A stretch of 32,122 bases of DNA from a virus, in IMG/VR virus record IMGVR_UViG_3300031215_000045, positions 1-32,122 of that record; one strand, 5' to 3'. The translations under genes and the position numbers were made by a program. This document shows, piece after piece, positions 1-32,122 of the stretch. The notes under the pieces are model-generated. The model was not told where the DNA came from. It saw only the letters and a list, made by a program, of their open reading frames with translations, and searched no databases. How positions within the stretch are numbered: position 1 is the stretch's first letter; every line of letters starts with the position of its first letter.

Positions 1-133
1 TTTGACTCAAATTTTTTATAAAAAGAGTGTTATTTTTTACTATATAAAGAAGCTAGTTTAATTGATTCTTAAAGTGTGATTATAACCTGTTCAATGTGTT
101 AAGTGTCACGCGCTTTGTATCACGCTATATACG

Positions 134-156
134 CTCTATGCAATTCAGAATGTAGG
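134..156 (+). repeat. 23-bp repeat, copy A
   Basis: This copy differs from copy B (362-384) at one position of 23; the core reads CTATGCAATTCAGAATGTAG. A third copy with an insertion lies at 2278-2309, and a degenerate relative may lie at 242-263. All are non-coding and in the same orientation. The function is unknown; a protein-binding site, a phage promoter element or a remnant of duplicated intergenic DNA are possible. Confidence 0.75.
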
Positions 157-326
157 GGGTTCGTTGAAACGAAATCGGTTCTCAAATAACTATTCGTAAA
201 TCAATTTCGTCATAAAAATTCTGTCATTCTGGGTTATACGTCTATACATTTAGGATTGTAAGGCTCAATGAAGATCGTATCAATAAAGTATAGTAATCAA
301 TGTTCACTATCGTAGCTACTGGGAAC

Positions 327-359
327 AAAAAAGCGGCTTCGATTGTCATCTTCGCCGCT
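327..359 (-). terminator. Rho-independent terminator of the left leftward cluster
   Basis: The arms AGCGGC (332-337) and GCCGCT (354-359) form a GC-rich stem. Read leftward it is followed by six T residues (complement of 327-332). It lies about 45 bases past the stop of the last gene of the leftward cluster, as expected for its transcription terminator. Confidence 0.75.
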
Positions 360-361
360 GT

Positions 362-384
362 CTCTATGCAATTTAGAATGTAGG
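362..384 (+). repeat. 23-bp repeat, copy B
   Basis: Matches copy A at 22 of 23 positions. It begins three bases after the terminator stem at 332-359. Copy C also follows a hairpin closely, so hairpin plus repeat may be one unit. Confidence 0.75.
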
Positions 385-403
385 AAAATCAGCTCAAAGA
401 GGC

Positions 404-622
404 TTATGATTTATTAAAATTTTCAAGGTGTGGTTTTGGCTCATAGTTGGCTTTGTGTCTAGCAATAATATCAAGCCTATAGTTTCTAGCTATTTCAGCA
501 TCTCTCTTAGCCCACTTAGGCCAATACCCATACTCGTTCTCAAGTATGTTTCTTTGGGTTGGGTTCATTGTAGCCACTAAGTCAAGATCACTTTGTATAA
601 CGTCTTTATTATAAATGCTCAT
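404..622 (-). CDS. Hypothetical protein, last gene of left cluster
   Basis: A 72-residue soluble protein rich in charged residues and aromatics, with no signal peptide, membrane segment or motif I recognise. The middle (EYGYWPKWAKRDAEIARNYR) looks helical. Its ATG overlaps the TGA of the 29-codon gene upstream (ATGA, 619-622), so translation is probably coupled. The leftward terminator at 327-359 follows it. It is real mainly by context: same strand as its neighbours, tight spacing and a terminator after it. Function unknown. Confidence 0.6.
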   Translation of the reverse strand: MSIYNKDVIQSDLDLVATMNPTQRNILENEYGYWPKWAKRDAEIARNYRLDIIARHKANYEPKPHLENFNKS

Positions 623-708
623 ATTGGTTTAACTTCGTAAAAGTGCCATACATACGGTCCATCGAAAACCGTATCAATGTAAATGTTTTGTTTGTCTGTG
701 ATTTTCAT
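619..708 (-). CDS. Very short ORF (29 aa), translationally coupled
   Basis: This 29-codon frame starts at ATG 708, directly after the stop of the nucleotidyltransferase-like gene, and ends in a TGA that overlaps the next start. The protein begins MKITDKQNIYIDTVFDGPYV and ends in EVKPI. It fills the gap between its neighbours exactly with stop/start junctions on both sides, which is the main reason to believe it. It has no recognisable domain and could be a leader or coupling peptide. Confidence 0.5.
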   Translation of the reverse strand: MKITDKQNIYIDTVFDGPYVWHFYEVKPI

Positions 709-709
709 A

Positions 710-1054
710 TTAAATACTCTCCCAGGCTATAAAGAATAAGTCTATTGGGTAGCCCTTGAATATCATTTGTATAAGTGGTTTGTTAGTGTACCCTTCTTTC
801 ATGGGTATCCCTAATAACACTCGTTCAATACTAGCATCCATTCTTTTTAGCTCGTGCATGATTTCTCTGGCATCTACCCCTCTTACAGTTTGGTTACTGT
901 CAGGGTATATGTAAAGGTCAATGTCTTTTTGGGATTTTCCTGCGTGCAACACACTCCCGCCTAGGGCTATATGGTAATTTGGTTTGAATTGTTTTTCAAA
1001 GTGCCTTGCTATTTTCAATGCTTGGCGTAAAGTGTATGGTGGCTCTCTTTTCAT
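710..1054 (-). CDS. Small nucleotidyltransferase-fold protein
   Basis: A 114-residue protein with the core signature of the DNA polymerase beta-like nucleotidyltransferase superfamily. It has a Gly-Gly-Ser turn (residues 32-34), an Asp-x-Asp pair (D44, D46) in KDIDLYIYPDS, and a possible third carboxylate (D105) in a strand near the C-terminus (YPIDLFFI). These would bind metal and NTP. Known families add nucleotides to proteins, RNA or antibiotics, and MNT-type proteins act as antitoxins or AMPylating enzymes. I chose the ATG at 1054 over an earlier in-frame start because it sits one base after the previous gene's stop. No HEPN partner with an obvious RNase motif is seen beside it. Substrate unknown. 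Confidence 0.6.
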   Translation of the reverse strand: MKREPPYTLRQALKIARHFEKQFKPNYHIALGGSVLHAGKSQKDIDLYIYPDSNQTVRGVDAREIMHELKRMDASIERVLLGIPMKEGYTNKPLIQMIFKGYPIDLFFIAWESI

Positions 1055-1055
1055 A

Positions 1056-1379
1056 TTAAATACTATCTTGGATGTGCTCAACCACTACCCACGGGATTTC
1101 CACTGTGTAATAGTCATCTGTGTATGGTGCTGTATTATCAACATCATTAAAAAGTTCTTCCCTTACTACACTCTCATCCGCATACACTCTGTATTTTACT
1201 ATAGTTTCATGTAGTTTGCTTCTTGTGGGCTCAAGTGCTGTTAGCCTAGCATCAAGGTTAGTAAAAGCCTCAAGGAAACTCTCGAACACTAAATGGCTAC
1301 TGCGGCTTGTATTCAAGTTCCCTTGGCGTATAAGTTGCATCACATCGTCATGGGGTGGTGTTTTTTTGTTTTTTGGCAT
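1056..1379 (-). CDS. Hypothetical protein
   Basis: A 107-residue protein of unknown function. The N-terminus is basic (MPKNKKTPPHDD), the middle is helical with leucines spaced like a short coiled coil (about residues 30-60), and the C-terminus is acidic. It ends in Asp-Ser-Ile-stop and is followed by TATGAAA, nearly the same junction as at the end of the next gene. It lies 15 bases after a small upstream ORF and one base before the nucleotidyltransferase-like gene, so the set is probably one operon. Partnership with that enzyme is possible but only inferred from position. Confidence 0.55.
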   Translation of the reverse strand: MPKNKKTPPHDDVMQLIRQGNLNTSRSSHLVFESFLEAFTNLDARLTALEPTRSKLHETIVKYRVYADESVVREELFNDVDNTAPYTDDYYTVEIPWVVVEHIQDSI

Positions 1380-1394
1380 TGTTTTTGTTTGGTT

Positions 1395-1538
1395 CTAGAT
1401 TAAAGGTCGCAGGAATGGTAGCCTCTTCAAAAACTCCATGATCCTGCGACGTAGCCTGAAGCGTCTTTCATTTTCGAGCATCCATTCCGACTTTTGCGGC
1501 ATGTCCCCTCTGTATTTTACTTCTTTACTGTATTTCAT
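1395..1538 (-). CDS. Small basic protein (47 aa)
   Basis: A 47-residue frame from ATG 1538 to TAG 1395. The C-terminal half is strongly basic (RRFRLRRRIMEFLKRLPFLR), possibly an amphipathic nucleic-acid-binding or membrane-active helix. It lies on the same strand as the cluster, 15 bases upstream of the next start. No known family is recognised. Short length keeps confidence modest. Confidence 0.45.
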   Translation of the reverse strand: MKYSKEVKYRGDMPQKSEWMLENERRFRLRRRIMEFLKRLPFLRPLI

Positions 1539-1742
1539 ATTCGTAGTGTTAGTGATTTAGAACCACGCGCAGCTATCAACTGCGTCGTGCCTCCTTGTGC
1601 TAGTGCTAATCGTTATAGGTTGTTATCGTTCGTTCTAGCTGTTTTTTGGCACAAAACCTTATTGAGGTGGCTTTTGCAGGGGGTTGCCTATACCCACATA
1701 CCGAATTGCCCCTTGCGGGGCGTGTCGGGGCTTGTGTGGGCA
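1539..1742. other. Intergenic region with nested hairpins
   Basis: No gene is seen. GCCCC-TTGC-GGGGC forms a tight hairpin at 1708-1721, enclosed by CCCACA (1693-1698) and TGTGGG (1735-1740). It follows the gene ending at 1743, so it could end or attenuate leftward transcription, but it lacks a clear T run. A smaller inverted repeat GCAG/CTGC lies near 1568-1582. A promoter for the genes to the left could be here, but I cannot point to clear -35/-10 boxes. Confidence 0.5.
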
Positions 1743-2117
1743 TTACCTTTTAATTAGATTTTTGGGCATTACGGTATCTACCTGTTTACCTTTCATTAGC
1801 TGGGCTGGAACAGCCCAAGGCATCATTTTTTTGGCCTTGGCTAATAAGCCGTCAAAATGTTGAAAAAACTGTCCTATAGTGTCTGCGTTTTGGAGCTTTG
1901 CTCCAGCGTCGCAGTACTTTATGATGAATTTAAGTTTTACTTTGATTAAATCGTCCCAAGCATCTTGTTGTTTGGTGATGAATTTGTATAACGCCATAAT
2001 ATCGTTATCAATACTATCAAAGTCTGGAATTCCACATTCGTATAATTCCTCTACCCTTTGGCGACACCATTCATAGGCTTTGGGTTTTTTGGCCTTTAGT
2101 GATTTAATGTTTTTCAT
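1743..2117 (-). CDS. Hypothetical protein, first gene of left cluster
   Basis: A 124-residue, lysine-rich, largely helical protein without signal peptide or membrane segment. It begins MKNIKSLKAKKPKAYEWCRQ and has two cysteines near the N-terminal third and a basic C-terminus. It is divergent from the terminase, the usual place for a small regulator or an early gene, but I see no convincing helix-turn-helix or other motif. A small terminase subunit is not excluded, since none is otherwise visible, but the opposite orientation argues against it. Confidence 0.6.
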   Translation of the reverse strand: MKNIKSLKAKKPKAYEWCRQRVEELYECGIPDFDSIDNDIMALYKFITKQQDAWDDLIKVKLKFIIKYCDAGAKLQNADTIGQFFQHFDGLLAKAKKMMPWAVPAQLMKGKQVDTVMPKNLIKR

Positions 2118-2239
2118 AAGTTTTTAATGATTTGGGCTTGCAATTAACATATCGTTGTTTTATGGGTTTTAGTAAAGGATGATATATGTATTCATTAAAC
2201 CCATGATGTTACGCCTATATTTGATTCTTCTTTGTTAAG

Positions 2240-2277
2240 ATGGGCTGATTGTTTTTATAATGATCAGCCCATTTTTA
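2240..2277 (+). terminator. Rho-independent terminator, rightward
   Basis: A perfect 10-bp stem, ATGGGCTGAT (2240-2249) with ATCAGCCCAT (2263-2272), has a 13-base loop and is followed by a run of T. It points rightward although no rightward gene lies before it in the window. It may insulate the terminase operon from upstream read-through or end a short untranslated RNA. Confidence 0.75.
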
Positions 2278-2309
2278 TCTATGCAAAAGGCTTACAATTC
2301 AAAATGTAG
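2278..2309 (+). repeat. Repeat copy C, split by an insertion
   Basis: TCTATG (2278-2283) and CAATTCAAAATGTAG (2295-2309) match the two halves of copies A and B, with 11 extra bases between them; the second half has one mismatch to copy A. It starts just after the terminator at 2240-2277, as copy B starts just after the hairpin at 332-359. Confidence 0.55.
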
Positions 2310-2352
2310 CATTTTTATATGTATCTTATTTTGTCTTATGTTATCCCTGGTT

Positions 2353-2411
2353 GGGGACCCCTATAGGGGTCCCCATAGAGGTGCCCGTTCACGCACCTCT
2401 AGAGGTGCCCG
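2353..2411. promoter_or_regulatory. Cluster of perfect palindromes upstream of terminase
   Basis: GGGGACCCC-TATA-GGGGTCCCC (2353-2374) is a perfect 22-bp palindrome. Next, AGAGGTGC (2377-2384) can pair with GCACCTCT (2393-2400), and the same GCACCTCT can pair with a second AGAGGTGC (2401-2408), giving a 16-bp palindrome at 2393-2408. AGAGGTGCCCG is thus directly repeated at 2377 and 2401. The middle arm can pair either way, as in an attenuator or switch, or the DNA palindromes may bind a dimeric regulator or packaging protein. Confidence 0.65.
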
Positions 2412-2589
2412 AATGCAAACAATACGAGATTTAATACACATTTTAAAATAAACTACATTTGTGCATGTAACACCATATTAAATGATGCATAGCCCATAAA
2501 CCCAAAGAAATACTAAACATCCAGTGGGGCTGGTATGCCAATATAAAGTAAATGTGAATGTGCCTAGACCAGCGATATATGCACTTATA

Positions 2590-4044
2590 ATGGATTTAGC
2601 CAACATACTAGCAGACGAGGACAAGATACTAGCAGATATTTGTAAAGAGGACTTTTATGAATTTTTGCAGGAGTTTTGGACGGAGCTTATTGACGAGGTG
2701 CCTGTTTACAATTGGCACATTGCGTATCTGTGCAAGGGCTTGCAAGTTGTGGCGGAGCGGGTATTTAGGGGAGAGCCCAAAAAATATGACGTAGCTATCA
2801 ACATCAGCCCTGGAACCACCAAGACGACTATTTGTAGCGTCATGTACCCAGCTTGGATTTGGGCGCGTATGCCTGCGGCTAGAATTATATCATGCTCTTA
2901 CTCCCACAGTGTTGCTGTTGACTCCGCTGTTAAGAGTAGGCAGATAATTGAAAGTGAAAAATACAAAAGACTATTCCCTGACGTTCAGTTGTCAGAGGTT
3001 CAAAATGCCAAAGACCATTACCGTAGCACTAAGAATGGAATGCGCTACTCCGCAGGCACACGGGGACGGGTGACAGGGCAGCACGGGCACTTCATTATCA
3101 TCGACGACCCCATTAACCCATTAGAGGCATCTTCAAAGTCAGGACTAAAAACGGCAAATGATTGGATTGGCAAGACACTACTATCACGTAAAGTAGATAA
3201 AGCGGTAACACCCACTATTATGATCATGCAGCGGTTGCACCAAGAAGACCCAACTGACTTCTTCCTTGACCGTGATGGGGCGCAAGTGAAGCACGTATGC
3301 CTCCCGGCACGCCAGCCAAAAGAAAACGACAAACGTGTATCCATCAAACCTGCCCATTTAGTCAAACGGTACACAAATGGTTTAATGGACCCAGTGCGTT
3401 TAAGTGACGCTGTGTTGAGTGAGGCTAGGGCTGACTTAGGGGAGTATGGTTATGCTAGCCAGTTCGATCAAACCCCCATTCCTGAGGGTGGTGGTATGTT
3501 TGAAACAGACAAGTTCCAAATGGCCAAGCTACCACTACCATTTAATGAATATAGGATGGTAATAAGGTTCTGGGACAAGGCGGCTAGCTCTAATGATGGA
3601 GACTATACTGCTGGCGTTAAAATGGCTGTTGATAAACATGGTGCTTACTGGGTGCTCCATGTAGCCAAGGGGCAGTGGGGGACATTTTTACGCGAGAGTA
3701 AAATGAAGCTTTACGCTAGCCAAGATGGGTATGATGTGTATGTAGGGCTTGAGCAAGAGCCTGGTTCAGGGGGAAAAGACTCCACGTTATCCTCTGTTAA
3801 AAACCTAGCTGGTTATGTCACACGGGTAGGGAAGCCGACAGGGGATAAGGTGTTACGCGCAGATGCCTACTCAGTTCAAGTAAACTCTGGAAATGTGTAT
3901 ATGGTGATAGGTAGCTGGAATGCCGAGTATAAAGAAGAGCTTTCCTTCTTTCCTTACGCCAAACACGATGACCAAGTAGATGCAAGTTCTGGGGCATTTT
4001 CGATTCTAAGCAAGGGCAAGACAAGAGTAGGTGGAATAAACTAA
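2590..4044 (+). CDS. terL: Terminase large subunit
   Basis: The packaging motor ATPase and nuclease, which cuts concatemeric DNA and pumps it through the portal. In the 484-residue version from ATG 2590, an unusual Walker A-like loop SPGTTKTT lies at residues 73-80 and Walker B (IIIDDP, D172/D173) follows. The C-terminal RNase H-fold nuclease shows acidic residues in FWDKA (D329), GLEQEPGSG (E388) and KHDDQVDA (D460/D461). The Pro-Gly-Thr-Thr-Lys form of the P-loop is typical of one phage terminase family. An in-frame GTG at 2524 could add 22 residues; I prefer 2590 because the extra residues do not look like terminase sequence. No small subunit is recognised nearby. It starts the rightward operon. 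Confidence 0.95.
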   Translation: MDLANILADEDKILADICKEDFYEFLQEFWTELIDEVPVYNWHIAYLCKGLQVVAERVFRGEPKKYDVAINISPGTTKTTICSVMYPAWIWARMPAARIISCSYSHSVAVDSAVKSRQIIESEKYKRLFPDVQLSEVQNAKDHYRSTKNGMRYSAGTRGRVTGQHGHFIIIDDPINPLEASSKSGLKTANDWIGKTLLSRKVDKAVTPTIMIMQRLHQEDPTDFFLDRDGAQVKHVCLPARQPKENDKRVSIKPAHLVKRYTNGLMDPVRLSDAVLSEARADLGEYGYASQFDQTPIPEGGGMFETDKFQMAKLPLPFNEYRMVIRFWDKAASSNDGDYTAGVKMAVDKHGAYWVLHVAKGQWGTFLRESKMKLYASQDGYDVYVGLEQEPGSGGKDSTLSSVKNLAGYVTRVGKPTGDKVLRADAYSVQVNSGNVYMVIGSWNAEYKEELSFFPYAKHDDQVDASSGAFSILSKGKTRVGGIN

Positions 4045-4047
4045 ACA

Positions 4048-4248
4048 ATGACTAAAATAAACGGCATGCCTTATTATGAGGCTAATACAGGAGATGATTT
4101 TGGAAATACGTCCCCTAGGGTTAAAAGGGGCAGGCCGCCTAATAATAGAAGAGCGCCATTAGGGGTGCTACCTCCAAGAAATGGAAATTGCATTGTAGGC
4201 TTGCCAGCCGACAAAAAACCGTCTAAAGCCAAAGCCAATGAAAAGTAA
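4048..4248 (+). CDS. Small basic protein between terminase and portal
   Basis: A 66-residue, proline- and lysine-rich, probably disordered protein. It contains Lys-Arg-Gly-Arg-Pro-Pro, which resembles an AT-hook minor-groove binding motif, so a DNA-binding role near packaging is possible but unproven. It starts three bases after the terminase stop and its end overlaps the portal start by 11 bases. No family is recognised. Confidence 0.6.
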   Translation: MTKINGMPYYEANTGDDFGNTSPRVKRGRPPNNRRAPLGVLPPRNGNCIVGLPADKKPSKAKANEK

Positions 4249-5749
4249 ATCAGCTAAAATAATGAGTATGCTTAGAAATAGCGTAACCTTGAGTAGAGCG
4301 GGTCTTTCCCGTATGCTAGACCCTAACAGGGATATTGACAAAGAGTGCGGCTACCCAGATGTAATTGAAGTTGGTCAGTATAGAAAGATATATGACCGTG
4401 AAGGTCTCGGCAAGCGCGTAGTTGACATTTACCCAGAGGCTTGTTGGTCGAGTGACCCTGTTATTACGGATGGCATTAACATAAATGAAGTAGACTCCGC
4501 TTTTTCTGAAGAATGGAAAACATTTGCCAAGAAGCACAAGCTATGGCATTACCTGCACCGCGCGGATGAGCTTAGTGGTGTGGGGCATTTTGGCATCATG
4601 GTTCTTGGTATAGCGGACTCGGAGCCCCTAAATAAACCAGTTGTAGGTGTGAATGAAAAAACAGGGGAGACTGCCAGCGGGGAGCCTTTAGACCATGAGC
4701 TGCAATACATAAAAGTATTCAGCGAAGAAAACATCCAAATAGCCGCCAAGGACACAGACCTCCAGAGTGCGCGTTATGGTATGCCACTACTTTACACTAT
4801 TCAAGTGTCTGATGTAGAAAATAGAAGCACTAGCGTAGGCACTTCACTACCAAACATCCAAGTCCACTGGACACGTGTAGTTCACTTAGCCGATAATAGG
4901 AAAGACAGTGATGTATATGGTGTTCCCCGTATGCAATCTGTTTATAACCGTATCTATGACTTGCGCAAGATACTATCAGGCTCAGGGGAAATGTTTTGGA
5001 AAGGTGGTTTCCCAGGCCTCAGTTTTGAAACACTTCCTGAGGTGCAGGATGCCGAAATTGATAAAGAAAGTTTAGAAAAAGAGGTTAAAGCTTACTATGA
5101 AGGCTTGCAGCGTTACATTGCCTTACAGGGAATGACAACAAAGAGCCTCACACCACAAATTGCAGACCCATCACCTCACGTAGAGGCTATGTTGAAGATC
5201 ATCGCCATTGCACTGGGTATTCCATACCGTATCTTCGCTGGTGCGGAGGAGGCTCGCTTGGCTAGTAGTCAAGATGCACGGGCTTGGAATAAGCGCGTGC
5301 TTACTAGGCGTGATAAGTATGTAGAGCCTATGGTTATTCACCCTTTTATAGAACTTTGTGAGCGTTATGGATTTATCAAGGCTAAAGCGAAAGAGGGGGT
5401 AACTAATGTATTTTGGCCTAAAATGGATGTATCCACAGAAGAAGACAAAGCCAACTTAGCCGACAAACGCTCTAACGCTATGGCTAAATATGTTTCTAGT
5501 GATTGTGAATCTATTATGGCACTTAAAGACTTCTTTATGTATGTGCTAGAGTATGACAATGCTACAGCAACACTACTTGCCAAACATGCCCTTGAGAATG
5601 ACGAGCCTTACACTCTTAAAGACGAAGATGATGATGTGGTTGCTGTTAAAGCCCCTGGATCATCCTCTAAGGTAAAAGGCGGGGCAGCACCACAACAAGG
5701 CTCAAGCCAATCAGATGAAGATACACGCACTAAGACCTCTGCAGAATGA
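4238..5749 (+). CDS. Portal protein (DUF1073 type)
   Basis: The dodecameric ring at the capsid vertex through which DNA enters and leaves. The 503-residue length and features such as YDREGLGKRVVDIYPEACW near residue 50, WHYLHRADELSGVGHFGIMV near residue 105, GSGEMFWKGGFPGLSFE, and LGIPYRIFAGAEEARLAS in the C-terminal third are typical of DUF1073/Gp6-like portals. The tail is low-complexity and acidic to basic. Some DUF1073 proteins are annotated as anti-CBASS Acb1 because of fused relatives; no separate Acb1 domain is visible here. It overlaps both neighbours. An internal start at 4262 is possible. Confidence 0.9.
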   Translation: MKSKSAKIMSMLRNSVTLSRAGLSRMLDPNRDIDKECGYPDVIEVGQYRKIYDREGLGKRVVDIYPEACWSSDPVITDGININEVDSAFSEEWKTFAKKHKLWHYLHRADELSGVGHFGIMVLGIADSEPLNKPVVGVNEKTGETASGEPLDHELQYIKVFSEENIQIAAKDTDLQSARYGMPLLYTIQVSDVENRSTSVGTSLPNIQVHWTRVVHLADNRKDSDVYGVPRMQSVYNRIYDLRKILSGSGEMFWKGGFPGLSFETLPEVQDAEIDKESLEKEVKAYYEGLQRYIALQGMTTKSLTPQIADPSPHVEAMLKIIAIALGIPYRIFAGAEEARLASSQDARAWNKRVLTRRDKYVEPMVIHPFIELCERYGFIKAKAKEGVTNVFWPKMDVSTEEDKANLADKRSNAMAKYVSSDCESIMALKDFFMYVLEYDNATATLLAKHALENDEPYTLKDEDDDVVAVKAPGSSSKVKGGAAPQQGSSQSDEDTRTKTSAE

Positions 5750-6575
5750 CCCATCACGTACTGTTACTTTAAGGCGAAGCTTTTGGTCCGCCCTTAGAAA
5801 ACGATACAACAAAGTCAAGAAAGCTGTAAAAGAACAAATAGTTGACAATGATGCTTTGGGGATTGGTTTTAATGCCCCTGTATCAGGTCAAGTGTCTAAT
5901 CAAGAGTTCTGGGCTTACCTAAATACTCCTGAAAAAGTAGATGCTTTTATGGCTTGGATCAATGATGTAGTTGACCGTGAAGTAATGTCTGTTGATTGGC
6001 ATAAAGGCTACATAGAAAGTGCTTACAAAAAGGGGCTTACTAGGGCTTTTAATGATGCTCGTAAAACAGCAAGAGCCACCCAAGGAGAAGATTTCTACCA
6101 AGGCTCTATGAGTGAGTTTATAGGACAGGCTTTCTCTCAGCCAGAAACTTTGGAGACCATTGCCGTAGTATTCAGCCAAAGCTTTGAAGCTCTTAAAGGT
6201 ATAAATGCCTCTATGGCTACAAGCATTAGGAATGCTTTAGCGGAAGGATTAGCAAGAGGAGATTCTATCCCAGCTGTATCTCGCGCCATAATGGATCAAA
6301 TAGATAATATATCCGCCAAACGCGCTCGTTTGATAGCGCAGACAGAGGTTATACGAGCCCACGCCGAAGCTCAACTAGATGCTTTCGAAAAACTAGGGGT
6401 AGAGGAGCTAGGGGCTTTGGTAGAATTTTCGACTGCTGGCGATGGTAGAGTATGCCCCAGATGCAGCAAAATGAATGGAAAACGCTTCACACCCAAACAA
6501 GCTAGAGGGGTTATACCACTTCACCCAGGGTGCAGATGCACTTGGATACCTTATATAGATTTCAAAGATGAGTGA
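5715..6575 (+). CDS. Minor head protein, Mu gpF / SPP1 gp7 family
   Basis: A 286-residue head morphogenesis protein that in relatives associates with the portal inside the procapsid and may be ejected. The diagnostic C-terminal block has AQTEVIRAHAEAQLDAF followed by CPRCSKMNGKRF and HPGCRC, a Cys-x2-Cys plus His-Pro-x-Cys-x-Cys arrangement typical of the family. The N-terminus (DPSRTVTLRRSFWSALRKR) is also typical, supporting the start at 5715 even though it overlaps the portal gene by 35 bases. The end overlaps the next gene by 8 bases. Confidence 0.9.
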   Translation: MKIHALRPLQNDPSRTVTLRRSFWSALRKRYNKVKKAVKEQIVDNDALGIGFNAPVSGQVSNQEFWAYLNTPEKVDAFMAWINDVVDREVMSVDWHKGYIESAYKKGLTRAFNDARKTARATQGEDFYQGSMSEFIGQAFSQPETLETIAVVFSQSFEALKGINASMATSIRNALAEGLARGDSIPAVSRAIMDQIDNISAKRARLIAQTEVIRAHAEAQLDAFEKLGVEELGALVEFSTAGDGRVCPRCSKMNGKRFTPKQARGVIPLHPGCRCTWIPYIDFKDE

Positions 6576-7005
6576 CAAAGAAAAACCAAAGCCAGTTACT
6601 GATGGTGATCTTGTGCGCAAATATCATTTAGGAGGAAAGTCTTCTAAATGGATTGGTATGCGTATGGGACTAAACGAGGATGTAGTTGATGGTATTTTGT
6701 GTGACATAGAAGACGAAGACTCTCAACAAGAAGAAAACGACCTACAAGAGGCTAACTTCATAGAAACACCACCAACAACAAAAGACAGACTAGAATATGA
6801 TGTAGTAAAAGCCTGTTCTCATTTAGCACAAGCCTCATCTTTGCTATTGGCTATAAGTGAGGGGCTTGGAAGTGTGCTGGCAGAAGAAGATGATTTACTA
6901 GAGTTTGTGGTAGCCACTTATCAAGAAAGCAAGTCAGAAAATCCTTATGAACATCTAGTAGATAGGCTAGCATCAGAATACATTATAATAAAAAAGTCAA
7001 AATAA
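6568..7005 (+). CDS. Hypothetical acidic protein in head module
   Basis: A 145-residue, strongly acidic protein. Residues 12-46 could form a small helical DNA-binding-like domain (DLVRKYHLGGKSSKWIGMRM), followed by a Glu/Gln-rich linker and a helical C-terminal half ending in lysines. It overlaps the preceding gene by 8 bases. Position suggests a head assembly accessory role, but I do not recognise the family. Confidence 0.65.
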   Translation: MSDKEKPKPVTDGDLVRKYHLGGKSSKWIGMRMGLNEDVVDGILCDIEDEDSQQEENDLQEANFIETPPTTKDRLEYDVVKACSHLAQASSLLLAISEGLGSVLAEEDDLLEFVVATYQESKSENPYEHLVDRLASEYIIIKKSK

Positions 7006-7048
7006 AGGCTTTACAACACAATTAACATAAACTAACAGAGGGTAAGTA

Positions 7049-8614
7049 ATGAGTAAAAAGACTAAAAGAGTGCTAGTAAATAACAGCGCAGTTGCAGAGA
7101 CAGAAGCTGTTTTTGAGCGTATGTCCTTTAATGTGGATAGCGGAGTTGCTATTGAAGAAAAAATACTAGACGGAGACGCCCACTGGGTTGTTCCTATGGT
7201 TATGGCCTCAGAGTGCGTAATGAATGGTTCTTTAGGAGCCCTATACTACCCTAAAGAAGAACTTGCTAAAAAGATCTCTGCATGGAACCATAAACCAATC
7301 GTGGTTTACCACCCAGATATGAATGTATCTGCCTGCGACCCAGTTATTTTGAATAAGCAAAAAGTTGGTGTTATATTGAATACTGTTTTTGGAAAAGACA
7401 ATAAACTACGCGCTGAGGCTTGGATTCATAAAGAGCTTGCCGAAAATATCGACTCCCGTGTGGTGGATGCCATCACAAACAAGAGCGCTATGGAGTTATC
7501 TACTGGCCTTGAAGTTGAAATTGAGTTTACAGAGGGGGACTTTGGCGGAAAGCCCTACAGTGGCATTGCACGAAACTACACCCCTGACCATTTAGCTATT
7601 TTGCCAGATCAAGTAGGAGCTTATAGCCTTGACATGGGGGCTGGGTTTATTCGTAATGCGGAGGGGGGCACAGTAGTTAGAAGCCTTACAAGGGCTTTGA
7701 AAGCTTACGGCCTTACAATGAATGAAATGAGCCATAGTGACATCCGTGACAGTTTGCGCGAGGCACTACACGCATTTTTCCAATCCACTGAAAATGACGC
7801 CCTTGCCCCATACGGGTTTCCTGTTAAAGAGGGTGAGGTATGCAGCTACTATGATTTTTGGGTGGTTGAAGTGTTTGAAGACTACTTTGTGTATGAAGTA
7901 GGCAGCACCTACTACAAGCTGAGCTACACAAAGAGCGATGACTCTTTGACAATAAACGGTACACCCGATAAAGTAGTAAGAAAGATTTCCTATGAGGCGG
8001 CTCCCGCTTCCTCTTTACAAAACAAAGACAATAAAGAAACAAAAGTTATGAATCGAAAAGAAAAAGTAGACGCGCTTGTTAGCAACGGTGCCTTCCTTGA
8101 GGAGGATACCGAAATGCTAATGGGAATGACTGACGCTCAATTCGATCGTGTTCACAACCAAGCTACGGCTGCTGCGGCTCATAACGCTGCCGACGGCAGT
8201 GCTGGCGGTGAAGGCGACGAAGAAGAAGAGGAAGATGCTTCCAAAGCCAAAAAGAAAAAGCCAGGAGCTGCCCAAAATGCAGATGTTTCTGTTGAAGATT
8301 ACATTGAAAACGCACCCGAAGAAATTCAGGCTGTGCTCAATGAAGGCCGTGCTTCCTTGAAAAAGGAAAAAGGTGCTCTTGTAGCCTCTATCGTTTCTAA
8401 CAAGAAATGCACATACACAGAAGCAACACTCAATGCCAAACCCATTGAAGACCTTCGTGCTATTGCGGCTCTTGCTGAAAACAGCAACACACAGCAAGAG
8501 GATGCACCGCGCAAGCCGTATGCTACTCCTGTGAGTGATGCTTCGCGCCAAGCACAGAATGCTGGAACTGGAGAAGGCCTCAGCATCCCAGCCACTTACG
8601 GTGACGAAAAGTAA
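7049..8614 (+). CDS. DUF2213 prohead protease fused to scaffold-like region
   Basis: A 521-residue protein. The N-terminal ~205 residues match the DUF2213 pattern: the HKPIVVYHP stretch, a Ser-containing strand (AMELSTGLEVEIE) and YTPDHLAILP, where Ser and His are candidate catalytic residues of an assembly protease. The C-terminal part is low-complexity, with poly-Glu, Lys-rich and Ala-rich segments and helices, as in scaffolding proteins. It precedes the decoration and capsid genes, the standard place for protease/scaffold. One of the few genes with an SD-like GAGGGT, about 8 bases before the start. A second ATG near 8050 may allow a separate internal scaffold; this is speculative. Confidence 0.8.
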   Translation: MSKKTKRVLVNNSAVAETEAVFERMSFNVDSGVAIEEKILDGDAHWVVPMVMASECVMNGSLGALYYPKEELAKKISAWNHKPIVVYHPDMNVSACDPVILNKQKVGVILNTVFGKDNKLRAEAWIHKELAENIDSRVVDAITNKSAMELSTGLEVEIEFTEGDFGGKPYSGIARNYTPDHLAILPDQVGAYSLDMGAGFIRNAEGGTVVRSLTRALKAYGLTMNEMSHSDIRDSLREALHAFFQSTENDALAPYGFPVKEGEVCSYYDFWVVEVFEDYFVYEVGSTYYKLSYTKSDDSLTINGTPDKVVRKISYEAAPASSLQNKDNKETKVMNRKEKVDALVSNGAFLEEDTEMLMGMTDAQFDRVHNQATAAAAHNAADGSAGGEGDEEEEEDASKAKKKKPGAAQNADVSVEDYIENAPEEIQAVLNEGRASLKKEKGALVASIVSNKKCTYTEATLNAKPIEDLRAIAALAENSNTQQEDAPRKPYATPVSDASRQAQNAGTGEGLSIPATYGDEK

Positions 8615-8659
8615 TCCGTAATTAACCACAATCAAATAATCCAAAAAGTTTAAAATACA

Positions 8660-9094
8660 ATGAGTACTAAAAGAACAATCGTACTACGGGGACCATTCGA
8701 ATACTACGAATACCTCGCCGCCTCTGCAATCACACCAGGTGATTGCATTCTGGTAAATGCCGCAGGTAAAGCAGCTCGCAATTCTGTTGTGACAGCTGAT
8801 CTTCGCCGCGCCCCTATCTTTGCTATCGAAAATAGCATCATGGGTGCCACTATTGACACTGACTATGCTGCGGATGATACCGTACGCGCAGCTCATGTAG
8901 GATCTGGGGGACGTGTGCAAGTGAATCTTGCAGCAAGCCAGACAATTGTTAAGGGTGATTACCTTGCCCCTGACGCTACTGGAACATTCATCAAACTCAA
9001 CGGTGGTACCTCCGCAGCAGCTATGGTTATGGCTGATGAGGCTGTGACTACTGGAGTTGGTGAAACCGCTCGCATTGACACTCAAGTGCTCTAA
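8660..9094 (+). CDS. Capsid decoration/stabilisation protein (DUF2190-like)
   Basis: A 144-residue beta-rich, Ala/Gly-rich protein. The pattern of short strands separated by Gly turns, including ITPGDCILVNAAGKAARNS and QTIVKGDYLAPDATGTFIKL, fits head cement proteins of the DUF2190 type that trimerise on the capsid surface. It lies immediately upstream of the major capsid gene, where such proteins are usual. No Shine-Dalgarno is seen. Confidence 0.7.
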   Translation: MSTKRTIVLRGPFEYYEYLAASAITPGDCILVNAAGKAARNSVVTADLRRAPIFAIENSIMGATIDTDYAADDTVRAAHVGSGGRVQVNLAASQTIVKGDYLAPDATGTFIKLNGGTSAAAMVMADEAVTTGVGETARIDTQVL

Positions 9095-9137
9095 TAGGCA
9101 TTTTCAATCATTAACAAAAAAGAAAAAGGAAAATACT

Positions 9138-10187
9138 ATGGACTACTTCCAAGGAGGACAAGCAAAGGGCATCATTGCCCAAATGCTAATCAACAATGAA
9201 TTCACGCCTGGGTATATGCGCCCGTACGTCGACGAAGACGGACACACGTATGTAACCAATCTAGCTGGGCAAAAGGTACGCGCTGATAATGCGGATGCCA
9301 CTTTGCGCAAGGATGAGTGGATTCACCTTGACCGTGCGGTTGTGCAAGTTGCACGCCAGCGTCTAGGTTTTGTGAACGGTTTGCGCTCTAGCGGACTTGT
9401 TTACAACATGGGTAATGCAATGGGGCAAACAATCCTACAAACCCAAACAGCCAGCAAGCGCGGTACTGCTAAGATCAGCATGGACGGACTTGCCAAGGGT
9501 GACGACGACCGTCAACACTTCGGGCTTGACAGTTTGCCACTTCCAATCTGCCATGAAGACTTCCACTTCACAGCACGTGAAATCGCTACCTCCCGTAGCG
9601 GCGGAACTCCTTTGGATGTTGAAGGTGTTACACAGGCGGCTATTAACGTAGCAGAAGAGATTGAACGACTTCACTTGGGGACATCTTCTGTTTCTAAGGT
9701 TGGCGGACTTGATATCTTCGGCCTTACCAACTTCACCAATAACCTCTCCGTGACCACCATAGCTCCCACTGCTGGCGGTTGGACAGGTGCCCAATTGGTG
9801 GATGATCTCATCGCCATGAAGGAGGCGCTTCGTGTTAAGTTTCAATACGGTCCTTTTAAGGTGTATTTCTCCCCAGACTGGGACAAGTACTTGGACGCTG
9901 ATTACAGCGGTGCTAAGGGTGACAATACGATCCGTGACCGTATTGGCAAGATTAGCAACATCCAATCCGCTGAAACGCTGGATTTCTTACCCAATGGATT
10001 TCACATCTACTTGGTGCAACAAAACATGAGCACTATCCGCACCGTGCAAGGTATGGATGTTACTACACTACGCTGGGAGAGTGAAGGTGGTATGCTGCTT
10101 AACTTCAAGGTTATGGGCATCATGGTGCCACAACTGCGCTCTGACTATGAGGGCAACACAGGTATCGCTCATGGCGCACCTGCGTAA
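9138..10187 (+). CDS. Major capsid protein, encapsulin-like
   Basis: A 349-residue HK97-fold shell protein. Position after protease and decoration genes and before a terminator is classic. The sequence pattern (EWIHLDRAVVQVARQRLGFV, then PLPICHEDFHFTAREI, then LDVEGVTQAAINVAEEIERL) resembles the linocin/encapsulin branch of the HK97 fold, in which phage capsids and bacterial nanocompartments are related. The start at 9138 was chosen for the AAGGA about 8 bases before it; an in-frame upstream extension overlaps the previous gene and reads as leader-like Lys/Asn codons. A terminator follows. Confidence 0.9.
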   Translation: MDYFQGGQAKGIIAQMLINNEFTPGYMRPYVDEDGHTYVTNLAGQKVRADNADATLRKDEWIHLDRAVVQVARQRLGFVNGLRSSGLVYNMGNAMGQTILQTQTASKRGTAKISMDGLAKGDDDRQHFGLDSLPLPICHEDFHFTAREIATSRSGGTPLDVEGVTQAAINVAEEIERLHLGTSSVSKVGGLDIFGLTNFTNNLSVTTIAPTAGGWTGAQLVDDLIAMKEALRVKFQYGPFKVYFSPDWDKYLDADYSGAKGDNTIRDRIGKISNIQSAETLDFLPNGFHIYLVQQNMSTIRTVQGMDVTTLRWESEGGMLLNFKVMGIMVPQLRSDYEGNTGIAHGAPA

Positions 10188-10205
10188 GTAGTATGAATTA
10201 AAATT

Positions 10206-10241
10206 GTGGGCTGGGCTTTAATGGGGCTCAGCCCACTTTTT
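10206..10241 (+). terminator. Terminator after major capsid gene
   Basis: GTGGGCTG (10206-10213) pairs with CAGCCCAC (10229-10236), extended by three pairs inward, then TTTTT. It should reduce read-through after the most abundant head protein, so downstream genes need partial read-through or their own promoter. Confidence 0.85.
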
Positions 10242-10278
10242 AATCTTTATTTTTATAACAATAAAACACACCAATACA

Positions 10279-10620
10279 ATGAGCAAAAAAACATATATCA
10301 ATATCGGGGGTAGCCATTTCCAAGATGGCGTAGAATTTCCAACAGGTGCCAAGATTACTACAGAAAAGAATCTTGCCAAAGCCTTTCCAGAAAAGTTCAA
10401 AGTCCACTTGACTGAACCTGCTGCAAAAGAAGACAACGAAAAAGATGAAGGCGAAGACCTTACATCTGATTTTCTCCTTGCGGAGGAAAATGGTTTGGTT
10501 GTAACAAAAGAAGGTAAATTTTACACCGTAACGGAAGAGGGTGAAATTCTGGAAACAGAAAAGCCACTCACTTCTAAAGCGGCGGTAACAGCCTTCATCC
10601 AAGAGTACACAGAAGAATAA
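10279..10620 (+). CDS. Hypothetical acidic protein flanked by terminators
   Basis: A 113-residue acidic protein. The N-terminal half is beta-like (KTYINIGGSHFQDGVEFPTG), the middle is a Glu/Asp-rich linker, and the C-terminal half has short strands and a final helix. It is preceded by the leader AAAACACACCAATACA and is bracketed by terminators on both sides, so it may be expressed separately. Position between capsid and connector suggests a head role. No family recognised. Confidence 0.65.
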   Translation: MSKKTYINIGGSHFQDGVEFPTGAKITTEKNLAKAFPEKFKVHLTEPAAKEDNEKDEGEDLTSDFLLAEENGLVVTKEGKFYTVTEEGEILETEKPLTSKAAVTAFIQEYTEE

Positions 10621-10669
10621 TTTCCCAGTTAGGGGTAATCTGGGTTTCATAAAGATAGGCGATAATTGG

Positions 10670-10702
10670 AGGGGCTAGGTTTTCATAGCCTAGCCCCTTT
10701 TT
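10670..10702 (+). terminator. Terminator before the connector genes
   Basis: AGGGGCTAGG (10670-10679) and CCTAGCCCCT (10689-10698) form a perfect 10-bp stem with a 9-base loop, followed by TTTT. A second small inverted repeat (CCCAG/CTGGG, 10624-10643) lies just before it. Confidence 0.85.
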
Positions 10703-10721
10703 AATATAAAATAATCAACAT

Positions 10722-11114
10722 ATGTACGCAACAGAGGCACAAGTAAGGGCAGTTCATAAAAGCATCGAAGTTGGCGATGATATCTCCATTTACATGGAAA
10801 CAGCTCACACTGTCATTGAAGATAATTTAGCCTCTTTTGGTTACGTTGCTGGTAAATTGGCTCTAATTGAGGCTTGGCTATCTGCTCACTTTTACGCCGT
10901 ATCTAATAAAGAAACATCCATGGAAACCGTTGGGAGTGCCTCAGAGCAATTTCAATACAAGCTAGGTGTCTACTTAGCTAACACCATGTATGGGCAGCAA
11001 GCTATGGCTTTAGATAGTAGTGGCACACTTTCACGTTTAAACAAGAGGTTTGAAAAAGGCAGCTCTAACAAAACAGGTATCACTTACCTAGGATCAGAAA
11101 GGGCTGGGGCTTAG
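10722..11114 (+). CDS. Head-tail connector/adaptor protein
   Basis: A 130-residue helical protein. The block AWLSAHFYAVSNKETSMETVG followed by LANTMYGQQAMALD is characteristic of phage neck adaptors that sit below the portal (gp6/gp15-like). It is first of four short, tightly spaced neck genes: adaptor, stopper, completion protein, tail terminator. No SD is seen. Confidence 0.75.
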   Translation: MYATEAQVRAVHKSIEVGDDISIYMETAHTVIEDNLASFGYVAGKLALIEAWLSAHFYAVSNKETSMETVGSASEQFQYKLGVYLANTMYGQQAMALDSSGTLSRLNKRFEKGSSNKTGITYLGSERAGA

Positions 11115-11115
11115 T

Positions 11116-11493
11116 ATGGCTAGGAAATTAAAGCTTCTCAAAAAGATGCGCAAAGAGACAGTTGTCTATATTCCGAAAGCGGGAGTAGGCGAAGACGGCT
11201 CCACATCAATTGATGTGTCATTAGCAAGGGAAGTTTTAGTGCGGTGGGAAGACGACCAAATAGAATACTTAAACCCAGACGGAGAAACAGAGCAATCGAG
11301 GTCGGTGGCTTATGTTGGGGAAGACTTTGAAATCAGCAGTTACTTATTTCACGGAACACTTGCTGATTTTGTAGCCCTACCATCCCCAAAAACAAACAGT
11401 GATTTAATGCTTGAAATACGGGGGGCAAAAAAGCTTCCTACACTTAACTACGGTGACTTTCTTCGTATGGTTTATTTAGGACCTTTTAATTAG
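11116..11493 (+). CDS. Head closure (stopper) protein
   Basis: A 125-residue beta-rich protein. Order in the neck module and the pattern of an early strand pair followed by EVLVRWEDDQIEYLNPDGE and a C-terminal FLRMVYLGPFN fit head-completion/stopper proteins (SPP1 gp16, HK97 gp7-like), which close the channel after packaging. It starts one base after the adaptor stop. The call rests as much on position as on sequence. Confidence 0.6.
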   Translation: MARKLKLLKKMRKETVVYIPKAGVGEDGSTSIDVSLAREVLVRWEDDQIEYLNPDGETEQSRSVAYVGEDFEISSYLFHGTLADFVALPSPKTNSDLMLEIRGAKKLPTLNYGDFLRMVYLGPFN

Positions 11494-11494
11494 T

Positions 11495-11947
11495 ATGAGT
11501 GTAAAACCAAACATTACTTTGAAAGGAGCGGATGAGGCTATACAGGCTTTGGCTGATAAGCACAGGGCTTCTGGGAAAGCTTTAAAGCTCGGCCTGTATC
11601 AAGCTGGTCTTTACCTACAAAGATTGAGCCAATTAAAAGTTCCTGTAGAGCAAGGTAAATTGAAAGCCAGTGCGTTTACAAGAGATGTTAGCACAGGAAC
11701 CACCACAATAGTCCTTGTCGGCTACGGTGCCAACTATGCCCACTATATTCACGAACAAGTTCAAATGAAGTGGAAGGGCAAAAAGCGTAAAGGCAAGAGA
11801 GCTGACGGTTTGCCAAGAAAGGGGCGCTATTGGGACCCAAACGGTAAGGGGCAGGCGAAATTCCTAGAACAGCCATTTAAAAACAATTTTCCACAAATGC
11901 TTAAAATCATAGAGCAGTCTTTAGTAAAAGTGATGTCCAATGGGTAA
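11495..11947 (+). CDS. Tail completion/neck protein, HK97 gp10-like
   Basis: A 150-residue protein. An N-terminal helix is followed by QLKVPVEQGKLKASAF, the hallmark of the HK97 gp10 family (usually VPVDTGxLRxS), then GYGANYAHYIHE and a basic region. Family members sit at the head-tail junction or help tail completion. It overlaps the next gene by 8 bases. Confidence 0.8.
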   Translation: MSVKPNITLKGADEAIQALADKHRASGKALKLGLYQAGLYLQRLSQLKVPVEQGKLKASAFTRDVSTGTTTIVLVGYGANYAHYIHEQVQMKWKGKKRKGKRADGLPRKGRYWDPNGKGQAKFLEQPFKNNFPQMLKIIEQSLVKVMSNG

Positions 11948-12449
11948 CGAACCTCCATCAAAAATACTAAGTAAGTTTCTTATAAGAGACTTAGTAGTTG
12001 GTTCCCACAATGATGATGTGTGGCCTTGTTTTTACGGGTTCATGCCTGATGATGATTCTGTGCCTGATACCTTAGTGACTGTTTATGACTTAGAAGGCAC
12101 TACTGCTGGAAAGCTTATGAGAGGTAACACAGTAATAGATTACCCAATGGTGTCTATTATGTTACGGGCAACCTCTTATGGGGATGGTTTTAATAAGGGT
12201 AATGATATAAAAGATTTAGTAGACAGTTACAGGTATGATTATATGTCTGTAGGGGGGTCTTACTACGCCATTCTTAATGCAAAGCGGAGTAGCGGTGTCG
12301 TTGCCTCTGGGCAAGCCGCTGGAACACGTCGCCGTTACTTATTCACTCTCACTTACGCTCTAACCCTAAAGGGTGCCGATGATGTAGGTGAGTTTATAGA
12401 AGGCGCTGGAGAATTAAACGACTTAGTTCACAATGATCTTAACCTTTAG
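11940..12449 (+). CDS. Tail terminator-like protein
   Basis: A 169-residue protein. The pattern VPDTLVTVYDLEGTTAGKLM, then DYPMVSIMLRATSYGDGF and a final beta-rich FTLTYALTLKG, fits small phage proteins that cap the tail tube (lambda gpU/HK97 gp10-next family). Position directly before the tail tube gene supports it. It overlaps the gp10-like gene. Confidence 0.7.
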   Translation: MGNEPPSKILSKFLIRDLVVGSHNDDVWPCFYGFMPDDDSVPDTLVTVYDLEGTTAGKLMRGNTVIDYPMVSIMLRATSYGDGFNKGNDIKDLVDSYRYDYMSVGGSYYAILNAKRSSGVVASGQAAGTRRRYLFTLTYALTLKGADDVGEFIEGAGELNDLVHNDLNL

Positions 12450-12495
12450 GCACACTCTTCGTTACACAAATAATCAATAAACATAAGGAAATACA

Positions 12496-13194
12496 ATGAC
12501 ACAAAGAATGGATGATGGACACGCAACTTACTTCACTTTTGGGGCAAACCCAGCTGTGAAGTTTTGGGAAAAAACAGTAACACCTCCAGGTGTTGAAGGT
12601 GGTGGTGAGAATGACACTACTACAATGCGCAATGCAAATTGGAGAACGAGAGCGCCAAAGAAGCTGAAAACTTTGGCTAATAGTTCTACTACAGTGGCGT
12701 ATGATCCTGCTGTTTATGCGGACGCAGTTGCACTGCTTCAAATCAACCAGCAGATCACAATCACCTTTCCTGATCTCAGTACGGTCACTTTTTGGGGTTG
12801 GTTAGATACATTCTCCCCAGGTGAGCTTACCGAGGGAGAGCAGCCCACAGCTGAAATTACTGTAATCCCATCTAATCAAGATGCCAGTGGCGCAGAAGTG
12901 GGATTGTCGTATGCTGATAATGCACCTGCGATTCCAGCCAATTTGGTATCAGTTGATGGTGATGGCTTTGTTACCCTTGAATGGGATTCTGTTGCTGGGG
13001 CAGATGCTTATAACGTCTATCGTTCAACTACAAGTGGTGCTGGTTACGCCATAGTATCACAAAACAGTGCATCAACCGCATTTGTTGATAACTCTGTAAC
13101 TAATGGCATAACATACCACTATGTTGTACGTGCTATCGAGAATGGCGTGCTATCCGATGCCTCCGACGAGGTCGAGGGAAACCCTAGCGCATAA
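12496..13194 (+). CDS. Major tail tube protein with C-terminal FN3 domain
   Basis: A 232-residue protein. Residues 1 to about 140 form the tube domain; residues ~143-231 form a fibronectin type III domain (VTLEWDSVAGADAYNVYRST, then FVDNSVTNGITYHYVVRA). Ig/FN3 domains commonly decorate the surface of phage tails and are thought to help weak binding to cell-surface glycans. An AAGGA lies about 8 bases before the start, and a strong terminator follows, as for the capsid gene. Confidence 0.85.
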   Translation: MTQRMDDGHATYFTFGANPAVKFWEKTVTPPGVEGGGENDTTTMRNANWRTRAPKKLKTLANSSTTVAYDPAVYADAVALLQINQQITITFPDLSTVTFWGWLDTFSPGELTEGEQPTAEITVIPSNQDASGAEVGLSYADNAPAIPANLVSVDGDGFVTLEWDSVAGADAYNVYRSTTSGAGYAIVSQNSASTAFVDNSVTNGITYHYVVRAIENGVLSDASDEVEGNPSA

Positions 13195-13222
13195 CGCACT
13201 GCACCGCGCAGGCGGCTTTTCT

Positions 13223-13258
13223 TAGGCTGGGGGTAGGTATAGCCCCCAGCCTATTTTT
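13223..13258 (+). terminator. Terminator after tail tube gene
   Basis: TAGGCTGGGGG (13223-13233) and CCCCCAGCCTA (13243-13253) form a perfect 11-bp stem with a 9-base loop, followed by TTTTT. It probably lowers expression of the tail chaperones relative to the tube protein. Confidence 0.9.
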
Positions 13259-13295
13259 AAAACGCTTTTCTGGCCTATTTCTGGCCAATACAAAT

Positions 13296-13313
13296 AAACA
13301 CACCAAACACACC
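13296..13313 (+). repeat. Tandem 9-bp leader repeat before tail chaperone
   Basis: AAACACACC occurs twice in tandem 5 bases before the ATG at 13319. One copy of the same 9-mer occurs at 10264-10272 before the start at 10279. Both genes lack a Shine-Dalgarno and both follow a terminator, so the C/A-rich unstructured leader may help initiation. Confidence 0.6.
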
Positions 13314-13318
13314 AAAAC

Positions 13319-13684
13319 ATGAAAGAAGTATTACAATTTGAAACTAAACTTAAAACACAAGAAGTCGTAATTGATGGAAACACTTGTGTTATCACAGAGC
13401 TAACTGGGGATGGACGGGATACCTACAATGATTATATTCGTTCTCGTATGGTAGAGACAGGCAAGCTGGACAAAAACGGTGATCCTGAAATGAAAGTATC
13501 TTCTATGAAGGGGGTCACTGCCAAACTACTATCCCTCAGCATCACAAACAAAAAGGATGGTAAGGGTTTTGCTGAGAGTGTAATCAGCCAATGGCCATCT
13601 TCTGTTCTGGAGAAACTCAGTAAAGTGGTTAGTGGTATTTCAGGACTTTCTGACAGTAACGAAGAAGAATCAAAAAACGGCTAA
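13319..13684 (+). CDS. Tail assembly chaperone, short form (gpG-like)
   Basis: A 121-residue chaperone that, in lambda-like phages, coats the tape measure and recruits tube subunits. Position between the tube gene and the tape measure is diagnostic. The frame ends shortly after an A AAA AAC slippery heptamer (13672-13678); slipping back one base joins it to the next frame and gives a ~242-residue gpGT-type product. The acidic tail near the stop (NEEESKNG) is typical of such short forms. Confidence 0.85.
   Translation: MKEVLQFETKLKTQEVVIDGNTCVITELTGDGRDTYNDYIRSRMVETGKLDKNGDPEMKVSSMKGVTAKLLSLSITNKKDGKGFAESVISQWPSSVLEKLSKVVSGISGLSDSNEEESKNG
13672..13678 (+). promoter_or_regulatory. -1 programmed frameshift site A AAA AAC
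   Basis: In the zero frame the codons are TCA AAA AAC GGC TAA. The heptamer A AAA AAC is placed exactly as a -1 slippery site (X XXY YYZ), two codons before the stop. The -1 frame is open from CGG CTA AAG straight into the next chaperone domain. Tail chaperone frameshifting is conserved across long-tailed phages. Confidence 0.85.
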
Positions 13685-14046
13685 AGGGCGAGAGGTTGCT
13701 TTGGCATAGACTTGCTGAGCGCCTTAGTATGTCTGTCCAAGAGGCTCAATCCAAAATACCTTCCAGCGAATTTACCGACTGGAAGGTATATTTGGATATG
13801 GAGTGGGATAGAGTAGACAAGACAGATTATTACCTCGCCCAATTAACCAGCATACTTGTTCAACTTAAAGTAACCAAACCAGAGAATTACGGCATTGATA
13901 AATTTTTCTTTAAAAGCAAAAGCAACAAAAGTGATTATGAGAAAAGTAGGTTCGAAGTGGACAACATGCCCAAAGAAGAGGTCACACGGTTATCTAAGCA
14001 AAAATGGTTTGCAATTCTGGACAAACCCACTAATAACGTAAAGTAA
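13678..14046 (+). CDS. Tail chaperone extension (gpT-like), made by frameshift
   Basis: A 122-residue extension read only after -1 slippage at 13672-13678. It runs GERLLWHRLAERLSMSVQEA, then FTDWKVYLDMEWDRVDKTDYY, the usual look of the T domain that binds the tail tube protein. There is no good independent start: the first candidate is a TTG at 13696 without a ribosome site. It ends four bases before the tape measure start. Confidence 0.85.
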   Translation, partial: RLKGERLLWHRLAERLSMSVQEAQSKIPSSEFTDWKVYLDMEWDRVDKTDYYLAQLTSILVQLKVTKPENYGIDKFFFKSKSNKSDYEKSRFEVDNMPKEEVTRLSKQKWFAILDKPTNNVK

Positions 14047-14050
14047 GAAT

Positions 14051-16597
14051 ATGGCAAATGGTGAAAACGTGGGTGACTTAGTAGTTCGGCTTCGCGCTGA
14101 GAACAAAGAACTTCTGTCCGCCCTAAAGGAAAGTGAAAAAGGCGTCAATGGGCTATTAAAGGAGATTGCAAGGTCTAATGGAGAAATAGAAAAATCCAAC
14201 GCCAGCATGAATAGCAAAATGCAGAAGCAAATGGATGCTACTGCGAGAAAAGTAAAGACAAAAACTAGGACAATGGCAGACGCTTTTAAGTCTATGTCAA
14301 CTATTGCTGGCGGTTTCATACAGGCGCAGTTAATGATGAGATTGGCGGCTGTTCCTGGGCAATTGATTAATAGCACTAAAGAGGCCGTTTTAGCGTATGA
14401 TAGAATTCAACTAAGATTGCGTTTTGTTATGAAAAGCGCTGAGGCGGCACAGACAGCTTTCCGTGACTTAGACGCAGTTACAAGGAAGTATGGTGTAAGC
14501 CTACAAGCTTCGGCACAATTCTATTCATCTTTCTTGGCGGCAACAGATGCCACTAATATCAGCCTTGCCCAAAGTAAAGAGTTGTTCCTAGGAACAACTC
14601 AAGCGGCTGTCGCCCTACAAATGACGACAGATCAGACTAAAGCGTCTTTCCGCGCATTCCAACAAATGGCTTCTAAAGGGCGAGTGGCTGCGGAAGAGTT
14701 GCGGGGGCAGTTGGGTGAAGCTCTTCCTGGTGCGCTTGGTATAGCGGCACGTTCCATGAACATGCCTATTGAGCAATTATCTAAGATAATGGAAAAAGGA
14801 GAGCTACTTGCTGAAGACCTTTTGCCAGCAATGGGCAGGGAGCTTCAGCGGGTATTTTCTGGCTCTGCCCTAGATGCATCCGAAACACTACTTGCCAATT
14901 TAAACAGAATTGAAAACTCATCGTTCCAACTACTTGCTGGTTTTGGTAAAGACCATGAAGGTATTTTAACACCAGCACTCAAATACATAGATGAGTTTTT
15001 AGTCAAGTGGCACTTTTGGAGAGCCTCTACAGGTGATATATCTAATAATGTGTTAGGGGATATGCAGGCCATAGCAGTTGCTGCCAAGCAGCTAGAGGAT
15101 TCTAGTTGGCAGGCATCTCTCAAAAGAGTAGACCACTCTTTATTTGGTGGCTTTAAAAACACCATAAATAATGCAATAAACCCCGATGAAAGTTCTGATT
15201 CCGTAAAAGCGCAAGAAGAGCTAATGGCTGTTATTTCCAGAGCTTCTATGAAAGAGCTTGCTAGACAACAAAGGTATTTGGCTGGACTAGACAGTAGGAC
15301 AAAAGTGGAGCAATTAATTCTTGATACTATCAACGAAGAGTATGATACAAAAATATTCATTCATAATGAGATGCAGAAAGCTTTGGCTTTGGGGTATAAA
15401 ATGAATGCCAGCGAAAAAGAAGGTGCTTTGATATGGGCAGGAATTCTTGGTATGCATCAAGAGGTATACAGCCTTATCACTCAAATGGAAACAGAGTATG
15501 CTGATATAGAAAAGCACAATGTAGAGGCTGCCAATGCAGTAGCCCGCATACAAGAAGAGCTTGGAAAAGAGGCTTCGTTTAAACAAATGAATCAGTTCGA
15601 AAGAATAAATTTTCTTACAAAAGAAATAGAAGCCACTGCTAAGAAAATAACCGAAACCAATGCAGACGATTTTGCATCTCTAAGAACAAAAAGAGAAGCC
15701 TTAGCCGCTTTGATCAAGGAATACACTAGGTTGTATAGGCTACGGCAGAGAGAGGCAGACAGAGAGGCTGTAGTAGAAAAATCATCTACGTATACAAGCG
15801 CGACAGTAGACACTAGCGCAATTGATAATAGAGTACGGCAACAATCGGAGCTTGAAAAACTCCAGGAAGAGTGGACTACAATAGCCGATGCCTACCAAGC
15901 GTATAGAGATGAAATCAACACCATTTTCAAAGACAGTGAAGCCGAGCGTGAAGCTGAAATGACTCGTATAAATAAGCAGGAGGCGAATGCTCGTAAAGCA
16001 TTCCAAATGGCGCAAGCCAGAGTTCAATTACAGACAGCATCTACTTTATTCGGTGACCTTACATCTATAGCCCAAACCTTTGCGGGAGAGCAAAGCGGAA
16101 TATACAAATCAATGTTTTTGGCTAGCAAGGCGTTTGCTATAGCTGATGCACTAATCAGCATACAGCAGGGCATGGCTGCAGCACTAAAGCTAGGCTTTCC
16201 CCTAGGGCTTGGCGCAATGGCCTCTGTCGCCGCCGCAGGGGCTAGCATTGCAAGCAATATGCAAAGTATAAGCATGGCTAGCTTCGAGGGCGGTGGTTTT
16301 ACAGGAAGAGGGGATAGAGTTGGGGGAATGGACGGTAAAGGCGGAAGAATGGCAATGCTCCACCCAAATGAAAAAGTCACTGATCTTACTAGAAATAAAG
16401 GCGGTAGCGGTATGACCGTTATTGTAAATAATCTTCCAGGCCAAGACGCCGATACTTTTTCTAGTGTAGATGGCAAAACAATGGAAATCACAATAAAAAG
16501 AACCAAACAAGAAATTGCTTCTGAAATACAACGAGGCGCGGGCAGTATCAATAAAGCTTTAGACGTGAGAGATCGTAGAACAGGAGCTCGCAAATAA
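14051..16597 (+). CDS. Tail tape measure protein
   Basis: An 848-residue protein that sets tail length; at roughly 0.15 nm per residue the tail would be about 125 nm. It begins with a long coiled coil (VRLRAENKELLSALKESEKG), then has the conserved tape-measure N domain at about residues 105-290 (AYDRIQLRLRFVMKSAEAAQ to LPAMGRELQRVFSGSALDAS), further coiled coil to about 670, hydrophobic Gly/Ala-rich helices near 700-750, and a Gly-rich C-terminal block (FEGGGFTGRGDRVGGMDGKG) often seen at tape-measure ends. No embedded peptidase is recognised. Confidence 0.95.
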   Translation: MANGENVGDLVVRLRAENKELLSALKESEKGVNGLLKEIARSNGEIEKSNASMNSKMQKQMDATARKVKTKTRTMADAFKSMSTIAGGFIQAQLMMRLAAVPGQLINSTKEAVLAYDRIQLRLRFVMKSAEAAQTAFRDLDAVTRKYGVSLQASAQFYSSFLAATDATNISLAQSKELFLGTTQAAVALQMTTDQTKASFRAFQQMASKGRVAAEELRGQLGEALPGALGIAARSMNMPIEQLSKIMEKGELLAEDLLPAMGRELQRVFSGSALDASETLLANLNRIENSSFQLLAGFGKDHEGILTPALKYIDEFLVKWHFWRASTGDISNNVLGDMQAIAVAAKQLEDSSWQASLKRVDHSLFGGFKNTINNAINPDESSDSVKAQEELMAVISRASMKELARQQRYLAGLDSRTKVEQLILDTINEEYDTKIFIHNEMQKALALGYKMNASEKEGALIWAGILGMHQEVYSLITQMETEYADIEKHNVEAANAVARIQEELGKEASFKQMNQFERINFLTKEIEATAKKITETNADDFASLRTKREALAALIKEYTRLYRLRQREADREAVVEKSSTYTSATVDTSAIDNRVRQQSELEKLQEEWTTIADAYQAYRDEINTIFKDSEAEREAEMTRINKQEANARKAFQMAQARVQLQTASTLFGDLTSIAQTFAGEQSGIYKSMFLASKAFAIADALISIQQGMAAALKLGFPLGLGAMASVAAAGASIASNMQSISMASFEGGGFTGRGDRVGGMDGKGGRMAMLHPNEKVTDLTRNKGGSGMTVIVNNLPGQDADTFSSVDGKTMEITIKRTKQEIASEIQRGAGSINKALDVRDRRTGARK

Positions 16598-16598
16598 A

Positions 16599-17096
16599 AT
16601 GACACAAGCCTATCCAGCTTACGCCTTACCTCTTCCTCGAGAAGTTTACAGCCTAGAGGAAGAAAACAATGTCATACGCACAGCGTTCGAAGGCGGGCGT
16701 TACCGCCAGCGCAATAAGTATGAGCACAATTTAAAAATGCTCAATGTTACTTGGTCTTTCACTTATGAGCAATTCCTAATGTGGCGTGTTTTCTTGGTGG
16801 AGGGCATTGCTAATGGCGCTGACTATTTTACAATGGAGCTGTTGATAGACGATGTGCTAGATATTAAAACTGTCCGTATCGTAGAAGGAACTTACAAAGC
16901 GCAAAAAAGTGACAACAGGTATGTTGTCACTGCCGCCCTAGAACTAGAAAACCTAGAACTTGGGGCATACCCAGGCCTGTTTTCTATATACGAAGCACTG
17001 GCCCCTGACTTTGACGGGGTGGAGGCTTTGGCGCGTATAAGTTTATTACACGAATTAGTTCACACTACATTACCACAATCAGCAACATTGCCTTAA
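16599..17096 (+). CDS. Minor tail protein, gpM-like
   Basis: A 165-residue protein starting one base after the tape measure stop. The pattern NVTWSFTYEQFLMWRVFLVEG, then ADYFTMELLIDD and VRIVEGTYKAQ, resembles distal tail proteins that usually sit between the tape measure and the DUF1833 gene. Here fibre and lysis genes have been placed between it and that usual partner. Name assigned by position and general pattern. Confidence 0.65.
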   Translation: MTQAYPAYALPLPREVYSLEEENNVIRTAFEGGRYRQRNKYEHNLKMLNVTWSFTYEQFLMWRVFLVEGIANGADYFTMELLIDDVLDIKTVRIVEGTYKAQKSDNRYVVTAALELENLELGAYPGLFSIYEALAPDFDGVEALARISLLHELVHTTLPQSATLP

Positions 17097-17140
17097 AATT
17101 AAGGCTTGCACAACTATAACAATAAAATATATAAAACAAT

Positions 17141-19546
17141 ATGCCAACACTAGGAGAAAGGTTAATAACCGCAGTTCAACAATTAGAAGTCGATTCTGCA
17201 CTGTTTAAACAGTTTACTCAAGGGGACGGTAGCGTAACTGTCACAACCGAAGGGGGCAGTTACCCATCACTTCAACGCTACATTGAGCAGGTGTTTAAAT
17301 GGCGAGGTTCATACGCTAGTGGCGAAGACTATGTGCTTGGGCAAACTTTCAAGGAAGGCTATGCGGCTTACCGTGTTACAACGAGTTTCACATCAACCAC
17401 TTTCGGGGATGATGCGGCAAACTATGAACTTTGGTTTGATTTCACCAATGTTGTGACCGACGCAGAGGACGCACGCGACGCTTCACAAGCGGTCCTTGAC
17501 GAATTTACAACCTTGTATCTTGGCGCTAAAGATACAGACCCCGCACTCGACAACGATGGGGACTCTCTCGCTGATGGCGCTATGTATTGGAACTCTACTT
17601 CCAATGTGCTCAAATTTTACGATCTTGAGAATACCATCTGGGCTGACCCTACTATAGACGGTCAATTGAGTGCTGATGCAGCCGCTGCGAGTGCAGCGGT
17701 AGCCAATGCAGCTACGGCTACCAAGGCGGATAGGGATATGCTAAACGTTGACAACAACAGCATCGGGACAGCTTTGTTGAGTACCCAAGTGATGGCGTTG
17801 CTTAATGCTATCAACACTAGCTCAGGTTACATCCGTGAGGGGCAGTTTGACGCATCGGGTGGTATCTACCCAGTTGATGCCACGGGCGACATGTCGAGCT
17901 ACACAGCTTCACGCTCAGCTTGGTATACGACAGTAGCTGGGGTAGTAGGCGGTCGCTCCCATGCGGTAGGCGATTGGGTCATTTGGAATGGGGGCGTTGC
18001 AGATGCCATCGGGTCTTGGGATAAAGATGAATCCCCAACTTTGAATATACCAGATAGCACCATAACTAAAGCAATGTTATCCGCTGTGGTGAAAAACTTA
18101 ATGCTCGAAGAAGAGCCTTATGCTAATTTTCATAAACTTTGGGAGGTCAACGGTAAAGCTCTGGGTGGAATTAAAACTTCGGGTGAGTGGTTTATCCCGC
18201 ACGCAGAGATTGCTGGGGCAAGCGAAACTACTGACAGCAGTTTCGCAAATGTGGTGCTAGCTTATCGGATTGAAGACAAAGTAGTTTTTTACATCCGCGA
18301 CAATGGCCAAGTGTTTATCCCACAATTAGTTTTAAATCTAAACATTAATGAGGATTTTAAATTTGTTGAACGGTTAGCGCTGGCTAACTCGAATTACCCT
18401 GATGCTGTGCTTAAAACTGGCGTGACACCTTTTACCATTACAGGCAAATTTCCTGTTGAACCATTGTTTGTTGTGTCATTTCAGGATGACGACGCTATCG
18501 ACAACCCCACTGATTCTGGACACGGCAAAAGTGGTGGTTTTTTCTCACGCGCCCGACCAGTCCTAAAACAGTTTGGGATGACCGCAAGCGAGGGGGTAAT
18601 CATGCGGCCACAGTGGGATGACACTCTATCGTCGCAAGCTTCGTATATACAATCTAGAGCTGTCCAGAATGTGGAAGGTTGGGAGCTGACTAACCACAGC
18701 CGAAACCATACTGTGCCATCAAGTTCAGGCTACGACCCTTACGAGGAGTGGGTGCGGTCGGTGGATGTGGCCAAGTCAGGCGGTATGCATTTTAAGAATG
18801 CTGTGTATCCTGGAGGCCACTCAAGTCATGAGATGCGTGAGGTGGTGAGGATTCGGCATCGCTGCGGTCAAGGAATCAATGACTTCGGGATGCAAAGCTC
18901 TTACTTTAACCGATCACCTTTAATCTCCTATAACCTAGTTCGCTACGTTCTGGACGCATCTGGGGGGTTTGGATCCAACCAAGTTGCGCCCCACGCTGAA
19001 CGTCAACTAGCTAGCTGGAAGTCCATGATTGATCAAGGGATCGCACTCAAAAACGCTGGGCAACGGGTATGGTTAATCCTAGAATCTCACTGGTATAAAG
19101 GAGAGTGGACAAACTGGAACACAGCGGGGGCTTTAGCTGACACCTATGCAGGGGGAGCCCTTCCAAGCGACCCGTCAACGTGGGGTGCGGGTGAAGCCGC
19201 TTACGATTCTGATTGGGTTATTCAAACCTTAAAAGACGGATCAGGGAATATCGTAACACCAACTGGCGAACTGACTAAGGCGGATTGTGCCGTTCCTGAT
19301 GGTTGGCGTCCGCAGAACGACTGTCGCCTGCACGACCTTTACGAACTGTGTGCATACATGCAGGCCGCGTCAGACGATGTGACGGTCGTAAACACCGACC
19401 GCGCAATGGATTTGATGGCTAACATCGCAGACGTTGGAGATTTTACAAATGGTGGATTAGGTCGAGGTGACCCTGAAGCTGTTTTAAACTATCCTCACTA
19501 CGTAGTGGGAGCAGACGGTAGGTCGTCATTCAACCCTTCACTGTAA
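17141..19546 (+). CDS. Tail fibre with NodB-like polysaccharide deacetylase domain
   Basis: An 801-residue protein. The N-terminal ~400 residues look like a fibre: SYASGEDYVLGQTFKEGYAA binding-type repeats, an Asp-rich DPALDNDGDSLADGAMYWNS block and an Ala-rich coiled coil near residue 185. From about residue 435 it has the order of a carbohydrate esterase 4/NodB fold: acidic motif 1 in FVVSFQDDDAID (D449-D451), motif 2 HSRNH (H519, H523), motif 3-like YPGGH (556-560), and a late His in ILESHW (H650). Such enzymes remove N- or O-acetyl groups from surface polysaccharides with a metal ion. It likely recognises and trims host capsule or exopolysaccharide during adsorption. Confidence 0.75.
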   Translation: MPTLGERLITAVQQLEVDSALFKQFTQGDGSVTVTTEGGSYPSLQRYIEQVFKWRGSYASGEDYVLGQTFKEGYAAYRVTTSFTSTTFGDDAANYELWFDFTNVVTDAEDARDASQAVLDEFTTLYLGAKDTDPALDNDGDSLADGAMYWNSTSNVLKFYDLENTIWADPTIDGQLSADAAAASAAVANAATATKADRDMLNVDNNSIGTALLSTQVMALLNAINTSSGYIREGQFDASGGIYPVDATGDMSSYTASRSAWYTTVAGVVGGRSHAVGDWVIWNGGVADAIGSWDKDESPTLNIPDSTITKAMLSAVVKNLMLEEEPYANFHKLWEVNGKALGGIKTSGEWFIPHAEIAGASETTDSSFANVVLAYRIEDKVVFYIRDNGQVFIPQLVLNLNINEDFKFVERLALANSNYPDAVLKTGVTPFTITGKFPVEPLFVVSFQDDDAIDNPTDSGHGKSGGFFSRARPVLKQFGMTASEGVIMRPQWDDTLSSQASYIQSRAVQNVEGWELTNHSRNHTVPSSSGYDPYEEWVRSVDVAKSGGMHFKNAVYPGGHSSHEMREVVRIRHRCGQGINDFGMQSSYFNRSPLISYNLVRYVLDASGGFGSNQVAPHAERQLASWKSMIDQGIALKNAGQRVWLILESHWYKGEWTNWNTAGALADTYAGGALPSDPSTWGAGEAAYDSDWVIQTLKDGSGNIVTPTGELTKADCAVPDGWRPQNDCRLHDLYELCAYMQAASDDVTVVNTDRAMDLMANIADVGDFTNGGLGRGDPEAVLNYPHYVVGADGRSSFNPSL

Positions 19547-19565
19547 AACTTAGAGACAATATATT

Positions 19566-20543
19566 ATGGCAAAAGTAATCAAACTATCAGGTGCGCTCAC
19601 TGGGAATCTTGCGTTTCCCACAATATCCAAATTTGGTTTTGGGCTAAACGAGGTTGTTCAAAGCTATCTTTCGCGTATGGATGCTGCGGGCATGGCATGG
19701 ACAACCGATCAAACCACAGCTTGGAACACGTTTGCCCTTGAAGGTGTGAACAGTGGTTGGCTTAGCAAGCTAATGGCTGTCTACCCCATGTTTGGCGATA
19801 GCGTAGCAGCGGCGAGGATACCATTTACTAGCCCTCTAAATACAAATGCCATATTGGAGCACCCATCAACCGACCCTACTAGTCTCTACCATGCAGCCGC
19901 AAATGGTATGTATGAGGGTGTTTTTGGTTTTGCCACCACATCGACAACGACGAATGAGCGTGTCTTGATCGACCTGACTGTTTCCCAGCAGATTCAAAAA
20001 TCGGGTGCATTTGCCAACGGTGGAGTAAATGCAGGCGGGTTCCATTTCGTCTGGAACGCTTTTGCAGACTCGGCTAGGCTTCGGGCTGGATCATTAGGTC
20101 GGCGTGATGGATCGACAGCATCATTTGGAACTAACGCGATTTCTGGGGGTGCGGGAACCCTTAGCTTAATGACTCTTAATGATGGGGCAAACAGATCGAC
20201 ACCAGCAAGCTACGATGAGTCAAGCGACCGCGTGTTACTAGTTAGTCAAGATGCCCCAACACAGACCGATGGCGACAAAAAAATCCTCGCAGGTTCTCCC
20301 ACAAATCTCGTAGCGGCGACAGGAACGACTCTAGGACCCATAACACCCGACGCAGACACGTTGGCGACTAAATTTGGCGTCAACTGTCGTGCTCAAGCGC
20401 TCGGAGCACCTGCTGTGTATGACAGATTAGACCCCGCCGTCCGTGTTAAATGGGTCGGGTTAGACGATGGCTCAATGACAGCAGCGATGCAGTTATCAAT
20501 GGCAACTGCCATCTTGGAGCTTAAAGCCTCACTTTACGCTTAA
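19566..20543 (+). CDS. Tail appendage protein, possible jelly-roll/lectin-like
   Basis: A 325-residue protein, rich in Gly, Ser, Thr and Ala, without signal peptide. The segment SGWLSKLMAVYPMFGDSVAA (near residues 62-81) followed by a short beta-rich region resembles a domain frequent in phage and prophage tail proteins, where a KMKAIYPM-like stretch precedes a concanavalin/jelly-roll-type fold. It follows the deacetylase fibre closely and likely forms part of the same appendage, perhaps the receptor-binding tip. This is inference from pattern memory. Confidence 0.55.
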   Translation: MAKVIKLSGALTGNLAFPTISKFGFGLNEVVQSYLSRMDAAGMAWTTDQTTAWNTFALEGVNSGWLSKLMAVYPMFGDSVAAARIPFTSPLNTNAILEHPSTDPTSLYHAAANGMYEGVFGFATTSTTTNERVLIDLTVSQQIQKSGAFANGGVNAGGFHFVWNAFADSARLRAGSLGRRDGSTASFGTNAISGGAGTLSLMTLNDGANRSTPASYDESSDRVLLVSQDAPTQTDGDKKILAGSPTNLVAATGTTLGPITPDADTLATKFGVNCRAQALGAPAVYDRLDPAVRVKWVGLDDGSMTAAMQLSMATAILELKASLYA

Positions 20544-20569
20544 ATACGTGGTCCGGGGTATTAACTAAT

Positions 20570-20728
20570 ATGACAAACATTGACTTATCTAAATCGTATA
20601 TACCAACTGTTCTGGTTGTGAGCTTTGCTATTGCCGTCTTAGCTGGGTTGTCCGCTTTTGCAACTTATAATGCCAAGGTCGCAGCCGTCGAAGCTGCGAC
20701 CACAGACGAAGGACTGAACGCAATCTAG
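20570..20728 (+). CDS. Small single-span membrane protein
   Basis: A 52-residue protein with one hydrophobic segment (IPTVLVVSFAIAVLAGLSAF, about residues 11-30) and a short Ala/Glu-rich tail. It is two bases before the next membrane gene. Size and position at the start of the lysis cassette make a small holin or holin partner possible. No family is recognised. Confidence 0.65.
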   Translation: MTNIDLSKSYIPTVLVVSFAIAVLAGLSAFATYNAKVAAVEAATTDEGLNAI

Positions 20729-20730
20729 TT

Positions 20731-21150
20731 ATGACCGAGCCAAACCACGACCACCGAATCACGACTGTAGAGGGCCGCACTAAAACGCTGGAGGCCAACT
20801 TTAACGCGTTTACGGGTCGCTACGAGCAGGACAGAAAAGACGACAAAAACACGTCTGATCTGATGTTTACGAAACTCAATGAGATCGCAAACGACCAGTC
20901 ACAGCAGGAGGGCAGTCGCGGTAGAATCTCAGGGGCGTTGCTACTCACCGTGATTGCAGTCGTTGTAACCGTCGTTGTGCCTGCCACCGGACTGCTGGCG
21001 TCATTTGTTTGGCAGGTCGTAACTCCCATCGCTCAGATTGTAGAAGAGGAAAAAACAACCCGCACTAAAAACCATGAGCAACTCATAGACGTGCGCATCA
21101 ACCAAGCCCGTATCGACGAGCGGCAGCAATTTATCCTACAAAATCCATGA
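20731..21150 (+). CDS. Coiled-coil membrane protein, holin-accessory-like
   Basis: A 139-residue protein with an N-terminal coiled coil (about residues 8-58), one long membrane segment (about 67-97, with a central Pro that may split it into a hairpin), and a charged C-terminal helix. The layout resembles XhlA-type hemolysin/holin accessory proteins and other phage membrane proteins next to endolysins; an inner-membrane spanin is an alternative. It overlaps the next gene by four bases (ATGA). Confidence 0.65.
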   Translation: MTEPNHDHRITTVEGRTKTLEANFNAFTGRYEQDRKDDKNTSDLMFTKLNEIANDQSQQEGSRGRISGALLLTVIAVVVTVVVPATGLLASFVWQVVTPIAQIVEEEKTTRTKNHEQLIDVRINQARIDERQQFILQNP

Positions 21151-21620
21151 AAACATTTACTATATCAGAATTTAGGGCAGCGGCACACGAGGAATACCCA
21201 AATGCAGTAATCTCTTTGTTTGATCGTGACAGGCATGTGTTGACAAAAGCAGCTTGGAATAAGCTGCACAGAGATTTTGTGTTCTTACTACAAACGGAAG
21301 GATTATCCGAATATGGCATCAGCCTGTCGAAAGGTGAGGATCAAAGATTTGAAATCAATGACTGCGATGATTACATGATCCACTTTATGTCATACGTCAG
21401 TAAGCGTCACGCAAAAACTCCAGGAGTTACAAACGCACTTGCCAAACTTTGTATGCTCTATAATGTTGAAGGTGATCCACGAAGAGCACACGCCATCATT
21501 GCACCATTTTTTATTGAGCGGGACAACTTAGTTTGCCGCGCACTAGAACCACAACCCAACGGAGGATTATTCAGATGCACATTACCAGAAAGACACTCTT
21601 GTTACTCGCTCTTTGGGTAG
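21147..21620 (+). CDS. Candidate papain/transglutaminase-like hydrolase (possible endolysin)
   Basis: A 157-residue protein. The arrangement NDCDDYMIHF (C73), RRAHAII (H115) and RALEPQPNGG (E134) resembles the Cys-His-acid order of papain-like/transglutaminase-like folds. A Cys-Asp-Asp, His-Ala, Glu-Pro-Gln pattern is familiar from phage proteins of unknown role. In this position it could be the endolysin or another lysis enzyme, since no classical lysozyme or amidase is seen in the window. It overlaps the gene before by four bases, and the small lipoprotein gene is nested in its 3' end. The fold call is inference. Confidence 0.4.
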   Translation: MKTFTISEFRAAAHEEYPNAVISLFDRDRHVLTKAAWNKLHRDFVFLLQTEGLSEYGISLSKGEDQRFEINDCDDYMIHFMSYVSKRHAKTPGVTNALAKLCMLYNVEGDPRRAHAIIAPFFIERDNLVCRALEPQPNGGLFRCTLPERHSCYSLFG

Positions 21621-21691
21621 CTAGCTTCACGGCTGGTTGCTCCACAAGTGATAACGCAATACAACCGATACCAGACTCATATTATGAATAA
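21575..21691 (+). CDS. Tiny nested lipoprotein, possible outer-membrane spanin
   Basis: A 38-residue protein whose start lies inside the 3' end of the preceding gene in another frame. GGAGGA at 21561-21566 is the best Shine-Dalgarno in the window, 8 bases before the ATG. It has a basic start (MHITRKT), a hydrophobic core and a lipobox TAGC, giving a mature lipoprotein of about 17 residues. Very short nested lipoproteins in lysis regions are typical of Rz1-type outer-membrane spanins, implying a Gram-negative host. Confidence 0.65.
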   Translation: MHITRKTLLLLALWVASFTAGCSTSDNAIQPIPDSYYE

Positions 21692-22067
21692 AATAATCAT
21701 GCTATTATTACTATCTTGCTGCCTAGCGGTGACGGGGTGTAACACCATCAATCAATGGACGGAAGATAATCCAACAGAAGCGCAGTATGCAAAAAATGTT
21801 CTCCTGACTGGGCTTTACTTTGTTGCGGCAAACAACCCAAAAGTCAGCGCCTACAAAGAGCAGATCGCAGAGCTCATTAAATCACAAGGCAACGTGACGC
21901 CAGAACGCCTTGCACTGACCCTTCAGCAAGAGCTGGGGCGTTACTTAGACAAAGCGACACAGGACGAACTATACTCTATATGGGTAGAAGAACTGCAAAA
22001 TACAAAGTCAAACTTCCCCGCCAATGGCCTTTACTCACTCCAACTAGCTGACTCTCTGGATATATGA
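21684..22067 (+). CDS. Lipoprotein in lysis cassette
   Basis: A 127-residue lipoprotein. From ATG 21684, which overlaps the stop of the tiny lipoprotein gene, it has a signal sequence MNKIIMLLLLSCCLAVTGC with a VTGC lipobox and cleavage before C19. The mature part is helical (YAKNVLLTGLYFVAANNPKV, then a Gln/Leu-rich helix). An upstream in-frame ATG at 21648 would bury the signal sequence and is less likely. The role may be spanin, superinfection exclusion or structural; not known. Overlaps the next start by four bases. Confidence 0.7.
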   Translation: MNKIIMLLLLSCCLAVTGCNTINQWTEDNPTEAQYAKNVLLTGLYFVAANNPKVSAYKEQIAELIKSQGNVTPERLALTLQQELGRYLDKATQDELYSIWVEELQNTKSNFPANGLYSLQLADSLDI

Positions 22068-22330
22068 AATACTTCCTACTACTAATCTTATCTTGTTGTA
22101 CCTTGGCGGCACAAGAACTCAATCTTACACCAGAACTACTGGAAAAACCATTCTTTGAGTGGGAATGGAACATCACAACCTTACTTGTGATCTCCATGTT
22201 TGCAGGGCGCGTTATCAACTACGCAAAGGTCAACGGAGGCATCAGAGGCCTTGGCCGAGCTTTGTGGTTTGGTGGCATTGTAGGCGAGAATACTCCGAAA
22301 CAAAAAGATGGCAAGAGCGGCAAAGTTTAA
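22064..22330 (+). CDS. Small membrane protein with N-terminal signal
   Basis: An 88-residue protein. Residues 1-16 are a hydrophobic signal with two adjacent cysteines (SCC, residues 10-12), possibly an early lipobox. A second hydrophobic segment lies at about 36-52 (NITTLLVISMFAGRVINYAK), and the C-terminus is basic. A holin or spanin component is possible from position. A terminator-like inverted repeat follows ten bases after the stop. Confidence 0.6.
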   Translation: MKYFLLLILSCCTLAAQELNLTPELLEKPFFEWEWNITTLLVISMFAGRVINYAKVNGGIRGLGRALWFGGIVGENTPKQKDGKSGKV

Positions 22331-22339
22331 GCCTACAGG

Positions 22340-22397
22340 CGAAAAAGAGAACCCAGTGCAAGCATGGTATGATGCCCTTGCACTGGGCTCTTTTTCG
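22340..22397 (+). terminator. Long near-perfect inverted repeat, probable bidirectional terminator
   Basis: The left arm (22340-22362) begins CGAAAAAGAG and ends CCCAGTGCAAG. The right arm (22377-22397) is its reverse complement apart from two extra A in the left arm. That gives about 21 paired bases around a 14-base loop, with a T5 run in the right arm and the matching A5 in the left, so it can act in both directions. It begins ten bases after a stop codon and ends 12 bases before the ATG preferred for the DUF1353 gene. Confidence 0.75.
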
Positions 22398-22409
22398 GGC
22401 AACCCCCCT

Positions 22410-22826
22410 ATGCTCCAATGGATAGGGGCGGACATGTGGCTATTCCACCCAGACAAGGAGTTTCCCTTTACTTTCACCCGTGGTAACGGTGAATTAATCA
22501 CGGTAGGCCAGTTTCGCGACAAGATGGTCTCGTTTGGCACCGATGGGGGTTCTATCCCAGATTACATTCGCGGCCTTCCCAACCTCTCTCGCTGGCACTA
22601 CGGCGCGGCATATCTTATCCATGATTGGCTGTGGCACATCCATAAACAGGGCTGGGGAGTATACACTTTTCAAGAGACAAATATCATTCTTTGCGAGGCT
22701 GTGAAGACTTTGATCGAAACAGGCTACGTCGGCCATGATACTTTTAAGGGCGATGCAGGCACGACGATGAATATTCATCGTGGCGTTTCCTCGTTTTTTG
22801 GGCATAAGATTTGGAGTAGGGAATAA
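22410..22826 (+). CDS. DUF1353 protein
   Basis: A 138-residue protein. The motif FGTDGGSIPDYI (residues 42-53) and YLIHDWLWHIH (69-79) define DUF1353, a phage-associated family of unknown function often found near lysis or tail genes; the conserved Asp and His suggest a metal or catalytic site. The longer reading from 22308 would encode the inverted repeat of the preceding terminator and has no domain-like sequence there, so I prefer ATG 22410. It ends two bases before the tail-tip gene. Confidence 0.75.
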   Translation: MLQWIGADMWLFHPDKEFPFTFTRGNGELITVGQFRDKMVSFGTDGGSIPDYIRGLPNLSRWHYGAAYLIHDWLWHIHKQGWGVYTFQETNIILCEAVKTLIETGYVGHDTFKGDAGTTMNIHRGVSSFFGHKIWSRE

Positions 22827-22827
22827 C

Positions 22828-23943
22828 ATGGCGTCTACCGCATATAAACAAGCATACAAAGAGGCACTAGCGGCAGCTAAGAGCAATGTGGTGATGCTGC
22901 ACACTCTTGAAATTACCAGCGAGCTAGCTTCTACGGAGGTAAAAGATATTGATGTCTGTTTTGTTGTAGATGATACGAGTTCTATGTCAAGTGAAATCAA
23001 TAGCCTGGTGACGGTGCTCCCTGCCGTTGTCACTAGCCTTTCAGAACGTTTTAGAACAGTGCGTGTCGGGCTGACTAGGTTTAAAGATGAAGACGACACT
23101 ACGGTAGTCAAAAACCTAACAACAGATGTCGCTTCTGTGCAAGCGGAGATGGCGGCTTTGGTGGCAAGCGGAGGCGGTGATGGTCCAGAGAATGGTTTCG
23201 GTGCTACCGTACAGGCAGCACAATCTATGGTGTGGTCTACCTCTTACAGCACCCGCCGTAACATTGTTTTGATCACCGATGCGGTAAGTTTTGAGACAGG
23301 CGACGAGGGGAATAGCGGCATAAATCATACTGCTGGTGCGACAGAACAGCAGGCCCTGGACGCTTTGACTTCTCGTAATATACGATTTATTCTAGGAGCC
23401 ACATCTTCTTTTTCTAACTACAACTACGGAAACTTGGTAGCTGATACAAATGGGGTAGTGGTGCCTAGATTTCATGTAGATCCACTAGAAGATTTAGTGG
23501 CTGCACTGAAGTTAGTTCTAGTGGTAGACCCTAACCTAGAGCCCATATACATTATACAAGCAAGGCAACCATATGAGCTGACTTTGGAGAACGGGGAATC
23601 CAAAGTATTCGAACCTGTTGCTTTCCGTTTCACACTACCTGGGCAAGATGACCAAGGTTTGCAAGACCTCAACATCACAATCGATAATGTCGACAAACGT
23701 ATAGGTGATTGGGTGGAAGCTGCAAGTGCTTATGATGCTCCCGCCTTAGTCCGTTACCGACCTTACCTAAGTACAGATCTGACCACACCCCAAATGGACC
23801 CTCCCTTGACTCTTACTCTCAGTGATATCAAGCGAACCTCTTTTGAGGTATCGGGTCGCGCCAGTGTCGCTGATATTGTCAATTTAAAGTTCCTCCGCTT
23901 GCTTTATTTGCGCAGTCGCTTCCCATCACTCGGCAACACTTAA
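22828..23943 (+). CDS. DUF1833 tail protein with nested vWA domain
   Basis: A 371-residue protein. Residues 1-33 (AYKQAYKEALAAAKSN then VVMLHTLEITSE) look like the start of DUF1833 tail proteins. Residues ~40-235 are a von Willebrand A domain with an intact metal-ion-dependent adhesion site: DxTxS (D48, T50, S52), GGGDGPE (115-121) and LITDA (T150, D151). From residue 238 the DUF1833 fold resumes (PIYIIQARQPYELT, IDNVDKRI) and ends SRFPSLGNT. The vWA domain therefore appears inserted into a tail-tip protein; vWA domains bind proteins through a metal ion, so adhesion to the host or to a virion partner is a reasonable guess. It is followed two bases later by the NlpC/P60 gene. Confidence 0.8.
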   Translation: MASTAYKQAYKEALAAAKSNVVMLHTLEITSELASTEVKDIDVCFVVDDTSSMSSEINSLVTVLPAVVTSLSERFRTVRVGLTRFKDEDDTTVVKNLTTDVASVQAEMAALVASGGGDGPENGFGATVQAAQSMVWSTSYSTRRNIVLITDAVSFETGDEGNSGINHTAGATEQQALDALTSRNIRFILGATSSFSNYNYGNLVADTNGVVVPRFHVDPLEDLVAALKLVLVVDPNLEPIYIIQARQPYELTLENGESKVFEPVAFRFTLPGQDDQGLQDLNITIDNVDKRIGDWVEAASAYDAPALVRYRPYLSTDLTTPQMDPPLTLTLSDIKRTSFEVSGRASVADIVNLKFLRLLYLRSRFPSLGNT

Positions 23944-23944
23944 T

Positions 23945-24340
23945 ATGAACAACTTGACACAATACATAGGAAAACCGTATGCCGTGCTTGGTAGGGGGCC
24001 TGATGAGTTTGATTGTTGGGGACTTGTAATGCACTTCTATGAAAAAGAGTGGGGCGTTAAGCTGCCCAACCAACCAGTTGAAGCAAGCGACATCATCGAA
24101 GTGTTAAAAGCCTTCAAGGTATCAACCGCACATAAAGATTGGATGCCTACTGAAACGCCTGTGCAGGGGTCTGTCGTGGTAGCTGGACGCAATCGATTCT
24201 TTTCACATGCAGGCGTTTACATCGAGGGTGGTCATGTGTTACATACAACCAAAGAAGCAGGCGCTTCGTGTGTGCAATCGATTAAAGGTTTTCGTAATAG
24301 CTACCAGCATACCAGCTTCTTTAACTACCAATCAAAATGA
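23945..24340 (+). CDS. NlpC/P60 tail peptidase, lambda gpK-like
   Basis: A 131-residue cysteine peptidase. FDCWGLV holds the nucleophile C24; SHAGVYI gives H88 and HVLHT gives H100. In lambda-like tails this family is needed for tail tip assembly and may cut peptidoglycan cross-links during infection. It lacks the N-terminal JAB domain of lambda gpK. It overlaps the next gene by four bases (ATGA), the conserved order before gpJ-like proteins. Confidence 0.85.
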   Translation: MNNLTQYIGKPYAVLGRGPDEFDCWGLVMHFYEKEWGVKLPNQPVEASDIIEVLKAFKVSTAHKDWMPTETPVQGSVVVAGRNRFFSHAGVYIEGGHVLHTTKEAGASCVQSIKGFRNSYQHTSFFNYQSK

Positions 24341-26916
24341 TCAACATAGCGATAGTCAAAAATCCATTCAACCCGCTTAAAGACGTTGAAATATATCGCA
24401 GTGATTTGCACACGGTGAATTCCGTTGTCGGTTATTACAATGTGCCGGTTAATGAAATACCTATAATTGCGATACTGAATAACGATCAGCAAAATCCACT
24501 AACCAGAGACCAGTGGGATGATGAACTCCCCGACGAGGCCTACTTGACTTTTATTCCAATAGTCGATGGGGGGTTTTTATCGCTTATTATTACGGTGCTA
24601 TTAACTATCGTGTCAATCGCGATTGCGCTATCGCTCCAAGTCCCTATACCCAACTCGCCTAACATAGCAGAGGCAGACCCCGTTTACTCACTTAAAGGGC
24701 AGACAAATCAGATTAAGTTGAATGAGCCTATAGAGTCCTTGTACGGAAGCCCCCGCCACTGGCCTTCCTACGCCGCCAAGCCCTACAATATGTATCAGAA
24801 TAATAATGCCTACCAATACGTCCTGCTTTGTATCGGTCATGGTTCTTATGATGTACACCAGGTTTATATTGAAGACACCCCCATTGAGGATTTCCCTGAA
24901 GTAGAATTTGAGATAGTAGAACCTAATGGCACTTTTAACCTGTTTCGTGACAACGTGCAGACTTCTGGAGAAATAGGTTCTGTTGAGATGTATGGACCTA
25001 ATGAAGACGACTACGGCAGTGACATAGGCTTTGCTGGTGTGGTTGCAAATGATGCATTTACTACAACAGACAAAATCCAAATCGACCTGACACTAGGAAG
25101 GGGCTTGTACAGGCAGAATAGTTCAGGGAAATTAAGAAACTATACGGTAAGTGCCGCTTTTGATTATATACAAATTGACAACACCGTTGAAGCCAACCCA
25201 ATTGAGGGTGCAGTATGGGCAAACCTAACAACATTCACCAAAACACTTGCAACCATCAACCCGCAGAGGTTCACAATAGAAGCCAATATACCTGCAGGGC
25301 GTTACAAAATACGGGGAAGGAGGACAAATAATGCCTCTGATAGCCACAAAGTAGGCGACACGCTCACCTGGGAGGCTTTGCGCTCTTTCCTGCCCAATGT
25401 AGGCACCTACGGAGATGTGACAATGTTGGCAGTAAAGATGAAAGCCACTGCTAATCTAAACGATCAAAGCAAAAGAAAATTCAATGTCAAAGTGACACGC
25501 AAATTACCCATTTATGATAAAGCGACTGGATCATGGTCGGCTCCAACAGCGACGAGGTCTATCGTGTGGGCATTCTGTGATATTTTTAGATCAGGTTATG
25601 GCGCGTTCTTGCCTGATACTATTTTAGATCTAGACACACTGGCTGACCTAGATGCCGAGTTTAGTGCTTTTGAACATCCCCGCTATTTCGATTGGGTTTT
25701 TGATTCCGAAACAACCGTGTGGGAAGCAGCGCGGACTTGCTGCCGTGTGGGGCGTGCAATACCGATGTTCAACGGTTCGCAGTTGTATATGGTTATCGAC
25801 AAACCCAAATCAATTGTTAGCCAGCTTTTTAATCAAGAAAACATTGTAGCTGATTCCTTCGAAGAAAATATAAAATTGTTTGTACGCGAAGAATACGATT
25901 CTATTGAAATGGAATATACCGATGACAATACGTGGAAGGCTGAAACCGTGCTATGCGCGTTGCCCAATAGCTTTGCGGAACGTCCTGAGCGTATAATACT
26001 TCCAGGTGTGACAGATAGGACACGAGCATACCATGAAGGCATGTACATGCTAGCCCAAAAGAAATTCCAGCGAAGGGAAGTCACTTTCACTACCGGCATC
26101 GAAGGGCTACTTGCTTCCTACGGTGATTTGATTAAAGTCCAGAAACGTATATTCGGCACTGACGGTTCGGTGGGTGGATACCTAAAAGCTATTGAAGCTG
26201 ATAGAAGAACTGTCACGCTATCGCAGAACGTAGAGTTCATTTCAGGTGAAGATTATAGCCTTTTGATTTGTGGACCTTCCGGAATTCCATACGGTCCTTA
26301 TACAGTGGAAGCATCGCCAGCGCCTCACGTCGAAAACATTGTGGTATCTGAAACTGATATAAGCGAAGATATCGAATTTACACCCAATGCAGAAAGCCCA
26401 TTATTTATTTTTGGCAGAGCAATAGAATTTGCCCGAGATTGTGTCATTACAGGACTCGCCCCCACGGAGAACGACACCGTAGAAATTAAAGCGGTCTTAT
26501 ACCGCCCCGAGGTTTATGCGTACGACACAGAAGAAGCCCCAGACCTGTTTAACCCGAGCGTCGGGGTCGTAGATACTGGTTTACCTGTTGTGACGGGAGT
26601 CTTTGTAGCCAATGCCACTGCAAATCTATACCGCATTACGTGGAAAGCTGCCCAAGGTGCTGTGAATTACATTGTGCAAGTATCAGCAGATGATTTGGCG
26701 GTTGGTGAGAGCGGTAAAGTATGGGACACGATAGGGGAGACCGCATCAACATTTTTCGAGGTGGCATTGCTTACTGACTACACATACATCCGCGTCGCTG
26801 GCATTAACACAGGGCAAGGTCCTTGGGCTTATCACGAAACAGAACTTTACGACATCCTGGTAGATGACGAAGGCAACAAACTAATAGACAGCGACGAAAC
26901 AATCCTCGTAGGCTAA
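24337..26916 (+). CDS. Tail tip/host-specificity protein, TipJ (gpJ-like)
   Basis: An 859-residue tail tip protein that closes the tube and contacts the host. The first ~105 residues form a small domain followed by a hydrophobic stretch (about 80-100, LSLIITVLLTIVSIAIALSL), like the gpI/TipJ N-terminus. The core has NEPIESLYGSPRHWPSYAA near residue 130 and the typical VFDSETTVWEAARTCCRVGR and GSQLYMVIDKPKSIVSQLFN region. The last ~100 residues resemble an FN3 domain (LYRITWKAAQGAVNYIVQVS). Its position after NlpC/P60 is diagnostic. Confidence 0.9.
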   Translation: MINIAIVKNPFNPLKDVEIYRSDLHTVNSVVGYYNVPVNEIPIIAILNNDQQNPLTRDQWDDELPDEAYLTFIPIVDGGFLSLIITVLLTIVSIAIALSLQVPIPNSPNIAEADPVYSLKGQTNQIKLNEPIESLYGSPRHWPSYAAKPYNMYQNNNAYQYVLLCIGHGSYDVHQVYIEDTPIEDFPEVEFEIVEPNGTFNLFRDNVQTSGEIGSVEMYGPNEDDYGSDIGFAGVVANDAFTTTDKIQIDLTLGRGLYRQNSSGKLRNYTVSAAFDYIQIDNTVEANPIEGAVWANLTTFTKTLATINPQRFTIEANIPAGRYKIRGRRTNNASDSHKVGDTLTWEALRSFLPNVGTYGDVTMLAVKMKATANLNDQSKRKFNVKVTRKLPIYDKATGSWSAPTATRSIVWAFCDIFRSGYGAFLPDTILDLDTLADLDAEFSAFEHPRYFDWVFDSETTVWEAARTCCRVGRAIPMFNGSQLYMVIDKPKSIVSQLFNQENIVADSFEENIKLFVREEYDSIEMEYTDDNTWKAETVLCALPNSFAERPERIILPGVTDRTRAYHEGMYMLAQKKFQRREVTFTTGIEGLLASYGDLIKVQKRIFGTDGSVGGYLKAIEADRRTVTLSQNVEFISGEDYSLLICGPSGIPYGPYTVEASPAPHVENIVVSETDISEDIEFTPNAESPLFIFGRAIEFARDCVITGLAPTENDTVEIKAVLYRPEVYAYDTEEAPDLFNPSVGVVDTGLPVVTGVFVANATANLYRITWKAAQGAVNYIVQVSADDLAVGESGKVWDTIGETASTFFEVALLTDYTYIRVAGINTGQGPWAYHETELYDILVDDEGNKLIDSDETILVG

Positions 26917-26937
26917 ACATAAAAGAAAGATAAAATT

Positions 26938-27240
26938 ATGGCACTCACAGCACAAAGACTTATTCGCGTTAAAGGCGTCGCCCCTGGCGTCGCTGGGCAA
27001 CCTATGGAAGACCTACCGCTTCTCGCAGCAATACCTGACATAGCTCCTAGCACGTTACCAGCGAACGGTGTAATCGGGGGGCTTGCTTTCTCAGACCCAC
27101 CTACGCAAGCTGAATGCCAGGCCTTGCGAGATGAGTGTGAAAATCTAAGGGATGCCTTGAATTCTATTGTTGGGTCTTTCAATGATTTCAAAACTCAGTT
27201 TGAAGTATCCACTGGAGTGCCTATTTTTGAGGACTCTTAG
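26938..27240 (+). CDS. Small coiled-coil protein, end of structural operon
   Basis: A 100-residue protein. The N-terminal half is Pro/Ala/Gly-rich and the C-terminal half has a helix with heptad-like leucines (ALRDECENLRDALNSIVGSF). Similar short proteins after gpJ act as tip or fibre accessories, but no firm family is recognised. It is the last rightward gene before the convergent terminators. Confidence 0.65.
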   Translation: MALTAQRLIRVKGVAPGVAGQPMEDLPLLAAIPDIAPSTLPANGVIGGLAFSDPPTQAECQALRDECENLRDALNSIVGSFNDFKTQFEVSTGVPIFEDS

Positions 27241-27246
27241 ACTTTT

Positions 27247-27312
27247 CCCTACCCAGTGGTAGGGGTTTCGTCGTAAACAGGGCTGACGGTTTTGGGTGTT
27301 ACCCGTCAGCCC
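27247..27312. terminator. Hairpins in convergent gap, probable terminator
   Basis: Two perfect stems: CCCTACC/GGTAGGG (27247-27253, 27258-27264) and GGGCTGACGG/CCGTCAGCCC (27280-27289, 27303-27312). The second shares the GGGCTGA core with terminators at 2240 and, in part, 10206. T tails are weak, so efficiency is uncertain. They lie where the rightward and leftward operons converge. Confidence 0.6.
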
Positions 27313-27386
27313 TTAACGGTGGCGCGAGGTTTACTTGTGCGGGGTTTTGCCTATTAGTGCATACCCTACTGGCTGCGCCTATAAAT

Positions 27387-27405
27387 AAAGCCGCTGTCGG
27401 GCTTT
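27387..27405 (-). terminator. Terminator of the right leftward operon
   Basis: AAAGCC (27387-27392) and GGCTTT (27400-27405) form a short stem. Read leftward it is followed by ATTTAT. It lies 5 bases after the stop of the Rad50 C-lobe gene. Confidence 0.6.
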
Positions 27406-27409
27406 ACAG

Positions 27410-27982
27410 CTACAGTCGAATTACATTACCAACTTCAAGTTCTGGGATATGCGTCACCATAATAAACTGAATGCCAAGTTCGCTTGAAAGTAAATTAAGC
27501 ATGGAGGCGACTCTTCCCCTGTATGTTTTAGATAGAAACTTAAAGGGCTCATCTAGTATTACTGCTCTCCTTAGCGGTGGTCTAGAAACCATTAAGCAAG
27601 AAATACGCAAGGCAAAGGCTGCTATATCAACCGCACCACCACCACTCCCCGCCATAGGGTCAACTTCTTCCCCATTACGGATGAAGACAAGCTTTGCTTC
27701 TGTTTTTCCCCGTTTTTGTTCAAAGATAATACTAAACTCGTAAGCTTCTTCCTCAAATATAGTTTGCAGGCATTTAGTGACAATACTACTTATCTTCTTA
27801 TGCGCTTTCTCTTGGACTATGGTGGCAACGGTCTGTGCAATGGCATTAGCATCATCCGCCCACTCTACTTTTAGTGCAGTTTCTTCTAAGAACTCTTGTT
27901 CACGCTTTACATCACGTTTAGCCAACAAAAAGTCTTCATAGAGATTTTCTACAATTTCGCTTATATCAGATACCGAGCTCAT
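27410..27982 (-). CDS. Rad50/SbcC-like ATPase, C-terminal lobe
   Basis: A 190-residue protein with the C-terminal half of an SMC/Rad50 ATPase: a short helical start, a signature-like loop GSGGGAVDIAAFALR (112-126), Walker B AVILDEP (D144/E145), D-loop FKFLS and H-loop VTH (H178). It has no Walker A. The matching N-terminal lobe with Walker A is encoded separately at 29573-30619 in the same operon, so two chains probably assemble into one ATPase head. Last gene of the operon; its start overlaps the coiled-coil gene by 17 bases. Confidence 0.85.
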   Translation of the reverse strand: MSSVSDISEIVENLYEDFLLAKRDVKREQEFLEETALKVEWADDANAIAQTVATIVQEKAHKKISSIVTKCLQTIFEEEAYEFSIIFEQKRGKTEAKLVFIRNGEEVDPMAGSGGGAVDIAAFALRISCLMVSRPPLRRAVILDEPFKFLSKTYRGRVASMLNLLSSELGIQFIMVTHIPELEVGNVIRL

Positions 27983-28211
27983 CTTTGTATTTTTCTTGGA
28001 ATGCTTGTGATTTTTCGTTAAAGGCCTCTTCTGCCTTGTCCCGCTCTTTTTCTTTTGTTTTTAATAGGGCTTTGGCCTCTTTAGCAGTCTTAACGCCAAA
28101 TGTTTTCTTGAGGTCTTGGAGGGCATTGCTGTAAGCCCCTTTAGCGTTGTCAACTTCGGATTGCTTTGTAGCAATTTTTTCTTTTAGTTTATTGAATTGT
28201 TCTATCTTCAT
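27966..28211 (-). CDS. Coiled-coil protein beside Rad50 C-lobe
   Basis: An 81-residue, Lys/Glu/Ala-rich, almost wholly helical protein (FNKLKEKIATKQSEVDNAK and LLKTKEKERDKAEEAF). It has no enzymatic motif. It lies directly before, and overlaps, the Rad50 C-lobe gene, where a full-length Rad50 would have its returning coiled coil. It may supply that segment as a separate chain, or be an unrelated helical adaptor. Its ATG overlaps the TGA of the DUF3310 gene. Confidence 0.6.
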   Translation of the reverse strand: MKIEQFNKLKEKIATKQSEVDNAKGAYSNALQDLKKTFGVKTAKEAKALLKTKEKERDKAEEAFNEKSQAFQEKYKDELGI

Positions 28212-28648
28212 AATGCTCGTAATAAGTATGTTCTTGCTCTGCGTAAAAATGCTTTTGTTGCCCCGTGCCTATGGCATCTTATAAGGGCATGAATCGCTGT
28301 TTTGATGTTTTGGTCCTTAAACCCACCAACAATGCTAGAGCAATTATCTTTCAAGAAAAATGCAACCTCTGTTGGCACTTGTATTTGAATAACTTGCGCA
28401 TTCAACATAGGGTATTCTTTTGGCAAACGGCTTCGCTGCCATTCAGCATCTTCATTTAAGTGGCGGTTGATATACCAAATAGCTTTGTTAATGTCTTGGG
28501 TTGCTAGGTCTTTTTTAAGCCCCGCCCTCCATACATATTTAATTGCATTACCAACATTGAAACCAAACCATTGACAAACGTCGATACATTCAATTCCGCT
28601 CTTGTGCTGGTTGTAGTGTGTGGGGTTACTTACTTGTTCTGTTTTCAT
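28208..28648 (-). CDS. DUF3310 protein
   Basis: A 146-residue protein. The N-terminal block NPTHYNQHKSGIECIDVCQW and FNVGNAIKYVWRAGLKKD followed by INKAIWYINRHL is the signature of DUF3310, a small phage family sometimes annotated as nucleotide kinase-like but of unproven function. The C-terminal ~75 residues are additional and unassigned. It lies between the Mre11 and coiled-coil genes with ATGA overlaps on both sides. Confidence 0.8.
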   Translation of the reverse strand: MKTEQVSNPTHYNQHKSGIECIDVCQWFGFNVGNAIKYVWRAGLKKDLATQDINKAIWYINRHLNEDAEWQRSRLPKEYPMLNAQVIQIQVPTEVAFFLKDNCSSIVGGFKDQNIKTAIHALIRCHRHGATKAFLRRARTYLLRAL

Positions 28649-29583
28649 TTATTTTCTGTTATGTCTAGTAGTATTTTTTTGACGTGTTTATTTACTTTTT
28701 TATCTTTGATGTATTTAATTAAAATTTCTACAAAATCTAGGCCGTTGCTTTCTGCACTTTCAAGCTCTTCTATAAAACCGCTAACGTCAACACCATCAAT
28801 CTCCCCTACCATATCGCGCAGGGTGTGTGGGTTGATAAAAACATCCTTTTCGCAGTCTAGGTAAACTCTTTCTATGCTACCATCATTAAAAAGCAAACCC
28901 ATTGATGGCGTGGAGTTTATTTCGTCTGATTTGCGCCTCATGAAACCGCCATTGTTCAATATAGTGGTTGCACCGCTTTTTATCAAGAAGCCTTTGTGGT
29001 TATCTCCAAATAAAGCGGCATCGTACCCTTTAAGTTTCTTTTTGTAAGCTACGGCATTTTGTGATTTAGAAGCCCCCGTGTAGGTGTTCTCTTTGTGCCA
29101 GCAGTAAGCGTGAATTACAGCTAAGTGAATTACGCCTTTTGCAAACGCGGAACTTGTTTGAGGCTTTATGGGAAAACCCCATGGAAATCCATGTAAAACC
29201 AATTTACTCTCTTTTACATAAATAGGCTTGTCAGGTTCTACCAGTTTAATGCACCCCCCTTTAACAAGAACTCCAAAGGCACTACCGTCCATTGCATCAT
29301 AGTCATGGTATGGTAGGTCGTGCTGCCCAGGAATAGCGTAGTCATCTTTTAAGTAGTCCCATGCCATATTTATTAAGGTGCTGGATTCTTTTTCTCGTGA
29401 TTTGTCAAATATGTCACCACCTATAATTCCAGGTATTGAATGCCGTTGTTTGAGATCAGCCCACTGTTGTAGGTAGGACTCTTGCCTACCAAGCCAATTT
29501 TTTTCATTGCTACGGGCAATGGGGGGAGTGGCTGATAAGTGAATATCACTTACTAGGGATGCAATTGGTTTTTTAGTGCTCAT
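28645..29583 (-). CDS. Mre11/SbcD-like nuclease
   Basis: A 312-residue calcineurin-like metallophosphoesterase. Metal-binding motifs are SDIHLS (D13, H15), GGDIFD (D57), GQHD (86-89, with Gln where many families have Asn), a VIHAYCW His and FGDNHKG. This is the order of the Mre11 nuclease that works with Rad50 on DNA ends. The genes on either side encode the two lobes of a Rad50-like ATPase, strongly supporting the assignment. Likely roles are recombination, replication-end processing or host DNA degradation. It overlaps both neighbours. Confidence 0.85.
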   Translation of the reverse strand: MSTKKPIASLVSDIHLSATPPIARSNEKNWLGRQESYLQQWADLKQRHSIPGIIGGDIFDKSREKESSTLINMAWDYLKDDYAIPGQHDLPYHDYDAMDGSAFGVLVKGGCIKLVEPDKPIYVKESKLVLHGFPWGFPIKPQTSSAFAKGVIHLAVIHAYCWHKENTYTGASKSQNAVAYKKKLKGYDAALFGDNHKGFLIKSGATTILNNGGFMRRKSDEINSTPSMGLLFNDGSIERVYLDCEKDVFINPHTLRDMVGEIDGVDVSGFIEELESAESNGLDFVEILIKYIKDKKVNKHVKKILLDITENK

Positions 29584-30619
29584 GTTCTACTTCGCTTCCG
29601 CAAAGGGGGCATACTCCCTTTGAATTAAGTTTTAACTCTTCTTTAAGTTCTTCTAGTATTTGTTGTTTTTCTGTGATAGTTTGTTTTAGGGTTTCACATG
29701 ATTGTATGCAATCCCCTAGCCTCGCGCACTGTTCTTTACTTTCTTTGTAAGCTATCAACACGTCGCCCAGCAAGGTGCAGCTTTTTTGCATCTGCTTTAC
29801 CACGTCCTCTTGTTTGAGTGTTTCCTGTAAATCATGCAAATCATCGAGCTTTTCTTCTAATTTCAAGCAGGTTTTGTTTAGGGCTACCAGCCCCTCGCCT
29901 AGCTCTACTACAATACCGCCGCCCTGCACTACCGATCCGGCGCGTTTGCCCCTCTCTCGGTGCCTATGTAGCTGCCCTATGCCCTCGGCTAATTGTAGGG
30001 CATCCTGGCGGGTAGTCAACATAACCCCCTCGGCCTCGAGCACTACGTCCCACTTTTCTTTAACAACCTCAATAAAGCCTAAATCATCTAAAGCTTCCTT
30101 TGCTTTTAGTAACCGTCCTTCTGTTACAGCAAATTCACTCTTACGCCTTTTTAGAAGTGAGTGGGTTTCTTTAAGGGTTACATCAATTACGCCTAGGTCA
30201 ATTATTTCGTTCAATTGCCTACTAACCTCCCCCGCACTCTCACCAAACCAATATTCATTGTCATGCTGTTGGTGGATGTTTATTTTATTGATGCACAAAA
30301 AGTCTTGAATGGGATCAGGTACCTTAGCCCCAAAAGCCTCAAATAATTCATCGCCTAGTTGGTATTGGTTTTCTTTGCTACTTTTCTTTCTTGTTAGGGT
30401 TACTTTTTCTGAAAGCCTTATTTTAACCTCTACCTCATCAGTGCCCCATGCCTTGAACCCGATGCCTCCAGGTGTATTTCTCAAGCACCATACTAAAGAT
30501 CTTACAATAGAGGATTTTCCACAATCTGTGGGTCCCACTATTACGTTGACACCTTTAGTAAAAGACAGTTTTAGGTTTTTATGCTTTTGAAAGTTTTTTA
30601 TTTTTGCACCTAATATCAT
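29573..30619 (-). CDS. Rad50/SbcC-like ATPase, N-terminal lobe with zinc hook
   Basis: A 348-residue protein. Walker A GPTDCGKS lies at residues 29-36, a Q-loop-like INIHQQHDNEYWF near 113-125, then a long coiled coil to about 330, and CPLC at 337-340, the zinc-hook motif that normally sits at the apex of the Rad50 coiled coil. The chain ends there, so the returning coiled coil and the C-lobe are absent and are instead encoded downstream. The upstream gene overlaps by ATGA and the Mre11 gene overlaps its end by 11 bases. Confidence 0.85.
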   Translation of the reverse strand: MILGAKIKNFQKHKNLKLSFTKGVNVIVGPTDCGKSSIVRSLVWCLRNTPGGIGFKAWGTDEVEVKIRLSEKVTLTRKKSSKENQYQLGDELFEAFGAKVPDPIQDFLCINKINIHQQHDNEYWFGESAGEVSRQLNEIIDLGVIDVTLKETHSLLKRRKSEFAVTEGRLLKAKEALDDLGFIEVVKEKWDVVLEAEGVMLTTRQDALQLAEGIGQLHRHRERGKRAGSVVQGGGIVVELGEGLVALNKTCLKLEEKLDDLHDLQETLKQEDVVKQMQKSCTLLGDVLIAYKESKEQCARLGDCIQSCETLKQTITEKQQILEELKEELKLNSKGVCPLCGSEVEHEH

Positions 30620-30999
30620 TTTGGTTTACTCCAGATTAAATCATCGTTTTCTTCTTCAAGCGTACTTATATTTTTTCTTATGTATTTGTGTAGTTTGTCA
30701 GTCACTTTGTGTTGTAAATGGCTATGCCATAGCCAATGCAGGTAATCGGCAGGGACGTCTTGTAGCATTTTGCCTTCATACTTTCCAAAGTCTATTATAC
30801 TTGTGTCTGTCAAATCCTCGCTTGTAGGGGCTTGTATGAGTTTTTCTCCTAGCTCCGCAAAATCTATTTTTGTGCATAAAGCATTCAAGCCCATAAGTAT
30901 GTCTTGGGATACTGTCGAGTCATCTGAAAACACTACAGTGATCCTTTTACGTTTACTGTCTTGCTTATGGGTTTTTACGTATATGTCTTTAATGTGCAT
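30616..30999 (-). CDS. DUF3820-like protein
   Basis: A 127-residue protein. IIDFGKYEGKMLQDVPADYLHWLW (about residues 68-91) is the small DUF3820/exonuclease-associated motif, in which a FGKYxGxxxxDVPxDYLxWL stretch is followed by a helix. It occurs alone in phage proteins and fused to exonucleases, suggesting a nucleic-acid-related role. The N-terminal half is beta-rich and unassigned. Coupled to the Rad50 N-lobe gene by ATGA. Confidence 0.7.
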   Translation of the reverse strand: MHIKDIYVKTHKQDSKRKRITVVFSDDSTVSQDILMGLNALCTKIDFAELGEKLIQAPTSEDLTDTSIIDFGKYEGKMLQDVPADYLHWLWHSHLQHKVTDKLHKYIRKNISTLEEENDDLIWSKPK

Positions 31000-31693
31000 A
31001 TTTTTTAATAAGTTTGAATAGTGTGTGTAGTTTACGAAACTGGTGCCAATCTGGGCTTATTTGAATGGCTTTGGCGCAAGCCCCATATAAAATGTAGTGT
31101 GATATTATTGGGTATTGTTCTATGTAATTGATTATCAAAGGCATTCTAATCCATCCAAAAGCCTTCTCTTGTTTAGCTATATTCCATAATAACGGAACTA
31201 CACTTTTTTCATTTACATGATCTCTGTGTAGTTTGCTGATAGGCACTTTGATTTTTCTAGTGGACTCCTTGAATAGATTTAGTATGCGCAAGGCCTCTTG
31301 GTGTAACTCTACATTTGTGCATAACTTTCTTCCTTTAATGGAATCAAGCACCAGACCAAACTCGTGTTCTCTATCCCACAAGCCCATATAAACACTCAGC
31401 CTATACCTTCTGCCTAAACCGTGAGTGAAGCCTAAACAGTATATGCAGTTTTTAATTGAAAGCCTTTTTGGCATTTCAACATAAAATACACCAGAAACAA
31501 CCTCCCCATTTTTTGTAACTGAGAACTCTTCTTTATGGATCAACCAGCCCATGCTACGGATACCATCTTTTATTGTAAGGGCAAGGTCTCCGTGTGGCGT
31601 TATTCTTGCATGGCTTTTAGAGTCTTTTGGGAAATACGTCGGTATGGCATGGAGGGCTTTTAGGGACAAGGGTTTATTTTTGAATTTAATCAC
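30989..31693 (-). CDS. Hypothetical protein, possibly DUF932-like
   Basis: A 234-residue protein. The layout of GIRSMGWLIHKEEFSVTKNG, then a central YCLGFTHGLGRRYRLSVYMG region and a C-terminal helical part (VVPLLWNIAKQEKAFGW), resembles phage DUF932 proteins only loosely. DUF932 members are common beside phage recombination genes. No catalytic motif is recognised. It overlaps both neighbours by 8-11 bases. Confidence 0.5.
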   Translation of the reverse strand: MIKFKNKPLSLKALHAIPTYFPKDSKSHARITPHGDLALTIKDGIRSMGWLIHKEEFSVTKNGEVVSGVFYVEMPKRLSIKNCIYCLGFTHGLGRRYRLSVYMGLWDREHEFGLVLDSIKGRKLCTNVELHQEALRILNLFKESTRKIKVPISKLHRDHVNEKSVVPLLWNIAKQEKAFGWIRMPLIINYIEQYPIISHYILYGACAKAIQISPDWHQFRKLHTLFKLIKKYAH

Positions 31694-31973
31694 TTGGCAA
31701 CTCCTTCCAAAAAAGTTCCATTTCCTTGCGGCAAGCTACAAACACATTCACGTTTATGGGTCTAGTCAACTCATCTTTAACTTTAAGCACCACAAACTCT
31801 TTCTTGTCTATTGTATACATCACGTAAGTGGCAGCGCCTCTTGTTTTTGGGCGTTCTGCCCTTACTTTGATTTTTTTAGGCACTTGGCAGAAAGCCTGGG
31901 TTGTTTTGCCGCGTCTATAATGCAAGGTAGCGGGCATGAGGCCTTTGCCGTTATTCTGAAAAAGCTGTATCAT
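31686..31973 (-). CDS. Hypothetical protein
   Basis: A 95-residue basic, probably beta-rich protein (YVMYTIDKKEFVVLKVKDEL) with no known motif. It overlaps the downstream gene by 8 bases and the upstream partial gene by 23 bases, consistent with the tight operon. Function unknown. Confidence 0.6.
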   Translation of the reverse strand: MIQLFQNNGKGLMPATLHYRRGKTTQAFCQVPKKIKVRAERPKTRGAATYVMYTIDKKEFVVLKVKDELTRPINVNVFVACRKEMELFWKELPSD

Positions 31974-32122
31974 GTCGTTCTTGGATTAGTAGTTGTTTTT
32001 TTTGGTATTCCCTACGACTGATTTCTTGTTGCCGTAGTTGCTCTTGTTGCCGTAGTTGGATGCTAAGCAGCTTCTGTTGGTGCACAGCCTCCCTAGCATA
32101 GTTTACCTGATCCCCTGTCAAC
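31951..32122 (-). CDS. Partial gene at right edge, Gln-rich helical C-terminus
   Basis: The last 56 codons of a leftward gene, or a short gene from an alternative TTG start at 32121, ending at TAA 31951. The protein is charged and Gln-rich and contains QLRQQE twice in tandem, from an 18-bp direct repeat at about 32025-32060. It looks like a coiled coil. The start probably lies outside the window. Confidence 0.5.
   Translation of the reverse strand, partial: LTGDQVNYAREAVHQQKLLSIQLRQQEQLRQQEISRREYQKKQLLIQERHDTAFSE

Follow-up and report, generated by a model that had tools for sequence, protein, structure and literature searches.

A von Willebrand factor A domain predicted to be inserted in a DUF1833 tail hub protein, with counterparts in the tail-tip proteins of other viruses

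The DNA analysed here, a stretch of 32,122 nt from a bacterial virus that is called the window throughout, carries on its plus strand a 371-aa open reading frame at 22828–23943, and the translation, Pfam and PHROGs point to a DUF1833 hub protein that contains a von Willebrand factor A (vWA) domain. The ATG start is at 22828, the stop of the upstream gene lies 1 nt earlier, and a ribosome-binding-like stretch, GGAGTAGGGA, precedes the ATG. In the PHROGs search, the protein was assigned to phrog_396, minor tail protein. A DUF1353-like gene lies upstream (22308–22826, plus strand; weak Pfam match and tblastn). The hub gene is located directly 5′ of two further plus-strand genes, one for an NlpC/P60 tail protein (23945–24340; PF00877, E 1.7e-14) and one for a TipJ/gpJ-like central tail protein that lacks a vWA domain (24337–26916; Pfam FNIII-A_GpJ and Phage-tail_3; PHROG 469 and 31). 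The reading frame, its start and coordinates, and its place before NlpC/P60 and TipJ had been given in an initial annotation of this DNA, and the translation and the Pfam and PHROGs assignments of the neighbours agree with it on each of these points. A MoxR-AAA partner for the vWA domain was not found by Pfam among the adjacent DUF1353-like, NlpC/P60 and TipJ genes.

Two other features of the window were recorded. On the minus strand (27410–30619), an SbcC/Rad50-like ATPase is apparently coded as two separate genes, of which the N half (29573–30619) has AAA_23 and a zinc-hook-like CPLCG at its end and the C half (27410–27982) matches SMC_N profile positions 139–198; genes for a phosphoesterase, a DUF3310 protein and an 81-aa product lie between the halves. 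On the plus strand, 17141–19546 encodes an 801-aa fibre-like tail protein, in the C part of which the motifs FQDDD and HSRNH look like those of NodB deacetylases; sequence searches of Pfam and the PDB returned no match for this C part.

The hub domain is divided into an N-terminal part (residues 1–31; 22828–22920, plus strand), recognized by the joined-ends Pfam score, an HMM of our own and the structural model, and a C-terminal part (residues 237–371; 23536–23940, plus strand), recognized by Pfam DUF1833 and PHROG 396. Positions 27–150 of the Pfam DUF1833 profile (PF08875) match residues 237–360 with an E value of 2.8e-26. When the insert was left out, a single match to profile positions 2–150 was obtained, which covers the whole profile including the N-terminal strand and scores 101.6 bits (cut-off 21), as against 87.9 bits for the C part alone. 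The HMM made from 43 insert-free viral DUF1833s matched the N-terminus of the window protein at profile positions 1–54 (conditional E 7.7e-07) and its C-terminus as a separate stretch at positions 30–174, and a significant separate N-terminal match was found in all three vWA-bearing DUF1833 proteins, the other two of which are described below. The initial annotation had assigned residues 1–33 to DUF1833 and had described the domain as split by the vWA domain. The segment is indeed the true start of DUF1833, with the division falling after residue ~31, and the joined ends make up one DUF1833 domain from which the vWA domain emerges as a loop; only the C part is called by Pfam on its own.

Structure prediction points in the same direction. 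The AlphaFold2 model of the window protein was built from an alignment of 58 rows, in which the N and C fragments were aligned separately because MAFFT misplaces strand 1, and it reached a pLDDT of 76 and a pTM of 0.62. It contains a helix at 4–16, strand 1 at 23–31 (block pLDDT ~95), the vWA domain, and then the elements from E240–243 onwards. An insert-free relative (L018), modelled by AlphaFold2 with a pLDDT of 83, consists of H4–16, E23–30, E39–42, E48–51, E58–63, E65–69, E81–86, H90–99, E106–114, E127–136 and E140–146. The order of secondary-structure elements is the same in both proteins, save for ~200 residues between strands 1 and 2, so that the architecture is that of a loop insertion rather than a fusion; in the models, the vWA domain is an insertion in the β1-β2 loop of DUF1833. 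A simple N-terminal fusion of the vWA domain to a shortened DUF1833, with residues 1–33 as an unrelated leader, would fit the fact that Pfam by itself begins DUF1833 at profile position 27, and in MAFFT alignments strand 1 can end up beyond the vWA domain. This explanation was rejected as extremely improbable, given the rise of the joined-ends score, the separate N-terminal HMM match in three proteins, and the presence in the model of the helix 4–16 and strand 23–31 of the insert-free relative.

The nature of the host domain can be deduced from fold comparison. The insert-free model matched baseplate hub 1 of Shigella phage Sf11 (gp16, 9occ_F) with an E value of 3.9e-09 and a TMt of 0.71, and further matches were the upper baseplate protein of JBD30 (gp50), the hubs of T5 and DT57C, the tail tip of T1, the tail-tip chains of lambda (gpL), Chi, and the hubs of RcGTA and R4C. 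A search with the DUF1833 profile found Sf11 gp16 by sequence as well (E 3.9e-04), in an alignment that includes strands 1 and 2. Taken together, the fold matches to known hubs and the sequence match to Sf11 gp16 indicate that DUF1833 has the predicted fold of the hub attachment (HDI) domain of gpL-type hubs, and a role is thereby assigned to DUF1833. The C-terminal iron-sulfur domain with four cysteines that belongs to gpL-type hubs was not found in the window protein; it has a single cysteine (C44) and its chain ends after the HDI domain, which makes it an HDI-only hub, as is Sf11 gp16.

The inserted vWA domain occupies residues 34–234 (22927–23529, plus strand). Pfam VWA_4, VWA_2 and VWA all match at ~42–186 above cut-off, with E values from 1.7e-10 to 3.1e-07, and integrin beta chains and Ku are on top among the PDB fold matches of the window model. 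The first motif of the metal-ion-dependent adhesion site (MIDAS), D48-D-T50-S-S52 (22969–22983, plus strand), keeps its position in the two other vWA-bearing DUF1833 proteins, where it reads DTSGS (L009) and DRSDS (L091), and the aspartate of T150-D151 (23275–23280, plus strand) is kept in both as well. The DGPE of residues 118–121 (23179–23190, plus strand) was aligned by phmmer to the DSPE of integrin beta-7, which puts E121 at the place of the DSPE glutamate. The initial annotation had described an intact MIDAS from D48/T50/S52 and T150/D151, and the sequence bears this out and supplies E121 in addition; judged by its letters (D48/T50/S52 as DxS/TxS, E121 in the second loop and D151 in the third), the domain carries a complete predicted metal site. 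The second half of the modelled vWA domain is weak, with pLDDT below 50 at 162–168 and 194–212; we therefore make no claim about its fine detail or orientation, and the orientation relative to the hub is left unfixed by the model (pTM 0.62).

Other phages had been proposed as a place to look for the same insertion, and it was found at the same loop in two viral contigs: in a 360-aa DUF1833 protein of L009 (contig 3300017951_000070) and in a 542-aa DUF1833 protein of L091 (3300040751_001842; 1951–3576). In L091, an extra domain at residues ~279–389 follows the vWA domain in the same hub loop; these ~110 residues match part of phrog_13374 (E 5.6e-13), a family of unknown function, and gave no match in Pfam or the PDB. 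Between the window and L009, where a DUF1353-like gene also lies upstream of the hub, tblastn identities were 64% for the hub C part, 66% for the DUF1353-like protein, 53% for TipJ and 39% for NlpC. The same search gave no match between the vWA domains, which are ~29% identical with the MIDAS positions kept, and the vWA domain is the fastest-changing part of this neighbourhood. It is also optional in these hubs. L089 and L090, with DUF1833 52–53% and TipJ 42–43% identical to those of the window, have hubs without the insert and no vWA match elsewhere in their contigs, and the hub of L092 lacks the insert too. In the hub-domain tree, one group (support 99/99) unites the three vWA members with three hubs that lack the insert; a single origin of the insertion, that is one change, fits the tree and is weakly supported (54/50).

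Additional members were sought in several collections. Viral contigs were scanned with a degenerate-DNA pattern for E-A-x-A ... F-x-x-D-x-S-x-S, which misses variants, and among the matches listed the three known members were the only DUF1833 proteins; scans of a bacterial and archaeal genome collection revealed no relative. No protein combining vWA and DUF1833 was found by tblastn in cultured phages, and the six annotated cultured-phage DUF1833 genes sampled (Donnerlittchen, Barton, V07, BcepGomr, D3 and Klebsiella phage 5) code for 160–177 aa, which leaves no room for a vWA insert. The vWA proteins of crAss001 type were reached by tblastn only at E 0.2–0.4. The window-type vWA profile found its best match outside DUF1833 proteins (E 9e-11) in a free-standing 201-aa vWA protein at 5786–6391 of L283, a 131-kb viral contig.

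Cultured phages do carry a vWA domain in another hub family. Among viral proteins, the window model gave its best fold match to a 483-aa virion protein of Pseudomonas phage PaMx28, which by length and description is gp30. In PaMx28 gp30, the hub attachment domain PF09931 begins at residue 228 from profile position 27, PF09356 is present, and a vWA domain lies at 25–202. The same vWA-hub (PHROG 15205) was found in Mallos (BL60039), Bordetella phage MW2 and Stenotrophomonas phage QH3, and eight loci of this type were found in IMG/VR (L301–L308), one of them probably a copy of a Bordetella phage. When these hubs were aligned with the insert-free hubs of SCUT-S3, PAKlein3, Elanor, RcTitan and ZS04, the vWA domain was located to the short turn flanked by ELYRFVEG and VWT, once more between strand 1 and strand 2, and DxSxS and T-D are invariant in these vWA domains. 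Where the contig reaches, the TipJ-like protein of PaMx28-type loci contains a second vWA domain at ~150–350; TipJ-like proteins with their own vWA domain, at ~130–350 and N-terminal to Phage-tail_3, are encoded, in loci of this or allied type, at 6394–9147 of L291, 27059–29896 of L289, 5197–7950 of L293 and 5240–8011 of L297. In ZS04 and Elanor, the vWA domain is present in TipJ only, the hub being without it. In RcTitan, where the hub likewise has none, it is carried by gp22 (L294, 3274–5001), a DUF2460-like distal tail protein encoded upstream of the hub, where residues 194–377 of the open frame match the profile with an E value of 7e-19; this is a third tail-tip position for the vWA module.

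The window-type and PaMx28-type hubs belong to different families. The window, L009 and L091 proteins matched PHROG 396 only, and neither PHROG 15205 nor TIGR02218 was matched; when the profiles of DUF1833 and the TIGR02218 hub were compared, with few sequences on one side, no similarity was detected, and the vWA domains of the two types are distantly alike (hhalign probability 77). The window hub works like the PaMx28-type vWA-hub and is not a member of that family. As the hub families share no detectable sequence similarity and their vWA domains are distant, either vWA domains entered the loop on more than one occasion or the insertion is of great age. Display of a vWA domain at the tail tip is accordingly less unique than the initial annotation had supposed, and its presence in cultured phages with a different version of the hub indicates that this is a genuine means of equipping the tail, one that has arisen repeatedly in hubs and seems not to have been described. 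We tentatively propose, with rather less than even confidence, that a transferable vWA cassette entered the strand 1-strand 2 loop of two dissimilar hub families, as well as TipJ-like and DUF2460-like proteins, and that siphophages thereby gained an integrin-like, metal-switched ring for attachment at the tail end, which would be a general alternative to sugar-binding modules.

With respect to function, the favoured reading, to which a probability of about 0.55 is given, is that the vWA hub is an 'evolved hub', whose module makes a secondary, exchangeable, metal-dependent contact with the host surface and is displayed from the last tail ring; it is preferred to a latch within the virion and to a neutral passenger, both considered below. 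The window protein would be a hub ('upper baseplate') subunit of gpL type, that is an HDI domain without the iron-sulfur part and with the vWA domain in the strand 1-strand 2 loop. As in lambda, the last tail ring would contain three hub copies in alternation with the hub domains of TipJ, and three vWA domains would project sideways from it. The MIDAS sits on the face opposite the termini in integrin I domains. According to a passage in PMC3919171, the two termini of a vWA domain lie near each other, and with both features the metal site of the inserted domain would point away from the ring, where it could engage an acidic group of a surface protein of the host via Mg2+ or Mn2+. Such a contact would add to those of TipJ and the fibres, a function that falls to sugar-binding domains in 'evolved' Dit and Tal proteins; as in evolved tail-tip proteins, the module is found in a loop of a core domain that has insert-free relatives. 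In JBD30 gp50, a homologue of solved structure, the contact loops named for domain I are residues 8–14 and 32–51 (PMC11445458), and our alignment puts the strand 1-strand 2 turn of gp50 at ~22–24, outside them, which fits an exposed insertion site. A metal-dependent adhesin near the tail tip, as suggested in the initial annotation, is plausible.

The hub ring is in contact with the distal tail ring, so the vWA domains may be placed higher than the tip, with poor access to the host. It is possible, though we consider it unlikely, that the MIDAS instead has its acidic ligand within the virion, on another tail protein (Dit, TipJ or a fibre), and thus docks the fibres or keeps the tip closed until contact. 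Domains of the vWA type often serve protein-protein assembly, the hub ring of JBD30 is the place where fibres and distal tail proteins attach (PMC11445458), and the vWA domains of hub and TipJ-like protein in PaMx28-type phages could pair together. Against such a latch stand the sister hubs, which assemble without a vWA domain next to a TipJ 42–43% identical to that of the window, the window's own vWA-free TipJ, and a vWA domain that diverges faster than its would-be binding partners. The rapid change of the vWA domain would also be expected if constraint on it were loose, or if one vWA domain had been exchanged for another. The vWA domain could also be a neutral passenger in a tolerant loop with no essential role, as the low identity between vWA domains, the variable insert length and the further domain in L091 could suggest; the retention of the MIDAS positions and the open frame at ~29% identity, and the fact that vWA domains recur in a second hub family, where DxSxS and T-D are invariant, make this improbable.

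An integrin-like domain carried by the hub ring suggests that the receptors are proteins and that a divalent metal acts as a switch, an idea that can be put directly to the test in cultured phages with a vWA-hub, such as the P. aeruginosa phage PaMx28. Sequences of vWA-hubs are already public, and the TipJ-like protein of MW2 is annotated as vWA. No description of vWA domains in tail hubs was found in the open-access literature, an absence that is weak evidence by itself. Inserted binding modules in Dit, Tal, hub and megatron proteins are already known and have been described as sugar binders.

Several known systems can be compared with the window hub. Archaeal siphoviruses Hardycor1 and HVTV-1 encode a viral vWA domain with a MIDAS beside an AAA ATPase (PMC7911831), but there it belongs to the replication/accessory region, outside the tail genes, whereas that of the window is in the tail hub. 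The integrin beta headpiece, in which beta-I is placed in the hybrid domain, resembles the window protein in having a vWA domain in a loop of a beta-sandwich and a DSPE-like MIDAS region; no common descent of the host domains is implied, and overall superposition is poor (rmsd ~8–15 angstrom). Sf11 gp16, D3 orf22 and gp21 of Acinetobacter phage Barton represent the same domain in the same place before NlpC/P60 and TipJ, but are insert-free and of ~160–177 aa. The PaMx28-type vWA-hub is similar in its MIDAS-bearing vWA domain in the strand 1-strand 2 turn of the hub attachment domain and in its gene position between the tape measure and TipJ-like genes; it differs in its sequence family (TIGR02218 / PF09931 and PF09356), in its iron-sulfur/BR0599 part, in the second vWA domain of the TipJ-like protein, and in vWA domains that are only distantly alike. 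The evolved Dit and Tal proteins and the hub and megatron of RcGTA and R4C have in common with the window hub that a binding module is built into a core protein of the tail tip and displayed there, but those modules are sugar- or oligosaccharide-binding folds at other sites, whereas the window hub carries a vWA domain predicted to be metal-dependent.

Follow-up and report, generated by a model that had tools for sequence, protein, structure and literature searches.

Rad50 is treated as one chain, in which a coil runs out and back and joins the two halves of the ATPase head. The locus described here raises the question of whether these halves can be encoded by separate genes and still form a working complex, and if so, how its coil would be arranged. 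It is found in a virus record of 32 kb (32,122 nucleotides, analysed at full length and referred to below as the window), with genes for terminase, portal, head and tail proteins on its plus strand. An operon on the minus strand is transcribed in the order N chain, Mre11-like nuclease, DUF3310 protein, H (a coil protein of 81 residues) and C chain. We consider it likely that these genes encode a phage Mre11-Rad50 (SbcCD-type) end-processing complex with an ATPase head made from two polypeptides, whose assembly and catalysis we infer from sequence.

Gene set of the window and its relatives

The genes are as follows.

30616 to 30999, minus strand: co-oriented gene upstream of N, 127 aa; short ExoX-like C-terminal / QSregVF_b match
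29573 to 30619, minus strand: N-lobe chain of the split Rad50 (N), 348 aa; phrog_16465 'exonuclease'; Pfam AAA_23
28645 to 29583, minus strand: Mre11/SbcD-like nuclease (M), 312 aa; P. furiosus Mre11 1ii7, E 8e-13
28208 to 28648, minus strand: DUF3310 protein, 146 aa; between the nuclease and coil genes in the window
27966 to 28211, minus strand: H, helical protein of 81 aa; third conserved component, directly before the C-lobe gene
27410 to 27982, minus strand: C-lobe chain of the split Rad50 (C), 190 aa; phrog_15167 'ATPase'

All five open reading frames of the set described in an earlier note on this DNA, with the N and C lobes as separate genes, were found as claimed. Its description of the junctions as ATGA overlaps holds for three of them (upstream gene/N, M/DUF3310 and DUF3310/coil), but not for N/M and coil/C, where the overlaps are 11 and 17 nt. 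The upstream gene probably belongs to the same operon as N. The minimal set that is conserved among relatives contains neither this gene nor that for DUF3310. Neither an Rfam nor a tRNA scan of the window gave a match.

Relatives were drawn from viral contigs and annotated phages, which were scanned with iterated HMMs of the four genes N, M, H and C. The same gene set was found in more than 100 viral loci, far above chance, and one C-lobe pattern led to 204 viral relatives; no part of the N-chain alignment was conserved well enough to serve for such a scan of viral contigs. Context was counted in 101 loci, with 87 distinct C sequences among them, for which 5.5 kb or more of sequence precedes the C gene. 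N, M and C lie on one strand in every one of these, so that nuclease and ATPase are encoded together as in Mre11-Rad50 systems, and H is present in 97. One of the four loci with no H match, Mvi-JY20, has a helix-turn-helix ORF of 94 aa in the H position. At E<1e-5, 131 matches to H lie just upstream of C and 2 elsewhere. The neighbourhood search proposed in the earlier note returned the order N-M-H-C in 95 loci, and the order N-H-C-M, which is that of Bacillus phage vB_BboS-125, in 29; a few duplicate or overlapping loci are included in these counts. Median dN/dS is 0.05-0.16 over the four genes, which are thus under purifying selection, although the pairs are few (2 to 24). The set is widespread in environmental viral contigs and rare in isolated phages, and a genome collection gave only three matches, all in MAGs and possibly from viral contigs.

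Two annotated complete phages bear directly on whether the split is real. Tunturiibacter phage Tunturi_5, with a circular genome of 308,711 bp, has the C-lobe gene at 19,071 on the plus strand and its sole N-lobe gene at 126,955-128,397 on the minus strand, which places the lobes on opposite strands and more than 100 kb apart. Magritte, a Microbacterium phage, has C at position 284, N at 93,835 and M at 119,657. The lobes are certainly separate genes in both, and these arrangements therefore exclude a frameshift fusion or an assembly error for the family.

ATPase chains and nuclease

The motifs of the three proteins are listed here.

30509 to 30535, minus strand: Walker A GPTDCGKSS, N residues 29-37; G29, G34 and K35 invariant in 82 homologues
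30266 to 30268, minus strand: Q-loop Q118 of N; invariant in 82 homologues
29612 to 30181, minus strand: helical arm of N, residues 147-336; 47-residue tandem periodicity family-wide
29600 to 29611, minus strand: CPLC of N, possible half zinc hook, residues 337-340; 12 residues before the chain end
29317 to 29328, minus strand: Mre11 metal motif GQHD (canonical GNHD); Q in 39/61 and N in 21/61 homologues
28996 to 29007, minus strand: Mre11 metal motif GDNH (canonical GHxH); D in 58/61 and H in 3/61 homologues
27635 to 27646, minus strand: signature-motif variant SGGG, C-chain residues 113-116
27548 to 27559, minus strand: end of Walker B, ILDE, C-chain residues 142-145; motif VILDE
27449 to 27451, minus strand: H-loop histidine H178 of C; motif VTH

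The N chain has the Walker A motif and Q-loop of a Rad50/SbcC N-lobe. In the 82-row alignment neither cysteine of CPxC varies, 57 of 58 non-redundant N chains retain both, and across the family the CxxC pair is 6-24 residues from a chain end. A profile of 49 N-chain sequences searched against the PDB placed M. jannaschii Rad50 at the top (6.5e-15). The AlphaFold model of the window N chain has a mean pLDDT of 87, and Foldseek matched it to P. furiosus Rad50 N-lobe chains (E 1.5e-6); the VIA Z of the model was 14.2 for Rad50 1f2u_C and 14.1 for an SMC N-lobe, which is a tie.

The C chain of the window begins with a lead-in helix of about 40 residues, which is followed by the signature variant, Walker B and H-loop. 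ILDE and VTH are conserved, as expected of a Rad50/SbcC C-lobe. The motifs had been described as intact, which is correct for Walker A, the Q-loop, CPLC, Walker B and the H-loop, but the signature is non-canonical: an ungapped alignment to P. furiosus Rad50 sets SGGGA at LSGGE, with a glycine in place of the usual serine. The signature serine is displaced by one position, and GGG is conserved family-wide. Taken as single sequences, the C-lobe and nuclease of the window score under the Pfam gathering cut-offs. The possibility that the C-lobe belongs to another ATPase family, named beforehand by the earlier note as what would speak against a split Rad50, is ruled out by the profile of 49 C-chain sequences, which matched P. 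furiosus Rad50 in the PDB at 3.7e-16, with SMC next at 1e-8 and ABC transporters at 1e-7.

The nuclease profile matched P. furiosus Mre11 (1ii7) in the PDB at 8e-13. The seven metal-ligand positions of a calcineurin-like/Mre11 nuclease are filled by residues capable of binding metal (D13, H15, D57, Q/N87, H158, D194 and H196), of which two are substituted relative to P. furiosus Mre11. The substitutions, to Gln and Asp, are at what we take to be the positions of Asn84 and His206 in P. furiosus Mre11. Because an altered ABC signature and two changed Mre11 metal ligands are found throughout the family, the activity of the phage complex may differ from that of canonical MR, and the SGGG signature and GQHD/GDxH motifs deserve biochemical attention.

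It could be asked whether the two lobes are in reality a single Rad50, divided by sequencing or assembly or joined through a programmed frameshift. The 11 and 17 nt gene overlaps of the window would allow this, but the nuclease gene stands between the lobes in 95 loci, there are two gene orders, and an HMM scan of 149 loci found no ORF holding both lobes, nor do the two lobes form one polypeptide in either complete phage; with the lobes of Tunturi_5 so far apart, we regard it as hardly conceivable. A single-chain Rad50 among close relatives, looked for as a sign of assembly error, was absent from the same 149 loci, and the view of the earlier note that this looks like a working multi-chain Rad50 and not decay is supported by the conserved gene set, the low dN/dS and the Rad50-like C-lobe. 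That N and C are separate genes, far apart in some phages, might also suggest that each serves an ATPase assembly of its own and that they never share a head. This would need stand-alone half-ATPases, and is very improbable: each chain has only half an ATP site, Rad50 is the best relative of both, N and C occur together in all 101 loci with context, and there is only one N-lobe gene in each of five phage genomes, Tunturi_5 and Magritte included. Equally improbable is that the module is an anti-host or anti-phage effector of the Lamassu type and not recombination machinery. In its favour, Lamassu LmuB is Rad50-like, the LmuB models of PADLOC recognise the N chain (9.7e-13), and mad3 recognises both lobes. 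However, the LmuB models span both lobes on one chain, and the Mre11-like nuclease matches no PADLOC model. The module moreover adjoins recombination and replication genes. Of the 88 loci in which 4 kb or more precede N, 67 have a RecA/UvsX-like gene on the same strand, at most about 6 kb upstream; other neighbours include ribonucleotide reductase, a clamp loader and a 5'-3' exonuclease.

Arm of the N chain and protein H

The arm, taken as the stretch between the N-lobe and CPxC, is 139-343 residues long, with classes near 142, 189, 238, 296 and 342. The strongest self-similarity offset is 47 residues in all five classes (z 7.3, 15.6, 8.7, 23.5 and 25.7), and the arms therefore appear to differ by whole repeats. 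Two related loci, L032 (arm 146) and L035 (arm 193), differ by exactly 47. AlphaFold predicts helices at 143-179, 182-269 and 271-333 in the window N arm (37, 88 and 63 residues; pTM 0.46), and helices of 38, 53, 44 and 152 residues in that of vB_BboS-125 (pTM 0.36). In the window model, helix 143-179 extends the outgoing helix of Rad50, and is then broken. A mutual-information test for antiparallel packing inside the arm had about 52 effective sequences.

The elements that could form a return strand behave differently. H has a median length of 81 aa and the C lead-in a median of 64 to the reference column, and both are nearly constant. The arm varies without any compensation in their sum (Spearman -0.11, p 0.28), which is not the pattern of a canonical antiparallel coil with matching strands. 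The heptads of H form two a/d hydrophobic runs of about 35 residues each, interrupted by a G..S/T turn at residues 39-42.

The earlier note had suggested that the 81-residue protein might be the return coil, in which case N arm, H and C lead-in would together rebuild the canonical arm. H is indeed coiled-coil-like and conserved, its gene directly precedes that of the C-lobe, at the place expected for a return coil, and H together with the C lead-in (about 120-145 aa) is about as long as the shortest arms (about 140 aa). However, arms of up to 343 residues are set against an H of about 80 and a C lead-in of about 60, and the turn divides H into two short amphipathic helices, so that this proposal does not stand up well and we judge it unlikely. 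Since arm length is uncoupled from H and the C lead-in, and H has a turn at its centre, H is more likely to be a short helical hairpin subunit than a long return strand. There is also no clear sign that H is a stray copy of the arm repeat: hhalign gave probabilities of 11% against N and 9% against C, and register tests were no better than the heptad background.

A bolder arrangement, to which we give somewhat less than even chances, is one in which the N chain alone carries a self-contained rod of 47-residue repeats ending in a half-hook. The C-lobe would thereby be a freed subunit, the arm could evolve by whole repeats, and Rad50 would have, in the conserved hairpin of about 80 aa, an obligatory third subunit located at the base of the arm.

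Proposed complex and comparison with known systems

From the N chain would come Walker A, the Q-loop, the arm of repeats and, close to its C-terminus, the CPxC pair; the C chain would add its short lead-in helix together with the variant signature, Walker B and the H-loop. The two lobes would join into one head with no covalent link between them, possibly with H as a helical hairpin subunit at the C-chain lead-in and arm base. With ATP, a pair of such heads would close around the DNA, gating the Mre11-type nuclease bound at the base of the arm. T4 gp46/gp47 carry out end resection for recombination-dependent replication. By analogy, the phage complex probably resects DNA ends for the same process and feeds a UvsX/RecA-like recombinase. 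The T4 gp46/gp47 phenotype is summarised in PMC5105663. The window record ends too near the N chain to show its recombinase neighbourhood.

The closest known systems are the archaeal Mre11-Rad50 complexes of P. furiosus and M. jannaschii, which give the best PDB profile matches for N, C and nuclease, and whose Walker A, Q-loop, Walker B, H-loop and CxxC pair are all seen in the phage chains. They differ in that the phage lobes are on two natural chains, with a short C lead-in and a CxxC near the chain end, and in having SGGG for LSGGE and Q and D at two Mre11 metal positions. There is a precedent for the split in the P. furiosus Rad50 structures 1f2u, 1ii8 and 3qkr, in which the two lobes are separate chains because the protein had been cut in two for structural work. 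T4 gp46/gp47 and phage SbcC/SbcD (phrog_77) likewise form a Rad50/Mre11 pair encoded by phages, and belong with UvsX to recombination and replication. T4-type SbcC is however one chain carrying both lobes (PMC5105663), whereas the split family has separate N and C and conserves the extra protein of about 80 aa. Lamassu LmuB resembles the family in its Rad50-like N-lobe and arm, but is a single chain in a defence context.

A search confined to open-licence papers found no description of a Rad50/SbcC split between genes. The passages found in an overview of jumbo phages report split DNA polymerase III and RNA polymerase, and no split SbcC. The parts belong to known families, but no description appears to exist of the split, of the arm built from repeats or of the conserved small partner. 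If a natural family runs on two chains and a small partner, the covalent link through the coil is dispensable; arm and head would then be separable experimentally, giving compact, separately expressible parts for structural work.

In PHROGs, phrog_16465 ('exonuclease') and phrog_15167 ('ATPase') are kept apart and not linked as halves of one enzyme. They are the two split chains, and 49 of 49 aligned members match in each family. Together with a small family that has no name, these two orphan families would in this way fall into one identifiable recombination complex.

The whole set is also present in an isolated phage, vB_BboS-125, as gp32, gp34, gp35 and an unannotated ORF at about 22423-23403, with N of 471 aa, H of 78 aa, C of 211 aa and M of 326 aa. 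Its genome paper makes no mention of SbcC or Rad50 (PMC6375668). Compared with the window, the order is N-H-C-M, the arm is longer (297 aa), and a gene with an AP2 domain lies between N and H. Its neighbours include a resolvase and a UvsW-type helicase.

Metal ligands of the nuclease

The Mre11-like nuclease (28645-29583 in the window, together with 61 homologues) departs from Mre11 at two of its seven metal-ligand positions across the family, Asn being replaced by Gln in most of the homologues and His by Asp in nearly all of them (n = 61). An Mre11-like gene coding for 326 aa was found in Bacillus phage vB_BboS-125 (L001:6851-7831), where it is not annotated in the RefSeq record.

Variation among related loci

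The N-lobe chains of two relative viral loci (L003:4001-5053 and L040:4835-5905) are without any CxxC, and hence the cysteine pair can be lost. The only clear exception in gene order is at L118:8942-9184, where the gene for the small helical protein is placed 3' of the C-lobe gene rather than 5'. In another relative (L035:4029-6371), genes for a ribose-phosphate pyrophosphokinase-like protein and a nicotinamide phosphoribosyltransferase lie between the N-lobe and nuclease genes, a pair which resembles a phage NAD+ rebuilding (anti-defence) pathway. The unverified record titled Listeria phage LM 4-11-1 encodes a single-chain SbcC-like protein of 1186 aa (L158:2818-6378), and may be host DNA filed under a phage name.

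Gene upstream of the N-lobe

30616-30999, minus strand: 127-aa protein, ATGA overlap with the N-lobe gene; short C-terminal QSregVF_b / ExoX-like match

The matching part is possibly a tail that this protein has in common with DnaQ-like exonucleases.
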